A DNA stretch of 64,000 bases from the NCBI GenBank assembly GCA_001915545.1, contig MNQS01000002.1:1-64000 (forward strand), read 5' to 3'. Source of the DNA: Bacteroides sp. 43_108 (GTDB taxonomy: Bacteria; Bacteroidota; Bacteroidia; Bacteroidales; Bacteroidaceae). The notes under the pieces were generated by a model. That model was not told the DNA's origin, ran no database searches, and worked only from the letters and a program-made list of their open reading frames with translations. Below are positions 1-64,000 of this stretch, one piece after another. The number at the start of each line of letters is the position of its first letter. Position 1 is the stretch's first letter. Made by a program: the position numbers and the translations under genes.

Positions 1-197
1 GGAAAATGGGCAATAATAATGGCACATAAAGTGATTATACTCTATCGACTTTATATGCCATATTACTTTTTAGGGACATTTACTGAATATCCCTATATAA
101 ATATAGTGAAAGTCGAGTGCAGAAACAAATTCAAAAATATGTTTTCTAATTTGCTATGACAATGGGCATCCTATATTATCAAATATAGTGAAACATA
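1..197. other. Left edge, AT-rich non-coding stretch
   Basis: This stretch is AT-rich. Frame 1 on the plus strand is open from base 1 to a stop at 157-159, but the composition and predicted residues do not resemble a known family, so I do not call it a gene end. The short string AAATATAGTGAAA occurs twice, near 99 and near 180, once shortly before the end of the next gene. No hairpin terminator is clear. Confidence 0.4.
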
Positions 198-2024
198 CTA
201 TCTACCATCACCACAAACATCTTTAAAAAATTTAAGAGCATCTTCACCAATAAGCACAATATTATAAGATTTTCCGGAATTACGTTTCATAGAAAACGAC
301 AAGGGTATTTCATATTTACGGCAATCTTTTATCAAATCCTTATATAAGGCATACGGACTATGCTTATCAATAGGATCACCATGTACCATCAATGGAACGT
401 CTTTCAATTTATAAATAGAAAACTCCGGCATTCGCTCTTTTGACGATTCATCACAGTAATTCTTATGGTAAACAGGAGCATACAAAGCAATAGCCCTAAA
501 CATATCAGGGTTATCAGTGGCCATCTGCAATGCACGATAACCGGCACTGCAATTTGCATGCAAAAAAATACGCGAGGTATCTACAGGATAATGTTTTTGA
601 ACATCCTTTATTGCCAATTTCAATTCCTGTTCGGCAAATGGTGTAAGATCTTCATTTAGATATGTACGTATCTCAGGCATCATAACCAAAAAACCATATC
701 TATCAGACAGTGCCTGCATCTGATTCAAAGCCCACTGACGAGCAAGCTGCGGACAAACGAAGAAGTGGTATTTTTTCTCAATATTAGGTCTTATCACAAC
801 AACCAAAGGCAACGGTTTATCTTTGTATATCCTATTAGGACGTGCAAGAAGATACCTTTGCAGACTGTCATCTTGTTCTGAGACATAAGTAACAAACTGA
901 ATACTTGCTTCGGAATCATCATCTCCATAAGTATCATTCAAATGAGAGAATGCGTGTTCAAGCTGATATGTTATTGGAGAAATCTTAAACTGCCACCACC
1001 AATCTCCATCATAACGCGTAGGATGCTTCAACAAGAAATTCAACCTAAACAACAGCTGATCTATTTCATTTGCGCGAGGATGACTATCGGGGATTGATGC
1101 ACGCATAGAAACAAATCGAGCATAAGCATAATCATCTCTTCCGCATAATACAGGCTGACGCACAGTATGTTCGCCAATCGTCATACTGCACATATAAGAA
1201 TGTTGATTCTGCATCCCTGGAATATAATAAGTAAATGTACCAGGTTTCAAAACAACATCATCACAAATCCTATTACCATATACGTCATCAAACCGCAATG
1301 TAATAGGTATATCCAACACATTTTGATGAGCATTCGAAAGCATCACAACGTGACTGGTTGTGTCAATCTGCGGATAAATTATATTACAAGTCTGGCAATC
1401 GGCATACAACCTAGTAATGCTAGTACTGTCATGAAGTATTGCTTCAAAAGCATAATCGCCACCTGTAATCATTGTCTTTACGACATAATCATTATACCCT
1501 TTTTTCAAATTTATAGGATAAATATTTGGACCTTGGATATCGCATCTATATAAAGTATCACCATTAAGTACCTGCAAAAGCCTCATCGAACTATTTACTT
1601 CAACAAACATCTGTTTATCTACATCAGACAAGATCCGACAATACAGATATGTAATACGGCCGTTCATAAAATCCAAAGTATCATTTGGAGATATTCCATA
1701 AACTTCTCTCAAATCCAATTGATTAAATTTAGGATGATATAATCCCGTATAACTATACGGACGTACAGAATCTGTTTTATATTTCTCAAAGTAATCACTC
1801 GGATTGGCAATAATAGAGTCTGCAATAAGAGAATCTTCTGCAAGACTAAATGTGCCACAAATATTCCAATCATCTAAATATATGCGTACAAAATTATTAT
1901 CAGATTTGCTCAAGTCGTAAGTTGCAATAAGCCCTTCATTTGAACATGAGAATAAATAAATAACCAGAAGGAATACCAATGTTAAACGTCTTAATAAAAC
2001 CAACATTTCTATAATTTTAATCAA
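198..2024 (-). CDS. Lipoprotein with C-terminal alpha/beta-hydrolase-like domain
   Basis: The 608-residue product starts with a hydrophobic segment ending in a lipobox (LFSC, Cys27), so it is probably lipid-anchored in the envelope. Met7 is an alternative start. Residues about 30-400 match no domain I recognise. From about residue 400 it resembles an esterase or prolyl-oligopeptidase-like alpha/beta hydrolase: a strand (FLHA) leads into a nucleophile elbow NCSAG with Ser493, and MVHGDPID (Asp550/Asp553) matches the usual acid-bearing strand. Two things are odd. The first Gly of GxSxG is Asn, and no His follows where the catalytic His is normally found; the C-terminal segment ends KFFKDVCGDGR. 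It may be inactive or have a rearranged catalytic triad. The gene lies at the end of an AT-rich minus-strand block. Hydrolase fold is moderately sure; substrate unknown. Confidence 0.6.
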   Translation of the reverse strand: MIKIIEMLVLLRRLTLVFLLVIYLFSCSNEGLIATYDLSKSDNNFVRIYLDDWNICGTFSLAEDSLIADSIIANPSDYFEKYKTDSVRPYSYTGLYHPKFNQLDLREVYGISPNDTLDFMNGRITYLYCRILSDVDKQMFVEVNSSMRLLQVLNGDTLYRCDIQGPNIYPINLKKGYNDYVVKTMITGGDYAFEAILHDSTSITRLYADCQTCNIIYPQIDTTSHVVMLSNAHQNVLDIPITLRFDDVYGNRICDDVVLKPGTFTYYIPGMQNQHSYMCSMTIGEHTVRQPVLCGRDDYAYARFVSMRASIPDSHPRANEIDQLLFRLNFLLKHPTRYDGDWWWQFKISPITYQLEHAFSHLNDTYGDDDSEASIQFVTYVSEQDDSLQRYLLARPNRIYKDKPLPLVVVIRPNIEKKYHFFVCPQLARQWALNQMQALSDRYGFLVMMPEIRTYLNEDLTPFAEQELKLAIKDVQKHYPVDTSRIFLHANCSAGYRALQMATDNPDMFRAIALYAPVYHKNYCDESSKERMPEFSIYKLKDVPLMVHGDPIDKHSPYALYKDLIKDCRKYEIPLSFSMKRNSGKSYNIVLIGEDALKFFKDVCGDGR

Positions 2025-2321
2025 CTATGCTACAATGTAAAAAATAAATATTTATAAATTACATATAGAATTTATATATTCTTGCCTGCAAATTTGCAAT
2101 TATTATAAATAAAATTCCCAATAAAGAAAGTATGTTAAAATCAAGAACTGAAAGATATCACTTCAACATAAAATCTATATTATATCAAAATATGATAAAA
2201 CTAAATACATACATTGCATGTATTGTCGTATAATTATACATTTTAAGCCAGTCGTAATTTTAACACACTTTAAGCACCGTTTCAAATTCCGATCAAACCA
2301 AATTGATTAAAATTTAAAACA

Positions 2322-2807
2322 TTATTCATACTGTACTTTTATACTTGGGGTACGCACATCAAAAAACTTCTCTTGACCTATAGGATAACCCCAATAATCA
2401 GTTTCACGATAGTAAAATCGTCCAAATATTGAATAATTACCACCTTCCCATGTACACTCATACTTAGTAATAACATAATCAAAATCAATATTATCTACGA
2501 CTTCTGCTGATATAATAGAAAGAGGCGTATAACGATTTGGATATCCTCTTGTCCAACTAAAATTTATAGTAACCCAACCATTTAAAGGTCCAACAAAAGC
2601 ATAAGTAAAAGATCCAGCTTTTATTACAGCAATATCAGACTCACCAGAGCGTGTCATATTCATATCAGCCAACGTCTGGTAATCCCCATTTTCAAGCTCT
2701 TCCAAAGACTGATCCAACTCTGAATCTTGAGAACAGCTTGTACACACAAGAACAGCCAAAAGACTCAATGGCACCACATTTTTAATTCTACTTGAAAATA
2801 ATCTCAT
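2322..2807 (-). CDS. Small lipoprotein of unknown function
   Basis: This 161-residue protein has a classic lipoprotein signal: basic start, hydrophobic stretch, and VCTSC with Cys25 followed by SQDSE. The mature part has an acidic linker (about 26-50) and then about 100 residues rich in aromatic residues with beta-strand-like alternation (WTRGYPNRY, YYRETDYWGYP), suggesting a small beta-sandwich. I recognise no family. It lies between the ligase-type gene and the hydrolase-like lipoprotein on the same strand with AT-rich gaps, so a shared surface role is possible but unproven. There is a start Met directly before the basic residues, so the start is fairly secure. Confidence 0.6.
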   Translation of the reverse strand: MRLFSSRIKNVVPLSLLAVLVCTSCSQDSELDQSLEELENGDYQTLADMNMTRSGESDIAVIKAGSFTYAFVGPLNGWVTINFSWTRGYPNRYTPLSIISAEVVDNIDFDYVITKYECTWEGGNYSIFGRFYYRETDYWGYPIGQEKFFDVRTPSIKVQYE

Positions 2808-2883
2808 AAAATAATTTTTTAAATTGTTAATAATTAAGTTATATAAATAAAAGGGTTATTCTACTCAACACACAGATTGACAA

Positions 2884-3357
2884 TCATTTAGCAATAAACT
2901 CTTTTTCGTGTTTGCTAATAAAATCAGATGCTGATTTTTTTATACGCGACACATCATAAGACAAAATCTTAACATCCTTCTTTATAATTATATCAGCAAT
3001 TCTATTAGCCTCTACCGTATCTCCTTTTGATATATATGTCTGCATCAGACCTTCAAGAGGGGCAAATTTGGAAGGGCACATGCGGCAAGCTTGTTCATAG
3101 TGATATTCAGCCTTATCAAATAAGGATGAGGCTCTATAAATATCTCCACCCAACAGTTCTGCATTATACCCCGATATGTATTTTCGACATTCTTCATAAG
3201 TATCAGCAGCATCTTCCAACCGACCAGCAACAAATCTTGAAGCCATACAGTTGTAAAGGAAATAAGGATTTGACTTCATATCAGGATACAAATCGTCATA
3301 TATATTCATAGCTCTGGTTATTCTTCTTTTTCCATCAATTCTATGCCACGACTCCAT
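2884..3357 (-). pseudogene. C-terminal TPR part of frameshifted O-antigen-ligase-type protein
   Basis: This frame encodes TPR-like helices (NPYFLYNCMA, AEYHYEQACRMCP, PLEGLMQTYISKGD) of the kind found at the C-terminus of Bacteroidales O-antigen ligase family proteins, ending in the usual KILSYDVSRIKK-type segment. It overlaps the 3' end of the membrane part by 40 bases in the -1 frame. One extra A in the run of five As at 3327-3331 (coding strand) would fuse the two into one protein reading MEKRRITRAMNIYDD across the joint. The alternative is that the ATG at 3357 is used and the two parts are made separately by translational coupling; the first dozen residues from that ATG do not look like part of the TPR domain, which argues against this. 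Confidence 0.65.
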
Positions 3358-4526
3358 CTATATTCCTTACTCCATTGATTGCACAGACATAAAAAAGCCG
3401 AAAACAAACAACAGATAAAAATGCCATAAAAGACAGACTTAACTTTACACTTTTCTATGCCACCAATCTCTTTCAATAACCTAACCCACACAATAATACA
3501 TACCAACCATGGCAGTGGATATTTAAATGGATAAGAGAACAAACTAAAAATAAAAACCGGCAAAAGAGCATAGACAAATATGTCCATAGTCCTATTTTTA
3601 CGTATATAATAGACTGGAGGTATCAGAAACATTGCAATCATAAAAAATAGACCTGCAATACCCCAATTTATCCACAACATCAAAAATTCATTTAACGGAT
3701 GCCTAACTTCGCCAGCCAACATGGAATATACACTATCAGGATTATTGCGAAAGTATTCCGCTTGAAAGTTCATATAATTCTTCATAAATCCTCCATAGCC
3801 ATAACCAATAAATGGATGTTTCTCTATCATTTCAAGCGAACGTTCAAATATGAAAAAACGTCCACTGGTAGAATCTTGTTTAATATTGAGACAATAAAAA
3901 CATAGACCAATAATAGCCATCAACAATATCAAATAATAAACCTTCCTATATGTATGCTTCAACGGCAACATTAATACAGCAACCAAGACTATACTAATAA
4001 GGCCTGTACGAGACCCAGAAACAATGATTGCAACTGACACAAAAACAGCCATAAAGGCTATAACAGATCTAAGAAATAAAGAATATGAAGTGTCTCTGAA
4101 CAAATAAAAATAAAACGGCAAAGAAATAGACAAACAACATGCAAATCCTGCCGGATTATCAAAAGTTCCAAAAAGTCCACATAAAGGAATATATCCACAA
4201 AAAACTGCATATATAAATATAATGGATTCAACAAAAGCAGTCAAAGCAAATAACCAACATATATCATTGGTCTTATATATAATTCTGCGTTCTCGGATTC
4301 TAAAAACAGTATCTAGAAACAACAATATAATTATTGATGCTGTAAAAAAATACCACTTAGGTAATATAAGATTATCAGAAAATCCCTTCATCGAGGGCAT
4401 GTAGCATGATACAAGAAGTACAAGAAATGCAAAAATTCCTGCAACACGCATTTTATCAACATTTCTGATAAAATCATAAATTGTATTTGTTGTTTTCATA
4501 TATAGATTTAAACTGGGTAAATACAC
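3318..4526 (-). CDS. O-antigen ligase / polymerase family membrane protein (N-terminal part, frameshifted)
   Basis: The 402-residue product is a polytopic membrane protein with about ten hydrophobic segments. It carries the Wzy_C/O-antigen-ligase signature: an SGSRTG motif (about residue 170), a periplasmic loop with GYGYGGF, and HPLNEFLMLWINWGIAG before the last membrane helices. Such proteins join or polymerise surface glycans, or glycosylate proteins, at the periplasmic face. Met10 is a plausible start because the first nine residues are not membrane-like. In relatives the protein continues into a TPR tail, which here lies in the overlapping downstream frame; the stop at 3318 comes just after the A run at 3327-3331. 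AT-rich composition differs from the core genes further right. Confidence 0.7.
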   Translation of the reverse strand: MYLPSLNLYMKTTNTIYDFIRNVDKMRVAGIFAFLVLLVSCYMPSMKGFSDNLILPKWYFFTASIIILLFLDTVFRIRERRIIYKTNDICWLFALTAFVESIIFIYAVFCGYIPLCGLFGTFDNPAGFACCLSISLPFYFYLFRDTSYSLFLRSVIAFMAVFVSVAIIVSGSRTGLISIVLVAVLMLPLKHTYRKVYYLILLMAIIGLCFYCLNIKQDSTSGRFFIFERSLEMIEKHPFIGYGYGGFMKNYMNFQAEYFRNNPDSVYSMLAGEVRHPLNEFLMLWINWGIAGLFFMIAMFLIPPVYYIRKNRTMDIFVYALLPVFIFSLFSYPFKYPLPWLVCIIVWVRLLKEIGGIEKCKVKSVFYGIFICCLFSAFLCLCNQWSKEYRWSRGIELMEKEE

Positions 4527-4974
4527 AACTTTTATTAACTATAATGAGATATTTTATTACATGATATTATATCCGTCATATAATTACAACTATCACAAAC
4601 AACATCTAAACATTTTAAATGCCATTAAAAGCGAATCGTGCTAATGAATGAATCTTATAAACTCTAAATTATAGATTTAAAAATTTCACGCATTAATTAT
4701 GCCCAACTTGAATTGCATGTTTTCATAGTTGATTCACCAACGATTAACATGTTGCAATATTAAGGCATTTTTATATTATTATAAAACAGATGTTACATCT
4801 TAAAACGTAATAATTTGATTAACAGCAAGAAAAAAATTATGAGATATTAGAATTGTAATATTTTTCAAGTTCAATAAAATTAAAGACACACTATCAGAGA
4901 TTGACAAAATAACTCGATAATGCACACAGGCAATATATGTATGTGAGTTCTAAGGTAGTGTTTTCAAATACTGT

Positions 4975-5026
4975 GAGGGCTCACAAATAATATTTCGAGG
5001 GCATGCAATTTAAATTATGAGCCCTC
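4975..5026. repeat. Three-box 22-bp-period array A
   Basis: Boxes start at 4975 (GAGGGCTC), 4997 (GAGGGCAT) and 5019 (GAGCCCTC), exactly 22 bp apart. Box 1 plus the next base and box 3 plus the preceding base form a 9-bp inverted repeat (GAGGGCTCA and TGAGCCCTC), so the outer boxes could pair around a 35-nt loop. The first 15 bases are identical to the last unit of the array at 61904-61955. It lies between two divergent genes, at the edge of the AT-rich block. Confidence 0.75.
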
Positions 5027-5210
5027 GTAAACAAAAACATAAGCAACCAGGATAAAACAAGCTAGTAACTGTGGCTGATTTTTTACAGAACGAAGAAAAA
5101 ATGCAATGTAGAAAAAACAGCTTTCAAATTAGCCTCTCCCCTCTCCTTTTCTCATCTTTTGACAAGATAGGATGCGACTCGGCAAAGCCCACCAGAAAAC
5201 TGCGTTTCCG

Positions 5211-5242
5211 TTTGCCTTTGCACTCACCTTTCACTATCTTTG
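5211..5242 (+). promoter_or_regulatory. Bacteroidetes-type promoter of ridA
   Basis: TTTG at 5211-5214 and TATCTTTG at 5235-5242 are separated by 20 bases, matching the -33/-7 pattern of the Bacteroidetes primary sigma factor. Transcription would start near 5249, about 50 bases before the ridA start codon. Confidence 0.7.
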
Positions 5243-5296
5243 CACTACGGCAGCTACAAGCTTAAAAGCCGAATATGTACAACATAAAAAACAATA

Positions 5297-5683
5297 ATGA
5301 CCATGAGTAAAAAAGCAATCGCAACCGAGAAGGCTCCAGGAGCTATCGGTCCATACAGCCAGGCAATAAAGGTAGGCAACATGATTTTCACTTCAGGACA
5401 GATTCCTATTGACCCTGCTACAGGAAATATGGTTGAGGGCATAAAGGAACAGACACGTATGTCACTGACAAACATCAAGAATATTCTTGAAACTGCAGGA
5501 TGCGGCATGGATGCTGTGGTAAAGACAACTGTATTTTTGAAGGATATGGCTTTCTTCGGCGAGATGAACGAAGTTTATGCAGAATTCTTCAACACTCCAT
5601 TCCCTGCACGTTCAGCAGTTGCTGTAAGAGAGATTCCTAAAGGTGCTTTGGTGGAGATAGAGGCTATAGCTTGCATTGACTAA
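5297..5683 (+). CDS. ridA: RidA family reactive enamine/imine deaminase
   Basis: The 128-residue product is a full-length RidA (YjgF/YER057c/UK114) protein. These trimeric cytosolic enzymes hydrolyse reactive 2-aminoacrylate and related imines released by PLP enzymes. Visible family hallmarks are [12 protein letters not shown] near the start, [10 protein letters not shown] (about 30-40), the substrate-binding Arg in PARSAVAV (about residue 105), and the closing VEIEAIA segment. ATG occurs at 5297 and again at 5303 in the same frame; the second gives the more usual MSKKAIAT start. The gene stands alone, with its own promoter and a strong hairpin behind it. Confidence 0.95.
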
Positions 5684-5717
5684 TAAGAGGAAGTGCAAGA
5701 AGCACAGAAAAAACATT

Positions 5718-5761
5718 AAGGGCCGTTTCAGCAGAAAAACATAGTTGCTGAAACGGCCCTT
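5718..5761. terminator. Bidirectional terminator between ridA and the LytTR gene
   Basis: A perfect 16-bp inverted repeat (5718-5733 and 5746-5761) with a 12-base loop lies between two convergent genes. It begins with AAG and ends with CTT, and probably stops transcription from both sides. Confidence 0.8.
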
Positions 5762-5827
5762 GACGGTCTTTATGAATGAGCGGATAATATGTTACGCAGG
5801 CATACCTTGAATATACATAGCCGAACT

Positions 5828-6610
5828 CTACAACATTGTCAACGCATCGCGCAAATCGCTGAAATGGCGTCTGCTGGCAACAATGCTGATGGAATCATAC
5901 GGTGGAACCAACACGCAGCGAAGCGAGCCGTTCTCGACATAGGAAAGATAGTCTATATTGAGGATGGTGTCGGAATTGACTTTGACGAAAGACTTGCTAA
6001 GAACCAAAATGTCACGTGCCTTGATGCTCATACGAAGGCGATGGCTCTTGAGGTCTGAAAGAACTACACTCCAACAACGTCTAATGCCCGAATATTCAAA
6101 ATAAAGAACATCAGACGGACGCAAAAACATGAGACTGTTGACAGTCTGTATGGCAAAACGGCCTGAAGATGAAGCAGGCATACGCATTGTGAGTTCTGAA
6201 ATATTCTGCTCTGCTACACGTCCGGCACTGAAATCGGTACGTATGCGCTCCATCACTTTATAAAGCTCATCGGGCATATATGGCTTGAGAAGAAAATCAA
6301 AAGCTGAAGAACGAAGCGCATCTATCACATATTTATCGAAAGCCGTATAGAAAACAACACGAGTGGACGGCTCCAGACCTTTGGCGCGCATGGTCTGAAG
6401 AAGCTCGATGCCGCTGTCGGCGCCAAGCTCAACATCGAGAAAAAGCACATCGGGCTTAAGAAGCGGAACTGACGCAAGGGCTTCGGATGCGCGGTTCACT
6501 GCCGCAAGTATCTCAATATCGCCGAAGGATTCAAGGTCCGAACGCAGGACATCGACCGACATCGGTTCATCGTCTACGATAACTGCTGATAGTCTTCTAG
6601 GCATAATCAT
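5828..6610 (-). CDS. LytTR-family response regulator
   Basis: This 260-residue protein is a two-domain response regulator. Residues about 7-120 form a receiver domain with the acidic pair Asp13-Asp14, phospho-acceptor Asp59 in VLFLDVEL, Thr89 and Lys109. Residues about 155-258 form a LytTR DNA-binding domain (FLRPSDVLYFEYSG, FVKVNSDTILNIDYL). It begins 18 bases after the sensor kinase gene on the same strand, so the pair forms one two-component system; the kinase is of the membrane LytS/YehU type that usually partners LytTR regulators. Met3 is an alternative start. Target genes cannot be read from the sequence. Confidence 0.9.
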   Translation of the reverse strand: MIMPRRLSAVIVDDEPMSVDVLRSDLESFGDIEILAAVNRASEALASVPLLKPDVLFLDVELGADSGIELLQTMRAKGLEPSTRVVFYTAFDKYVIDALRSSAFDFLLKPYMPDELYKVMERIRTDFSAGRVAEQNISELTMRMPASSSGRFAIQTVNSLMFLRPSDVLYFEYSGIRRCWSVVLSDLKSHRLRMSIKARDILVLSKSFVKVNSDTILNIDYLSYVENGSLRCVLVPPYDSISIVASRRHFSDLRDALTML

Positions 6611-6628
6611 TAAAGAATCAATGGTTAC

Positions 6629-8428
6629 TTAAATTTCAAACTTATAATCATAAGGCACAAAGAGCTGAAAATCTGTGCCGTGAGAAGACGGCTCGGCAGA
6701 AGACATGTCTACAATCGAAATCTTCATTTTGGATGCATTGCGCACGTTGAGCAAATCGACAGTGGAATAAAGTGTCTTCAATCCGTTGCCTGTACCTCTT
6801 GATGCCGAAAGACGCGAAGTGGAAGAAAGCCCGGCTCCGTTGTCAACTATATGTATAAGCACTCCCTTGGAGTCTACATCTGATACGTCCACAGAAATGA
6901 GCGATGAATCATCTATGCCTGAGGCAAAAGCGTATTTCAAAGCGTTTTCGACAGGAATCTGTATGGACATGGAAGGTATATGCACAGACGGCTGGACAAC
7001 GGCATCGACATGCCATTCTACACGGGGAACAGAGGAAGATGTTTCACCACGAAGCGACACGAAATCCTTGACAAGCCGGATTTCGTCGTCAAGGCTTACG
7101 GATATGCTGTCGGACACGACGAGGTTGCCTCGAAGCACATGAACAAACAACTGCATGATGCGCGAAAGCTCTGTGTGCTGACGCATCAGCGGCATGACGG
7201 CATTGATGACATTGAACATGTAATGAGGCGAGATGCGGTTGCGGACATTCTCCATACGCAGACGGGCAAGCTGGCGCAGCTGTTCGTTGTAGCGCCGGTC
7301 GTTCTTGCGCTTGACGTAGACGTAGGCAACGAGAACAAGGAGAACGAGGATTACCAATGCTGTAGAAATAAGTATTATGACGTTGTTCTGACGAGCTACG
7401 TCGGCACGGCTCTCAGCCAGGTCGGCATTGCGTCGGAGAAGAGTGGTATCGTTGCTGTAGCGATAGTCCATTTCTGCAAGATTGGCCATGTGGCGGACAC
7501 TGCGTATGGAATCGTCGTACTCGTCTACCTTTACACGATAAGCGTATGCCTTGGAATAATCGCCCTTCTTGGAAAAATACTCCATGAGACGCTGATTGTG
7601 AAGATTAAGATATGCAGGACGAACAGCAGAATAATCGTAAGGCAGTGAAAGAAGACTGTCGGCCCGCTTGAGATTGCCTTCCTTAAGTGCCAGAGAAGCC
7701 TGAAGACTATTCAGATAGAACATGACTTCGCCGTCATTATCGGAAGAAAATGCAGATGCTGAACGGGCTAGATAGACAGAAGCAGAATCGAGCCGGCCAA
7801 GAAGTGTGAAGATTTCACCCATGTTGGCTTCGACACTTGCTGTAATGGACGGTTGACTGAACTTGACTGCAAAATCGTAGGCATTACGGAAACTTTTCAG
7901 GGCTTCAGGATAGCGCTTCTCGTAATAATAGCAATTGCCGAGAGTGTTGTAATAGAAATATTTCTCGTACTCAAGACGTATGCTCGTATCGCGTCTGGCC
8001 TCGTCAAGGTAATGATGCGCCATACGGAAATTGTACAAATCGATATAGACCTGTGCCAGACCCATATATATGCTGAAACGAGCGCGGTCGGAATATGTCG
8101 AGTCGGCTATGCGCAAAGCACGGTGATAGTACATGGAGGCTTCGGCAACATGGCCTTCCTGGCGATTGAGGTCGGCAAGATTGATGCATACGGATTCCAT
8201 CTCACGTTTGTCGTCTGCACGATTAAGCGCATCGTAGGCATTAGACAAACAGACAAGTGCAGAATCGCGCCTGCCCAAGGCCAGAAACAAGGCATTGCGG
8301 TGATTCCAACACATGGCCTCCAGGGCTTCACTGCCGGCATGGGCATGACAAAAGGCAAGAACCTTATCGTTGACATCCATTGCTTCATCAATACGCCCCT
8401 GAAGACCTCCGCTGAATGCGGCAAACAA
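6629..8428 (-). CDS. TPR-containing LytS-type sensor histidine kinase (main part)
   Basis: Residues 1-330 are tandem TPR-like helices, expected to lie in the periplasm; a membrane helix follows (about 348-372), then a His_kinase domain with phospho-acceptor His402 in SPHYMFNVIN and a HATPase_c domain with Asn495 in VENALKYAF and DNGAG (529-533). The product would phosphorylate the adjacent LytTR regulator. The start called here (8428) is internal: relatives begin with a signal peptide, and one is encoded just upstream in another frame at 8667. The coding frame can be read back through KLELFAAFSGG to about 8466, where the run of four As at 8465-8468 marks the break. Without the repair the protein lacks a signal for export of the sensor part, so function is doubtful unless this is a sequence error. 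Confidence 0.8.
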   Translation of the reverse strand: MFAAFSGGLQGRIDEAMDVNDKVLAFCHAHAGSEALEAMCWNHRNALFLALGRRDSALVCLSNAYDALNRADDKREMESVCINLADLNRQEGHVAEASMYYHRALRIADSTYSDRARFSIYMGLAQVYIDLYNFRMAHHYLDEARRDTSIRLEYEKYFYYNTLGNCYYYEKRYPEALKSFRNAYDFAVKFSQPSITASVEANMGEIFTLLGRLDSASVYLARSASAFSSDNDGEVMFYLNSLQASLALKEGNLKRADSLLSLPYDYSAVRPAYLNLHNQRLMEYFSKKGDYSKAYAYRVKVDEYDDSIRSVRHMANLAEMDYRYSNDTTLLRRNADLAESRADVARQNNVIILISTALVILVLLVLVAYVYVKRKNDRRYNEQLRQLARLRMENVRNRISPHYMFNVINAVMPLMRQHTELSRIMQLFVHVLRGNLVVSDSISVSLDDEIRLVKDFVSLRGETSSSVPRVEWHVDAVVQPSVHIPSMSIQIPVENALKYAFASGIDDSSLISVDVSDVDSKGVLIHIVDNGAGLSSTSRLSASRGTGNGLKTLYSTVDLLNVRNASKMKISIVDMSSAEPSSHGTDFQLFVPYDYKFEI

Positions 8429-8667
8429 TTCCAGCTTGTAATATGATATGCTGTCGGAAATGCCTTTTGGGCATTACGGAATGTCTGTTCGGCCGATACC
8501 GGCGAGACGTACATGGAATCATACATGCTGACCAACAATGAATCAACAAATGTGCTTTCACTCTGGTCGGCCGGGAGGGTTTCGCCATCGCTGCATCCTC
8601 CGACAAAAAGATTTAAGGCCAATAAACAAAATATGCCCCAATACTTTATAAAAGACTTTATCGCCAT
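8107..8667 (-). pseudogene. N-terminal piece of the sensor kinase, out of frame
   Basis: The ATG at 8667 begins a lipoprotein-like signal (MAIKSFIKYWG, then VGGC) followed by about 45 residues that fit the start of a TPR region (AEQTFRNAQK). After about 8466 the frame no longer looks like a protein and stops at 8107, while the correct continuation GISDSISYYKLELFAA lies in the -1 frame. Adding one A at 8465-8468 joins it to the kinase. A GTG at 8694 in the same frame is a less likely start. Confidence 0.7.
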
Positions 8668-8714
8668 AAAAATTACAATGTACAAATTTGTCACACTTAT
8701 TTCTCACTGAGGAG

Positions 8715-8741
8715 AAAAAAACGGCCGTACGCCGTTTTTTT
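8715..8741. terminator. Terminator behind the EamA gene
   Basis: An 11-bp stem (AAAAAAACGGC with GCCGTTTTTTT, loop CGTAC) with A and T runs on either side lies five bases after the stop of the leftward EamA gene, just before the kinase leader. It can work in both directions. Confidence 0.85.
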
Positions 8742-8746
8742 ATATA

Positions 8747-9679
8747 TCATTTGTTTCTGTTTCTCTCCGCCCGCTGCTCAATCTTTACATCACGCCGACT
8801 CTTGCTCTGAGTGACAAGATATACGCCGGAGAAGACCAGAGCTATTGCAGCTCCCTGAAGAAGTCCGAACTTGCCCAATCCGAGAACGACACTGACACCG
8901 CAGGCCACAATGGGTTGAACATAATTGTACATGCTGACTACTGTAGGACGCAAATTTTTCTGACCTACCATCATGCAGATATAGGCAATGAATGTTCCGC
9001 ACACAACAACAAACGCAGACTCAAACCACGAGGAAAGCGGAACTGAAGACCACGAAAGAGCAGACAAATCGGAGAAAGAAAAAGGAAGTATCACAATAGC
9101 GGCATAAGTCATCATCCATTTCATGCAGGTGAAGACGGAATAACGCGAGATGAGATGCTTGAATAGAGTCAGATACAAAGCAAAACTGCACTGTGCCGCC
9201 AGACAAAGCATATCGCCCAGAAGATTGCCGTCGGCTGAGGGCGAAGCACTGGCAGTGATAAGCAGAGAAGCTCCTACGGCACCGCTCACTATGCCTCCAA
9301 CCTTTTTGCCGGTGACAGGTTCACGAAGAATTAGAGCGGCCAAAATCATGGTTACGATAGGCATAGTGGTTGTCATGATGCTGGCATTAACTGGAGATGT
9401 TATGCTGAGACCTATGGTATAACAGCACTGATTGAAAACAATGCTCAACATTGCTGCAAAAAAGAAGCGCACCATGTCACGTGCAGAAACAGTCTCGCGC
9501 TCTACAAACAAAGATGTTATCCAGAAACAGATTGCACCTCCGACGGCACGAAACGTGACCATCTCAATCCCGTTCAGTCCGTGCGTCATGGCATCTTTGC
9601 CTATCGGGGCCATCAAGCCCCACATAATACATGCAAGAGCCATGCAAAGATGTCCTTTCAGATTTCCATTAGCTGACAT
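8747..9679 (-). CDS. EamA/DMT-family transporter
   Basis: The 310-residue product has ten hydrophobic segments in two EamA halves, as in drug/metabolite transporter family permeases. Hallmarks are the start region MALACIMWGLMAPIGK, the conserved end of the first half (LREPVTGKKVGGIVSGAVGASLLI) and the second-half counterpart (VSVVLGLGKFGLLQGAAIALVFSGVYLV). The C-terminal tail is basic. Substrate cannot be deduced. It lies 37 bases behind the DUF3109 gene, and with the cupin gene probably forms a three-gene unit that ends at the hairpin at 8715-8741. Confidence 0.88.
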   Translation of the reverse strand: MSANGNLKGHLCMALACIMWGLMAPIGKDAMTHGLNGIEMVTFRAVGGAICFWITSLFVERETVSARDMVRFFFAAMLSIVFNQCCYTIGLSITSPVNASIMTTTMPIVTMILAALILREPVTGKKVGGIVSGAVGASLLITASASPSADGNLLGDMLCLAAQCSFALYLTLFKHLISRYSVFTCMKWMMTYAAIVILPFSFSDLSALSWSSVPLSSWFESAFVVVCGTFIAYICMMVGQKNLRPTVVSMYNYVQPIVACGVSVVLGLGKFGLLQGAAIALVFSGVYLVTQSKSRRDVKIEQRAERNRNK

Positions 9680-9716
9680 TTTGGAACAGAATTATTTTAA
9701 ACAAACAAGTAGAACA

Positions 9717-10316
9717 TCAATCGGCAGATTCGCCAAGATAACCGCTTTTGGCAAGTTCGCCAGCAACAAGTTCAAGCTCGTCCCACCACTCCCGGCCGAA
9801 TGCACGGATAAGCGGTTCGCGCAAGAACTTATAGAGCGGAAGATTCAAGCGTCGGCCTTGTTCAACTGCCGGACGGCATACAGACCATCGATGATAATTG
9901 AGTGCCAGAGAATCGCCGACTTTGCTGACACGAATAGGATAAAGGTGGCATGAAAGAGGTTTCTGTACATTGAGACCATTGTTGCGACATGCACGTTCTA
10001 TGGCACAATAGCAACAACCGTTCTCATGGCATGTAAAGACACAGTCACGTCCATCGACAATGGATGTTACAAACTCGCCATCGCGGTCGACAGTCACAAC
10101 TCCGTGCTTGCGTATTACCGTACGGGCATCTTCTGACAAATCGTCCCAAATCTTCTCTGCGGCTTCTTCCAGTCCGCCGATTTCAGACTCTTCAACAGGT
10201 GCTCCTGCATCGCCTTCAACACAGCATGCTCCGTGGCATGCTGAAAGGTCGCAGCAGAATTTTTCAGTGAAGAGTTCCAATGATACCAGAGTATTGCCTA
10301 TTTCTACGAGACTCAT
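9717..10316 (-). CDS. DUF3109 family cysteine-rich protein
   Basis: The 199-residue product matches the DUF3109 family, common in Bacteroidetes and of unknown biochemical role. It has 13 cysteines, in two groups: Cys21, 22, 27, 31 and 32 (FCCDLSACHGACC) and Cys92, 96, 101, 102, 104, 110 and 123 (CVFTCHENGCCYC and CHLYP), then Cys147. Such spacing suggests a metal site, possibly an Fe-S cluster or zinc as in the related YkgJ-like CxxCC proteins (inference). The cupin gene ends 9 bases upstream, so the two are probably co-transcribed. Confidence 0.85.
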   Translation of the reverse strand: MSLVEIGNTLVSLELFTEKFCCDLSACHGACCVEGDAGAPVEESEIGGLEEAAEKIWDDLSEDARTVIRKHGVVTVDRDGEFVTSIVDGRDCVFTCHENGCCYCAIERACRNNGLNVQKPLSCHLYPIRVSKVGDSLALNYHRWSVCRPAVEQGRRLNLPLYKFLREPLIRAFGREWWDELELVAGELAKSGYLGESAD

Positions 10317-10325
10317 AAAGCAATA

Positions 10326-10673
10326 TTATTTTTGCAAAGGCTGGCAATTGGATACGACGGCAAAGAACTCAAGGTCGTCAGTTCCTGTATTAACAAGACT
10401 ATGACTGCATCCACGCGGACAGTAATGGCACTGGCCGGCAGAAACAGCTTCAGACTCTCCTCCTTCAAGCAATGCCTTACCGGCACCCTTCAGGATATAG
10501 ATAGCCTCACAACTGTCGGTGTGGCAATGCATGCCTATGGATGCTCCCGGATGAAGTACTGCACGGAAAAAACGGCAATCAGAATCGAAAAACATCTTTG
10601 CCTTCATGACGCCTTCACCACCTTTGAAATTAGGAAATTCTTCAAAGGGTATATTATCGTAATCGAAAATCAT
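10326..10673 (-). CDS. Small cupin-domain protein
   Basis: From the ATG at 10673 the protein is 115 residues and starts MIFDYDNIPF, typical for this group; the frame continues upstream to an ATG at 10712 but those 13 residues look like leader sequence. It is a single-domain cupin: the first metal-binding motif is HPGASIGMHCHTDSCEAIYIL (His, His, Glu ligands) and the second is CHYCPRGCSHSLVN. Cupins of this size are often sugar-phosphate isomerases, dioxygenases or binding proteins; the sequence does not decide. It leads a likely operon with the DUF3109 and EamA genes. Confidence 0.85.
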   Translation of the reverse strand: MIFDYDNIPFEEFPNFKGGEGVMKAKMFFDSDCRFFRAVLHPGASIGMHCHTDSCEAIYILKGAGKALLEGGESEAVSAGQCHYCPRGCSHSLVNTGTDDLEFFAVVSNCQPLQK

Positions 10674-10708
10674 ATCGAAGAAACTATTATGTAAAAATAT
10701 AACCGAAA

Positions 10709-10758
10709 GCAAATACGTCTCTCCGAACCTTCAAAATAGCAAGGAGAGATGTATTTGC
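10709..10758. terminator. Hairpin behind hisS
   Basis: A 16-bp inverted repeat (10709-10724 and 10743-10758, one G-U pair) lies 20 bases after the hisS stop and before the cupin start. It has no long T run, so it may be a weak terminator or an RNA-stabilising hairpin. Confidence 0.55.
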
Positions 10759-10778
10759 TGAAATGATATTTGAATTAT

Positions 10779-12143
10779 TCAGGCTTTCAGTGCACTGATA
10801 AGTTCTTCAGGGAGAAGAAGTGCCTGTTCGCCTGTCTTCATATTCTTGAGATTGAAACGTCCCTGTTCCATTTCTGACTCGCCGGCCATAACAACAAACG
10901 GAATGTTCTTTGCATTGGCATAGCTCATCTGCTTCTTCATCTTTGCATTGTCAGGATATATCTCCACGCGGATTCCGTTCTTACGCAAATCTGAAGCTAC
11001 AGGCAGACAATATTCTGTTTCTTTCTCTCCAAAGTTAACGAAGAGGACTTTAGTGCGCTCTACTGCTTCTGCCGGATAGAGGTCGAGCTGATTGAGCACA
11101 TCGAAGATTCGGTCTGCGCCGAATGATATTCCGACTCCGGAGAGTCCTGGCATTCCGAAAATACCGGTAAGATTGTCGTAACGTCCTCCACCGGTGATAC
11201 TGCCGATCTCTACATCGAGAGCCTTTACTTCAAATATAGCTCCAGTGTAGTAATTGAGTCCGCGTGCAAGAGTAAGGTCGAGCTCTATCTGATTATTGAG
11301 TTTCAGACGCTCAAGCATATTTATAATATATTCGCACTCTTCTATACCCTTCATTCCAACCTCGCTGTCGGCAAGAACTGTTCTCATCAAGGCAAACTTG
11401 TCGGCATTGCTTCCAGACATATTGATGATAGGCTGAAGTTTTTCGATAGCTTCTGCAGGAAGGCCGTTGGCCGCAAGTTCTGCATTGACATTATCCAATC
11501 CTATCTTGTCGAGCTTGTCAATGGCAACTGTAATGTCAACAATCTTGTCCGGTTCACCAATAATCTCTGCAATACCGGCCAATATCTTACGGTTGTTGAT
11601 TTTTATGCACACGCGTATGCCGAAACGAGTGAAAACGGTATCGACAATCTGCATGAGTTCAACTTCATTGAGAAGAGAATCGCTGCCTACAACATCGGCA
11701 TCACACTGATAGAACTCACGGTAGCGTCCTTTCTGAGGACGATCGGCACGCCACACAGGCTGAATCTGATAACGCTTGAAAGGAAGTGTAAGTTCATCAC
11801 GGTGCATGACGACATAACGTGCAAAAGGAACTGTAAGGTCGTAACGCAGACCTTTCTCGCAGAACTTTGATGCAAGCTTGGCCGAATTGCGTCCGAGAAG
11901 TTCTTCGTCTGTTATGCCCTTGAAATAATCACCTGAATTCTGAATCTTGAAAAGCAGTTTGTCGCCTTCTTCACCATACTTGCCCATCAGTGTTGAGAGG
12001 TTCTCCATGGCAGGAGTCTCAATCTGCTGAAATCCATACAGTGCATAGACATCTTTTATGGTGTCGAATATATAATTGCGCTTGGCCATCTCCAAAGGAG
12101 AAAAATCGCGCGTTCCCTTAGGTATACCTGGTTTCTGTGCCAT
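10779..12143 (-). CDS. hisS: Histidyl-tRNA synthetase
   Basis: This 454-residue class II aminoacyl-tRNA synthetase charges tRNA-His. The start [16 protein letters not shown] is typical for the enzyme. Motif 2 with its conserved Arg lies near 131-152 ([20 protein letters not shown]). The histidine-specific motif [14 protein letters not shown] is near 305-318, motif 3 ([13 protein letters not shown]) follows, and an anticodon-binding domain fills the last 90 residues ([10 protein letters not shown] ... [20 protein letters not shown]). The gene follows sufS by 48 bases on the same strand and may be transcribed with the suf genes. Confidence 0.97.
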
Positions 12144-12191
12144 CTTTATATCGTTAATCTATTATTTTTTCAAAATCTATATGTCGCCGGA

Positions 12192-13406
12192 TCAGAACAT
12201 TCCTGACACACGCCTTATGCCTGCAACAAGAACGTCTATTTCTTCTTTTGTGTTGTAAATGCCGAATGAGGCTCTCACTGTACCTTCGATGCCGTAGTGC
12301 GTCATGAGAGGCTGTGCACAATGATGACCGGTGCGGACTGCGATGCCGAGACGGTCTAGCAATGTACCCATGTCAAGATGATGTATGTCTCTGACAAGGA
12401 AAGATATGACGGCATCTTTATTATCAGACTGTCCGAATATGCGCATGCCCTCAATGTTGCTCAACTGCTCTGTAGCATATCTGGTAAGTTCGTGTTCATA
12501 AGCAAAGATATTGTCCATGCCTATGGCTGAAACATAATCCAAAGCTTTGGCCAAAGAGTTAGTTCCAACATAGTCAGGAGTACCAGCTTCGAACTTGTAA
12601 GGAAGTTCATTGAATGTTGTTTTCTCGAAACTTACATTCTGAATCATCTCACCACCTCCCTGATAAGGAGGAAGCTTATCGAGCAAATCCTCTTTACCAT
12701 AAAGGACACCAACTCCAGTAGGGCCGTAGATCTTATGACCGCTGAATGCAAAGAAGTCACATCCTATGTCCTGAACGTCTATCTTCATGTGAGGAGCAGA
12801 CTGTGCTCCATCTACCAATACCGGAACTCCGTGCTGATGTGCGATATCAACGATACGCTTGACAGGATTTATTGTTCCGAGCACATTCGATACGTGAGTT
12901 ACACACACAATGCGCGTCTTCTCCGTAAAGAGTTTCTCATACTCGTCCAACAAAAGTTCTCCTTTATCATCAATAGGTATTACGCGTATTGAAGCTCCAC
13001 GCCTCTCGGCAAGCATCTGCCAAGGTACGATGTTTGAGTGATGCTCCATCTCAGAAACGATTATTTCATCGCCTTCATTGATAAAAGCTTCACCGAAACT
13101 GGTTGCCAGAAGATTTATGCTTTCTGTCGTACCACGCGTAAAAACTATTTCATTGGTAGATTTGGCATTAATAAAAGCCCTGACCTTTTCGCGAGCCGCC
13201 TCGTGTAGTTCCGTAGCCTGCTGAGAAAGGAAATGCACTCCTCGATGAACATTGGCATTTACCGAATAATATTCATCAACTATTGCTTCGACGACACAAC
13301 GAGGCTTCTGCGTAGTTGCACCGTTGTCAAGATAAACCAATGGTTTGCCGTATATCTTACGGGACAAGATTGGAAAATCTTCACGTATTTTCTGTATATC
13401 GTACAT
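12192..13406 (-). CDS. sufS: Cysteine desulfurase SufS
   Basis: This 404-residue PLP enzyme removes sulfur from cysteine to feed the Suf iron-sulfur assembly machinery. The PLP Lys225 lies in FSGHKIYGPTG, and the persulfide-forming Cys363 in RTGHHCAQPLM; the length and RTGHHCAQP motif identify the SufS class rather than IscS. It is the last suf gene of a sufB-C-D-S cluster. No SufE or SufU partner gene is present in the window, so the sulfur acceptor must be encoded elsewhere or be replaced. Confidence 0.96.
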   Translation of the reverse strand: MYDIQKIREDFPILSRKIYGKPLVYLDNGATTQKPRCVVEAIVDEYYSVNANVHRGVHFLSQQATELHEAAREKVRAFINAKSTNEIVFTRGTTESINLLATSFGEAFINEGDEIIVSEMEHHSNIVPWQMLAERRGASIRVIPIDDKGELLLDEYEKLFTEKTRIVCVTHVSNVLGTINPVKRIVDIAHQHGVPVLVDGAQSAPHMKIDVQDIGCDFFAFSGHKIYGPTGVGVLYGKEDLLDKLPPYQGGGEMIQNVSFEKTTFNELPYKFEAGTPDYVGTNSLAKALDYVSAIGMDNIFAYEHELTRYATEQLSNIEGMRIFGQSDNKDAVISFLVRDIHHLDMGTLLDRLGIAVRTGHHCAQPLMTHYGIEGTVRASFGIYNTKEEIDVLVAGIRRVSGMF

Positions 13407-13514
13407 ATTGAAAATGATGAATCAAAATTAATAAGACTAAAAAACGGAACTCTACAAACAGCTCGTGCAACTGGAAATGATTATCTCAGAATCCTTTCTG
13501 AAACAACATCCGCA

Positions 13515-14864
13515 TCACGGTCTGCACAAGCCACATCCTGCGCACTTGCTCAATTCTCCGCGAAAACGCTTCTCAACAAGATGATGCAGACGGTCGCGCA
13601 ACGGCTCTAGCTTTATCTCATCGATGACCTGACCGACAAATGCAAACATAAGCATCATGCGGGCTTCTTCGCGCGAAATGCCTCGCTGCTGCATATAAAA
13701 CATTGCGCGTTCATCCAACTGGCCGACTGTGGCTCCATGAGCACACTTAACATCGTCAGCATATATTTCAAGCATAGGCTGGGTGTACATGCGAGCATCG
13801 CTGGTTGCACACAAGTTTGCATTCGTTTCCTGAGACGATGTCTTCTGCGCTCCTTCACGTACAAGGATTTTTCCGGCAAAAGCACCTACTGCAGAATCGT
13901 CGAGTACATATTTATAAAGTTCACGACTTGTGCAATGAGGCACACGATGATCAATCAGCGTATTGTTGTCCACATGCTGATTCTTATCTGCTATGACGCA
14001 ACCGTTGAGCACAACTTCACTGCCTTCGCCTTCCATAGCAACACAAGTCGTATTTCTAGTAAGACCGTTGTAAAGCGTGATGTTGTTGAGATTTACACTG
14101 CAATCACGACCGGCATGAACATACATGTTGCTGAAGCGGGAACATTTGACATGTGTTTCTTCAAGCTCATACATATCCAAATGTGAATTGTCGCCACAAT
14201 ACACCTCAACAACCTGGGTTGTAAGAAAACGTACGCTGTCAGCTGCATGATCGCAGAAAAGCAATGTAGCCTCTGCCCCTTCTTCGAGAACAACAAGCAC
14301 ACGGCGGTTCACCATCATGTCAACATCAGATCTTAAGATATTGACAACCTGTACTGTTTTTGACAGCTTCACATTCTTTGGTACATATACGAACATACCA
14401 TCCTGTGCAAACGCTGTATTCAAAGCCGTTATTGCATCAGAAGAAGTTTCTGCAGCTTTAGCATAATACTTTGCAACGAGTTCCGGATAGATTTCAGAAG
14501 CCTGCTTGAGCGAACCTACAAATATGCCCTGATCAAAAGCAGGAACACCGGAAGCACCAGTATAAAACATGTCATTTTCCATGAAATACAACTGAGTGCT
14601 CAGATTTGGGACATCGCACTTGAAGGCTTCATAAGGATTTACCGGGAAAGCCAATCTAGCAATGTTCAATCCATAATCGTCAGAGAAGACCTTATCTACA
14701 TCTGTATAGCGATACTTCTCATCCTTCAAAGAAGGAAATCCAAGGCGCTCAAAGTCAGCCATAGCCTTATCGCGTACTGCATTCATGACAACAGAGCCAT
14801 GAGCGTCAACGACATTGCGATTTCCTTTATAAAGGTCTATATATTGTTTTTCACTGTTTGCCAT
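13515..14864 (-). CDS. sufD: Fe-S assembly scaffold subunit SufD
   Basis: The 449-residue product is the SufD member of the SufBC2D complex that builds Fe-S clusters in the cytosol. The central right-handed beta-helix signature is visible (TTQVVEVYCGDNSHLDMYELEE; CTSRELYKYVLDDSAVGAFAGKILV), as is the conserved CAHGATVGQLDERAMFYMQQRGIS segment. The extreme C-terminus ends in a CxxCxxC motif (KCAGCGLC), which E. coli-type SufD lacks. The gene starts 10 bases after sufC, indicating tight coupling. Confidence 0.93.
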   Translation of the reverse strand: MANSEKQYIDLYKGNRNVVDAHGSVVMNAVRDKAMADFERLGFPSLKDEKYRYTDVDKVFSDDYGLNIARLAFPVNPYEAFKCDVPNLSTQLYFMENDMFYTGASGVPAFDQGIFVGSLKQASEIYPELVAKYYAKAAETSSDAITALNTAFAQDGMFVYVPKNVKLSKTVQVVNILRSDVDMMVNRRVLVVLEEGAEATLLFCDHAADSVRFLTTQVVEVYCGDNSHLDMYELEETHVKCSRFSNMYVHAGRDCSVNLNNITLYNGLTRNTTCVAMEGEGSEVVLNGCVIADKNQHVDNNTLIDHRVPHCTSRELYKYVLDDSAVGAFAGKILVREGAQKTSSQETNANLCATSDARMYTQPMLEIYADDVKCAHGATVGQLDERAMFYMQQRGISREEARMMLMFAFVGQVIDEIKLEPLRDRLHHLVEKRFRGELSKCAGCGLCRP

Positions 14865-14874
14865 AAATCAGGGA

Positions 14875-15627
14875 TTAAGCTCCAACCTCATCTTTTATCC
14901 AGTCAAAACCTTTATTCTCAATCTCCAATGCCAGACTAAAATCGCCAGTCTTGACAATTCGTCCTCCAAGGAGCACATGTACCACATCTGGCTTAATGTA
15001 GTCCAGAAGTCTCTGGTAATGAGTTATGACCATTGCGCTGGTATCGGATTTTCTGAGACGGTTGAAACCTTCCGCAACAATTCTCAAGGCGTCAACGTCC
15101 AAACCAGAATCCGTTTCGTCAAGAATACAGAATTTAGGTTCCAACATTGCCATCTGGAAAATCTCATTACGTTTTTTCTCACCGCCACTGAATCCTTCAT
15201 TCACAGAGCGATTTATAAGCTTGCTGTCAATTTCAACCAGCTTGCGCTTTTCCCTCATGAGTTTCAAGAAATCCGTCGATTTAAGCGGTTCCTCACCCAG
15301 TGCCATACGACGTGCATTTACTGCTGCACGCATGAAATTCACCATGCTTACACCAGGAATCTCCACCGGTTGCTGGAACGACATGAATATGCCGGCATTT
15401 GCCCTCTCTTCAGGCTTCATTTCCAACAAGTTCTGTCCGTTGAATATTATTGAACCGCTTGTTACTTCGTAAGCAGGATTTCCAACAATGACATTGCTCA
15501 ACGTACTTTTTCCCGCACCGTTGGTACCCATCAGTGCATGTATCTCACCGTCGTTGATTACGAGATCAACACCTTTCAATATTTCTTTGCCATTGATGCT
15601 GGCATGCAGATCCTTTATTTCTAGCAT
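14875..15627 (-). CDS. sufC: Fe-S assembly ATPase SufC
   Basis: This 250-residue ABC-type ATPase powers the SufBCD scaffold. Walker A is MGTNGAGKSTL (about 33-43), the Q-loop is MSFQQPVEIPG (about 82-92), the ABC signature is SGGEKKRNEI (about 147), Walker B is CILDETDSGLD, and the switch His is in VITHYQRLL. The length and the EKKRNE signature are typical of SufC. It sits between sufB (49 bases away) and sufD. Confidence 0.97.
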   Translation of the reverse strand: MLEIKDLHASINGKEILKGVDLVINDGEIHALMGTNGAGKSTLSNVIVGNPAYEVTSGSIIFNGQNLLEMKPEERANAGIFMSFQQPVEIPGVSMVNFMRAAVNARRMALGEEPLKSTDFLKLMREKRKLVEIDSKLINRSVNEGFSGGEKKRNEIFQMAMLEPKFCILDETDSGLDVDALRIVAEGFNRLRKSDTSAMVITHYQRLLDYIKPDVVHVLLGGRIVKTGDFSLALEIENKGFDWIKDEVGA

Positions 15628-15676
15628 AGTTGTTTAAAATTAAATAGAAAGCGGTAAACGATTCGCATCTTTAATG

Positions 15677-17122
15677 CTATCCCACTGTGCCTTCCAATGA
15701 CACAGACAACAATTTCTGAGCCTCGACAGCAAATTCCATCGGAAGCTTGTTGATAACATCCTTTGCGTAACCGTTGACAATAAGTCCCACTGCCTCTTCC
15801 GTCGATATTCCACGCTGATTGCAATAGAACAGCTGGTCTTCGGAAATCTTAGATGTTGTAGCTTCATGCTCCACAACAGCAGTGTTATTATGTATATCCA
15901 TGTAAGGGAAAGTGTGAGCGCCGCACTCGCTTCCGAGCAGAAGGGAATCGCAAGAACTGTAATTTCTCGCACCATCAGCCTTAGGACTGACCTTCACCAG
16001 ACCGCGATATGAATTCTGGCTTTTGCCGGCAGATATACCCTTACTTATGATAGTGCTTCGGGTATTCTTGCCTATATGTATCATTTTCGTACCAGTGTCA
16101 GCCTGCTGATAGTTGTTGGTAACTGCAACAGAATAAAATTCCGCCTGCGAATTATCACCGCTCAATATACAGCTCGGATATTTCCATGTAATGGCCGATC
16201 CGGTTTCCACCTGAGTCCATGAAAGCTTACTGTTGACGCCTCTCAGATGTCCTCTCTTGGTCACAAGATTCAAGACACCACCCTTGCCTTCGGAATCACC
16301 AGGATACCAATTCTGCACGGTACTGTATTTCACTTCTGCATTGTCCATCACCACAATTTCCACAATAGCGGCGTGAAGCTGGTTCTCATCACGCATAGGT
16401 GCCGTACATCCCTCAAGATAAGACACATACGAACCTTCGTCGCAGACAATCAGCGTACGCTCAAACTGTCCGGTATTCCTTGCGTTGATTCTGAAATACG
16501 TAGACAGCTCCATCGGACATCTGGTATTCTTTGGTATATAAACAAATGATCCGTCGCTGAATACAGCAGAATTCAACGCTGCAAAAAAGTTGTCTCTCGG
16601 CGGAACGACACTTCCCAAATACTTGCGCACCAAGTCTGGATAGTTCTTCACGGCCTCGCTTATAGAACAGAAAATGATATTTTTCTCTGCAAGCTTCTCC
16701 TTGAATGTTGTCTTCACCGAGACTGAATCCATGACAGCATCGACTGCAGTTCCGCTCAATGCCAAACGTTCTTCCAAAGGTATACCCAACTTGTCGAAGG
16801 TTTTCATCAGCTCCGGATCAATCTCGCCATTCCCGCTGTTTTCCTTCTTCTTTGTAGGGTCTGCATAGTAGGATATAGCCTGATAATCAATTTCAGGCAT
16901 TTTCAAGTGTCCCCATGACGGCTGTTTCATCGTCAACCAGTGACGATATGATTCCAATCTGAAATCCAAAAGCCACTGCGGTTCCTCCTTTTTTGCAGAA
17001 ATGAGGCGTATGACGTCCTCATCAAGCCCTTTTTCTATAATTTCGGTTTGAATATCAGTTGTGAAGCCGAATTTATACTTTTCTTCGGCCACTTTCCTGA
17101 CAAACTCATTCGATTCGCTCAT
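15677..17122 (-). CDS. sufB: Fe-S assembly scaffold subunit SufB
   Basis: The 481-residue product is the SufB scaffold on which nascent Fe-S clusters are assembled. Recognisable segments are [20 protein letters not shown] near the N-terminus, [44 protein letters not shown], the [11 protein letters not shown] segment, and the C-terminal [30 protein letters not shown] region with the putative cluster-ligand Cys. Length is normal. It opens the suf cluster; cvpA lies 111 bases upstream. Confidence 0.97.
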
Positions 17123-17233
17123 TTCTCATTATTTCTTATGTATCAGAACGGAAGTCTCAATACTTTTTACCACAAAAACTTTAATACACTCTACACATTA
17201 ATGCCCGTGATGCTTAAAGGGAATCGGCTGTCA

Positions 17234-17803
17234 TCACTCCTTTTCGTCAGACACAGTGTATTTCACATCCATCAATCCACGATGGACCTTTTCTCCAGCA
17301 TCAACAGCATCATTCATTTCAGTCATGTCGTCCACGATGAATGCATCTGGAACTACTCTCTGAGCAGAATGTTTGACAAAATAGAAAAGTTCCGGACGCT
17401 TTCCGAGTTTGTCCGGCGAGAATCCTCCCTCACTCTCTATAAAGTCCATAATATTGAAAATGAATGACAACAAGGCACAATAAGTAACAGCTCCGATTAT
17501 CATTCCAGCTATCCTGTTCAAGAAACCTAGATTAACTATATTCAAGAACTTAGTCAGAACTGTTGCAACTATTCCGCAAGCAACAGGTACCAGGACCACC
17601 AGCAATACAAATGCAATGAATTGGCACGTGGTCTGCGAAGTACCTATATGAGGTGTAAGCAATTCTGCAAACTCCCTATACATTGTACATGCTACAAAAA
17701 GTCCCACCACTATTCCGGCCAGATGTGCAATCTGCTTCAATGCTCCTTGGGTCCATCCCATAATTGCACCTAAGGCCAAAATCACAATTATCAAAACGAC
17801 CAT
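17234..17803 (-). CDS. CvpA family membrane protein
   Basis: The 189-residue product has four hydrophobic segments and matches the CvpA (colicin V production) family; the start MVVLIIVILALGAIMGWTQGALKQIAHLAGIVVG and the second segment CQFIAFVLLVVLVPVACGIV are typical. Family members are inner-membrane proteins linked to envelope homeostasis; the exact role is not known. The last 35 residues are charged and cytoplasmic. It lies upstream of sufB and is separated from infB by a strong terminator. Confidence 0.85.
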   Translation of the reverse strand: MVVLIIVILALGAIMGWTQGALKQIAHLAGIVVGLFVACTMYREFAELLTPHIGTSQTTCQFIAFVLLVVLVPVACGIVATVLTKFLNIVNLGFLNRIAGMIIGAVTYCALLSFIFNIMDFIESEGGFSPDKLGKRPELFYFVKHSAQRVVPDAFIVDDMTEMNDAVDAGEKVHRGLMDVKYTVSDEKE

Positions 17804-17928
17804 ATTAAATGTATTTATTTCACAGACAAAGGACTCGAAGTCAGCTATGTCCGGAACACCAAACAGAGGACACAGCCAAAAGCCATGTCCGCCGTACGGA
17901 ATTTAGTATTATATATAATATACTGCAA

Positions 17929-17955
17929 AGACGCCCTGCCGAAAGCAGGCCGTCT
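17929..17955 (-). terminator. Terminator behind infB
   Basis: An 11-bp stem with one mismatch (17929-17939 and 17945-17955) and a 5-base loop lies 11 bases after the infB stop, followed on the minus strand by TTTGC. It would separate infB from cvpA. Confidence 0.7.
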
Positions 17956-17966
17956 CATGCAAGATA

Positions 17967-20900
17967 TCATTTAAGTTTCTGTTTCACCTCTATCTCGGCA
18001 AACGTTTCGAGAATATCACCTTCCTTGATGTCGTTGTAGTTTACAATAGAAATACCGCAATCGAAGTTGCAAGATACCTCCTTGACATCATCCTTGAATC
18101 GCTTAAGTGCGTTTATTGCACCGGTGTAGATGACAATACCATCACGTATTACGTGTACCTTATCAGAACGGTGAACCTTACCTTCAAGGACAAATGCACC
18201 TGCAACAGTTCCGACCTTGGTAATCTTGTAAACCTGACGAACCTCGACAGTAGCAGTTGTTTCCTCCTTGATTTCAGGAGCAAGCATACCTTCCATTGCG
18301 CTCTTGACCTCCTCTATAGCATCATAGATGATTGAATACAGACGAATGTCAACACCTTCCTGTTCTGCCATCTTTCGTGCTGTAGCAGAAGGACGTACCT
18401 GGAATCCGATTATGATAGCATCAGAAGCTTCTGCCAATGAAACATCGCTTTCGGAAATCTGACCTACAGCCTTGTGAATGACATTTACCTGAATCTTTTC
18501 TGTAGAAAGCTTTATCAACGAGTCGCTCAAAGCCTCTATAGATCCGTCCACGTCACCCTTCACGATGATGTTCAACTCCTGGAATCCGCCGAGAGCTATG
18601 CGTCGTCCGACTTCATCAAGTGTAAGCATCTTCTGAGTTCTCAAGCCCTGCTCGCGCTGCAGCTGCTCGCGCTTGTTGGCAATTTCCCTAGCCTCCTGTT
18701 CTGTAGACATTACGTGGAAAGTATCACCGGCTGTAGGAGCACCGTTCAGACCGAGAATCAATGCCGGTTCTGCAGGAAGAGCCTGCTTGATGCGCTGTCC
18801 GCGCTCATTGAACATAGCTTTGATCTTTCCGTAATTTGTTCCTGCGAGCACGATATCACCCTGATGAAGTGTTCCGTTCTGCACGAGAACTGTTGCAACA
18901 TATCCGCGTCCCTTGTCAAGCGATGACTCAATGATAGAACCAGTTGCCTTACGGTTTGGATTAGCCTTCAGATCAAGCATTTCAGCCTCGAGGAGAACCT
19001 TCTCCATCAATTCCTTAACACCTTCACCCTTCTTTGCAGAAATGTCCTGGCTCTGGTATTTACCGCCCCAATCCTCAACAAGGAAGTTCATAGCAGCCAG
19101 CTCTTCCTTAATCTTTTCAGGATTTGCTCCTGGTTTATCAACCTTATTTATTGCAAATACCATAGGGACATTTGCTGCAACAGCATGATTGATAGCCTCT
19201 TTTGTCTGCGGCATGACATTATCGTCGGCCGCTATGATGATAATTGCAATATCTGTAACTTTTGCTCCACGTGCACGCATCGCAGTAAATGCCTCGTGTC
19301 CAGGAGTATCAAGGAATGTGATTTTCTTTCCGTCAGCCAACTTTACGTTGTATGCACCGATGTGCTGCGTAATACCTCCGGCCTCACCGGCAATCACATT
19401 CGTCTTACGTATATAGTCGAGAAGCGAAGTCTTTCCGTGGTCGACGTGTCCCATTACAGTAATGATTGGTGCACGTGGCACAAGATCTTCTTCACGATCT
19501 TCTTCTTCCTCGATAGCATTTGAAACATCAGAACTTACATACGAAGTTGTGAATCCGAATTCCTCCGCAACGAGATTGATTGTTTCAGCATCAAGACGCT
19601 GGTTTATTGAAACCATTATTCCGATAGACATACAAGTGCTTATGACCTCAGTAACCGGAACATTCATCATGCTCGCAAGTTCGTTGGCAGTAACGAATTC
19701 CGTTATCTTGAGCACCTTGCTTTCTGCCTCTTCCATACTTTCCTGCTCGTGCATGTGCTTGTGCACAGCATCACGTTTTTCCTTTCTGTACTTGGCTGCA
19801 TTCTTAGTCTGCTTGGTTGTGAGTCTTGCAAGAGTCTCCTTAACCTGCTTAGCAACTTCCTCGTCGGTAAGTTCCTGCTTCTGCACAGCAGGACGCTTGC
19901 CGTTCTTTCCGGCTTTAGCCTGATTCTTGGCATTCGGACGCTGTCCGCCCTTAGGCTGATTGCCCTGAGGCTGTCCCTTGCCTTGTCCCTTTGCTCCGTT
20001 CTGTCCAACAGGAGCAGTGACATCAACTCGTTCCTTGTTTATTCTTACGCGCTTCTTTTTCTTGCCGGCCTCACTATTGGCATCAGCACCTTTTCCCGAC
20101 ATTTCCTTAAGCAGCGACTCCTTGTATTTAGCCTTTGCTTCCTGTCTCAGTCGTTCCTTTTCATCGCGTTCCTTCTTCTTCTCGGCCTTGCTCTTTCTGT
20201 CAGGACGAGTTTTAGAATTTATATTCGACAGGTCTATAAATCCAACCTGCTTGAACTGTACTCCTGCATCCGGTGTAGGCATTCTGTAAATGCCATCCTT
20301 GTCAACTTCAGGCGATTTCGCCGATGCAGTCTTTTCTTCATTATTATTCTTGGCTGCACCGTCCTTCTCAGCACTGATGCGCATTTCTTCTGCAGGCTTG
20401 TTTTCCTGCTGTGATTTCTTTTCTTCCAAATTCTTGTTCTCCACAGGCTTTTCAGTGATTTCTTTAGCCTGAGACTTTTCAGCAGAAGCTTCAGTCACTT
20501 CTGTCGGTGTATTCGCTTGCTGTACGGCAGGTTTTTCATCAACATCATTGCCGTTATCTTTTACCGGACGGGTGTCAATTTTTCCTAGAACCTTAATTTG
20601 CGGTTTTTTCTCACTGCTCACGCGGAATATCTCCTGTCTCTGCTTTTCTTTTTCCTTCTCTCTACGTTCTTCTCTTTCTTGTTTCTCTTTTTCCTTGCGT
20701 TTCTTTATATCCATTTTCGTTTCGTCATGGATATTCTTATCTGCTCCGAAGGCACCCATGAGCAGGTTGTACTGTTCATCCGTGATCTTTGCGTTGGGGC
20801 TGGCATCTTCAAGAGCCAGTCCCTTCTTCTGCAGGAATTCAGCCACGGTGTTGATTCCTACATTGAGTTCTTTTAAAGCTTTATTCAGTCTTACTGCCAT
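17967..20900 (-). CDS. infB: Translation initiation factor IF-2
   Basis: The 977-residue GTPase brings initiator tRNA to the ribosome. An IF2_N-type domain (about 1-55) is followed by a very long charged, low-complexity linker rich in Lys, Glu and Arg (about 60-390), a second N-domain (about 395-460), and the G domain with G1 GHVDHGKT (484-491), DTPGHEAF and NKVDKPG, then IF-2 domains II-IV. The long linker is usual in Bacteroidetes and makes the protein larger than in most bacteria. It follows nusA and rimP on the same strand, the common rimP-nusA-infB order. Confidence 0.97.
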
Positions 20901-21104
20901 ATATATCGTTTAGTGAATATTAAATAGTGAATGATCATACAATATCCCGGCATTGCAACATCCAAGACTTTTCCAATCACAGATTGCTGGCCGCTTTCGC
21001 AGACCGCCGGAGCCCCAGCGTAAGAATAGCAAAACGGTTACCGCCAAAGCACGAACATAACCACTCACTATCCACAGAAACTCTCTTTCTACTCGTCCAT
21101 TATC

Positions 21105-22367
21105 TTATTCCTCGAATTCTGCCTTGAGTATTCTCAACACGTCGTCAACAGTATTCTCCTCCAGGTCAGCCTTCTCGATAAGCATTTCGCGCGGAGCATT
21201 GAGCACGCTCTTCGCTGTTTCCAGACCAATAGACTTGATGGAATCGATTATCCAGCCGTCGATTTCGTCTTTGAACTCATCGAGGTAGATGTCCTCTTCA
21301 TCCTGTTCGCGGTCGTCGACCTCGCGGAATACATCGATGGTATATTCAGTCAGCATGCTGGCGAGCTTGATGTTGTAACCGTTCTTACCAATGGCAAGCG
21401 ATACCTGATCAGGCTGCAGATAAACCTCAGCCTTGCGCTCTTCCTCATTCAGCACGATAGAAGTTATCTTCGCAGGGCTCAAAGCTCTCTGAATGAAAAG
21501 TTTCATGTTGCTTGTATAGTTGATAACATCGATGTTTTCATTTCTGAGCTCTCTCACGATGCCGTGTATACGGCTGCCCTTTACACCTACACATGCACCT
21601 ACCGGGTCAATTCTTTCATTGTAGCTCTCCACAGCAATCTTGGCTCTCTCACCTGGTATACGTGCAATCTTTCTGATTGTAATGAGTCCGTCGTTGATTT
21701 CAGGAACTTCCTGTTCCAACAGTCTCTGAAGGAACTCCGGTGCTGTACGGCTCAGAATAATCTTAGGATTGTTGTTGAGATTGTCAACTCTCAACACGAC
21801 AGCTCTTGCAGTTTCTCCCTTGCGGAAAAAGTCTGAAGGAATCTGTTCAGTCTTAGGCAGGAGCAATTCGTTGCCTTCATCGTCAAGAAGCAAAGTCTCG
21901 CGCTTCCATATCTGATAAACTTCGGCACTAATGATTGTTCCGACCTTATCAGCATATTTGTTGTAAAGATTGTCGTGCTCGAGTTCGAGAATCTTTGATG
22001 CCATTGTCTGACGAAGGTTCAATATGGCTCTGCGTCCGAAATCTGTAAAGTTGACGTTCTCACTGACCTCCTCGCCGATTTCATAGTCAGCATCAATCTT
22101 CTGAGCATCTGTAAGACTAATTTCAGTATTGCTGTCCTTGACCTCATCGTCTGCAACGACCTTACGGTTGCGGTAGATTTCAAAGTCGCCCTTATCCGGA
22201 TTCACGATGACATCAAAATTTTCATCAGAACCGAACATTTTCTGCAGGACACTTCTGAACGAATCTTCAAGTACGCTCACGAGCGTTGTTCTGTCAATAT
22301 TCTTTGTTTCCTTGAACTCCTGAAATGTGTCTATCAGGTTTATCTGTTCATCCTTTTTCTTAGCCAT
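21105..22367 (-). CDS. nusA: Transcription termination/antitermination factor NusA
   Basis: The 420-residue product has an N-terminal RNA-polymerase-binding domain (about 1-130), an S1 domain (about 135-200), and two KH domains (IDPVGACVGVKGSRIHGIVREL and DQVSLAIGKNGYNIKLASMLTEY). The C-terminus is short and acidic and lacks the long acidic repeats of E. coli NusA. It binds nascent RNA and RNA polymerase and tunes pausing and termination. It starts 23 bases after rimP. In E. coli the rimP-nusA-infB operon is regulated through its leader, which fits the hairpin seen upstream of rimP here. Confidence 0.96.
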   Translation of the reverse strand: MAKKKDEQINLIDTFQEFKETKNIDRTTLVSVLEDSFRSVLQKMFGSDENFDVIVNPDKGDFEIYRNRKVVADDEVKDSNTEISLTDAQKIDADYEIGEEVSENVNFTDFGRRAILNLRQTMASKILELEHDNLYNKYADKVGTIISAEVYQIWKRETLLLDDEGNELLLPKTEQIPSDFFRKGETARAVVLRVDNLNNNPKIILSRTAPEFLQRLLEQEVPEINDGLITIRKIARIPGERAKIAVESYNERIDPVGACVGVKGSRIHGIVRELRNENIDVINYTSNMKLFIQRALSPAKITSIVLNEEERKAEVYLQPDQVSLAIGKNGYNIKLASMLTEYTIDVFREVDDREQDEEDIYLDEFKDEIDGWIIDSIKSIGLETAKSVLNAPREMLIEKADLEENTVDDVLRILKAEFEE

Positions 22368-22390
22368 TTCTATATTTGTTTATTTATTTC

Positions 22391-22858
22391 TCACTTGAAA
22401 TCTATGACGGCCTTCACCCATTTGACGTCGCCATAGCCGAAATGTTTGTCCACATCCTGTATCTGCGGACGTTTCTTTCCTTCCACCTTCACCTTTTCCT
22501 TGACAGTCACTGTAAATCCTGACTCATCGGCTTCTTTCAGCAAAGCTTCAAAATGCTTGCCGTCGGTAGGAAGGACATCCACTTCACCGCCTATGTGGTT
22601 GATAAACTGCTGGACCACCTTGAACGGCTGTCCTATACCTGCAGAACCGACCTCGAGTTCATAATCCTCGACATCGCGGTCAAGTCCGGATTCGATATAT
22701 TTGCTGAGTTCACAGCAGTCTTCAATCCAGACACCATCCTTATGGTCTATTTCAACTACGATTCTGTTCTGCTTGTCGACTTCAACGTCTACCAGAAAAT
22801 ACTCTTTGCCGTTCAGCCATTCACCGACCAGCCCCTTTACTTTTTCTTTGTCTATCAT
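22391..22858 (-). CDS. rimP: Ribosome maturation factor RimP
   Basis: From the ATG at 22858 the product is 155 residues and starts MIDKEKVKGLV, as in related RimP proteins. The frame stays open to an ATG at 22906, but that start would lie only a few bases after the predicted transcription start and the extra 16 residues do not fit the family. RimP helps assemble the 30S subunit. Conserved segments are VDKQNRIVVEIDH, CCELSKYIESGLDRD and YELEVGSAGIGQPF (S replaces the more usual SPG). It heads the rimP-nusA-infB unit. Confidence 0.93.
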   Translation of the reverse strand: MIDKEKVKGLVGEWLNGKEYFLVDVEVDKQNRIVVEIDHKDGVWIEDCCELSKYIESGLDRDVEDYELEVGSAGIGQPFKVVQQFINHIGGEVDVLPTDGKHFEALLKEADESGFTVTVKEKVKVEGKKRPQIQDVDKHFGYGDVKWVKAVIDFK

Positions 22859-22875
22859 ACTGTTAAAGCGGTTAC

Positions 22876-22904
22876 AAAAAGGAGGAGACTTACAAGCCCC
22901 CTCC
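22876..22904 (-). terminator. Terminator-like hairpin in the rimP leader (possible attenuator)
   Basis: On the minus strand a 10-bp stem (22904-22895 and 22890-22881, two G-U pairs, loop TGTA) is followed directly by five Ts (22880-22876). It lies between the predicted transcription start near 22911 and the rimP ATG at 22858, so transcripts must pass it to reach rimP, nusA and infB. Confidence 0.65.
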
Positions 22905-22917
22905 ATCCATTTCAGTG

Positions 22918-22949
22918 CAAAAATACATTATTTCATACTAACATACAAG
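22918..22949 (-). promoter_or_regulatory. Promoter of rimP-nusA-infB
   Basis: On the minus strand, CTTG (22949-22946; one base off TTTG) and TATTTTTG (22925-22918) are 20 bases apart. The start of transcription would be near 22911. Confidence 0.65.
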
Positions 22950-23029
22950 AAAAAAACGTATTTTTATATATTATAAGGTGTAAGATTGCACAGTTATCAG
23001 CTGAGCCTGCACATTGACCGGCTTGGAAT

Positions 23030-23863
23030 TCATTTCAAAGCCTTGAACTCTTCAGACAAAGAGCCGCGGTCGACACCAAGTTCTATTGCACGCTCAAAAT
23101 CCTGCCTGGCAAGCCTTTTCTTGCCCTGCTCCAAATACAGATACGCACGTGCCAGAACATAATTGCGGTTCTTCGGATCAAGTTCGACAGCCTTGCTGAG
23201 GTCCATTATCGCCAACTCCGGCAATTTCTTTTCTACCTCCATATCAGCTTTCACAGAATACACTTCTGCCTTGTCAGGATACTGATTGACAAGCAGTTCC
23301 ATTTTCTCCAAAGCTTCGTTCAGGCGATTCATTTTCTGAAGGAGAACCGCCAGCCCCAATCTGGCTGTATAATTGTCAGGTTCCTTTGCTATAACCTTCT
23401 CATAATCCATCTTGGCAGAATTATAGTCACGCCGTTCCATACATGCATAAGCTCTGAACATCAGAGCCTCGATATTGTTTGGATCGACATCTATGACACT
23501 GCAGTAGTCCACATACGCACTGTTGAAATTTCCGATACGAAGATACAGATTGGCGCGCGCCATTAGTATCGGAACAGAAAGCGGAGCAGAGTTCAACGCC
23601 ATGGTATACGATTCCACGGCGTCCTTGTCATGTCCCATACGTTCTTGAACGCGTCCCAGATCAGTAAAGACCAGCGCATTACGATAATCCGAAGGCGAAA
23701 GGGCCAGAGCCTTTCTGAAAAACTTCTCAGCCTGCTCCAGACTATCAGCTGAAGCGGCCTTTTGTCCTGCAGAAATACACTCCTCGTACGTATTCTGAGC
23801 CGACACTTCCGCGAATGCCGTCATCATCAGGACAAATATCAAAATAAAATTCTTTTTACCCAT
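23030..23863 (-). CDS. Secreted TPR-repeat protein
   Basis: The 277-residue product starts with a signal peptide (MGKKNFILIFVLMMTAFAEVSAQ, likely cleaved after VSA) and continues as about seven tandem TPR units to the end (for example AEKFFRKALALSPSDY, YVDYCSVIDVDPNN, AIMDLSKAVELDPKN). It is probably a periplasmic or envelope-attached scaffold protein; the partner is unknown. It is divergent from the ArsR-type gene. A TATATTTG box lies only 8-15 bases before the start codon, which suggests a very short or leaderless transcript; a later start would remove the basic part of the signal peptide. Confidence 0.85.
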   Translation of the reverse strand: MGKKNFILIFVLMMTAFAEVSAQNTYEECISAGQKAASADSLEQAEKFFRKALALSPSDYRNALVFTDLGRVQERMGHDKDAVESYTMALNSAPLSVPILMARANLYLRIGNFNSAYVDYCSVIDVDPNNIEALMFRAYACMERRDYNSAKMDYEKVIAKEPDNYTARLGLAVLLQKMNRLNEALEKMELLVNQYPDKAEVYSVKADMEVEKKLPELAIMDLSKAVELDPKNRNYVLARAYLYLEQGKKRLARQDFERAIELGVDRGSLSEEFKALK

Positions 23864-23870
23864 ACGGTTG

Positions 23871-23878
23871 CAAATATA
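23871..23878 (-). promoter_or_regulatory. -7 box of the TPR gene
   Basis: TATATTTG on the minus strand matches TAnnTTTG exactly. Its last base is 8 positions before the start codon, so the expected 5' leader is about five bases or fewer. No good -33 box is visible. Confidence 0.5.
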
Positions 23879-23896
23879 ATAAATCCAAATCGCCTA

Positions 23897-23910
23897 TGTC
23901 ATTTTTGACA
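23897..23910. promoter_or_regulatory. Candidate operator in the arsR-type promoter
   Basis: A perfect inverted repeat (TGTCA, four Ts, TGACA) overlaps the -33 element of the ArsR-type gene and lies about 20 bases upstream of the -7 box of the divergent TPR gene. ArsR-family repressors usually bind such inverted repeats over their own promoter, so this is a natural autoregulatory site (inference). Confidence 0.5.
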
Positions 23911-23934
23911 ATACAGAAATTATTCGTACTTTCG
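23904..23934 (+). promoter_or_regulatory. Promoter of the ArsR-type gene
   Basis: TTTG (23904-23907) and TACTTTCG (23927-23934, one mismatch to TAnnTTTG) are exactly 19 bases apart. Transcription would start near 23941, about 20 bases before the ATG. Confidence 0.6.
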
Positions 23935-23961
23935 TAAACATAATAAAAATCAGACAAAAAT

Positions 23962-24291
23962 ATGGATTACAAGAAGAAATACAGCGGACGGCAAGAGGAA
24001 ATGGCAAGATATGCAAAAGCCATGGGCCATCCTGCAAGAATAGCCATACTCGATTTTCTGGCAGAACAAGAATCATGTTATTTCGGCGACATCCATGAAG
24101 AACTGCCTATCGCCAAGGCCACAGTGTCTCAGCACCTGAAGGAACTTAAAGACGCAGGACTGATACAAGGCGAAATTGAAGCTCCAAAGGTAAGATACTG
24201 CATCAATCAGGAGAACTGGAAAACAGCGAAGAAACTATTCAAGGAATTCTTCAAACAGGGCATACAGAAAAAGAAAGATTGCTGCGATTGA
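23962..24291 (+). CDS. ArsR-family winged-helix regulator
   Basis: This 109-residue single-domain protein has the ArsR winged-helix fold: [19 protein letters not shown], recognition helix in [22 protein letters not shown], and the wing [10 protein letters not shown]. The metal-binding ELCVC motif of classical ArsR/SmtB is not present (ESCYFGDI instead), but the tail ends KKKDCCD, offering two adjacent cysteines that may sense metals, thiols or redox state (inference). No resistance gene follows; a ferritin gene lies 271 bases downstream. An inverted repeat over its promoter suggests autoregulation. Confidence 0.88.
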
Positions 24292-24374
24292 ACTACAAAC
24301 GCACACTTGACGTGCAGAAGAACAACCGCCAAGAAGCTCAATCATGCCAGTCTTTTAAGAATCGGCAAAAAGAT

Positions 24375-24426
24375 GAGCGCTCGCGACGAAAATTCCGAGC
24401 GCGCAGAAATTCAACCGTGAGCGCTC
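24375..24426. repeat. Three-box 22-bp-period array B
   Basis: Boxes start at 24375 (GAGCGCTC), 24397 (GAGCGCGC) and 24419 (GAGCGCTC), each 22 bp apart. The outer boxes are identical perfect palindromes 44 bp apart. Unit 1 matches the unit at 61926 at 18 of 22 positions. The array fills the gap between the ArsR-type gene and the ferritin gene, with the third box 136 bp before the ferritin start. Confidence 0.75.
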
Positions 24427-24562
24427 GGAACATTGACAATATGGCACCATATAAAAACATTGTCAGGCTCAAATATCGAAATATGACAAAATGGACATGC
24501 GGCACATATTTTGTGCGTATGCCGGAAAATACATACAAACAACTTTTAAAACATTCAGAATT

Positions 24563-25048
24563 ATGATTTCGGAAAAACTTCAAAACGCCATCAACGTTCA
24601 GATTACAGCAGAAATGTGGTCTTCAAACCTCTATCTTTCCATGTCATTCTATCTTAAGGTACAGGGATTCGACGGAATGGCAGAGTGGATGAAAAAGCAA
24701 TCTCAGGAAGAACTTCAGCATGCTTACGACTTGGCTGACTACGTAATCAAGAGAGGCGGAACTGCAAAAGTCGACAAGATAGACGTTGTTCCTCAGACAT
24801 GGGAAAGCGTTCAGGATGTATTTGACGGTGTATACAAGCATGAATGCCACGTATCTAAGCTGATCGACGATCTTGTAAATGTTGCTTCTGAAGAAAAGGA
24901 CAAAGCATCACAGGATTTCTTGTGGGGTTATGTACGCGAGCAGGTTGAAGAAGAAGCCACAGCTCTCAACATTGCAGAAAAAATCAGAAAATGCAAGGAC
25001 GAAGGCAGCATGTTGTTCATGGACGACAAGCTCGGACAGAGAAAATAA
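24563..25048 (+). CDS. ftnA: Ferritin (non-heme iron storage)
   Basis: From the ATG at 24563 the product is 161 residues, the usual length for bacterial ferritin; the frame is open upstream to 24491 but those residues do not belong to the family. All ferroxidase-centre residues of FtnA are in place: Glu17, Glu50, His53, Glu94, Gln127 and Glu130. The protein forms 24-subunit cages that oxidise and store iron. A clean promoter is not visible, though the repeat array B lies upstream and a short inverted repeat (GCACA, five bases, TGTGC) is found near 24502-24516. A strong terminator follows. Confidence 0.96.
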   Translation: MISEKLQNAINVQITAEMWSSNLYLSMSFYLKVQGFDGMAEWMKKQSQEELQHAYDLADYVIKRGGTAKVDKIDVVPQTWESVQDVFDGVYKHECHVSKLIDDLVNVASEEKDKASQDFLWGYVREQVEEEATALNIAEKIRKCKDEGSMLFMDDKLGQRK

Positions 25049-25082
25049 TAAAATATACGAACTGACTAGTTCAGCAATAAAC

Positions 25083-25120
25083 GCCCCGGTGCAAATCAAA
25101 ATGCGCCGGGGCATTTTATT
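25083..25120 (+). terminator. Ferritin terminator
   Basis: A GC-rich 10-bp stem (25083-25092 and 25103-25112, one G-U pair) is followed by ATTTTATT. It lies 35 bases after the ferritin stop. Confidence 0.85.
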
Positions 25121-25282
25121 ATCAGCCGACACAAATTTTACACCGTACCGGCAAATAATCTTGCGCAGAGAAGCAAGAACAGAAACAACGGCTGAAAACT
25201 TTCATAAAGCCGACTTAAAATAGTATGCAGACAATGCAAAGTACCGGCACGCCAACTATCTAAAACAAACATAAAATTTACA

Positions 25283-25320
25283 AAAAGGGAATGCGTTTTA
25301 AAATAATTGCATTCCCTTTT
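25283..25320. terminator. Second hairpin before the ATP-grasp gene
   Basis: AAAAGGGAATGC (25283-25294) and its exact complement (25309-25320) form a 12-bp stem with a 14-base AT-rich loop, flanked by A and T runs. It could be a bidirectional terminator, although no gene ends nearby apart from ferritin, which already has one. Confidence 0.55.
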
Positions 25321-25384
25321 ACATTTCAACAAAAAAAATGTAACTTTAGAGCCATTGGAAAACTCAACAAAAAACTTTGATACC

Positions 25385-26716
25385 ATGAACAATATAAAGG
25401 ATTACGAGCTGTCTGCATGCAAAGACACTATGAACAAGTGGATGAAGAGATTCGGCGTCAAGTTCGGCGTCCACTATAAAGGTGCGTTCAAGGAACAGCA
25501 AGAGCCGTACGACCCGATACCGCACATTATCTCAAAAAAAGAGTGGGAGCACATCGAGAAAGGACTGAAACAGAGAAGTTATGTCCTTAACAAATTCTTA
25601 TGGGATGTATATCACGACAAACATATTGTCAAAGACAAAATAATACCTGAAGAATTGATATATTCTTCAAAAGGCTATATGCCTGAATGCGAAGGCATCG
25701 ACCCAGTGCACGGAGTCTATACACACATCGCAGGAATAGACTTGGCACAAGATTCAAAAGGCGACTGGTATATTCTGGAAGACAAGCTGCGCCTTCCTTC
25801 TGGAGTCTCCTACCCGATGATTGCAAGAACAGTCACGGAAAAAGTTTGTCCTGAAATCTACAAGAGGAACAAAGTGGTAGACAACCGCAACTATCTCGAT
25901 CTTCTCAAGAACATGATGGACGAAATGTGCAACGGAAGAGGCGAAGCTGTTGTGCTCACACCCGGCAGAGACAACCCTACATTTTACGAACATTCGTTCC
26001 TGGCATACAAGACAGGAGCTACGCTGGCATTCCCTGGCGACCTGATAATCGAAGACAACTGCGTCTATTATTCGGGACTCTACAATGAGAAGAAACGTGT
26101 AGGATGCATATACAGAAGAGTCAACGACGAATATATCGACCCTAACATGTTCAAGGCCTCATCCGTACTGGGAGTTCCAAACATAATGGAATCATACAGC
26201 AAAGGAAATGTATCTCTTATCAATGCTGTGGGCAATGGAGTGGCAGACGACAAGAGCATCTACTATTTCATCCCGAAAATGATAAGATATTATCTGAATG
26301 AAGACCCTATCATTCCAAACGTCAACAGCTATCTGCCGTACTACAGCGAAGACATAAACTACATTCTTGACAACATCAGCAAACTGGTCATCAAGGACAA
26401 CACGATGGTAGGCGGATACGGAGTTATATACGGATGCAACCTGAGCACGGCAAAAGTGGAAGAGCTGCAGAGACTCATACGAAAAGAACCTAGCAGATGG
26501 ATTGCCGAAGACATGGTTGATTTCAAGAAGCTGGACATCTGGGAAGACGGAACTATAGCCCGCAGACGATCCGACATGAGAGCATTCGTCATAAACGGTA
26601 AAGAACCAGTCGTATGGAAGGGTGCGCTGACCAGATTCACCAGAGACGCAGACTCCAGAACCGTCAACACTCCTTATGGATGCGGTTTCAAGGACACATG
26701 GATCATGGAAGATTAG
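25385..26716 (+). CDS. Circularly permuted ATP-grasp family protein
   Basis: From the ATG at 25385 the product is 443 residues and matches the circularly permuted ATP-grasp type 2 family (DUF404/407). Typical parts are GVYTHIAGIDLAQDSKGDWYILEDKLRLPSGVSYPM, AVVLTPGRDNPTFYEHSFLA, the IYRRVNDEYIDP segment, MVGGYGVIYG and the C-terminal SDMRAFVINGKEPVVWKGALTRF. Relatives are thought to make peptide-like bonds and usually sit next to an alpha-E domain gene and a transglutaminase-like gene; neither is here, so it stands alone. Function unknown. Confidence 0.85.
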   Translation: MNNIKDYELSACKDTMNKWMKRFGVKFGVHYKGAFKEQQEPYDPIPHIISKKEWEHIEKGLKQRSYVLNKFLWDVYHDKHIVKDKIIPEELIYSSKGYMPECEGIDPVHGVYTHIAGIDLAQDSKGDWYILEDKLRLPSGVSYPMIARTVTEKVCPEIYKRNKVVDNRNYLDLLKNMMDEMCNGRGEAVVLTPGRDNPTFYEHSFLAYKTGATLAFPGDLIIEDNCVYYSGLYNEKKRVGCIYRRVNDEYIDPNMFKASSVLGVPNIMESYSKGNVSLINAVGNGVADDKSIYYFIPKMIRYYLNEDPIIPNVNSYLPYYSEDINYILDNISKLVIKDNTMVGGYGVIYGCNLSTAKVEELQRLIRKEPSRWIAEDMVDFKKLDIWEDGTIARRRSDMRAFVINGKEPVVWKGALTRFTRDADSRTVNTPYGCGFKDTWIMED

Positions 26717-26826
26717 CAACAGAACAACAAGCCGGATGCACAACACCTTTTCGTCATGCATTCGGCTTGCTTATAGACTGACAAACAAAGCACAACCGCA
26801 AAACAGCCGAAAAGCTCTTTCCCTGT

Positions 26827-26857
26827 TTTGCATTGTCATAAAGTTTGACTAATTTTG
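26827..26857 (+). promoter_or_regulatory. Promoter of pyrH
   Basis: TTTG (26827-26830), 19 bases, TAATTTTG (26850-26857): a perfect match to the Bacteroidetes consensus. The predicted leader before the ATG at 26922 is about 58 bases. Confidence 0.8.
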
Positions 26858-26921
26858 CTCCAACAGACTCAAAATGAGCCTTAAATTAAGAAAATATTCA
26901 CTATAACAGATCCAATTCATT

Positions 26922-27632
26922 ATGGCAAAATTCAAAAGAATACTGCTTAAGCTCAGTGGCGAGAGCCTCATGGGAGAACAGAAATACGGCATCGACACAA
27001 AACGTCTCAACGAATATGCACAGCAGATAAAGGAAGTACACGACATGGGTGTACAGATAGGTATAGTCATCGGTGGAGGAAACATATTCCGCGGACTCAG
27101 CGGCGCAGGAAAAGGCTTCGACAGAGTCAAAGGCGATCAGATGGGCATGTGTGCAACCGTCATCAACAGCCTGGGCCTCAGTTCGGCACTAGGAGCAATC
27201 GGATGCAAAAGCCGCGTACTTACAGCCATCCGTATGGAACCTATCGGTGAATTCTACACAAAATGGAAAGCCATCGAAGCAATGGAAAACGGCGAAGTGG
27301 TCATCATGTCTGCAGGAACAGGCAACCCTTACTTCACAACAGACACAGGCTCCTCGCTCAGAGGCATTGAAATCGAAGCTGACGTAATGCTGAAGGGTAC
27401 ACGCGTCGACGGAGTCTACACTGCAGACCCGGAGAAAGACCCTACTGCAACAAAATTCTCAGAAATTACTTACGACGAGATATACAACAAGGGACTGAAG
27501 GTTATGGACCTTACTGCAACAACAATGTGCAAGGAAAACAACCTGCCTATCTACGTCTTCAACATGGACGTATACGGTAATCTCAAGAAAGTAATGGACG
27601 GAGAAAACATCGGTACGCTCGTACACAATTGA
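26922..27632 (+). CDS. pyrH: UMP kinase
   Basis: This 236-residue amino-acid-kinase-family enzyme makes UDP from UMP. The N-terminal RILLKLSGESLMG, the glycine-rich IGIVIGGGNIFRG loop, the GTGNPYFTTDTGSSLRG segment and VDGVYTADPEKDP are all as expected for bacterial PyrH. It has its own promoter and a perfect 14-bp terminator stem. In many bacteria pyrH is next to frr; here a TPR-protein gene lies between them. Confidence 0.97.
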   Translation: MAKFKRILLKLSGESLMGEQKYGIDTKRLNEYAQQIKEVHDMGVQIGIVIGGGNIFRGLSGAGKGFDRVKGDQMGMCATVINSLGLSSALGAIGCKSRVLTAIRMEPIGEFYTKWKAIEAMENGEVVIMSAGTGNPYFTTDTGSSLRGIEIEADVMLKGTRVDGVYTADPEKDPTATKFSEITYDEIYNKGLKVMDLTATTMCKENNLPIYVFNMDVYGNLKKVMDGENIGTLVHN

Positions 27633-27655
27633 TATAACAGATAAATACGTTTGAC

Positions 27656-27700
27656 AACAGGCACATGCTACACTCTGCAACGAGTGAGCATGTGCCTGTT
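27656..27700. terminator. Hairpin behind pyrH
   Basis: A perfect 14-bp inverted repeat (27656-27669 and 27687-27700) with a further ACTC/GAGT pairing inside, followed by an alternating AT tract rather than a plain T run. Confidence 0.7.
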
Positions 27701-27705
27701 ATATA

Positions 27706-27713
27706 TATATTTG
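27706..27713 (+). promoter_or_regulatory. -7 box of the TPR gene
   Basis: TATATTTG matches TAnnTTTG and lies 38 bases before the ATG at 27752. No TTTG occurs at the right distance upstream; that position is inside the pyrH hairpin. Confidence 0.5.
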
Positions 27714-27751
27714 CATACAAAGACAAGCAGTTAAAATGAAAGGAATAATGC

Positions 27752-28912
27752 ATGAAAAAATTCTCGATGAATAAATCAAGCAGAAAAAACCTGCAGCACA
27801 CCATAAGTGGAACAATATTGGCAAGACTGTTTATGGCAATTCTGTTTGTTTGCGCCAACTGCATCAGCGCCACCGCACAAGACTGGCACGAACTGTACAA
27901 AAAAGGCCAAGAATATGAAAAGAAATCTATGACCGTCAAGGCTATGACGTGTTATGAAGAAGCCTTGAAAATAAGCAATAACGATACAATCCTTCGCGCT
28001 GTTGCAAACTGCCTATATATGCGTGGCTACTACAGGAAATGCATCAATCTCTGCAGGGAGATAATCGAAAGGGATGAAAACAATGAAGACCTGACACTCA
28101 TTGCAAAATGCTATGAGAAGATAAGTATACCCGATTCATCTGTCGTATATCAGAAAATTCTGGCAAACCGCGAGATTGAAAACTACTCCAACCTCATGAG
28201 CCTGGCAAGGAATCTCGCAGACATCCAGGAATATGATACAGCCATAGTGTATCTTGACAGATATTACAAAGTGGATTCTACAAACCTTATTGTAAACACG
28301 CAAAGGGCATACACTCTGTTTCAGCTGGAGAGGTTCAAAGAAGCCGAAGCCGAATATCGGAAACTTCTGGATGCCGGGATGGAAAATATCGGAATAAACT
28401 ATTATCTGGGAATGGCCTGCAGCAGTCTGGGCAAGAAAAATGATGCACGCGACTATCTTTACCGAGCGGTAAAAATGAGCCAGCGTGGAAATGCATATAT
28501 TCTCGCAAAGTACGGCGCGGCCGCTGTTGAATCCGGTTCTGTTGTTGAGGGACGGAATGTGATAGAGGAGGCCATCGAAAAACTGCAGCCTGACACCACG
28601 TTCTTGTCTTCTTTGCGCTACATGCAGGCAAAAGCCTACATGACATATTTCGACTATGACAATGGCATAAAATACTACAAGATGGCATGGGATCTCGACC
28701 ACTCCCAATATAACGTGCTGTACATGACAGCCAGAGCATACGGACTTAACAAGGATCATAAAAACGAAGAGAAATATCTGCGGATGTTCGTAGACAAAGT
28801 GAATGCGTGCGAGGAGGATGAGGAGAAGGAGGTTTACGAAAAGTTGCTTGCGACTGCAGAAAAGCGTTTGTCAGAACTGAAAGTAGAGAAATTCTTCAAG
28901 GGCGAGCAATAA
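27752..28912 (+). CDS. Secreted TPR-repeat protein between pyrH and frr
   Basis: The 386-residue product has an N-terminal signal segment (about residues 22-44, ending SATAQ) and then tandem TPR units through to about residue 360 (for example AMTCYEEALKISNND, YYRKCINLCREIIERDEN, AEAEYRKLLDAGMENIGINYYLGMACSSLGKKNDA). The C-terminal 30 residues are rich in Glu and Lys. It is probably a periplasmic scaffold. The nucleotide and translation genes on both sides do not indicate a role. Confidence 0.8.
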   Translation: MKKFSMNKSSRKNLQHTISGTILARLFMAILFVCANCISATAQDWHELYKKGQEYEKKSMTVKAMTCYEEALKISNNDTILRAVANCLYMRGYYRKCINLCREIIERDENNEDLTLIAKCYEKISIPDSSVVYQKILANREIENYSNLMSLARNLADIQEYDTAIVYLDRYYKVDSTNLIVNTQRAYTLFQLERFKEAEAEYRKLLDAGMENIGINYYLGMACSSLGKKNDARDYLYRAVKMSQRGNAYILAKYGAAAVESGSVVEGRNVIEEAIEKLQPDTTFLSSLRYMQAKAYMTYFDYDNGIKYYKMAWDLDHSQYNVLYMTARAYGLNKDHKNEEKYLRMFVDKVNACEEDEEKEVYEKLLATAEKRLSELKVEKFFKGEQ

Positions 28913-29043
28913 TCGTTACGACACAGCGTCGTCTATACAGGGATGATAAAAGCCGGAAGAGTTCACAAAGTCGTGTTTTTCCAAAAAAGACAGCAAAAAC
29001 GGCACAAAACATCCTTAAAGTTGCAAAAATAGAAAAATTGCAA

Positions 29044-29051
29044 TATTTTTG
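29044..29051 (+). promoter_or_regulatory. Promoter of frr
   Basis: TATTTTTG is an exact TAnnTTTG match, with GTTG at 29020-29023 twenty bases upstream as a weak -33 element. The frr ATG is 33 bases after the box. Confidence 0.6.
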
Positions 29052-29084
29052 AGGTTAAATTTATAAACTACAAAAAGTATTCGT

Positions 29085-29645
29085 ATGATAGACGTTAAAC
29101 AATGCTTGCAGGAAGCAGAAGAGAAAATGGAGATGGCAGCAATGTATCTGGAGGAATCACTTAGCAGAATACGCGCCGGCAAAGCGAATGTACACATTCT
29201 GGACGGAATACGCGTAGACTCATACGGAAGTATGGTTCCGTTGAGCAACGTGGCCACCCTGATGACGCCTGATGCACGGTCGATAACCATCAAACCGTGG
29301 GACAAGAGCATGCTTAAGGTCATTGAAAAAGCCATAATAGACTCACCTGTAGGAATTATGCCGGAAAACAACGGTGAAATAATCAGACTCGGCATACCGC
29401 CTCTCACAGAAGAAAGACGCCGCGACCTCACAAAGCAGTGTGCTAAAGAAGAAGAGACTGCCAAAGTAAGCGTGAGAAACGCAAGAAGAGACACTATAGA
29501 AAAGCTCAAGAAGAGCATCAAGGAGGGTACACCTGAAGACGTCGAGAAAGACGCCGAGGAGAAGTGCCAGAAAATCCACGACAAATACATCAAGAAGATT
29601 GAAACCATGCTCGTGGAGAAGAACAAGGAAATAATGACAGTATAA
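29085..29645 (+). CDS. frr: Ribosome recycling factor
   Basis: The 186-residue product is a full-length RRF, which with EF-G splits post-termination ribosomes. The conserved [32 protein letters not shown] region, [14 protein letters not shown], and [32 protein letters not shown] are all present. The coiled-coil arms are complete. It has its own promoter and is followed after 10 bases by a hairpin, then by rsgA. Confidence 0.97.
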
Positions 29646-29655
29646 TAAAAACTAA

Positions 29656-29684
29656 AGGCGGTCTGCAGAAAAATGCGGCCGCCT
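29656..29684. terminator. Hairpin between frr and rsgA
   Basis: An 8-bp GC-rich stem (AGGCGG plus two bases, with CCGCCT) surrounds a loop that contains the annotated-frame ATG of rsgA at 29673. There is no T run on the plus strand, so it is either a weak terminator for frr or a structure that hides that ATG. Confidence 0.45.
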
Positions 29685-30638
29685 AAAAAATTTCATTGCA
29701 ACTTGCGAGGCATAGTAATAAAAAATACAGGAAGCTGGTACACCGTAAAAGGAGACAACGGAGAAACTGTCGAATGCAAGATAAAGGGCAACTTCAGGCT
29801 CAAAGGCATACGCAGCACAAACCCCGTTGCCATAGGAGATCATGTGGAATATATTCCAGAACCTGACAAATCGGCTCTGATAACCAAGATATACGACAGG
29901 AAGAATTACGTTATCAGAAAAGCCACAAACCTGTCCAAGCAGTCGCACATCCTGGCGGCGAATGTAGATCAATGTTTCCTTATCGTAACCATCAAACGTC
30001 CGGAAACATCAACAGTTTTCATCGACAGATTTCTTGCTTCGGCCGAAGCCTACAGAATACCGGTTACGCTGGTGTTCAACAAAATCGACTTACTGACAGA
30101 AGATTACGAAAAAGAGTATCTCGAAGGCATGACCACGCTGTATTCGCAAATCGGTTATAAATGTATAAGCGTTTCAGCTGAAACCGGATACAACGTAGAC
30201 AAGCTGAAGAATGAACTGAAGGGAAAAATCACATTGCTTTCAGGAAATTCCGGTGTAGGAAAATCTACACTGATAAACAAGATGTTCCCATATCTCAACC
30301 TTAAGACTGGAGAAATATCCGACGCCTTCGATACGGGAAAACACACAACAACATTCTCTGAAATGTTTCCTATCGACGACGAGGGCTACATAATAGATAC
30401 TCCAGGAATAAAAGGATTCGGAACTTTCGATATGGAAAGGAACGAAGTTGGGCATTACTTCAAGGAAATCTTTGAATACTCAAGCAACTGCAGATTCAAC
30501 AACTGCACACATACACACGAACCAGGATGCGCTGTAAGGGAAGCTGTAGAAAGACATGACATAAGCGAAAGCAGATACAATTCATATCTCAGCATACTGG
30601 AAGACAAGAACGAGGATAAATACAGAGCCGAATTCTGA
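29673..30638 (+). CDS. rsgA: Ribosome small subunit-dependent GTPase RsgA
   Basis: The product (321 residues from the ATG) is a circularly permuted GTPase that checks late 30S assembly. An OB-fold domain (about 10-75) is followed by the G domain with NKIDLL (G4), SAETGYNVD (G5 region), [10 protein letters not shown] (G1) and DTPGIKGFG (G3), then a zinc-binding domain [16 protein letters not shown]. The start is unsure: the ATG at 29673 lies inside a hairpin, and relatives begin close to [11 protein letters not shown], so a TTG at 29703 is an alternative. Confidence 0.95.
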
Positions 30639-30680
30639 CAGAGCCTAATATCTGTAACATAATATATTATTTCGTTTGCC

Positions 30681-31235
30681 ATGACAGAACTAGAAAAGTT
30701 GCACAACGGCCTTTTAGCAGACTATAGGGACGAAGAAATACAGAAGATTTTGAAACGGACAAAAAGTCTGCTTCCGAAATTCAATTCCATTGCATTCAGA
30801 GGGAAAAACTATAGAGAGGTTCTGAAAGAGCTCATACCTGACATACCGGAAAGCTCCAACATCGTACCACCGTTCTATTGCGATTTCGGCACCGGCATAC
30901 ACATAGGCGAACACGTATTCATAAACTTCAATTGCACAATGCTGGACAACAGCAGCATAAGCATAGGAAATCACACTCTGATAGGACCGAACTGCCAGTT
31001 TTATTGTCCTCAGCACCCAATGGACTATCGAGAACGAAGAGAACCGAAAGAATATGCATTTCCTATAAAGATCGGCGACGACTGTTGGCTTGGAGGGGGA
31101 GTGATAGTATGCCCAGGAGTTACGATAGGCAGCAGGTGCATCATTGCTGCAGGGAGCGTTGTCACCGAAGACATCCCAGACGATTCACTTGCAGCAGGCA
31201 ATCCTGCAAAAGTAAAACGAAAGCTCAATCAGTAA
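30681..31235 (+). CDS. Hexapeptide-repeat sugar O-acetyltransferase
   Basis: The 184-residue product belongs to the maltose/galactoside O-acetyltransferase family (Maa/LacA-like), which transfers acetyl from acetyl-CoA to sugars. The N-terminal helical Mac domain (about 1-55) precedes left-handed beta-helix hexapeptide repeats (IHIGEHVFINFNCTML, ISIGNHTLIGPNC); the catalytic His is in CPQHPMD, and the C-terminal GGGVIVCPGVTIGSRCIIAAGSVVTEDIP is characteristic. It ends tail-to-tail with xerD, overlapping by 11 bases. Confidence 0.92.
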   Translation: MTELEKLHNGLLADYRDEEIQKILKRTKSLLPKFNSIAFRGKNYREVLKELIPDIPESSNIVPPFYCDFGTGIHIGEHVFINFNCTMLDNSSISIGNHTLIGPNCQFYCPQHPMDYRERREPKEYAFPIKIGDDCWLGGGVIVCPGVTIGSRCIIAAGSVVTEDIPDDSLAAGNPAKVKRKLNQ

Positions 31236-32172
31236 CATGCTTTATATTGCGCGGATGGTGGTTTATTATTTCCTCGCGCAAGCGCGTCATATCGACATGC
31301 ATATATATTTCGGTTGTTGATATGCTTTCGTGACCGAGCATAGCTTGGATTGCACGCAGATTCGCACCGCCCTCAAGAAGATGCGTGGCAAAACTGTGGC
31401 GGAACGTGTGCGGACTTATATTCTTTTTAATGGAAGCGGCCTCGGCCAATTCTTTTATCATGTGAAAAACCATTATTCTGGAAAGGTTTTTCTTGCGTCT
31501 GAAACTCACAAAAACATAATCCTCAAATCCCGGTTTTATTTCACATGCATTGCGGTCAATGAAATAAAGTTCAAGTTCATGTACAGCCTTGTCGGATATA
31601 GGAACAAGGCGTTGCTTACCGCCTTTGCCTTGAATTTTAACGAAACGGTCTTCGAGAAAAAGATCTGTCAACTTCAAAGAACAAAGTTCGCTTACACGAA
31701 GCCCGCAACTGTACAAAGTTTCTATAATGGCCAGATTTCTTTGTCCTTCAGGCAACGAGAGGTCTATGGCGGCTTCTATACGGTCTATTTCTTCTACAGT
31801 CAAGACTTCAGGCAGAGCTAGAGCCTTGCGCGGAAACTCAAGAAGTTCTGTCGGGTCGTCATCCGTATATCCAAGAAGCAGCAGAAAATTATAGAAACTT
31901 CTTATGCCCGACAATATACGCGACAAAGAACGGAACCCGATTCCAAGATCTATCAGGCTGGCAGAAAAATCATTGAAATCCGACAATTGCGCTTCAAATA
32001 AGTTTCTGCCGGAGTCAGTCATATAAGAGATGAATTTATTCAGGTCGCGAAGATAAGCTTCAACAGTGTTTACAGAAAAATTTTTCTCTAGACGCAAATA
32101 CTGATTATACCTTTTAAGCAGTTTTTCGTATTCGGAAGAAACTATCTTTTGTTCTTTTTCACTTTTTTCCAT
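31225..32172 (-). CDS. xerD: Tyrosine recombinase XerD
   Basis: This 315-residue integrase-type recombinase has an N-terminal SAM-like DNA-binding domain (about 15-105) and a catalytic domain with Arg159 (YSCGLRVSEL), His255 and Arg258 (HTFRHSFATHLLEGG), His281 (LGHESISTTEIY) and nucleophile Tyr290. Its length and the placement next to aroQ and pyk support a housekeeping chromosome-dimer recombinase rather than a mobile-element integrase. XerC is not excluded. It is divergent from aroQ. Confidence 0.92.
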   Translation of the reverse strand: MEKSEKEQKIVSSEYEKLLKRYNQYLRLEKNFSVNTVEAYLRDLNKFISYMTDSGRNLFEAQLSDFNDFSASLIDLGIGFRSLSRILSGIRSFYNFLLLLGYTDDDPTELLEFPRKALALPEVLTVEEIDRIEAAIDLSLPEGQRNLAIIETLYSCGLRVSELCSLKLTDLFLEDRFVKIQGKGGKQRLVPISDKAVHELELYFIDRNACEIKPGFEDYVFVSFRRKKNLSRIMVFHMIKELAEAASIKKNISPHTFRHSFATHLLEGGANLRAIQAMLGHESISTTEIYMHVDMTRLREEIINHHPRNIKHVTD

Positions 32173-32182
32173 TTAAAATTCG

Positions 32183-32190
32183 TACATTTG
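32183..32190 (+). promoter_or_regulatory. -7 box of aroQ
   Basis: TACATTTG matches TAnnTTTG. It decides the aroQ start: the GTG at 32193 lies only three bases after the box, so translation must begin at the ATG at 32238. Confidence 0.6.
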
Positions 32191-32206
32191 CGGTGAATTT
32201 TTCTTA

Positions 32207-32214
32207 CAAAGATA
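32207..32214 (-). promoter_or_regulatory. -7 box of xerD
   Basis: On the minus strand TATCTTTG matches TAnnTTTG and lies 35 bases before the xerD ATG. It overlaps the leader of the divergent aroQ transcript, so the two promoters face away from each other with crossed leaders. Confidence 0.55.
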
Positions 32215-32237
32215 CAAATTCAAAAAATAGCGGAAGA

Positions 32238-32660
32238 ATGAAAATTCAGATTATAAATGGTCCCAATATCAATCTTCTGGGAAAACGCGAACCTCAAATC
32301 TACGGGTCGCGCGGATTCATAGACTACTTCAATGAACTGCAGGAAAAATATCCTGACATTGAATTCGACTACTATCAGTCGAACATTGAAGGAGAACTGA
32401 TTGACAAGATTCAGGATACTGGATTCGAATATGACGGCATAATACTTAACGCCGGTGCATATACTCACACATCCATTGCACTTCAGGATGCCATACGTTC
32501 TGTCAGCAGTCCTGTCATCGAGGTGCATATATCAAATGTGCACAAACGAGAAGAATTCCGTCACAAATCTATGATTTCATGCGCATGCGTAGGCGTAATC
32601 TGCGGATTCGGACTAGATTCCTACAGATTAGCCGTTGAAGCTTTGATACATAAAGAATAA
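32238..32660 (+). CDS. aroQ: Type II 3-dehydroquinate dehydratase
   Basis: From the ATG at 32238 the product has 140 residues, the normal length. It catalyses the third step of the shikimate pathway. Hallmarks are the start MKIQIINGPNINLLGKREPQIYG with catalytic Tyr, YYQSNIEGELIDKIQ, the ILNAGAYTHTSIALQDAI block and the catalytic His in IEVHISNVHKREEFRHKS. It forms dodecamers in other bacteria. The -7 box just upstream rules out the longer GTG-start reading. Confidence 0.96.
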   Translation: MKIQIINGPNINLLGKREPQIYGSRGFIDYFNELQEKYPDIEFDYYQSNIEGELIDKIQDTGFEYDGIILNAGAYTHTSIALQDAIRSVSSPVIEVHISNVHKREEFRHKSMISCACVGVICGFGLDSYRLAVEALIHKE

Positions 32661-32752
32661 TATAATAAGGTATCATACATTCTTCTGGCAAAAGCATACC
32701 TAAATCAAAAACTAGAACTTGTTTTTAAGGATAAAAAGATAACCACATTCAT

Positions 32753-34204
32753 ATGATGCTCAAAAAAACAAAAATCGTTGCGTCTATATCAGACCTTCGA
32801 TGCGATCAGGAATTTCTGCGCTCATTGTTCAACGCAGGAATGAATGTTGTAAGAATCAACACTGCACATGCAACACCTGAAGGCATGGCAGAAGTAATAA
32901 AGAACGTACGCGCAGTGTCAAACAGAATAGGAATAATGATTGACACAAAAGGTCCGGAAGTACGTACTACTGGCTGTGATGCTCCAATTGAGTATGCAAC
33001 AGGCGACAAAGTAAAGATTGTCGGCAATCCGGATCAGAAAACTGTAAAAGAATGTATCGCAGTATCTTACAAGAACTTCGTAAACGACCTTGAAATTGGA
33101 AAGAAGATTCTTTTCGATGATGGCGAACTCGAAATGGTCGTTACAGGCAAAACACCTGAATATCTGGAATGCGAAGTTGAAAACAACGCTACTCTCGGAA
33201 GTCACAAGAGCGTAAACGTGCCAGGCGTAAGAATCAATCTGCCTTCATTGACTCCGAAGGACAGAAAAAATATAGAATTTGCAATAGAGCAGGACATTGA
33301 TTTCATTGCCCACTCTTTTGTAAGAAACAAGCAGGACGTTCTGGACATCAAGGAAATACTTGACGACAAGCACAGCGACATACACATCATTGCAAAAATA
33401 GAGAACCAGGAAGGTGTAGACAACATCGACGAAATTCTCAATACTGCAGATGGTATCATGGTTGCCAGAGGTGACCTCGGAATAGAAGTTCCTCAAGAAA
33501 GAATTCCTGGTATTCAGAGAATACTTATCCAGAAAGCAATCTGCGCACATAAGCCGGTAATCGTAGCAACTCAGATGCTGCACAGCATGATAAAGAACCC
33601 GCGTCCTACAAGAACTGAGGTTACAGACATCGCCAATGCAGTATATTCAAGAACTGACGCCCTCATGCTCAGCGGTGAAACTGCATACGGTAAATACCCG
33701 GTTGAAGCTGTGAAGACAATGACTTCAATTGCAAAACAGGCAGAAGTGGATCTGCGCGGACAGGAAACAAAAATTCCATTGTCAGAAAACTGCAGCGTAA
33801 CAGAGTTCCTTTCAAAACAGGCTGTAAAGGCAACTCAGGTAATGCCTATCAGAGCTATATTGACAGACTGCTACAGCGGATGCACATCAAGAAATCTTGC
33901 AGCATTCAGAGGTTCAATCAACGTACTAGCACTCTGCTACAGAGAAAAAGCGACAAGACAGCTTGCCCTGTCATACGGAGTTGAAGCCATATATCTGGAA
34001 GAAAGAGACAATGGTCAGGATTACTACTTCGCAGGATTGCGCAAGCTTCTCAGAGACGGAGTGCTCCAGCCAAATGACTACGTTGTATACCTCAGTAGCG
34101 GAAAGATGCATACAAAGACCTCATTTATGGAAATAAATCAGGTTGAGGATGTTATTGAAAACGCAGCAGACTACGTACTTCCAAACTCAAACAGATATCT
34201 CTAA
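32753..34204 (+). CDS. pyk: Pyruvate kinase
   Basis: The 483-residue product makes pyruvate and ATP from phosphoenolpyruvate. The barrel begins TKIVASISDLRCDQEFLRSLFNAGMNVVRINTAHA, with DTKGPEVRT, the catalytic Lys in IIAKIENQEGVDNIDEI, VARGDLGIEVP and KPVIVATQMLHSMIKNPRPTRTEVTD all present; an allosteric-type C domain follows from about residue 350. Two ATGs start the gene (MMLKK). The O-methyltransferase gene follows after 25 bases and is probably co-transcribed. Confidence 0.96.
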   Translation: MMLKKTKIVASISDLRCDQEFLRSLFNAGMNVVRINTAHATPEGMAEVIKNVRAVSNRIGIMIDTKGPEVRTTGCDAPIEYATGDKVKIVGNPDQKTVKECIAVSYKNFVNDLEIGKKILFDDGELEMVVTGKTPEYLECEVENNATLGSHKSVNVPGVRINLPSLTPKDRKNIEFAIEQDIDFIAHSFVRNKQDVLDIKEILDDKHSDIHIIAKIENQEGVDNIDEILNTADGIMVARGDLGIEVPQERIPGIQRILIQKAICAHKPVIVATQMLHSMIKNPRPTRTEVTDIANAVYSRTDALMLSGETAYGKYPVEAVKTMTSIAKQAEVDLRGQETKIPLSENCSVTEFLSKQAVKATQVMPIRAILTDCYSGCTSRNLAAFRGSINVLALCYREKATRQLALSYGVEAIYLEERDNGQDYYFAGLRKLLRDGVLQPNDYVVYLSSGKMHTKTSFMEINQVEDVIENAADYVLPNSNRYL

Positions 34205-34229
34205 TCTGAAAGATCAGAGTGCATAAAGC

Positions 34230-34868
34230 ATGACAGAAACCGAAAAAATAGACGATTATATACTCGAACATATAGACGATGAAGGCGAATATCTTCATCG
34301 TCTATATCGTGCGACACATACACATCTACTGTATGGGCGTATGGCATCAGGCCATCTTCAGGGAAGGTTGCTAAAGATGCTGGTAAAGATGATACGTCCT
34401 AAAACAATCCTTGAAATAGGAACATACAGCGGTTATTCAGGTCTCTGTCTTGCAGAAGGTCTTGAAGAAGGCGGGATGCTGCACACATTCGAGATCAATG
34501 ACGAGCAGGAGGATTTCACAAAACCTTGGTTCGAAAATTCCGAATACGCAGACAAAATCACTATGCATATAGGTGATGCGCTCGAACTTGTACCTAAATT
34601 GGGAGTCAGATTCGACATGGCCTTCATTGATGGCGACAAACGGAAATACACAGACTACTACAAGATGGTCATGGAGTATCTCAATGATGGAGGATACATT
34701 ATTGCAGACAACACGCTTTGGGACGGGCACGTGATAGACGAACCTCCCATTAAAGACAAACAGACAATCGGCATAATGGCCTTCAACGATTTGGTTGCCA
34801 ACGACAAGACTGTGGAGAAAGTTATACTTCCACTCAGAGACGGACTCACAATCATAAGAAAGAAGTGA
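34230..34868 (+). CDS. SAM-dependent O-methyltransferase
   Basis: This 212-residue class I methyltransferase is of the caffeoyl-CoA/catechol O-methyltransferase-like group. The SAM-binding ILEIGTYSGYSGLCLAEGL, the metal-binding Asp in FDMAFIDGDKRKYTDYYKMV and GGYIIADNTLWDGHV are clear. The natural substrate is unknown; such genes are very common next to pyk and rbfA in Bacteroidales and are likely housekeeping. Confidence 0.9.
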   Translation: MTETEKIDDYILEHIDDEGEYLHRLYRATHTHLLYGRMASGHLQGRLLKMLVKMIRPKTILEIGTYSGYSGLCLAEGLEEGGMLHTFEINDEQEDFTKPWFENSEYADKITMHIGDALELVPKLGVRFDMAFIDGDKRKYTDYYKMVMEYLNDGGYIIADNTLWDGHVIDEPPIKDKQTIGIMAFNDLVANDKTVEKVILPLRDGLTIIRKK

Positions 34869-34915
34869 CAATAAGATAAAATCGGTTAATATTGTTAAAA
34901 TAAAACATAAGTAAA

Positions 34916-34947
34916 GTTGTACATACCGTCTTAACGTCATATCTTTG
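34916..34947 (+). promoter_or_regulatory. Promoter of the rbfA unit
   Basis: GTTG (34916-34919) and TATCTTTG (34940-34947) are 20 bases apart. The rbfA ATG is 55 bases after the -7 box. Confidence 0.65.
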
Positions 34948-35001
34948 ATAGTTGCAACATAACAAAGACGCATCATTATAAAACACAATAAATCTTTCAT
35001 T

Positions 35002-35340
35002 ATGGAAAGTACAAGACAAAATAAAATTGCTCGCCTTATCCAGAAAGACTTAAGCAACATATTTCAGGCACAGACACGCCAGATGAGAGGTGTTCTTGTG
35101 TCGGTAAGCGTTGTGCGCATAAGTCCGGACTTAAGCATAGCAAAAGTTTACTTGAGTATATTCCCGTCATCTAAAGCAGAAGAAATTCTAAAGAATATAA
35201 ACGACAACATGCATCAGATAAGGTATGAACTTGGCATGCTCGAAAGACACCAGCTCAGAATCATACCAGAACTGAAATTCTTCTTGGATGACTCGCTGGA
35301 TTATATAGAAAACATCGACAGACTTCTGCACAAAGACTGA
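35002..35340 (+). CDS. rbfA: 30S ribosome-binding factor RbfA
   Basis: The 112-residue product is a KH-like RNA-binding factor for 16S rRNA maturation and cold adaptation. The opening ESTRQNKIARLIQKDLSNIFQ, the DLSIAKVYLSIFPS strand and the RHQLRIIPELKFFLDDSLDYIENIDRLL tail are typical. It appears to head a run of plus-strand genes (permease, TPR lipoprotein, thioredoxin-fold lipoprotein, comM) with short gaps. Confidence 0.95.
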   Translation: MESTRQNKIARLIQKDLSNIFQAQTRQMRGVLVSVSVVRISPDLSIAKVYLSIFPSSKAEEILKNINDNMHQIRYELGMLERHQLRIIPELKFFLDDSLDYIENIDRLLHKD

Positions 35341-35379
35341 AAAACGGATAAAATCAACAAAAGTATCAATTAAAGGCAA

Positions 35380-36624
35380 GTGTCTTTTTCATTTTACATA
35401 GCAAAGAGATACATTCTCTCAAAGAAATCGCATCATGCCATAAATATCATATCAGGCATATCTGTATGCGGCGTCGCAATAGCAACAGCCGCACTGGTGT
35501 GCATTCTGTCCGTATTCAACGGATTCCAAGATATGGTTGCAACATTGTTTACTTCGTTTGATCCGGAACTTAAGATTACTCCTGCAGAAGGAAAATTTAT
35601 AGCTGCAGACGAAAAAGAACTTGAAGCCATAAAAAACAACCCCAACATAAAAGTTTATACAGAGGTTCTTGAGGACAAAGCCTTATTGGTCACAGGCAAA
35701 CGCCAGAAAATGGTGACAATCAAAGGTGTCGATGAGAACTTTGAACAGCTGACCAACATTGACGACATTCTCTACGGTGACGGAACATTTGAACTGAAAA
35801 TGGATGTCATTGACTATGGAGTGCTTGGAGTTGGAGTATTAGGAGAGCTTGGAATCGGAACTGATTTCAGCACTCCAATACAAGTATATGCACCAAGAAA
35901 GGGAGAACGCATAAACATGACCGACCCTAGAGAAAGCTTCAACTGCGAAGAGCTGTACTCTCCGAATGTCGGATTCATGGTCCAGCAGTCAAAATACGAC
36001 AGAAACTATGCCATAACATCCATAAGCTTTGCTCGCAGACTTTTCGAGAAGCAAGGCTACGTATCAGCAATAGAACTTAAGCTGAAGAACGGATGCAACA
36101 TAGACGATGTCAAATCAGAACTCTCCGCACAGCTTGGGAGCAAATATAAGGTCAAAGACAGGTACGAGCAACAGGAAGATACATTCAAGATTATGAAAAT
36201 CGAGAAACTTATATCTTACTTGTTCCTAACATTCATAGTTGCAATCGCATGCTTCAACATACTGAGTTCGCTGTCTATGCTTATTATAGACAAAAAGGAC
36301 GATGTTATTACATTGCGAAACCTTGGTGCCGATGACAAAGACATCTCAAGAATATTTCTGTTTGAAGGTCGTATGATAACAACGGCTGGTGCATTGATAG
36401 GCATTGCCGTTGGCTTACTGCTGTGCTATCTGCAGGAAACATACGGATTGATCAAGTTTGGAGGTTCAGCAGGAACATACATAATCGATGCATATCCAGT
36501 AAGCGTTCACGCAACGGACATTATTACCGTATTCATAACAGTAATTGCCGTAGGATATATATCAGTATGGTATCCTGTCAGATATCTGAGCAGAAAGTTT
36601 ACCTTGGAAAAGGCTGAAAAATAA
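35380..36624 (+). CDS. LolC/LolE-type ABC transporter permease
   Basis: The 414-residue product starts at GTG and has the MacB/FtsX permease layout: one N-terminal membrane helix (about 22-45) after SFYIAKRYILSKKSHHAINIISGISV, a large periplasmic domain (about 46-270), and three C-terminal helices (about 277-300, 324-347, 374-397). The N-terminal segment and the KDDVITLRNLGADDKDISRIFLFEG loop closely resemble LolC/E, which extract lipoproteins from the inner membrane. The ATPase partner is not in the window. The next gene, a lipoprotein, begins 35 bases downstream. Confidence 0.88.
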   Translation: MSFSFYIAKRYILSKKSHHAINIISGISVCGVAIATAALVCILSVFNGFQDMVATLFTSFDPELKITPAEGKFIAADEKELEAIKNNPNIKVYTEVLEDKALLVTGKRQKMVTIKGVDENFEQLTNIDDILYGDGTFELKMDVIDYGVLGVGVLGELGIGTDFSTPIQVYAPRKGERINMTDPRESFNCEELYSPNVGFMVQQSKYDRNYAITSISFARRLFEKQGYVSAIELKLKNGCNIDDVKSELSAQLGSKYKVKDRYEQQEDTFKIMKIEKLISYLFLTFIVAIACFNILSSLSMLIIDKKDDVITLRNLGADDKDISRIFLFEGRMITTAGALIGIAVGLLLCYLQETYGLIKFGGSAGTYIIDAYPVSVHATDIITVFITVIAVGYISVWYPVRYLSRKFTLEKAEK

Positions 36625-36659
36625 TTATTATCAACTAAATACAATAAAACGAAGAGATT

Positions 36660-38360
36660 ATGAATAAAAATTTTTATCTTCTTCTCCCGGCAGCATCTAT
36701 TGCATTTCTTGCTACAAGCTGTAGCAAATTGGGAGAGCTGAAATCAGACGCATTCACAGTAACTCCAACACCGCTGGAATGCATCGGCGGAACAGTTCCT
36801 GCAACAATCAGTGCAAACATTCCTGAGAAGTACATGAAGAAGAATGCAGTTGTAACTTGCATTCCAGTTCTCAAGTGGGACGGCGGACAGGCTACAGGAG
36901 CAAGTGCAACATTCCAGGGCGAGAAAGTAGAAGCAAACGCTCAGGTAATTCCTTACAAGACCGGTGGTCACGTTACAATGAGAACTTCATTCCCATTCCA
37001 GGAAGGAATGGAAAACAGCGACCTCTACATGGAATTCAAGGCCATGAAGGGAAAGAAAGAAGTTAAGCTCCCAGCTGTAAAGATCGGCTACGGTACAAAC
37101 TGCAGCGAACTTCTTGTTAGAAACTGCATCAAGTCTGCCAACAACGGTGTTGCAAAAGACAACTTCCAGAGAGTTATCAACCAGAAGCAGGCTGCTACAA
37201 TCAAGTTCCTCATTGCACAGGCTAACCTCCGCGGAAGCGAGCTCAACAGCCAGAACGTAAAGGAATTCATTGCAAAGCTCAAAGAAATCAAGTCTGACGA
37301 AGAAAGCCTCGTTCTCAACAATATCGAAATAAGCGCATACGCATCTCCAGATGGTAAGTATGACTTCAACAAGCGTTTGGCTGAGAACCGTGAGAAGAAC
37401 TCTGAGAAGTTCCTCAACACTCATCTTCGCAAGAACAAGATTGACACTAACGTTGACGCAAAATACGAAGCTGAAGACTGGGAAGGATTCAAGGAACTCG
37501 TATCACAGTCAAACATCCAGGACAAGGATCTGATTCTCCGAATCCTCTCTATGTACCAGGATCCAGAACAGCGCGAGCAGGAAATCAAGAACATTTCTGT
37601 CGTTTACAAGGAACTTGCTGAAGCTGTTCTTCCTGAACTCCGTCGTGCACGCCTCACAATCAACTACGATGTTATCGGACGTTCTGACGAAGAGATTCTC
37701 GACGTAATGGCAAAAGATCCTAAGGCACTTTCTGTAGAAGAAATGGTATACGCAGGCAACCTCCTTGCCAACAACGACGCTCAGAAGGAAGAGTACTACA
37801 AGAAGACTGTACAGGTTTACCCTAACGACTACAGAGCTTACAACAACCTCGCTGAGATCGAAATGAGAAAGGGCAACGTAGATGCAGCTAAGAACTACCT
37901 CAACCAGGCTCTCAAGGCTAACGCCAATGCACCTGAAGCTAACGCTAACCTCGGTTTGCTGGCTCTCCAGTCTGGCGACACTAAGTCTGCAGAACTCTAC
38001 CTCTCAAAGGCTTCTAACTCAAACAACGCCAATGAAGCTCTCGGCTACCTGTATCTCTCACAGGGACAGTACACTAAGGCAGCTCAGAACCTCAATGGAG
38101 TTTCTTCAAACGGAGCAGCTCTTGCACAGATCCTTACAAAGGACTACGCTTCAGCAGAGAAGACTCTCAGCGGCATAAAGAATGGTGATGCTACAACAAG
38201 CTACCTCAAGGCTATACTTGCAGCTCGCCAGGACAACAAGTCAGCTGTTGTTTCAAACCTCAAGAATGCAATATCAGCAGACAGAAGCTATGCTCAGAGA
38301 GCAGCAAACGATGTAGAATTCAAGGCATTTGAAAGCGATATCGAAAGCATCATAAAGTGA
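36660..38360 (+). CDS. Abundant TPR lipoprotein with OmpA-like middle region
   Basis: The 566-residue product starts with a lipoprotein signal (LATSC, about Cys21). Residues about 30-150 look like beta-structured envelope domain(s). About 170-345 includes an OmpA-like segment (NNIEISAYASPDGKYDFNKRLAENREKN) of the kind that binds peptidoglycan, and from about 395 to the end are TPR repeats (YRAYNNLAEIEMRKGNVDAAKNYLNQALK). Codon use is strongly biased to AAC, AAG, CTC and GCT compared with its neighbours, typical of a highly expressed gene. The stop overlaps the GTG start of the next gene. Role unknown; a structural envelope protein is likely. Confidence 0.8.
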   Translation: MNKNFYLLLPAASIAFLATSCSKLGELKSDAFTVTPTPLECIGGTVPATISANIPEKYMKKNAVVTCIPVLKWDGGQATGASATFQGEKVEANAQVIPYKTGGHVTMRTSFPFQEGMENSDLYMEFKAMKGKKEVKLPAVKIGYGTNCSELLVRNCIKSANNGVAKDNFQRVINQKQAATIKFLIAQANLRGSELNSQNVKEFIAKLKEIKSDEESLVLNNIEISAYASPDGKYDFNKRLAENREKNSEKFLNTHLRKNKIDTNVDAKYEAEDWEGFKELVSQSNIQDKDLILRILSMYQDPEQREQEIKNISVVYKELAEAVLPELRRARLTINYDVIGRSDEEILDVMAKDPKALSVEEMVYAGNLLANNDAQKEEYYKKTVQVYPNDYRAYNNLAEIEMRKGNVDAAKNYLNQALKANANAPEANANLGLLALQSGDTKSAELYLSKASNSNNANEALGYLYLSQGQYTKAAQNLNGVSSNGAALAQILTKDYASAEKTLSGIKNGDATTSYLKAILAARQDNKSAVVSNLKNAISADRSYAQRAANDVEFKAFESDIESIIK

Positions 38361-39370
38361 AAAGTATAAACAAATACATCATTGCCGCAGCCACACTCGT
38401 ATCAATATACGGGTGTGGCCCTGACGGCAATTCTTTCCGAATAAACGGAAGTTTCAAAGACCTCAAAAGCGGTGAATTATATATCTACAACCTGTCAGAC
38501 AGACAGGGAAAGGTTGATACGGTCCTAATTAAAAACGGTGAATTCAAATACAAGGGGAATGTATCAGAAACAACGCCTTACATCATTGTTTTCCCAAATG
38601 CAATGGAACAAGTCATTTTCGTAAACGGCGGAGAAGAAATCACATATAAAGCCGCGGCCAACGACTTGAAGAATTATACGGCCGAAGGAAATGAAGAAAA
38701 CAAGATGATGAACGAATTCAGGCAGAATACTGCCAAGATGAATCCGAAACAAATCAGAAACGAGGCAGAAAAAACCATACAGGCGCACGGTGAGTCAGCC
38801 GTATCGCTTTATCTTTTCGACAAATATTTCGTTCAAGATGAAAGTGTAAGCGACAGCAAACTGCTGTCTATCATTGCAGAACTGAAAAAGAACCATCCTA
38901 AGGACAAATATATACTGGATATAGAATCAAAAATAAAGTCCAGAAAAAAGGGTATAAAAGGCTCTGTTATACCCGATTTGACAATCAAGACATTCGAAGA
39001 CAAAGATATAAAGCTGAAGGAAAATTCCGGAAGCAAATGCAAACTGCTGGTATTTTGGGCAACATGGACCAGCGGAAGCTACAATCTATACAGCAAAATC
39101 AAGGATTTGAAGAACAGATACGGTGGACAGCTTGATCTCATCATGATTTCACTGGACACGCAGTACTTCAAATTCGAAAGCTATGTCAAGACAGACACAA
39201 CCGGTATTAAATATTCATGCGACGGCCTCGCATGGGACTCCCCGGCAGTAAAAGATTTCGGAGTAGAAGAAATACCGCTGTTCGTACTCGTAGGCAAAGA
39301 CAACAAAATCATATCCAGAAAGACAGATTTCGAGGAAATGCGAAAAGAAATGAGCAAAATCCTTGAATAA
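38357..39370 (+). CDS. DUF4369 / thioredoxin-fold lipoprotein without CXXC
   Basis: The 337-residue product begins at GTG, overlapping the stop of the gene before (GTGA), so translation is coupled. It has a lipoprotein signal (SIYGC), a DUF4369-like beta domain (about 22-110: FRINGSFKDLKSGELYIYNLSD), a helical linker, and a TlpA/ResA-type thioredoxin fold from about 200. In that fold the WCxxC motif is replaced by WTSGS in VFWATWTSGSYNLY, so both redox cysteines are missing while the cis-Pro region (EEIPLFVLVG) remains. It cannot work as a disulfide oxidoreductase; a binding role is likelier. Confidence 0.85.
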   Translation: MKSINKYIIAAATLVSIYGCGPDGNSFRINGSFKDLKSGELYIYNLSDRQGKVDTVLIKNGEFKYKGNVSETTPYIIVFPNAMEQVIFVNGGEEITYKAAANDLKNYTAEGNEENKMMNEFRQNTAKMNPKQIRNEAEKTIQAHGESAVSLYLFDKYFVQDESVSDSKLLSIIAELKKNHPKDKYILDIESKIKSRKKGIKGSVIPDLTIKTFEDKDIKLKENSGSKCKLLVFWATWTSGSYNLYSKIKDLKNRYGGQLDLIMISLDTQYFKFESYVKTDTTGIKYSCDGLAWDSPAVKDFGVEEIPLFVLVGKDNKIISRKTDFEEMRKEMSKILE

Positions 39371-39461
39371 TAGCCTAATCCGAACGCCATGCTCTCCCCA
39401 AAACAAAAAGGAGAGCACGTTCTATTTTCATACAACAAGCACCACTTCTTCATCAAACTAT

Positions 39462-41000
39462 ATGCTAATCAAAGTTTTCAGCGCTACCCTTCAAGGATTG
39501 AAGGCATTGCCTGTAACCATAGAAGTCAATGCCACTGTAGGATTGAAGTTTGTCATGGTCGGTTTACCCGACAACGCAGTCAAGGAAAGCCATGAGAGAA
39601 TTCTGTCCGCACTTGAAGTCAGCGGATACAGGCTTCCGGCCAGACACATAGTCGTAAACATGGCGCCGGCAGACATAAAAAAAGAAGGCTCCGGATTCGA
39701 TCTACCTCTTGCAATCGGAATACTTGCATCGGCAGAAAAAATTAAAACCGACCGTCTTAACAGATTCATGCTTGTAGGCGAACTCGGGCTTGACGGAAAC
39801 ATACAACCAATAAAAGGTATCTTGCCTCTCGCCATCAAGGCGAAAGAACTAGGCTACGAAGGCATATTCGTACCGGCACAGAATGCAAACGAAGCTGCAG
39901 TTGTAGAAGGACTTGATGTTTACGGTGCCGAAAAACTCAGTGATGTAGCTGATTTCTTCAACACCAATAAAGAACTCCCGAAAACAAAAGTAGATATAAA
40001 GGAACAATTCTATTTCGGCCAAAACAATTTCGATGTAGATTTCGAAGACGTTAAAGGCCAGGAAAATGTCAAAAGAGCATTCGAAGTTGCGGCTGCAGGC
40101 GGCCACAACATCATCCTTATCGGCAGTCCCGGATGCGGAAAATCAATGATGGCCAAACGCTTGCCGTCGATACTTCCTCCGCTCTCCATTGCAGAAAGTC
40201 TGGAGACTACGCAGATACATTCCGTGGCAGGCAAACTCAGCAACGGTTCATCGCTCATCAGCCAACGTCCGTTCCGCTCGCCACACCACACCATAAGCGA
40301 CGCAGCACTTGTAGGCGGTGGCAACACGTTCATGCCCGGCGAGATATGTCTGGCACACAACGGAGTACTGTTTCTCGACGAACTTCCCGAATTTTCACGT
40401 TCTGTCCTCGAAACGCTTCGCCAGCCGCTCGAAGACCGCATCATCACCATATCGCGCGCCAGATACAGTTTCACACTCCCCTGCTCCTTCATGCTCGTAG
40501 CCTCCATGAACCCGTGCCCGTGCGGCTATCACCACCATCCGACACGCCAGTGCATGTGCTCTCCAGGCCAGATTCAACGCTATATGAACAAGATTTCAGG
40601 TCCGCTCATGGACCGCATCGACATACAGGTTGAAGTGCAGAGTGTACCGTTCGAAGAAATAGCCGATGCACCAAAAGGAGAACCAAGTTCTGTCATACGT
40701 CAAAGGGTAATAAAAGCAAGAAAGATTCAGGAAGAACGTTTTGCAGGACTCGACGGAATATACTGCAACGCACAGATGAATTCAAGTCTGCTTCGCAAGT
40801 ACTCCGTACCAAGCGAAAACGGAAACAAAATGCTTCGCACTGCAATGAACCGCCTGAACCTCTCTGCCCGCGCCTACGACAGGATTCTCAAGGTGGCACG
40901 AACAATTGCCGACCTGGACGGTTCGGAAAACATACAAGACAACCACATTGCCGAAGCTATAGGCTACCGCAATCTTGACAGAGAAACGTGGTACGAATAG
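39462..41000 (+). CDS. comM: ComM/YifB family AAA+ ATPase
   Basis: From the ATG at 39462 the product has 512 residues and starts MLIKVFSATLQGL, the family start; the frame is open to 39363 but this overlaps the previous gene. The protein has an N-terminal Lon-protease-like fold domain (about 1-170), a Mg-chelatase-type AAA+ core with Walker A GSPGCGKSMMAKRL, FRSPHHTISDAALVGGG, Walker B LFLDELPEF and a zinc-type CPCGYHHHPTRQCMC cluster, and a C-terminal helical domain. In naturally transformable bacteria ComM drives branch migration during DNA uptake; in others its role is less clear. Confidence 0.95.
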   Translation: MLIKVFSATLQGLKALPVTIEVNATVGLKFVMVGLPDNAVKESHERILSALEVSGYRLPARHIVVNMAPADIKKEGSGFDLPLAIGILASAEKIKTDRLNRFMLVGELGLDGNIQPIKGILPLAIKAKELGYEGIFVPAQNANEAAVVEGLDVYGAEKLSDVADFFNTNKELPKTKVDIKEQFYFGQNNFDVDFEDVKGQENVKRAFEVAAAGGHNIILIGSPGCGKSMMAKRLPSILPPLSIAESLETTQIHSVAGKLSNGSSLISQRPFRSPHHTISDAALVGGGNTFMPGEICLAHNGVLFLDELPEFSRSVLETLRQPLEDRIITISRARYSFTLPCSFMLVASMNPCPCGYHHHPTRQCMCSPGQIQRYMNKISGPLMDRIDIQVEVQSVPFEEIADAPKGEPSSVIRQRVIKARKIQEERFAGLDGIYCNAQMNSSLLRKYSVPSENGNKMLRTAMNRLNLSARAYDRILKVARTIADLDGSENIQDNHIAEAIGYRNLDRETWYE

Positions 41001-41033
41001 GTTTCAGGCACATCAAGATACACAAACACAGAG

Positions 41034-42335
41034 ATGAAACACGCAATATCAATAATTCTGCAGATAATCATATTCGCCTCACCGCTGCATGCACAGCAGA
41101 TGTGGAAATACGACTTCATTGTGCCCAACGACGGTTCCTTCACCGAAGCAATACGAAAGGCCAATCAACGTCCCGACAAAAGCAAACGCTTCAGAATATT
41201 CGTGCGTTCAGGCAACTATAGGGTGAAGGGCGGACAAACCACAGCGACATCATACGTCGACGGCAGGGAAGTCACATACTCCGTACCTGTAACGACGCTC
41301 ACAGCCCCAAATACATCTATCATCGGTGAGGGTATGGCCAATTCGCAGGTGGAGAACTGTCCCCGACATGAAGGACTGACACAGACTTCCACTCTTTTTC
41401 TCAACGGAGCTGACAGCACATACATTCAGGACATCGAACTGTGGTCGAACTACAGAGACGACCCTAAAGCCTGCAACGAGAAAGTAGTGGCGCTCAATGA
41501 AAAGAACTGCACAGGCAACATTCTCAAGAACGTCAGTCTTATAGGTTTGAAAAATGCCTACTACACATCCGACAGCGGACGCACGTATCTCGAGGACTGC
41601 ACCATCGAAGGCACTACAGACATCATAAGCGGAGGAGGCACAGTGCTTTTCAACCGCTGCCAGATAAAGATTTCACCGCGAGGACACAACATGAGAAGAA
41701 GGGCTGTCACAGCACCGTCAACACTGCAGAATCAGCCTTACGAATACATATTCAACGACTGCACCATCGAAGGCGATACTTCGGCCAACAAGCGCTTCGT
41801 TCTCGGTCATCCGTGGAAAAACAGTCCACGCACCGTATTCCTCAATACAATAATGGAAGTTGTTCCTGCTCCATCTGGTTGGGACGACCTCTACGGCGAC
41901 ACACCTGCACTTTTTGCCGAATACGGAAGCATGACTCCCGACTTCCAGCTCATAGACACCAGCATGAGAAAGAAATCATTCAAGGATAAGACCGGAGCTT
42001 ACGTTGATGCAGGATTCGATGTCGTACTGTCGCCCGAAGAAGCAGAACACTATACCATCGACAGCATCTTCAGTACCTGGATTCCAGAAAATGCAACCAT
42101 GCAGGTCGTTCCTCCGATACCGACTCTCAACGGACGCACACTGACATGGGAAAGCGTACCAGAAGCATCATGCTATGCCATCGTACGCGACAACGCAGTA
42201 ATCGACTTCACCACATCCAACAAATACATCATACCGCGAGGAACGTACGAAGGAGCATGCTTCTCCATCAGATGTGCAAACTGGTATGGAGGACTAGGAC
42301 ACAAGTCGGCCGAAGTGGTCTATCCGCAACGCTGA
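41034..42335 (+). CDS. Divergent pectinesterase-family (CE8-like) secreted protein
   Basis: The 433-residue product has a signal peptide (LHAQQ, cleavage near residue 20-21), a right-handed beta-helix of pectin methylesterase type (about 25-330), and a C-terminal fibronectin/Ig-like segment (about 345-433). The family fold is clear: TIIGEGMANS, a TYLEDCTIEGTTDIISG block and GHPWKNSPRTVFLNT. Of the canonical active-site residues only the nucleophile position Asp196 is kept: the QDT motif reads KNA (Lys173, Asn174), the GRPW Arg is His259, and the first Gln position is Lys150. It may have another specificity or be non-catalytic. A terminator and array C separate it from the lyase gene. Confidence 0.82.
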   Translation: MKHAISIILQIIIFASPLHAQQMWKYDFIVPNDGSFTEAIRKANQRPDKSKRFRIFVRSGNYRVKGGQTTATSYVDGREVTYSVPVTTLTAPNTSIIGEGMANSQVENCPRHEGLTQTSTLFLNGADSTYIQDIELWSNYRDDPKACNEKVVALNEKNCTGNILKNVSLIGLKNAYYTSDSGRTYLEDCTIEGTTDIISGGGTVLFNRCQIKISPRGHNMRRRAVTAPSTLQNQPYEYIFNDCTIEGDTSANKRFVLGHPWKNSPRTVFLNTIMEVVPAPSGWDDLYGDTPALFAEYGSMTPDFQLIDTSMRKKSFKDKTGAYVDAGFDVVLSPEEAEHYTIDSIFSTWIPENATMQVVPPIPTLNGRTLTWESVPEASCYAIVRDNAVIDFTTSNKYIIPRGTYEGACFSIRCANWYGGLGHKSAEVVYPQR

Positions 42336-42386
42336 ACAAGGATATATCTCATAGGACAAAAACACCATAGCATAAATATATCGGTA

Positions 42387-42435
42387 AATGCCGGCCATGC
42401 ACATGAAGGCGTGCATGGGCCGGCATTCTCTTTTT
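42387..42435 (+). terminator. Terminator behind the pectinesterase-type gene
   Basis: A 16-bp GC-rich stem (42387-42402 and 42411-42427, with one bulged G) and an 8-base loop, followed by CTCTTTTT. Confidence 0.85.
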
Positions 42436-42499
42436 CAGGCATAAAAATTCTGCATACAAGATGTGTTTTTCGAGTCCAAGCCCCATTATGAAAAATTGC

Positions 42500-42551
42500 A
42501 AGCGCTCACGGAATACATTCCGAGCGCGAGCAATGTCGACCACGAGCGCTC
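42500..42551. repeat. Three-box 22-bp-period array C
   Basis: Boxes start at 42500 (AAGCGCTC), 42522 (GAGCGCGA) and 42544 (GAGCGCTC), each 22 bp apart. As in the other arrays the middle box keeps GAGCGC but not the final TC. It lies upstream of the lyase promoter, with the last box near position -55 relative to the predicted transcription start. Confidence 0.72.
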
Positions 42552-42590
42552 GTAGAATATTCTTCAAGTGAGTGATAATCAAGTCTGAAA

Positions 42591-42598
42591 TAATTTTG
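42591..42598 (+). promoter_or_regulatory. -7 box of the lyase gene
   Basis: TAATTTTG matches TAnnTTTG. No TTTG is found 19-21 bases upstream, which would fit a promoter that needs an activator. Confidence 0.5.
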
Positions 42599-42717
42599 GA
42601 ACAGAAAATGGACCGTTTTATTCCAAGCCAAACGGTATGAATGAATAAATAAGCATATATTTACATCACGATACTTTCAATCAACAACTAACAAACAATC
42701 AACAACAAAATAACACT

Positions 42718-45633
42718 ATGAAAAATTTATACACCCCTAAGATGATTGCGGCGCAACTGATGCTGATGCTTGCACCCGTTGCAAACGCACAATTCTATCA
42801 TCCAGGATGTCTGCACACACAGGCCGACTTCGACCGAATAAACAAACAGATTGAGGATGGAAGCAATCCGCAGGTAACTAAGGCATGGAATACTTTTGCG
42901 GCAAACTGGATGCTCGAGAAACACGACAACTGGCTCAGTGCCATACAGGGCAACACCATCATCAGAGGCGAAGGAGCACAGAACTTCGCACACTCTGAAA
43001 GAGACTTCGGTATGTGCTACATCAAGGCCATATACTGGAAACTCATGCACAATTCTCCTAACGCTTCCGAGCGACAGCTGGCCGAAACACGTGCAAAGGA
43101 GGCTGTCGACCTGCTCAACCAGTATGCAAAGCGCATCACCGGTATCGGAGGCAACTCCAACTATGCCCTCGTAGGAGCACTGCAGGGATGGCAGGTTGCA
43201 AATGCGGCTGAGATTCTCCGTGAATATGACGGATGGCCGGAAAACGAACAGAAGATTTTCCGTCAGTGGGTGTACGATGTGTGGTATACCTCCATCTACG
43301 ATTTCACCTACAGACAGAACGGACAGAGCGATCCTCACTACCACAGCAACTGGAACGGAGGAGCCTACAACTCCATGATGGCCATAGGTATATATCTCGA
43401 CGACCCTTTCATCTACAACCAGGCCATGCAGTATCTTAAGCAGAGCAACACGAATGCATCGCTCAAGGAAGGACTCTGCGGAAACGAAGCCTTGAACGGC
43501 ATCAACCAGGGCTATCTTGTACACTTCTTCGATGTCGATTCTCTGAACGAGTCGCTTGCTTCAAAAGGCATCAACGTCAAATATCATTCTCCGATCAAAT
43601 ATCTTTGCCAGAATCAGGAATCCGGACGCGACCAACCTCATGCCGAAGTAGCAATGGGACAGATGACCCAGGCATGCGAACAGGCATGGAACCAGGGCGA
43701 CGACCTTTGGGACTTCAACGGCCAGATTATGGCTGGCGGAATTGAATATCTGGCAGGTTTCAACTCAGCCGACGACAACGATTCCATCTTCATGAAGAAT
43801 TATCCGGTCAAGGATTGGTGGATCACATGTACCGTATGCGGCAACAGCAACTACACTTCGGGAGTTTCCTACAGCGGCCGAACTCCTAACACCAACATCT
43901 GGTACATCGGCTACAACCACTTCGCCAACCGCATGGGTCTCTACATGCCTTATGCAAAGAAAGCATGGGAAAAAGCGGCTTCATCGTGGTCAGGCGGATG
44001 CGAATGGGGTGCCGGTGCCAACGCATGGCAGAACTACAGCGACAATGCCGGATTCGGCGACCTCATGCACAACGAAGACAGTCTCACCACTCCATACACC
44101 CGTCTGAGAGGTACTCTCAAAATGGTAAGCGGAATGGCCGAGGGTACACGCCTGACGCAAGTCAGCGGAAGCAGTGTGCCGGCTGTTTCACAGGGCATGA
44201 CTTACAACTTTCCTGAACTGAACAACATCAAGCGCGGTTCGGTCATACTTCTGCAACCTAAGATTGTTGACGGAAGCGAAGACACAGGCAACTGGGAATG
44301 GGAAGACGATCCGACAATCAAAACACGCGAACGCGAAGTCACAATGGACCACTCGAAGATTCTCAGAGCCATATACATCAATGCAGCAGGCGTAAAAAGC
44401 AAACAGCTGTTCACACTGCACGTTGACGGCGAAGGTTTCTGCGGAACTGTTGTACCTTACATGATATACAACGGAACACAGATTGACAACGACACGGTCA
44501 TTTATGTACGCAAGAACGAGGCAATCACTCTCGGAATCACATATACTGGACCTATGAAGTCCATCAAATGGGAGAAATACAACTCTACTCTCAACAAATG
44601 GCTCAACGACAGCGAAAGCGGAGCATCGCTGAAGACTCCTGCACTAACAAAGAACACGCTCTACAGAGTGACATTCAGCAACCATGCAGGTGTAGAAAAG
44701 ATTTTCACATTCAACATCGGTGTCACAGAAGTCGATGCATCAATCTATGACGGCGAAGAATGGCGCGACGTATCTGCCTTGTCGGTAGAAAAAGGAAGTG
44801 AAATAAAAATCGGTGCAACTCCTAATTCAATTCTCGGAAAGTCTGAAAAATATACCCGTCACTACATATGGACATGCGGAGAAGACACCCTTCAGACATC
44901 AGTACGTGCAGGAAAAGAACTGTCGGACACACTTACTGCAACCGTTGACAGCACAATGGATCTGAAGCTCACGTTTACAAGAGTAAAAAATGAAACCGGC
45001 GAGGAATACAAGGAAACAACAAGCTTCAAGATTTATGCTTACGAGGAAAATACGCTTGAGCCTGGCGACTACTACATCGTAGACCCTGAAACAGGACTGT
45101 ACATGGAAAACTCCAATGCGCAGTTCACAGAGTACGACGAAGCATCCGATGAAGATTTCTTGTGGGATATCCGTCAGTTCAGCGCATACGGCAACAGATA
45201 CATAATATATGTAAAGGGTAAGACCAACCATTTCGACACAAGCGGAAAACTTACCACAAGATTCGACTACATGAGACAAAGCATCAATATCCGCAAACTT
45301 GCAGGCAGCGACAATCTGTATGCATTTAAGAACAGCAACGATGCACAGACATGCCAGAATATGTACTGGAACATCGCAGCAAACGAAAACGGTATGCTTA
45401 TGCCTACTGTCAATGCGGATAATACCGATTCTGAATATCCGTTCATGATTCTTGACAAGGAAACCATGGTTGGAATCGACGACGTCGAAACCGGAACTGC
45501 AGCTGAGCCTGTAAGCAAGAGCTACTACAGCCTCAACGGAATGAAGCTCGAAGCTCCATGCAAAGGCATAACAATAGTAAAGACAATCATGAGCGACGGA
45601 ACTGTGAAGACAGAAAAGATTTTCACAAAATGA
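42718..45633 (+). CDS. Secreted alginate-lyase-superfamily polysaccharide lyase (PL38-like)
   Basis: The 971-residue product has a signal peptide (ending VANAQ, residue 25) and an alpha/alpha-toroid alginate-lyase domain (about 30-420). Likely active-site elements are DPHYHSNWNGGAYNSM (205-220) and ESGRDQPHAEVAMGQM (301-316, His308). Residues about 480-800 form beta-rich Ig-like modules and about 790-900 a carbohydrate-binding-like region. The C-terminal tail YYSLNGMKLEAPCKGITIVK ending in EKIFTK resembles that of Prevotella secreted enzymes. The substrate is probably a uronate-containing glycan (glucuronan, alginate or pectic side chains; inference). No SusC/SusD pair lies nearby, so this is not a full polysaccharide-utilisation locus. 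Confidence 0.82.
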   Translation: MKNLYTPKMIAAQLMLMLAPVANAQFYHPGCLHTQADFDRINKQIEDGSNPQVTKAWNTFAANWMLEKHDNWLSAIQGNTIIRGEGAQNFAHSERDFGMCYIKAIYWKLMHNSPNASERQLAETRAKEAVDLLNQYAKRITGIGGNSNYALVGALQGWQVANAAEILREYDGWPENEQKIFRQWVYDVWYTSIYDFTYRQNGQSDPHYHSNWNGGAYNSMMAIGIYLDDPFIYNQAMQYLKQSNTNASLKEGLCGNEALNGINQGYLVHFFDVDSLNESLASKGINVKYHSPIKYLCQNQESGRDQPHAEVAMGQMTQACEQAWNQGDDLWDFNGQIMAGGIEYLAGFNSADDNDSIFMKNYPVKDWWITCTVCGNSNYTSGVSYSGRTPNTNIWYIGYNHFANRMGLYMPYAKKAWEKAASSWSGGCEWGAGANAWQNYSDNAGFGDLMHNEDSLTTPYTRLRGTLKMVSGMAEGTRLTQVSGSSVPAVSQGMTYNFPELNNIKRGSVILLQPKIVDGSEDTGNWEWEDDPTIKTREREVTMDHSKILRAIYINAAGVKSKQLFTLHVDGEGFCGTVVPYMIYNGTQIDNDTVIYVRKNEAITLGITYTGPMKSIKWEKYNSTLNKWLNDSESGASLKTPALTKNTLYRVTFSNHAGVEKIFTFNIGVTEVDASIYDGEEWRDVSALSVEKGSEIKIGATPNSILGKSEKYTRHYIWTCGEDTLQTSVRAGKELSDTLTATVDSTMDLKLTFTRVKNETGEEYKETTSFKIYAYEENTLEPGDYYIVDPETGLYMENSNAQFTEYDEASDEDFLWDIRQFSAYGNRYIIYVKGKTNHFDTSGKLTTRFDYMRQSINIRKLAGSDNLYAFKNSNDAQTCQNMYWNIAANENGMLMPTVNADNTDSEYPFMILDKETMVGIDDVETGTAAEPVSKSYYSLNGMKLEAPCKGITIVKTIMSDGTVKTEKIFTK

Positions 45634-45650
45634 TGTTCTGAGGCAGAAAC

Positions 45651-45681
45651 AAAAAAGAGGTTCAAAAGAACCTCTTTTTTT
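45651..45681. terminator. Bidirectional terminator between lyase gene and tRNA-Asn
   Basis: AAAAAAGAGGTTC and its complement (45651-45663 and 45668-45680), loop AAAA, with T runs on both strands. It serves the plus-strand lyase gene and the minus-strand tRNA, whose 3' end is four bases away. Confidence 0.88.
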
Positions 45682-45684
45682 GTG

Positions 45685-45758
45685 CGCTTCAGGATGGGCT
45701 TGAACCAACGACCCCATGATTAACAGTCATGTGCTCTAACCAACTGAGCTACTGAAGC
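45685..45758 (-). tRNA. tRNA-Asn (anticodon GTT)
   Basis: The 74-nt cloverleaf reads on the minus strand: 7-bp acceptor stem GCTTCAG/CTGAAGC, D arm GCTC...GAGC, anticodon stem CATGA/TCATG with loop CTGTTAA (anticodon GTT), and a T arm GTTGG/CCATC with loop TTCAAGC and one mismatch. CCA is not encoded. Bidirectional terminator directly behind. Confidence 0.95.
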
Positions 45759-45840
45759 AATAAATCTTAAATAGATTAAACAGCGGTTATATACCGTTTT
45801 TAAAGTGGTGCAAAGGTAGCTGTTTTTTGTGGAAATGCAA

Positions 45841-45848
45841 TATCTTTG
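45841..45848 (+). promoter_or_regulatory. -7 box of the PfkB gene
   Basis: TATCTTTG matches TAnnTTTG and lies 18 bases before the ATG. The only TTTG upstream (45826-45829) is too close, so the -33 element is unclear. Confidence 0.5.
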
Positions 45849-45866
45849 CAGTCAAAAATTAAATAA

Positions 45867-46856
45867 ATGGACAAAATTATAGGTATAGGCAACGCTTTGG
45901 TTGACGTGCTTATCCAGATTGAAGACGACAGTCTGCTCAACGAACTGCAGTTGTCCAAAGCCAGCATGCAGCTGATAGACCTCGAGACCATGGAGAAAAT
46001 ATCTGCCAAAACGGCATCGATGCATAAATCCACAGCTACCGGAGGTTCTACATGCAACGCCATGAAGGCCATCGCCGAAATGAAAGGCGAAAGCGCATTC
46101 ATAGGCATGATAGGCAATGACAATTACGGAAACTTTTTTGAAGATACCTGTACGAAAAAAGGTATAGGAACAACACTCATACGCAGGCACGACATGCAGA
46201 CGGGAGTTGCAACAACATTCATTTCTCCCGACGGCGAACGCACATTTGCCACTTATCTTGGAGCAGCTTCTGCCATGCAGGACAATGATCTTGACATAGG
46301 CATGATGTTCGGAAGCCGGTACATACTGATTGAAGGTTTCCTCGTACAGGACAAAAAACTCATGTCCAAGGCAGCAGAAATTGCTGAGCGCGACGGACTG
46401 CGCATAAGCCTCGATATGGCCAGCTACAACATTGTAGAAAACGAAAGAGATTTCTTCAGAGAATTCATAAGAGGCCACGTCGACATCGTATTTGCCAATC
46501 AGGAAGAGGCACATGCATTCACCGGATGTTCCAATCCGGAAGATGCATTGAACGAAATTTCTGCACTTTGCGATACGGCAATCGTAAAACTTGGTCCTGA
46601 AGGCTCTATCATACGATGCGGAGAATGCACCATTCACCAGCCTGCCATGGACGTAGACAAGGTTGTCGACACGACCGGTGCAGGAGACTTCTTTGCCGGA
46701 GGTTATCTCTACGGTCTGTCATTAGGCCTTAGCTGTGAAAAATGTGCAAAACTCGGCACACTTCTGAGCGGACACGTAATTCAGCACATCGGTACTACCC
46801 TCTCCGACGAGACATGGAACATGATACGCAAGGAGGCTGAACAGATATTGGGCTGA
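45867..46856 (+). CDS. PfkB-family sugar or nucleoside kinase
   Basis: The 329-residue product is a ribokinase-fold kinase. The start MDKIIGIGNALVDVLIQIEDD, the substrate-lid region STATGGSTCNAMKAIAEM, and the catalytic motif VVDTTGAGDFFAGGYLYG (Asp of GAGD as base) are clear. The N-terminal GNALVDV and GG S motifs resemble adenosine kinase-like members, but substrate specificity cannot be fixed from sequence. The S41 protease gene follows closely. Confidence 0.9.
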   Translation: MDKIIGIGNALVDVLIQIEDDSLLNELQLSKASMQLIDLETMEKISAKTASMHKSTATGGSTCNAMKAIAEMKGESAFIGMIGNDNYGNFFEDTCTKKGIGTTLIRRHDMQTGVATTFISPDGERTFATYLGAASAMQDNDLDIGMMFGSRYILIEGFLVQDKKLMSKAAEIAERDGLRISLDMASYNIVENERDFFREFIRGHVDIVFANQEEAHAFTGCSNPEDALNEISALCDTAIVKLGPEGSIIRCGECTIHQPAMDVDKVVDTTGAGDFFAGGYLYGLSLGLSCEKCAKLGTLLSGHVIQHIGTTLSDETWNMIRKEAEQILG

Positions 46857-46930
46857 CGCACGTGGCAATAATCTCAAACACAGCAGAATCAGTTCAAAGA
46901 ACAAACAAGAAAATAAATATAAAAATCATA

Positions 46931-48601
46931 ATGCACACAAGATTCTACATCACGGCTATTGCACTCGCTATAGGTCTGTTTACGGCAAATGCACAGGACA
47001 AGAAAGCCGGCAAGACAGGCGAAGCCGAACACAGATTCGAAATTGCAAAGAATCTGGACATCTTCAATTCCATATACAAGCAGCTGGAACTCTTCTACGT
47101 CGACACGCTCGATGCACAGAAGGTCATCAGAGTCGGCATCGATGCCATGCTCGACGAGCTGGATCCGTATACGGTCTATTATCCGGAAGAAGAGATGAGC
47201 GACCTGAAAATGATGACAACGGGCAAATATGGCGGAATCGGTTCCATCATACGCCAGCGCAAGGACAAGACAGTCATGATAGCCGAACCTTACGAAAACA
47301 TGCCTGCGGCAGAAGTAGGACTTAAGGTAGGCGACATACTCAAGCAGATTGACGACACAGACCTCACAGGAAAAAACACCAGTGAAGTCAGCGACATGCT
47401 CCGTGGCGAACCGGGCACAACGTTCGTGCTGAAAATACAGCGCCCTGGAGAAGACAAGATGCGCGAGTTCAAGGTAACGCGCCGAAACATTAAGCTTCCG
47501 GCAATACCTTACAGCGGCATGATTGACAGCCTGGGTTATATAAACCTGTCCAGCTTTACAGAAAACTGTTCGTCAGAAGTGAGAAAAGCAGTCATCAATC
47601 TTAAGAATCAGGGAGCCAAGGCCATAGTACTCGACCTCAGAGGCAATGGTGGCGGACTTCTGCAGGAAGCAGTCGACATCGTGAACCTGTTTGTTCCGAA
47701 AGGCCATGAGATTGTTTCTACAAAAGGAAAAATCAAAGCAGCCAACTCTATATACAAGACTTCGTCTGAACCGCTGGATACAGACATTCCGTTGGCAATT
47801 CTCGTAAACTCGGGTACTGCATCGGCTGCCGAAATCGTTTCAGGTTCGCTTCAGGACCTTGACCGAGGTGTAGTAGTAGGCACACGCACCTACGGAAAAG
47901 GACTCGTTCAGACACCGAGACCACTGCCGTACAACGGAAGTCTGAAGCTTACATCTTCAAAATACTACATTCCTAGCGGACGCTGCATTCAGGCTATCGA
48001 CTACAAGAACCGCCGCGAGGCTCATTCTGACGGACGCATACCTGACAGTCTTACCACAGTATTCCACACTGCCGGCGGACGCGAGGTACGCGACGGCGGA
48101 GGAATCACTCCTGATATAGAAGTAAAGCACGACACACTTCCAAATCTGCTTTTCTACCTCTCAAACGACGATGTGCTGGTCGACTATGCCACCCGCTACG
48201 TGCAGACACACGATGCTCCTTCATCGGTAGCACAGTTCAAGCTAACCGACGCCGACTACGAGGAGTTCAAGAAAATGACAATAGACAGCGGATTCACATA
48301 CGACCGACTCAGCGGCAAGAGGCTTGAAGAGCTCCGCAAGGTGGCAGACTTTGAAGGTTATCTCGACGATGCAAAAGAAGAATTCGCCACACTGGAGAAG
48401 AAGCTCGAGCACAACCTGTCGAAAGAACTTGACCACTTCAGAAGAGACATAGAAAAAATTGTTTCGCAGGAAATCATAAAGAGATATTTCTACCAGCGAG
48501 GCATCATTGAGGAACAGCTCAAGGATGACGAAGACCTCAAGGCAGCACAGAAGATTCTCAATTCGCCTGACGAATACAAGAGCATACTGGGCAAGAAGTA
48601 A
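46931..48601 (+). CDS. S41 family C-terminal processing peptidase
   Basis: From the ATG at 46931 the product has 556 residues and a signal peptide (MHTRFYITAIALAIGLFTANAQ); the GTG at 46862 would add residues without a signal. A PDZ domain (about 75-150: MPAAEVGLKVGDILKQIDD) precedes the tail-specific protease domain with the catalytic Ser in LVNSGTASAAEIV and Lys in GTRTYGKGLVQ. CtpA-type enzymes cut periplasmic proteins near their C-termini. A coiled C-terminal region (about 440-556) with many charged residues follows. Confidence 0.93.
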   Translation: MHTRFYITAIALAIGLFTANAQDKKAGKTGEAEHRFEIAKNLDIFNSIYKQLELFYVDTLDAQKVIRVGIDAMLDELDPYTVYYPEEEMSDLKMMTTGKYGGIGSIIRQRKDKTVMIAEPYENMPAAEVGLKVGDILKQIDDTDLTGKNTSEVSDMLRGEPGTTFVLKIQRPGEDKMREFKVTRRNIKLPAIPYSGMIDSLGYINLSSFTENCSSEVRKAVINLKNQGAKAIVLDLRGNGGGLLQEAVDIVNLFVPKGHEIVSTKGKIKAANSIYKTSSEPLDTDIPLAILVNSGTASAAEIVSGSLQDLDRGVVVGTRTYGKGLVQTPRPLPYNGSLKLTSSKYYIPSGRCIQAIDYKNRREAHSDGRIPDSLTTVFHTAGGREVRDGGGITPDIEVKHDTLPNLLFYLSNDDVLVDYATRYVQTHDAPSSVAQFKLTDADYEEFKKMTIDSGFTYDRLSGKRLEELRKVADFEGYLDDAKEEFATLEKKLEHNLSKELDHFRRDIEKIVSQEIIKRYFYQRGIIEEQLKDDEDLKAAQKILNSPDEYKSILGKK

Positions 48602-48638
48602 AACAACAGCAAAACCAAACGATTAAAACTTATATATA

Positions 48639-49058
48639 ATGAGCATAAACAACAAAGCGGCGAAAGCCAACAAACGCTTCCTCGTAGGAATAGTGATTCT
48701 CGCAGTGGTAATGCTCTTCGCAGTAGGAGCACTGCTGGTACTCTCCCTCAAGTCCAAGGCAGGTGCAGAGGATATACCGGAAGACTACAAGTACGACATT
48801 GCATTCTCAAGCCTCGTATGGGGTGACTCTCTCGACGTAGCAGTAAACGGCACAGTGGTATTCTCAGGAACAGTGCAGAAAGGCACTGCCAGCGAATGCT
48901 ATGCCCCGGGCAACGACACAGGAAACGTGATAAGCATCTGCGACCTGAAGACAGGAAAGACTTTCAACTACAATCTTCCTGACGAAGGAAGCTACGTAGC
49001 CGTTGAAAGAGATGATTCAGTCATATCAATCATGACAAAATCGTTCCACGAACTTTAA
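48639..49058 (+). CDS. Small single-pass membrane protein of unknown function
   Basis: The 139-residue product has a basic start (NNKAAKANKRF), one membrane helix (about 14-36) and an extracytoplasmic domain of about 100 residues with alternating beta-strand character (YDIAFSSLVWGDSLDVAVNGTVVFSGTV). I recognise no family. It begins 37 bases after the protease gene and is probably co-transcribed with it; a strong hairpin follows. Confidence 0.65.
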   Translation: MSINNKAAKANKRFLVGIVILAVVMLFAVGALLVLSLKSKAGAEDIPEDYKYDIAFSSLVWGDSLDVAVNGTVVFSGTVQKGTASECYAPGNDTGNVISICDLKTGKTFNYNLPDEGSYVAVERDDSVISIMTKSFHEL

Positions 49059-49101
49059 TACTTCTCTGTCGGCCCTACGCTGACAGCATCACACATAACA
49101 G

Positions 49102-49149
49102 TCCCCGAATGAAAGTAAGGCAAATCGGCATTATGCTTTCATTCGGGGA
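49102..49149. terminator. Hairpin behind the small membrane protein gene
   Basis: A perfect 14-bp inverted repeat (49102-49115 and 49136-49149) with a 20-base loop, 43 bases after the stop. The following sequence is only modestly T-rich. Confidence 0.65.
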
Positions 49150-49323
49150 TTGCTGTATATATGCTTGCCCAGACATTATGTCAGACACATTCAGCTTCAC
49201 ACATCAAAGCATAAGAGCACTATACTTGCATGCCGGCACACATTGCAGCTTATATATGCCTGACACTACTGCATAAGATGAAATTCAGCAATAAAAGTAA
49301 GTCAGCAGTAACAAAAAAATGAC

Positions 49324-49331
49324 TAAATTTG
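49324..49331 (+). promoter_or_regulatory. -7 box of gpmI
   Basis: TAAATTTG matches TAnnTTTG. It overlaps the first codons of a longer open frame that starts at 49319, so the true start must lie downstream, at 49391. No clear -33 element. Confidence 0.6.
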
Positions 49332-49390
49332 CAGTCAAGAACAAACCAGGCATTCTTACAGATGCCGCAACTATAAAAACAGAAATATTT

Positions 49391-50923
49391 ATGGGAAAGA
49401 AAGCACTTTTGATGATTCTCGACGGATGGGGAATCGGTTCTCACGGAAAAGGAGATGTTATCTTCAGCACACCGACACCATGCATTGACAAACTGACATC
49501 CGAAAACCCTCACTCACAGCTCCAGGCCAGCGGCGAAAACGTAGGTCTGCCTGACGGACAGATGGGAAACTCTGAGGTCGGTCACCTCAATATCGGTGCA
49601 GGACGCATCGTTTATCAGGATCTGGTGAAGATCAACCGCGCATGCAAGGACGGAAGCATCATGCAGAACCCTGAAATCGTTGCGGCATACGAATACGCAA
49701 AGAAGAACAACAAGAGCCTCCACCTCATGGGACTCACATCAAACGGTGGTGTTCACTCATCACTCGAACACCTCTTCAAGCTCATCGACATCGCTAAGGA
49801 GTACGGTATCGAAAATACATACGTACACTGCTTCATGGACGGACGCGACACCGACCCTAAGAGCGGAAAAGGCTTCATCGAAGCACTGCAGAAGCACTGC
49901 GACGAGCAGACTGGCGCTATAGCTTCAATCATCGGACGTTTCTACGCAATGGACCGCGACAAGCGCTGGAACCGTATCAAGGTGGCTTACGACCTTCTCG
50001 TTGAAGGCAAGGGACGTCAGTGCACAGATATGGTTGAAGGAGTTCAGAGCTGCTACGACAGCGATTCTGAAGACCACAAGAACACAGACGAGTTCATGGA
50101 ACCGCTCGTAAACGCAAACGTTGACGGAAGAATCAAGGAAGGCGATGCTGTAATCTTCTTCAACTACCGCAACGACCGTGCAAAGGAGCTCACAGTTGTA
50201 CTCACACAGCAGGATATGCCGGAAGAAGGCATGCACACAATACCAGGTCTGCACTACTGCTGCATGACTCCGTATGATGCAAGCTTCACAGGAGTACACA
50301 TTCTCTTCCCTAAGGAGAACGTAAGCAACACTCTCGGTGAATATCTCAGCTCAAAGGGACTCAAGCAGCTCCACACTGCAGAAACTGAGAAGTATGCACA
50401 CGTAACATTCTTCTTCAACGGCGGACGCGAAACTCCATACGACGGCGAAGAGCGTATACTCGTTGCATCTCCAAGGGTTGCAACCTACGACCTCAAGCCT
50501 GAAATGAGCGCATTCGAAGTTAAGGACAAGCTCGTTGCTGCTATCAAGGAGAACAAGTATGACTTCATCGTAGTAAACTTCGCAAACGGCGATATGGTAG
50601 GCCACACAGGCGTCTACGAGGCTATCGAGAAGGCTGTCAAGGCTGTCGATACTTGCGTAGGTGAGGTTGTTGCTGCAGCAAGCGCTACAGGCTACGAGAC
50701 AATCATCATAGCTGACCACGGCAATGCCGACAACGCTATCAATGCAGACGGTACACCTAACACTGCACACTCACTCAATCCTGTTCCGTTCATCTACATC
50801 ACAGAGAACAAGAACGCAAAGGTAAGCGACGGTATCCTTGCAGATGTTGCACCAAGCATCCTGCACATCATGGGTCTCGAACAGCCTTCAGAAATGACAG
50901 GAAAGAACCTTATTGAAGACTAA
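49391..50923 (+). CDS. gpmI: Phosphoglycerate mutase, 2,3-bisphosphoglycerate-independent
   Basis: From the ATG at 49391 the product has 510 residues and begins [16 protein letters not shown], the family start. This manganese-dependent glycolytic enzyme belongs to the alkaline-phosphatase superfamily: Asp11 in DGWG, nucleophile Ser61 in [16 protein letters not shown], and the metal-binding [13 protein letters not shown] and IIADHGNAD motifs are intact. Strong codon bias (AAG, AAC, CTC) fits high expression. A strong terminator follows. Confidence 0.97.
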
Positions 50924-50985
50924 TACAGCATGTGCTGAACAATACATGTTCAGACAGACAAAATAAACTTCAATACACTTTACCG

Positions 50986-51027
50986 GAAAGGGAAACGGGC
51001 GCAAAAGTCTGTTTCCCTTTCTTTTTT
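50986..51027 (+). terminator. gpmI terminator
   Basis: An 11-bp stem (50986-50996 and 51011-51021) followed by a run of six Ts. Confidence 0.88.
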
Positions 51028-51207
51028 GCCCACTCCAACAACACGCGCCGGGCGTTCTAACAATAAGTCCAATCAGAGTTAACATCACAGCAATCAATTG
51101 CTAGTACAGACGGACGCAATTCATAGTACAGATGAAAAACATTCATAACTCGGACACAAACATACAGCGCACACGCGAAACGCCATTATTCTAAAGCATA
51201 AAACAAA

Positions 51208-51247
51208 TGCGTGCCGTCCCTCACAAAAAAATGAGAAACGGCACGCA
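51208..51247 (-). terminator. nuo operon terminator
   Basis: TGCGTGCCGT and its complement (51208-51217 and 51238-51247) form a 10-bp stem with an inner CTCA/TGAG pairing, 28 bases after the nuoN stop; a T-rich tract follows on the minus strand. Confidence 0.75.
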
Positions 51248-51275
51248 CACGGCTTACGCGTCAAACGTGACAGAA

Positions 51276-52694
51276 TCAAATCTGCGCAGCGTTGAACATG
51301 TATGTATATATGGTCGAACAGAGTCCGACAACCATAAGTGCAAGTGTACAAAGAAGAAGGCTCCAGCGCATCGGACGACGGCAACGGAAATGCTGCAGAG
51401 GTTCGTCGGACGGCGAGATGTATATGGCCTTCACAATAAGCATGTAGTAGTAGAGCGACACAACCGTGTTGATGAGCGCGATAAACACAACAATCCAGTG
51501 GCCGGCCTTAAATGCAGCCGCAAATACGAAGAACTTCGAGAAGAAGCCTGCGAACGGCGGTATACCGGCAAGCGAGAAGAGAGCTATCGTCATCACGAAC
51601 GAAAGCTTAGGATTGGTTGAATAGAGCGCACGGCATGTATCCATGGTGACAGGTGCCTGAGTCTTTGCCTCAATGGCTGTTATGGCACCGAAGATGGCCA
51701 TGTTGGCGAATACATATACGAACACGTAGTACACGAGCGATGCCATTCCCTGAGACGATGGATTGAGTGCGGCAAGCACAATATATCCAGCCTGTGAAAT
51801 ACTGCTGTATGCCATGAATCGCTTGAGGTCGTGCTGAAGTATTGCAAAGAGGTTGGCAACCGTGATAGATGCAACAATCAGAATGCTGAGCACAAGGCTG
51901 TATTCGTCGGCCATTGGAAAAAACACGTGCTTGAGCACTATGACTAGTGTAAATGCTGCGGCACCCTTTGATACTACAGAAAGGTATGCACTTACTGGAG
52001 TAGGCGCACCCTGGTATACGTCAGGTGTCCATGCGTGGAACGGCACAAGGCTTAGCTTGAATCCGAGTCCGGCAAGGAAGAGCACCATCGCCATAATTTG
52101 CAGAGGCGATGCAGTCAGCATCTGATGCATGTCGGCAAAATAGGTCGTTCCGCATGTTGCAAAAAGAAACGACACACCATAGAGCATCATGGCCGAAGAG
52201 AACATGGAGTTGAGAATGAACTTGGCTCCTGCTTCAGCGCTGGTGTGGCGAAACTTGTCGAAAGCTGCAAGACATGCCAATGGAATGCTGGCAAGCTCGA
52301 GACCTACGTAGAGCATCATCATGCTTCCGGCGCTGACCATGAAATAAGCTCCGAGAAGAGTTGTCATAATTATAATATAGAACTCACCGGCGCGTTCGCG
52401 CATATCGTCGCGCGAAAGCCATGCACCTGTCTGCATGAACACGATGAGCGAAGCCAATGTAAGTACTGTCTTAATCACCGATGTGATAGGCGAAGAATAG
52501 TACATTCCTCCGAATGCCTGTCCCTCGAAAGGTATGGCACTTACCACCAGCGGCAGGAGCATGAACACACATGCCAGTCCCTGAAGAAGACGGTAGCGCG
52601 GACGCTTGATGGCTATGTCGGCCACGAGCACCACGATTATCGCCACAAGCAGGCTTATCTCTGCCCGCAGATTATATAAAACTGATATATCCAT
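51276..52694 (-). CDS. nuoN: NADH-quinone oxidoreductase subunit N
   Basis: The 472-residue product is an antiporter-like membrane subunit of complex I with about 14 membrane helices. Key residues of the proton path are visible: Glu in YVGLELASIPL, Lys in AAFDKF, and FKLSLVPFHAWTPDVYQGAPTPVSAYLS followed by KGAAAFTL. It is the last gene of the nuo cluster, 50 bases after nuoM. Confidence 0.95.
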   Translation of the reverse strand: MDISVLYNLRAEISLLVAIIVVLVADIAIKRPRYRLLQGLACVFMLLPLVVSAIPFEGQAFGGMYYSSPITSVIKTVLTLASLIVFMQTGAWLSRDDMRERAGEFYIIIMTTLLGAYFMVSAGSMMMLYVGLELASIPLACLAAFDKFRHTSAEAGAKFILNSMFSSAMMLYGVSFLFATCGTTYFADMHQMLTASPLQIMAMVLFLAGLGFKLSLVPFHAWTPDVYQGAPTPVSAYLSVVSKGAAAFTLVIVLKHVFFPMADEYSLVLSILIVASITVANLFAILQHDLKRFMAYSSISQAGYIVLAALNPSSQGMASLVYYVFVYVFANMAIFGAITAIEAKTQAPVTMDTCRALYSTNPKLSFVMTIALFSLAGIPPFAGFFSKFFVFAAAFKAGHWIVVFIALINTVVSLYYYMLIVKAIYISPSDEPLQHFRCRRPMRWSLLLCTLALMVVGLCSTIYTYMFNAAQI

Positions 52695-52744
52695 AATCGA
52701 TTTTGTTATATTGTCGGTTTATTGATGGACTTGTACAGCGGATG

Positions 52745-54226
52745 TCACCGCATAATGTGCGAAATGACAGGTTCTACGCCTCCGCTGATGATGTTGCTGA
52801 ACCAGAACGGAGCAAATCCTATTGCCGCGATGGAAATGACCAGACAGATGACAGCCATTCGCTCGTCCCAGCGTGCATCGGTGAGCTTGAGGTGCTCAGG
52901 GTCAGTGCATGTTCCATAGAGTATTCGGCCTACAACACGCAGGATGTAGACAGCTGTTATGACGATGCTCGATGCTGCCACTATGGTGCATACGCGATGG
53001 AAAGTGTCGGCGTTCTGGAACGAACCTACAAACACAGTCATCTCTGCAACGAATCCGCTGAAACCAGGAAGTCCGAGGTTGGCAAGACCGGCAACAACGT
53101 AACCGGCTGAAAGGAACGGCATGATGCGCATGAGTCCGCGCAGACGGCGGATATCACGTGTATGCGTACGCCCGTATATCATACCGATGAGGGCGAAGAA
53201 GAGAGCCGTGGTAAGACCGTGGCTGAGCATCTGGAGCACACCACCGGTAGCACTGACGCGTGTACCCATAAGCAAAGCGAAGAGCACGAGTCCGCAGTGG
53301 CTCACCGAAGAGTAAGCATTGATATACTTGAGGTCGGTCTGAACGACAGCTCCAAACGCACCGTATACGACAGAAATTGTTGTGAGCACAAGGAAGAAGT
53401 CTCCCCAGATGTCAAGTCCCTCAGGCATGAGATACATAGCTATGCGGAAACATCCGTAACCACCAAGTTTCATGAGCACACCGGCATGAAGCATAGACAC
53501 TGCTGTAGGTGCCGAAGCATGACCGTCAGGGCTCCATGTATGGAATGGGAAGAGAGCACCGAGCACTCCGAAGCCGACAAATACAAGCGGGAAGAAAATA
53601 CGCTGAAGGTGCACCGGTATGGTGTGCTGCGCAATCTCCTGCACGTTCATAGTCGTTGCTCCCGCACCGTAGTATATTCCAAGTATACCGATGAGAAGGA
53701 GAGCAGAACCACCCATGAGCATGAGCGTAAGTTTCATGGCTGCATATTCCTTGCGTCCGCTACCCCACACACCGATAAGAAGGAACATAGGGATGAGTGC
53801 AACCTCGTAGAACATGAACATGGTGAAGAGGTCGGTCGAGATGAAGAATCCAAACACACCAACGCTCAGGAGGGTGAACCACATGAAATATTCCTTAGTG
53901 AGCGGCTGAAGTCTCCACGAAGCAAAAGTACCAGTAAATACAATCATTGAGCTGAGCAGCAGCATGACGAGCGAAATGCCGTCGATTCCGACAGAGCAGC
54001 ATATATTCATTGGGGCGTACCACACGAAACTGTCGACGAAAAGCATCTCGTCAGTGATTCCTGCACGGCGCATGCCCAAAAACTCTACAACAACATAGAT
54101 CGACAGCACCAGCAGAGCTGACGAACCAGTCACCATAACTCCCCTGACCTGATTGACATTTCTCGCGGCCCAAAGTCCGAGAAGCATCAGCAAGGGTATC
54201 AGAACGAAAATGCCTAGTATATTCAT
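52745..54226 (-). CDS. nuoM: NADH-quinone oxidoreductase subunit M
   Basis: The 493-residue product is the second antiporter-like subunit, with about 14 helices. The conserved Glu lies in MFYEVALIPMFLLIG, and the Lys and His region in LFPFHTWSPDGHASAPTAVSMLHAGVLMKLGGYG. The start overlaps the nuoL stop by four bases (ATGA), so translation is coupled. Confidence 0.96.
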   Translation of the reverse strand: MNILGIFVLIPLLMLLGLWAARNVNQVRGVMVTGSSALLVLSIYVVVEFLGMRRAGITDEMLFVDSFVWYAPMNICCSVGIDGISLVMLLLSSMIVFTGTFASWRLQPLTKEYFMWFTLLSVGVFGFFISTDLFTMFMFYEVALIPMFLLIGVWGSGRKEYAAMKLTLMLMGGSALLLIGILGIYYGAGATTMNVQEIAQHTIPVHLQRIFFPLVFVGFGVLGALFPFHTWSPDGHASAPTAVSMLHAGVLMKLGGYGCFRIAMYLMPEGLDIWGDFFLVLTTISVVYGAFGAVVQTDLKYINAYSSVSHCGLVLFALLMGTRVSATGGVLQMLSHGLTTALFFALIGMIYGRTHTRDIRRLRGLMRIMPFLSAGYVVAGLANLGLPGFSGFVAEMTVFVGSFQNADTFHRVCTIVAASSIVITAVYILRVVGRILYGTCTDPEHLKLTDARWDERMAVICLVISIAAIGFAPFWFSNIISGGVEPVISHIMR

Positions 54227-56115
54227 AAGAAGAACAGAGTTATTAATGTCAAAATGATTATACCTCCGAGGAAGTACAGAGTGTAGGTCTGAACTCTACC
54301 GTTCTGCAGAGGCTGTATGCTCTCACCCGCTGCATTGGCACACCAGGCAAGGAAATTCATGAATTGGTCTATGACATGGCGGTCAAACCACGCGATTGGT
54401 GTGGAAACGCAACGGAAGATAATCTTCTTTGTCACAAACATCCATACCTCATCCATATAGAAGCGCTTGTAGGCCGCACGATGGAGCTTGCTGAAACGGC
54501 GTCCGAGCATATCGGCAACCGGCTGATTGGAACGTCCGTACATCCACACAGCAAGCAGTATGGCAACAACTGCCACTACAACGCTGGTACATGCCACCTG
54601 CATTTCCATCTCAGTGTCGAAGCTCTGTCCGTCGGCCGAAACAAAATGGCCGAAAGGAATGAATCCGGCAACAATAGTTACAAGAGCAAGGAATACGAGC
54701 GGGAAAGTCATTGTGACAGGCGCCTCGTGAGGCACGTGCTCGGCATGAAGTTCCTTGTTCTCATGTCCGAAGAATATGTTGCAGTAGAGACGGAACATAT
54801 AGAAAGCCGTCATTCCGGCAATGGCAGTCATAATCCAGCCCATGACAGGACTGAAGGCAAAACATGCCGCGAGAATTTCGTCCTTTGAGAAGAATCCTGA
54901 GAACGGAGGTATACCCGATATGGCAAGACATGCTATGAAGAATGTGATGCTTGTTACAGGCATATATTTGTGCAGGCCTCCCATTGAAGACATCTCGTTG
55001 CTGTGTACTGCATGTATGATACATCCGGCACCGAGGAAGAGAAGAGCCTTGAACATGGCGTGTGTGAAGAGGTGGAACATTGAGGCCATGTAGCCGAGTC
55101 CGCCAGCTTCAGGTACATCAGATGCGCATACGCCGAGCGATACCATCATGAAGCCAATCTGAGAAATGGTTGAGAAGGCAAGCACACGCTTGATGTCGCT
55201 CTGCGCACAAGCTACGGAAGCAGCATAGAACGCTGTGAACGCGCCCACGTAAGCAACCCAATGGAGCACATCGGGAGCATAGGCGATGAAGAGCGGGAAC
55301 ATGCGTGCAACGAGGTATACACCGGCAACAACCATTGTGGCGGCATGGATAAGCGCCGACACCGGAGTCGGACCCTCCATTGCATCAGGAAGCCAGATGT
55401 GGAGAGGGAACATGGCACTCTTGCCGGCACCGCCGACAAACATAAGACCGAGCGCCCAAGGAAGAATCATGGCAGCCTGTGCCAGACGGCTCTCTTCCGG
55501 AGTGAACGAGAATGTTCCTGCATAATAGCCGTAGAGAAGTATACCTACAAGGAAACCGAAGTCGGCAAAACGCGTAACGATAAATGCCTTCTTTGAAGCG
55601 AGTATAGCCTCAGGCTTGGTGTAATAGAATCCGATGAGGAGGTAAGAAGAAACTCCCACGAGCTCCCAAAATACATACATCTGGAAGATGTTGGTTGCTA
55701 CCACAAGTCCAAGCATTGAGAATGTGAAAAGCGAAAGGAAAGCATAGTAGCGCTGAAAACCGCGCTCGCCCTTCATGTATCCGAAAGAATAGATGTGCAC
55801 CATCAGCGACACTGTAGAGATAACGATGAGCATCATTACAGATATAGGGTCGAGCATGATGCCCATGTCGATGTGCAGGTCGGATGTGAACGGCAGCCAC
55901 TGGAAGTCCATCGGAACTACCGTCGGATAAAGGCCTGCCTCGTTTCTGCCTGCAGAAAAATAGCTGAAGGCGGTGAAATAGCTCACCAGAGCCACGAGCG
56001 CAAGCGATATGGTGCCGATTATGCCCGCCAAGCGGTGAGACATTTTCATACCGGCCAGTGCCAATATAAGAAAGCTCAGGAAAGGCAGGACTAGAATTAA
56101 TATTGTATATTCCAT
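54223..56115 (-). CDS. nuoL: NADH-quinone oxidoreductase subunit L
   Basis: The 630-residue product is the distal antiporter-like subunit with the long lateral helix at its C-terminus. Typical motifs: YVFWELVGVSSYLLIGFYYTKPEA, MFPLHIWLPDAMEGPTPVSALIHAATMVVAGVYL, and ISGIPPFSGFFSKDEIL. The C-terminal part (about 500-630) holds the amphipathic connecting helix and last membrane helix. It lies 26 bases after nuoK. Confidence 0.96.
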   Translation of the reverse strand: MEYTILILVLPFLSFLILALAGMKMSHRLAGIIGTISLALVALVSYFTAFSYFSAGRNEAGLYPTVVPMDFQWLPFTSDLHIDMGIMLDPISVMMLIVISTVSLMVHIYSFGYMKGERGFQRYYAFLSLFTFSMLGLVVATNIFQMYVFWELVGVSSYLLIGFYYTKPEAILASKKAFIVTRFADFGFLVGILLYGYYAGTFSFTPEESRLAQAAMILPWALGLMFVGGAGKSAMFPLHIWLPDAMEGPTPVSALIHAATMVVAGVYLVARMFPLFIAYAPDVLHWVAYVGAFTAFYAASVACAQSDIKRVLAFSTISQIGFMMVSLGVCASDVPEAGGLGYMASMFHLFTHAMFKALLFLGAGCIIHAVHSNEMSSMGGLHKYMPVTSITFFIACLAISGIPPFSGFFSKDEILAACFAFSPVMGWIMTAIAGMTAFYMFRLYCNIFFGHENKELHAEHVPHEAPVTMTFPLVFLALVTIVAGFIPFGHFVSADGQSFDTEMEMQVACTSVVVAVVAILLAVWMYGRSNQPVADMLGRRFSKLHRAAYKRFYMDEVWMFVTKKIIFRCVSTPIAWFDRHVIDQFMNFLAWCANAAGESIQPLQNGRVQTYTLYFLGGIIILTLITLFFL

Positions 56116-56141
56116 AGAAAAATCGTGATAATGTGTTTATA

Positions 56142-56459
56142 TTAACCCTTCATATCTGATATGTCGTCTGTGACGATGTGACGCAGATTGCGATAGACAT
56201 TAATAATTATGGCTATGGCAACAGCAGTCTCCGCAGCGGCAATGGCAATGCCGAAGAGGCTGAAGAAATGTCCCTCAAGATGTTCAGGATAGATATAACG
56301 ATTGAACACAGCGAAATTGATGTTTGTAGCATTGAGCATGAGCTCTACTGATATCAGCAGTGCGAGCAGGTTCTTGCGTGTGAAGAATCCGTAGACTCCG
56401 CAGAACATCATGACCGTACTGATGACAAGATAATGTACGACGTGTATTTCCAGTTCCAT
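56142..56459 (-). CDS. nuoK: NADH-quinone oxidoreductase subunit K
   Basis: The 105-residue product has three membrane helices with the two conserved glutamates (LLISVELMLNATNINF and AAAETAVAIAIIINVYR), which lie on the proton path. nuoJ ends two bases upstream. Confidence 0.95.
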   Translation of the reverse strand: MELEIHVVHYLVISTVMMFCGVYGFFTRKNLLALLISVELMLNATNINFAVFNRYIYPEHLEGHFFSLFGIAIAAAETAVAIAIIINVYRNLRHIVTDDISDMKG

Positions 56460-56461
56460 AA

Positions 56462-56995
56462 TTATTTCTCCTTTGTTTGTTTCTTATCTTTTCGGGCTAT
56501 CATTATCGCACCAATCATGCACGACAGAAGCAGAACTCCAATGACCTCAAACGGAAGTACAAACTGATACTTGCCTGTTCCGACAAGGGCATGACCGATT
56601 TCCTTTGTAGGAAGCTCTACGCCCTGCGGTATCGTATTTACGACGAAACCGTTAGTAACTATGAGGAACAATACAAGCGCAGCGCCCGCAATGGTCGTCA
56701 GCAGCACACAGAACAGCTTTGAACGGCTGATGTGGTACTTCATGTTGCGGTCAGACTTTGTCAGAAGTATTGAAAACACATACAGAACGACGATACCTCC
56801 GGCGTAGACCATCAGCTGAACGGCGCTGAGATAGTTGTAGCCAAGAAGTCCGTAGATGACACCAGTACCAAAAAGCACAAACAGCAGATACGTTGCCGAG
56901 TGCAGAATCTTTCCGGCCGTAACGGCCATGACGGAGCAGAAAAGTATTCCTGCGCCCACCACGTAGAAGAATATTTCCTGAAGTGATAATTCCAT
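56462..56995 (-). CDS. nuoJ: NADH-quinone oxidoreductase subunit J
   Basis: The 177-residue product has five membrane helices; the conserved segment with the pi-bulge helix reads YNYLSAVQLMVYAGGIVVLYVFSILLT. The C-terminus is charged and cytoplasmic. nuoI ends four bases upstream. Confidence 0.95.
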   Translation of the reverse strand: MELSLQEIFFYVVGAGILFCSVMAVTAGKILHSATYLLFVLFGTGVIYGLLGYNYLSAVQLMVYAGGIVVLYVFSILLTKSDRNMKYHISRSKLFCVLLTTIAGAALVLFLIVTNGFVVNTIPQGVELPTKEIGHALVGTGKYQFVLPFEVIGVLLLSCMIGAIMIARKDKKQTKEK

Positions 56996-56999
56996 AATA

Positions 57000-57482
57000 C
57001 TAATTATTAGCGAGTGAAGATCCTTCGTGGTTCAGTGTCAGCAGCAGCTTGTCCTTCTCGAACACGGCATTCTCGAAATCATTGGTGAATCCGATGGCGT
57101 GATGAGGGCAAACATTGACGCAGAGTTCGCAGAACATGCATGAACCAAGATTATACTCATATTTCAACAAAACCTTTTTCTTCTTTCCGTCCTCGCCTTC
57201 GCGCATCTCGCTCTGTATGCGGATGGTTCCGTTGGGACAATTCATCTGACACAGACCGCATGCCACGCAGTTGTGATGGTTTGACTCATCGTGAAACATC
57301 ACAAGCTTGGCGCGGTGGCGCTCAGGTATATGAAGAGTCGTATGACGATTCTCCGGATACTGCTCGGTGACATTCTTCTGCAGGAACACCTTCATAGAAG
57401 TGCGCATACCAATCAGAAGACTCTTTATGCCGGAAGCATATCCCTCAAAATATTCCTTTATACTGCTCATTTGTAAATACAC
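57000..57482 (-). CDS. nuoI: NADH-quinone oxidoreductase subunit I
   Basis: The 160-residue product carries two 4Fe-4S clusters (N6a and N6b): CVACGLCQMNCPNG and CMFCELCVNVCPHHA. It bridges the peripheral arm to NuoB. With NuoG missing, these would be among the few iron-sulfur centres left in the arm. nuoH ends directly upstream (57483), with no spacer. Confidence 0.96.
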   Translation of the reverse strand: MYLQMSSIKEYFEGYASGIKSLLIGMRTSMKVFLQKNVTEQYPENRHTTLHIPERHRAKLVMFHDESNHHNCVACGLCQMNCPNGTIRIQSEMREGEDGKKKKVLLKYEYNLGSCMFCELCVNVCPHHAIGFTNDFENAVFEKDKLLLTLNHEGSSLANN

Positions 57483-58583
57483 TTAAAATACTAAACCGAA
57501 AACCTTGCACAGCGTCATTACGAGAAGAACCAGCAGGGACGCAGGCATGAGGTATTTCCACTCCAATATAAGAACCTGGTCGATTCGCAGACGCGGGAAC
57601 GTCCAGCGGATCCACATCAGCAGGAAGACTACGAAGAAGGTCTTGCCCATGAACCAGATGAAACCTGGGATGTAGTCCATGACCGCATTGAAGCCGTCGA
57701 GACCTGCAATGTGCAGAGGCATCCATCCGCCAAGGAAGAGGGTCACGGCAATTCCTGAAGTGATGAACAGGTTCAGATACTCTGCCAGATAGAAGAAACC
57801 GAAGTGCATACCAGAATATTCGGTATGATAACCGGCAGTAAGTTCCTGTTCAGCCTCGGCAAGGTCGAAAGGTGCACGGTTGGCCTCGGCGTTACCAGCA
57901 ATGAGATAGATGATGAAAGCGGCTATTGCCGGTATGTGGCCCTTGAAGATGTTCCATCCGTCGGCCTGATAACCTACAATCGACTGTATGTCCATTGTTC
58001 CGGTGAGCACAACCATTGTGAGCACGCTTATACCGATGGAAAGTTCGTAGCTGATAATCATGGCACCACTTCTGACAGCACCGATGAGAGTATACTTGCT
58101 GTTACTGCTCCATCCGGCAAGCAGGATACCCAGCACACCGATTGAAGAAACAGCAAGAACAAAGAATATACCTATGTCCATGTGGATAATCTCACCACCC
58201 TTGTTCCACGGCAGACAAGAGAATGTCAGAATGGAAGCCAGGATAACGAGAAACGGAGCAAGATTGTAGAGAAACTTGTCGGAATTCTTAAGTGAGATGA
58301 TTTCCTTTGTCAGAATCTTCAATACGTCGGCAGGCACCTGAAGGAGTCCGCCTTTTCCTCCTACGCGGTTAGGACCGATACGGCACTGGAATGCGGCGCA
58401 GACCTTGCGCTCCATGTATATAAGTATGACAGCCATGACTGCATACATAATCATGATGAACACTCCAACGACGATACCTTCCAATGTCAGTGCCAGCCAT
58501 TGCGGCATGACGCTGCACAACCACTCGTGCACGCGAAGCAGCAAAGGCTGAATGTTATAATAATCCAAATATGGTTGATTCAT
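57483..58583 (-). CDS. nuoH: NADH-quinone oxidoreductase subunit H
   Basis: The 366-residue product is the membrane subunit that forms the quinone chamber with NuoB and NuoD. The [38 protein letters not shown] segment and the acidic [38 protein letters not shown] loop are both well conserved. Eight helices are visible. It follows nuoCD by 28 bases. Confidence 0.97.
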
Positions 58584-58611
58584 ATCGTTATCTGTGAATA
58601 TGGGTTGAACA

Positions 58612-60231
58612 TTATCTGTCTATATCAGGGATGACAAAGTCGAGCGTACCGCCTATGGCAATGAGGTCGGCCAGCTTCTGTCCGCGGCAAACGGTATCCA
58701 TTGTGTGTACGAGAGGCATACCGGTAGAACGGTAGTGCAGACGGTAAGGACACTTGTCGCCATGGCTCTCTATCATCACGTCGAACTCGCCTCGGCTGGT
58801 CTCCACTGAAGCAGAGAAATTGCCTTCAGGAAGCTTGATGATAGGCTTGGTCTTCACCTTGAACTCACCCTCAGGAATATTGTCGATGAGCTGTTCAATG
58901 ATGTGGCACGACTCAAGAATCTCGTCCATACGCACCATGTAGCGTGCAAAGGAGTCGCCCTCGGTACGGGTGATTTCCTTAAACTCCACCTTGTCGTAGA
59001 GTGCATACGGATGGTGCTTGCGCACGTCGTTCGACCATCCCGAAGCACGTCCTGTACCTCCGGTTGCACCGAGCGAGATGGCATCCTCGCGGCTGAGCAC
59101 ACCTACGCCCTTGAGACGAGTCTGTGCGATGACGTTTCCGGTGAATATGTTGTGATAATCAGGAAGCACGCTGTAGAGATGCTTGATGAACTCCTTCACC
59201 TTCTTGCAGAAGTCAGGCTGAATGTCGGCCTGCACGCCTCCGATCATGTTGTAGTTCTGAATGAGTCGGCCACCGGTTGTTTCCTCGAAAATGTCGAGAA
59301 TCATCTCGCGTTCGCGGAATCCGTAGAAGAACGGTGTCAGACCACCCATATCCATAACGAGGCAAGAATAGAAAAGCAGGTGGGAATCGATACGCTGAAG
59401 CTCATCCATGATTGTACGGATGTACTGCGCGCGTTCTGAAATTTCTATGCCTGCGGCCTTCTCAATACACATGCAGAGTGCATGGCGGTTCTGATGGGCG
59501 CTGAGGTAGTCGAGACGGTCGGTGAGTGCAAGAGTCTGCGGATAAGTGAGGCTCTCGTTCATCTTCTCGATACCACGGTGTATGTATCCCAAAATCGGGT
59601 CAATCTTGCGGATGTTTTCACCGTCGAGCGAGGTACGCATACGGAGCACACCGTGGGTTGACGGGTGCTGAGGTCCGATGTTTACAACAAACTCGCTCTT
59701 ACCGAACACAGTATTCTCATGCTCATCTATCGTACCGTCGGGGTTCATGAAATACTCCTCAGTAACATCGGCATTCTCCTCGTTCTCCATGTTGAGCGGA
59801 TTTGAGTTCATGTCGTAATCCTTACGGAGCGGATAACCCACCCAATCCTCGCGCAGGAAAATACGGCGCATGTCAGGATTGTTGAGGAAACGTATTCCGA
59901 AGAAGTCATAAACCTCGCGTTCCTTTATTTCGGCAGTCTTCCACAAATCGCACACGCTAGGCAGAAAAGCCTGGTCGCGGTCAGATGTGGCAGTTTTGAG
60001 CACAATGCGCGAATAAGTCACGCTCGATTCCAGATAGTAGAGTGCGCCAAGGCTCTCTCCCCAGTCCATGCCGACAATGTCGCGGAGGAAGTCCATAGGT
60101 TCCTCGCTGTCGTGGCGCAGCATCTCTGCCGCACGGCGGAAGTCCTGCGGAGACAATTCAACTATTCTCTCGCCGTTCTCAGACACAACGGCCTGCGGAA
60201 AGGCTTTCAATATCTTTTCAATCTGTTCCAT
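58612..60231 (-). CDS. nuoCD: Fused NADH-quinone oxidoreductase subunits C and D
   Basis: The 539-residue product is a natural fusion: a NuoC (30 kDa) domain at about 1-150 ([36 protein letters not shown]) and a NuoD (49 kDa) domain from about 180. The quinone-site motif [27 protein letters not shown], and the C-terminal DPVIPDIDR-type end (here DFVIPDIDR) are intact. NuoC/D fusions are found in several phyla, including Bacteroidetes. It starts three bases after nuoB. Confidence 0.97.
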
Positions 60232-60234
60232 TGA

Positions 60235-60831
60235 TCATTCGTTTTCGTTATCAGGTCTTTTCTCCTTCCTGTTGACGCCTCCGAGGAACTTTTCAACCTT
60301 TATTTTCCTCTGAAGCTGCATCATGCCGTAATAGAATGCTTCCGGACGCGGAGGGCATCCTGGAATGTACACATCGACCGGTATGATCTTGTCGATGCCG
60401 TTTACAACATGGTACGACTTGATGAAAGGACCTCCGGAAATGGTGCATCCGCCCACTGCAACAACATACTTCGGCTCGGCCATCTGGTCGTAAAGACGCT
60501 TAAGCACAGGAGCCATCTTATAGGTGATGGTACCGAGCACCATAATCATGTCGGCCTGACGCGGCGAGTTACGTGTAACCTCGAATCCGAAGCGGGCCAT
60601 ATCGTAGCGTGCAGCACCAAGAGCCATGAACTCGATGGCACAGCAGCTGGTTCCGAACGTGAGCGACCACAGAGAGTTGCTGCGTCCCCAATCAATCAGT
60701 TCGTCGACAGTACCAAGGATTATTCCGGCGCCGTTCATGTTGAGCTCCTTGACCATGCGTTCAAGATAGTCGTTGTTCTTGAACTCGTCATACTCCATCG
60801 AACGTATCGATGTACGCTTCTTTATATCCAT
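60235..60831 (-). CDS. nuoB: NADH-quinone oxidoreductase subunit B
   Basis: The 198-residue product carries cluster N2, the last electron carrier before quinone; its four cysteine ligands lie in [19 protein letters not shown] and IPGCPPRPE. The start lies inside the end of nuoA (10-base overlap), so the two are translationally coupled. The last 20 residues are charged. Confidence 0.97.
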
Positions 60832-61172
60832 TCCAACGCTCCTTTCTTCCAGGCATAAACAAGACCCAGAACCAAAATCAACAGGAAAAATCCGACGCTT
60901 ACAAGAGCATAGATGCCGAGTTCAGCGGCAACGACTGCCCAAGGAAAGAGAAACACTGTCTCGATGTCGAACATCAGGAACAGGATAGCAAACAGATAAT
61001 ATCCCACACGGAACTGCACCCACGACTGACCGCGAGTAGGTATTCCGCACTCGTAGGGCTCACCTTTCTGCTTGTTGTAAGAACGCGGAGCGACCAGTTT
61101 GGCAATGGTCATCGCGGCTACAACCAGCGCAACTGCTGTGAGCACCACAACTACTAGAAAATTAAAAAACAT
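60822..61172 (-). CDS. nuoA: NADH-quinone oxidoreductase subunit A
   Basis: The 116-residue product has three membrane helices; the conserved loop [44 protein letters not shown] is diagnostic. It is the first gene of the ten-gene nuo cluster. No clear TAnnTTTG promoter box could be found in the 128 bases upstream. Confidence 0.96.
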
Positions 61173-61275
61173 ATATGAAAATATTATTTATTTGTTTATC
61201 GAACAATAAAAGACGTAGAACCAGAAAGAGCAAATAAAGATGTGCATTACGACAAGCGCCAAATAAAAAAACAAT

Positions 61276-61300
61276 CCGGCTTGACTGCACATCAGACCGG
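61276..61300 (-). terminator. Terminator of the small secreted protein gene
   Basis: A 9-bp stem with one mismatch (61276-61284 and 61292-61300) directly behind the stop codon at 61301, followed on the minus strand by a seven-T run. Confidence 0.75.
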
Positions 61301-61699
61301 CTACACAATTATTCTTTCGAGCATATAAACATAATAGTCTGCAGAATCATGCTGCACGATACGGCATGAAGATACGATACAACGTATACCTGCATGCTGT
61401 ATATAATCTATTGCCCTGACAACAGTACCTATAACGTTTGAAAGAAGTTTGAAACTGTCAAGGCTGAAAACAGAATCGTCACATAGACATTGAGTGACGC
61501 AAGCATTGCCGCAATCGAGGAGATATTCCATTGTGGCAGAAAAATCTTCTTCGGGAGAACCGACTGCACATTCTGTGCCTGCGTGGAAAGAAGGCACACT
61601 CTCCCCTACGGTGTCAGACATCGCCGAACTCATTTTCCATGCCGACACGGCAAACAGGAAAAAGAGGAAAAACAGGGATTGCTTCAGAAAATTTTCCAT
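61301..61699 (-). CDS. Small secreted cysteine-containing protein, unknown
   Basis: The 132-residue product has a strongly hydrophobic signal sequence (about 8-22, then MSSAMS). The mature part has eight cysteines, four of them in a short stretch (CGNACVTQCLCDDS), suggesting disulfides or metal binding. I recognise no family. It has its own -7 box and terminator, which supports it being a real gene. Confidence 0.55.
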   Translation of the reverse strand: MENFLKQSLFFLFFLFAVSAWKMSSAMSDTVGESVPSFHAGTECAVGSPEEDFSATMEYLLDCGNACVTQCLCDDSVFSLDSFKLLSNVIGTVVRAIDYIQHAGIRCIVSSCRIVQHDSADYYVYMLERIIV

Positions 61700-61786
61700 C
61701 TCGCCTTTTCTCTAAAGAGCCACATATCTCAAAACCCATAGCATGAGAAACAAGCAGGCAGATATGGGGCTATACCTAAAACACAG

Positions 61787-61794
61787 CAAAGTTA
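61787..61794 (-). promoter_or_regulatory. -7 box of the small secreted protein gene
   Basis: TAACTTTG on the minus strand matches TAnnTTTG, 88 bases before the ATG at 61699. Confidence 0.5.
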
Positions 61795-61903
61795 TACAAA
61801 TATTTTGATAGAAAGCAGCACTGATGTAACAAATATTGCACTTGTCTGAAGTTTTATGACATAAATCTACCATGTAAATGCAGGCGCCCGGCGCTATGAT
61901 TAC

Positions 61904-61955
61904 GAGCGCTCAGAAATTTCTGCGCGAGCGCCCGCGACAAACATTGCGAGGGCTC
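61904..61955. repeat. Three-box 22-bp-period array D
   Basis: Boxes start at 61904 (GAGCGCTC), 61926 (GAGCGCCC) and 61948 (GAGGGCTC), each 22 bp apart. A further, poorer unit (AGGCGCCC) sits at 61882, also in register. The last unit shares its first 15 bases with array A, and the middle one is 18/22 identical to the first unit of array B. Confidence 0.75.
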
Positions 61956-61992
61956 ACAAATATACATTTATGGAACAGGGGAAAAATAAAAA

Positions 61993-62019
61993 AGGCGCCA
62001 TTCATCACGAACAGCACCT
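61993..62019 (-). terminator. Terminator of the Arg/Pro-rich protein gene
   Basis: On the minus strand AGGTGC pairs with GCGCCT (one G-U) around a 15-base loop, followed by a T-rich run. Confidence 0.5.
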
Positions 62020-62083
62020 CCCAAAACAAAAAATAAAGTTCTTATTATATAAAGTAGAAAGGGATCCAAAATACTTACAATGT

Positions 62084-62905
62084 TCACTTACGTCCGCTCA
62101 CAATCGTTCCGGAACCGCGTTCTGAAGATTTTGCGGATGTACGCGAAGCGCTTCTTGAAGAGCTTCTCATGTTGCTCGAACTTCTGCGCCCGCCAGCAGA
62201 GCTCACGCCGGAAGTCCTTGACACATGCACGCCCTGTCCTCTGTTTCCGTCAGGCCTTGAAGGCTTTTCCGGACGATGCGAAGGTTCGCGGTTAGGCCGG
62301 TTGTCATGGTCCGGCCTGTGGACAGGTTTTGGACGATTGTCGCCGATATGATACGGCGGTCGTGAAGGATGTCTGTCTGGTACACGTCCAGGAACCACTG
62401 CCGGAGTGAAATGATATGGACGCGGACGAGGCGGCATGCCATGGAAGAAATGTCCACCGCAGTAGGAAGTATAATATCGAGGAACACGATAATAGAATCT
62501 GCTCGGACGCAGGTCGAGCGATAGTATCAGCAGGTTCCATGTATTTCTGACAAAGGATATAGGCCTATAGAAATAGTCGTATCTGACAAGCGCCGTCCAC
62601 GCAGCCGCGCCAAGAAGACGGCGAAGGGCATCGTCGCGCATCTCAACAACGTACATATAATCGTCGTAGCGACGTCCCAAAGCTATATCGTCAAGGTAAT
62701 CGTTTACGCCATACAGATAGTCGTAGTTGATGCAGTAAAGATCATCAATACAGCTTGAGCTCAACCCCAGTGTATACACCATTCTGTCTGTCAGAAGTCT
62801 GGCATTGAACCGGAGCTCCTCGCCTGTCATAGGTCTGGCATAAGAAGCCGTTTGCCCGAAAAACGCAAGAGCAAGCGTTAGAATAATTGTCCTTAATGCT
62901 TTCAT
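62084..62905 (-). CDS. Secreted protein with Arg/Pro/Ser-rich tail, unknown
   Basis: From the ATG at 62905 the product is 273 residues with a signal peptide (MKALRTIILTLALAFFGQTASYA); the frame starts upstream at 62959, but that adds residues before a good signal. The globular part (about 25-150) is rich in Tyr, Arg and Asp (LYCINYDYLYGVNDYLDDIALGRRYDDYMYVVEMRDDALRRLLG). The last 110 residues are low complexity: Pro/His/Arg-rich (RPDHDNRPNREPSHRPEKPSRPDG), then Ser/Arg-rich. The basic tail could contact DNA, LPS or peptidoglycan (inference). No family recognised beyond Bacteroidales hypothetical proteins. Confidence 0.7.
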   Translation of the reverse strand: MKALRTIILTLALAFFGQTASYARPMTGEELRFNARLLTDRMVYTLGLSSSCIDDLYCINYDYLYGVNDYLDDIALGRRYDDYMYVVEMRDDALRRLLGAAAWTALVRYDYFYRPISFVRNTWNLLILSLDLRPSRFYYRVPRYYTSYCGGHFFHGMPPRPRPYHFTPAVVPGRVPDRHPSRPPYHIGDNRPKPVHRPDHDNRPNREPSHRPEKPSRPDGNRGQGVHVSRTSGVSSAGGRRSSSNMRSSSRSASRTSAKSSERGSGTIVSGRK

Positions 62906-63057
62906 ATCCCAATGAGTTTTGATGTTAATACTGAATGATTGTTCTAGCTCACATGGCAAAAGTACATCAAAACATTATACTGCAAAAGGGATAAATCCTA
63001 AACTGACGGAGAAAAAGCCTAAGCGTATTAGGGATTTTCCACATTCGAGGCAAAGGC

Positions 63058-63357
63058 TCACTTTATTCCAGACTGACGGCAGACGCGAAGTGCGATGCCC
63101 AGCCACACGATGAAAAGTGCACGCAGAAGCAGGGGCATAGACACAGGAAATACCGTCATGAGCAGAGCAAGCATGAGATTTATAAGGCATAAGGCCTGAA
63201 CAGGACTAACCTTTTCTTCGAGAATGCTGGAAAAGAATGAAGCTATAGTGACTGTCATACGCAAAGAAGATATGCGCAAACGAGATAGTGCAAGGGTACT
63301 GAATATACTGTTCTGGCAAACTGCTGTTCCGGACATTGTCATACAATCTTTCTTCAT
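63058..63357 (-). CDS. Small membrane protein, unknown
   Basis: The 99-residue product has two hydrophobic segments (about 54-70 and 72-92), a Ser-rich N-terminal half and a basic C-terminus. I recognise no family. The Ser-rich first half and lack of a clear promoter leave some doubt that it is a real gene; its strand and the gaps on both sides fit. Confidence 0.4.
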   Translation of the reverse strand: MKKDCMTMSGTAVCQNSIFSTLALSRLRISSLRMTVTIASFFSSILEEKVSPVQALCLINLMLALLMTVFPVSMPLLLRALFIVWLGIALRVCRQSGIK

Positions 63358-63444
63358 AACTGCTGAGATTTATTAGTTAAACTTTACATGTGCAAAGTAA
63401 GGAGCAGTCAGTGTCAGAATACGGCAAAAACGCAGTAATTTTTA

Positions 63445-64000
63445 CTATTCGAGGATGGATTCTGTTAATTTACGTAAATATTCAATCATATAGTTCTTGA
63501 AATCATCAGAATCGACAATACGTATGTCTTCCATCAGACCTGCGACAAAACGGCCTAATCCCTGATAGCTGCAGACCTGCAGGGAAATCAACCAATGGCG
63601 GTCATCGACAATCACAAAATCCTTTTTATATACAGGATATTCTTCCATTAGGAGGTTTGCAGAAAATAATCCCATGAGAAGTTTGACACGAAACCGTTTC
63701 TCGCCCGAAAAGCCGAATATGTCGGTAAAATATTCCATGTGAGAAGAAGTGTATTCCCATTTTTCGGGCAAGACTGTGACACCTCCACGTATACGGGAAA
63801 TCTTGAAGGTCTTGTTTTTGGAGCTGGCAATCTCGAAACACCGCACCTCGGAATCGTTCATCAACAGACGGAACGGCTCGACAATGCGGTCGGATACGAC
63901 TCCGCTATGCGGCGAAAAATAATCGTGCATGACAATCTTGCGCTTTCCGACAATGGCTTCATGTATAGCTTCGACATTAGCAGACAGCAGAGGATTTACC
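63445..64000 (-). CDS. WYL-domain protein (partial, runs off the right edge)
   Basis: The frame is open from the stop at 63445 to the end of the window, 185 codons; an internal ATG at 63930 is not the start. The visible part is a WYL-type ligand-sensing domain (EAIVGKRKIVMHDYFSP, VVSDRIVEPFRLLMND, SKNKTFKISRI) and its C-terminal extension (HWLISLQVCSYQGLGRFVAGLMEDIRIVDSDDFKNYMIEYL). In full-length relatives a winged helix lies upstream, making these transcriptional regulators that respond to nucleotides or DNA damage and often guard mobile or defence loci. The DNA-binding half is outside the window. Confidence 0.8.
   Translation of the reverse strand, partial: VNPLLSANVEAIHEAIVGKRKIVMHDYFSPHSGVVSDRIVEPFRLLMNDSEVRCFEIASSKNKTFKISRIRGGVTVLPEKWEYTSSHMEYFTDIFGFSGEKRFRVKLLMGLFSANLLMEEYPVYKKDFVIVDDRHWLISLQVCSYQGLGRFVAGLMEDIRIVDSDDFKNYMIEYLRKLTESILE

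Follow-up and report, generated by a model that had tools for sequence, protein, structure and literature searches.

Intergenic arrays of phased palindromes with a constant 22-bp pitch and species-specific boxes in Bacteroidales

We have found that several genomes of Bacteroidales contain dispersed arrays of three to four short palindromes, here called boxes, which lie between genes and follow each other at exactly 22 bp. The sequence of the box changes from species to species while the pitch stays. The explanation which we favour, with a probability of about 0.45, is that they are operator arrays for a putative dimeric DNA-binding protein: its assembly on one face of the double helix would bend or wrap the DNA, and each array would be a chromosome-organising site. 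We infer in this way a binding dimer, wrapping, an architectural role and a binder which co-evolves with its boxes.

The window, i.e. the whole stretch of 64 kb which was analysed, has four of these elements, each 52 bp long (Table 1). All four loci of the original prediction, which described them as three boxes separated by 14 bases, are confirmed. The window has seven exact GAGSSCTC octamers, every one inside the four elements. The pattern GAGSSCTC-N14-GAGSGC has three matches, against none in 100 shuffles; it misses the element at 42500, whose first box is AAGCGCTC. As had been noticed, GAGSGC is retained in the middle box of all four elements, and the last two bases of this box are lost. 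The 22-bp spacing is indeed invariant: with up to three mismatches over three boxes we find exactly these four places at 22 bp, none at spacings 16–21 and 23–29 in the window and none in 40 Markov-1 simulated windows. Looser searches give one match at 24 bp (up to five mismatches), or two at 24 bp and one at 20 bp (up to six). There is also a weak fourth box one step outside each element, found in all four cases with up to six mismatches over four boxes; the same search has no match at the other spacings between 16 and 29. These weak boxes are in line with the four-box form found in relatives.

Table 1. Three-box elements and weak fourth boxes in the 64-kb window
Feature	Sequence	Position	Strand	Location	Flanking genes
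Three-box element	GAGGGCTC-N14-GAGGGCAT-N14-GAGCCCTC	4975..5026	+	divergent gap	O-antigen ligase-like; L-PSP family
Weak fourth box	AAGCAACC	5041..5048	+	22 bp beyond element 4975..5026	
Three-box element	GAGCGCTC-N14-GAGCGCGC-N14-GAGCGCTC	24375..24426	+	co-directional gap	ArsR-type regulator; ferritin
Weak fourth box	ATGGCACC	24441..24448	+	22-bp step outside element 24375..24426	
Three-box element	AAGCGCTC-N14-GAGCGCGA-N14-GAGCGCTC	42500..42551	+	co-directional gap	pectinesterase-like; alginate-lyase-like
Weak fourth box	AAGCCCCA	42478..42485	+	22-bp step outside element 42500..42551	
Three-box element	GAGCGCTC-N14-GAGCGCCC-N14-GAGGGCTC	61904..61955	+	co-directional gap	two genes, both without Pfam match
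Weak fourth box	AGGCGCCC	61882..61889	+	22-bp step outside element 61904..61955	

The four elements are placed outside predicted genes, in a window with a gene coverage of 0.82. They are 19.4, 18.1 and 19.4 kb apart, too few distances for spacing statistics. An Rfam search of the window at gathering scores finds one tRNA only. The window encodes a SufBD-family protein; identity with the corresponding match is 67% in RUG849 and RUG14395 and 65% in RUG733 and UBA4361, so that the window is probably near the genus which bears the arrays described below.

A scan with the exact three-box pattern over one genome per species gave at least 120 stretches. Among the 120 matches listed, 98 come from six Bacteroidales assemblies: UBA4361 (G002; 53), RUG733 (G001; 32), RUG849 (G004; 5), RUG14395 (G005; 4), Candidatus Colivivens caballi (G003; 3) and UBA4301 (G006; 1). 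Six are found in other Bacteroidetes and 16 outside Bacteroidetes; those inspected in the latter group seem to be matches by chance or simple tandem repeats. Counts over whole genomes, given as forward/reverse, are 81/68 in UBA4361, 51/51 in RUG733, 11/11 in RUG849, 7/6 in Colivivens, 6/2 in RUG14395, 1/0 in UBA4301, 10/1 in TD116_bin80 (G007) and 1/1 in two Sphingobacterium; a control with the pattern reversed has no match in any of the nine genomes counted. The pattern is present in one of 393 genomes in an even sample of the order, namely RUG733, and in 6 of 151 in a sample of the family. The enrichment of the GAGSSCTC layout in related genomes, proposed as a check together with the original prediction, is thus found. 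The test was well chosen but too restricted, since in related species other boxes with the same pitch are in use.

Boxes paired at 22 bp are present in eight out of 13 species of one genus, each with at least one of the tested boxes. Pairs of GAGSSCTC occur in five species (243, 102, 30, 16 and 5 pairs), pairs of AAGYRCTT in four (344, 53, 41 and 12) and pairs of GAAGGCCTTC in a single one (208). The controls with reversed patterns all give 0. RUG14395, G546 and RUG733 have two box families within one genome, which a single reader does not account for. G544, G545 and G547 have none of the tested boxes, and G545 has no place with lag 22 in 136 kb; the sites are therefore dispensable.

Other searches give the same pitch. 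In RUG14395 a looser box, GARSSYTC, with a score cut-off of 23 gives 19 four-box arrays in 378 kb, and 0 both in shuffled sequence and at spacings 18–21 and 23–26; with a cut-off of 22 there are 20 arrays, plus one or two matches at 18, 20 and 24 bp. Five of these 19 arrays belong to an AT-rich GAACGTTC type, and among the five one or two are weak. G403, which is outside the list of the genus, has arrays of AACTAACGTTAGTT. G543 has no GAGSSCTC; a self-similarity scan of 140 kb detects 24 places with period 22, of which 14 are arrays of GAAGGCCTTC-type palindromes, with none at spacings 18–21 and 23–26. We also used a scan which is blind to sequence: it looks for similar palindromes at a fixed distance, either 14–35 or 44 bp. 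At 22 bp it finds 30 cases in UBA4361, 10 in RUG14395, 16 in G543, 36 in the RUG733 loci and one in G544. At other spacings it finds three cases in RUG14395 and one in RUG733 at 44 bp, which is the double pitch, and in G545 a single case at 14 bp and another at 15 bp. With this strict setting there is none in the window, in G546, G403, G440 and G535, in ten genomes taken from other parts of the order (135 kb) and in three of the family (58 kb). A looser setting adds at 22 bp eight cases in G546, two in G403 and one in the window, along with one to three matches at scattered other spacings in most sets.

Tandem repeats of other kinds are also found. UBA4361 (L175–L214) and G545 (L235–L241) have many of them at lags 14, 21, 28, 35 and 42, a separate class of repeats. 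In G543 (L242–L248) there are unrelated tandem repeats with a period of exactly 22 bp, for example near positions 79022 and 41127 of the joined 140 kb, as if this genome favoured a 22-bp repeat unit.

The anatomy of the arrays is best seen in UBA4361 and RUG733. Among arrays located through an exact three-box match, 53 out of 54 in UBA4361 and 31 out of 36 in RUG733 have four boxes; the three arrays examined in Colivivens have three boxes each. In UBA4361 the outer parts of the box, GAG and CTC, are nearly invariant (entropy 0.05) and the two central bases are variable (0.79); RUG733 has a fixed CG centre. The spacers had been considered to be mostly diverged. This has to be corrected: in the relatives they are a constrained family and not free sequence, each 14-bp spacer being made of two 7-bp halves drawn from a limited repertoire. 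AAAA or TTTT stands at the centre of the spacer in 67 of 93 cases in RUG733, but only in 28 of 159 in UBA4361, and the four self-complementary AT tetramers are never present at this position in RUG733. The two halves avoid being mirror images of each other (z from −3.9 to −6.8 in RUG733, from −1.2 to −3.3 in UBA4361). Outside the boxes, conservation in UBA4361 fades over about three 22-bp steps on each side, symmetrically, as mirror images. RUG733 arrays have sharp borders and a conserved left flank, and their ends are not matched.

The intergenic position, another point of the original prediction, is also found in the relatives. With a codon-usage gene caller, arrays of four relatives overlap predicted genes in 5 out of 84 cases, with a gene coverage of 83–87%: 3/41 in UBA4361, 0/17 in RUG14395, 1/14 in G543 and 1/12 in G546, compared with 0/4 in the window. 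The arrays of UBA4361 are distributed more evenly than expected by chance. About 40 of them are found in the 760 kb examined, on contigs which were picked by length after even spacing had been noticed on one of them (C54). With two matches inside long ORFs removed (39 of 41 kept), there are 32 spacings with a mean of 17.5 kb and a minimum of 8.4 kb; their coefficient of variation (CV) is 0.52, and arrays placed at random among the gaps give 0.85 (0 of 3000 nulls). Nine other contigs of this genome give, among the matches listed, 18 spacings with a mean of 11.9 kb, a minimum of 4.6 kb and a CV of 0.42, where a uniform placement gives 0.86 (0 of 5000 nulls); six of the 18 are below 8.4 kb, equal to expectation. 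In G543 the minimum is 5.3 kb (none shorter in 0.13% of nulls) and the CV is not significant (P 0.056), with a rough null in which the gaps come from a cruder gene caller and only 3 of the 14 arrays are placed in gaps. When both families of G546 are pooled the minimum is 5.7 kb (0.3% of nulls), and RUG733 has nine spacings among the matches listed with a minimum of 3.5 kb (1.2%); in neither is the CV significant (P 0.15 and 0.30). Spacing is clearly over-even in UBA4361 and suggestive of evenness in the other three species.

A comparison of species shows a turnover of the arrays. In RUG14395, 15 out of 19 arrays have no syntenic pair in the part of UBA4361 examined. In the four that can be compared, three have an array in the same gap and one does not. 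At the three shared sites the core is 49, 68 and 84% identical beside flanks with 84–97% identity: the core is more diverged than its flanks and the pitch is unchanged. No target duplication is visible at the empty site of UBA4361, a single site in a gap which has also diverged. UBA4361, RUG849, RUG14395 and RUG733 all have a four-box array in the gap between a gene for a pterin-binding enzyme and a Mur ligase gene, as identified by Pfam, which by inference are folP and murF. The arrays of UBA4361 and RUG733 in this gap are quite different in sequence, and by our reading of the alignments RUG849 and RUG14395 have an identical 74-bp core. Of the nine further species, the six which could be judged have no array of this box there. 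Distant species share few array positions, and the folP–murF gap is the only one shared once duplicates are removed. Whole 22-bp units have been gained and lost in the flanks. In one shared array the simplest reading is that an insertion and a deletion within one spacer together preserve its 14 bp. Around one array (L002 and L042), UBA4361 and RUG14395 have almost the same intergenic DNA, yet the spacers of the array differ, apparently by compensating indels.

From these features a mechanism may be proposed. The unit would be a palindromic site of about 22 bp for one protein dimer, with a palindromic core of 8–12 bp and flanking half-spacers; the centre between neighbouring units would be AT-rich or an A-tract. 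Three units, or four in the best-sampled species, would stand head to tail at exactly 22 bp. Since this is about two turns of the helix, the dimers would stand on one face of the DNA; the original suggestion of several protein sites on one face is supported by this deduction from the invariant pitch. The aligned dimers would form a disc, a ring or a short filament, which would bend or wrap about 75–90 bp. Their job would most probably be chromosomal architecture, either as anchors or in the control of domains or topology. We consider this more likely than regulation of the adjacent genes, because the sites are scattered, over-evenly spaced and indifferent to their neighbours. The putative reader must shift its specificity between species, because the box changes while the pitch stays.

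One candidate group for such a reader is the Lrp/AsnC family. Its operator clusters have semi-palindromic sites two or three turns apart on one face, and Lrp-type octamers wrap DNA, according to the descriptions consulted (PMC2995911, PMC10201364). Palindromic sites about two turns apart are what the 22-bp pitch provides, and by analogy these octamers may be the closest working model for the arrays. We compared 26 matches, which fall into three orthologue groups (A–C), and found no protein binder of the arrays among them. In group A, the best conserved, one and the same recognition helix is shared by ten species whose boxes differ or are lacking, so this protein is not a box-specific reader. 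In group B the helix varies slightly (UBA4361 differs from RUG733, G479 and G440). It varies more in group C, which is present in species with and without arrays. In B and C, which stay as candidates, the helix does not visibly follow the box. A further difference is that Lrp/AsnC clusters, as described, sit in control regions, whereas the arrays are genome-wide.

The arrays may also be compared with other known systems. Plasmid iterons and the centromere arrays parC and sopC have tandem, helically phased sites with cooperative binding, but they occupy one locus per replicon and here there are dozens along the chromosome. The dispersed palindromic sites matS are bound by an architectural protein, MatP; they are single sites of conserved sequence in one domain, while here we have phased arrays with a species-specific sequence. 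The closest system by description is the BrickBuilt MITE of Porphyromonas gingivalis, with 19 dispersed intergenic copies of tandem units: 23-nt repeats in variable number, with a leader, a tail and IS-like terminal inverted repeats (PMC4596501). It is similar in being dispersed, intergenic and made of tandem units of similar length in a genome of Bacteroidales; it differs in unit length, in unit number and apparently in its ends, and the description consulted has neither a palindromic box, nor a fixed count of four, nor a species-specific box at one pitch (PMC4596501). The near-identical 23-nt units which a BrickBuilt-type MITE requires are not what we find, since the pitch is 22 and spacers differ between units. 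A CRISPR array, with its identical repeats of at least 20 bp and unique spacers, is also rejected: the repeats here are 8–12 bp long, the spacers are constrained and the copies dispersed. In the literature searched, i.e. top-ranked matches with few subscription papers and no preprints (including PMC5771137 and PMC3119063), the layout is not described.

REP sequences are palindromes of 20–40 bp (PMC3733652) and BIMEs contain regularly spaced REPs in alternating orientation (PMC2817692). Together with REPINs they resemble the arrays as dispersed intergenic palindromes, lineage-specific and in high copy number; no 22-bp pitch is given in the descriptions consulted. Their form is also different: single palindromes of 20–40 bp or inverted pairs, against three to four palindromes at 22 bp. 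Nor does a RAYT-type gene follow the arrays. The Y1_Tnp domain (PF01797) has matches in seven of the 13 species, absences being soft as several genomes are MAGs by their title, with completeness not stated. It is found in three of the eight species with a tested box (RUG733, UBA4361 and G479, not RUG849, RUG14395, G543, G546 or G535) and in four of the five without (G544, G545, G547 and weakly G440, not G461). The REP-like nature suggested in the original prediction is thus acceptable only loosely, for dispersed intergenic palindromes, and a RAYT link is not supported.

Some individual observations touch on mobile elements. In RUG733 a long AAGCRCTT-type array (L316:1083-1299) is 217 bp away from an IS200-like (Y1_Tnp) match, and in G479 repeats of 21/22 bp (L317:2453-2779) are found near another; the UBA4361 match has no such repeats within 1.5 kb. 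Gaps between genes in G545 (L219) and RUG14395 (L216) contain an element of about 200 bp which resembles a MITE and whose ends are inverted (GTTCTAAAAATT and similar). Phage contigs have nine matches. Eight of them (L352 and L354–L360) carry one array of three GAGCGCTCC palindromes with a 22-bp pitch, and the ninth (L353) is a GC-rich tandem repeat of 11 bp. In L360 (positions 9987-10038) the array lies inside the gene for the terminase small subunit (phrog_1889), just upstream of the large-subunit gene, and by our reading of the translation each box is in a different frame; it is a candidate packaging (pac) site. The phage arrays look distinct from those in chromosomes.

The main rival of the operator arrays is a selfish dispersed repeat, similar to MITEs or REPs, which we regard as a real possibility, if a rather doubtful one. 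It would spread by means of a putative transposase, with the boxes as its own binding sites, or would be copied from one site to another; copies would be kept apart by immunity or because close neighbours are selected against, and target immunity could underlie their spacing. The copies within a species are indeed a homologous family with position-specific spacers, some genomes have more than one family, and one site is empty in a close relative. The sharp borders and conserved left flank in RUG733 fit as well, and so do the repeats near Y1_Tnp matches in RUG733 and G479. However the UBA4361 flanks fade over three units with no sharp end, the single empty site has no visible target duplication and the Y1_Tnp domain is commoner in species without a tested box. 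The core is also more diverged than the flanks at the three shared sites, though the identical core of RUG849 and RUG14395 should be kept in mind.

An unlikely explanation is that the arrays are a by-product of minisatellite formation, without function, due to slippage between genes with a favoured unit of 22 bp. Unrelated repeats with this unit are found in G543, TD116_bin80 also contains 22-bp tandem repeats, whole units are gained in the flanks and some spacers are alike within a RUG733 array (R1/R2, z 4.4). Slippage does not make palindromes, however, and it would leave unexplained a copy number which is mostly four, spacers which are strongly different beside a nearly invariant GAG/CTC and the even spacing in UBA4361. 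Lags 20 and 23 are nearly empty in this genome; lag 21 is filled, as are other multiples of 7.

It is quite improbable that the boxes are the operators of a regulon under an ordinary transcription factor. Phased palindromic operators are typical of autoregulated factors, and the four elements of the window are each upstream of at least one gene. But the genes beside them have no common function, and about 40 arrays in 760 kb of UBA4361 argue against a regulon. The gaps used there are of the same types as the background (convergent in 6 of 37 arrays and in 42 of 298 gaps), and G543 even over-uses convergent gaps (6 of 13 against 13 of 54).

Pairing of the outer boxes in a structured RNA, the remaining suggestion of the original prediction, or in a DNA hairpin is most improbable, and as a conserved constraint it is excluded: the UBA4361 consensus is an imperfect palindrome centred on spacer 2, and sliding the pairing by 1–3 columns gives fewer paired cells, yet any consensus palindrome would do so, and 53 arrays show no covariation, with 74.8% of cells paired in the 1-4/2-3 hairpin against 75.5% when shuffled (470 of 500 as high), box centres which mismatch in 40–41 of the 53 arrays for boxes 1/4 and in 33–34 for boxes 2/3, no complementarity of spacers 1 and 3 within arrays beyond permutation (z from −1.0 to 1.2) and no Rfam match at the array sites.

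We file the arrays with the dispersed intergenic palindrome repeats. Bacterial dispersed repeats are usually recognised by their sequence, whereas here it is the geometry which is conserved, not the sequence; for this reason searches for sequence families miss them. The test for palindromes at a fixed lag is simple, blind to sequence and applicable to any genome. A fixed ruler with a changing palindrome hints at a protein complex which would grip the chromosome at intervals. Returning to the operator arrays, we may tentatively go further and consider them chromosome-organising sites of a new class: three to four phased palindromes, over-evenly spaced, would serve as a 22-bp ruler along the whole genome, in which the specificity of the reader would change by species and the geometry would stay fixed. 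By analogy, and with the same reserve, they could be an equivalent in bacteria of rapidly evolving centromere or insulator arrays. Species of one genus with different boxes would form a natural series, in which the reader could be sought by comparison. If a protein does read the arrays, some Bacteroidales would own an unrecognised chromosome-structuring system with a rapidly changing specificity.
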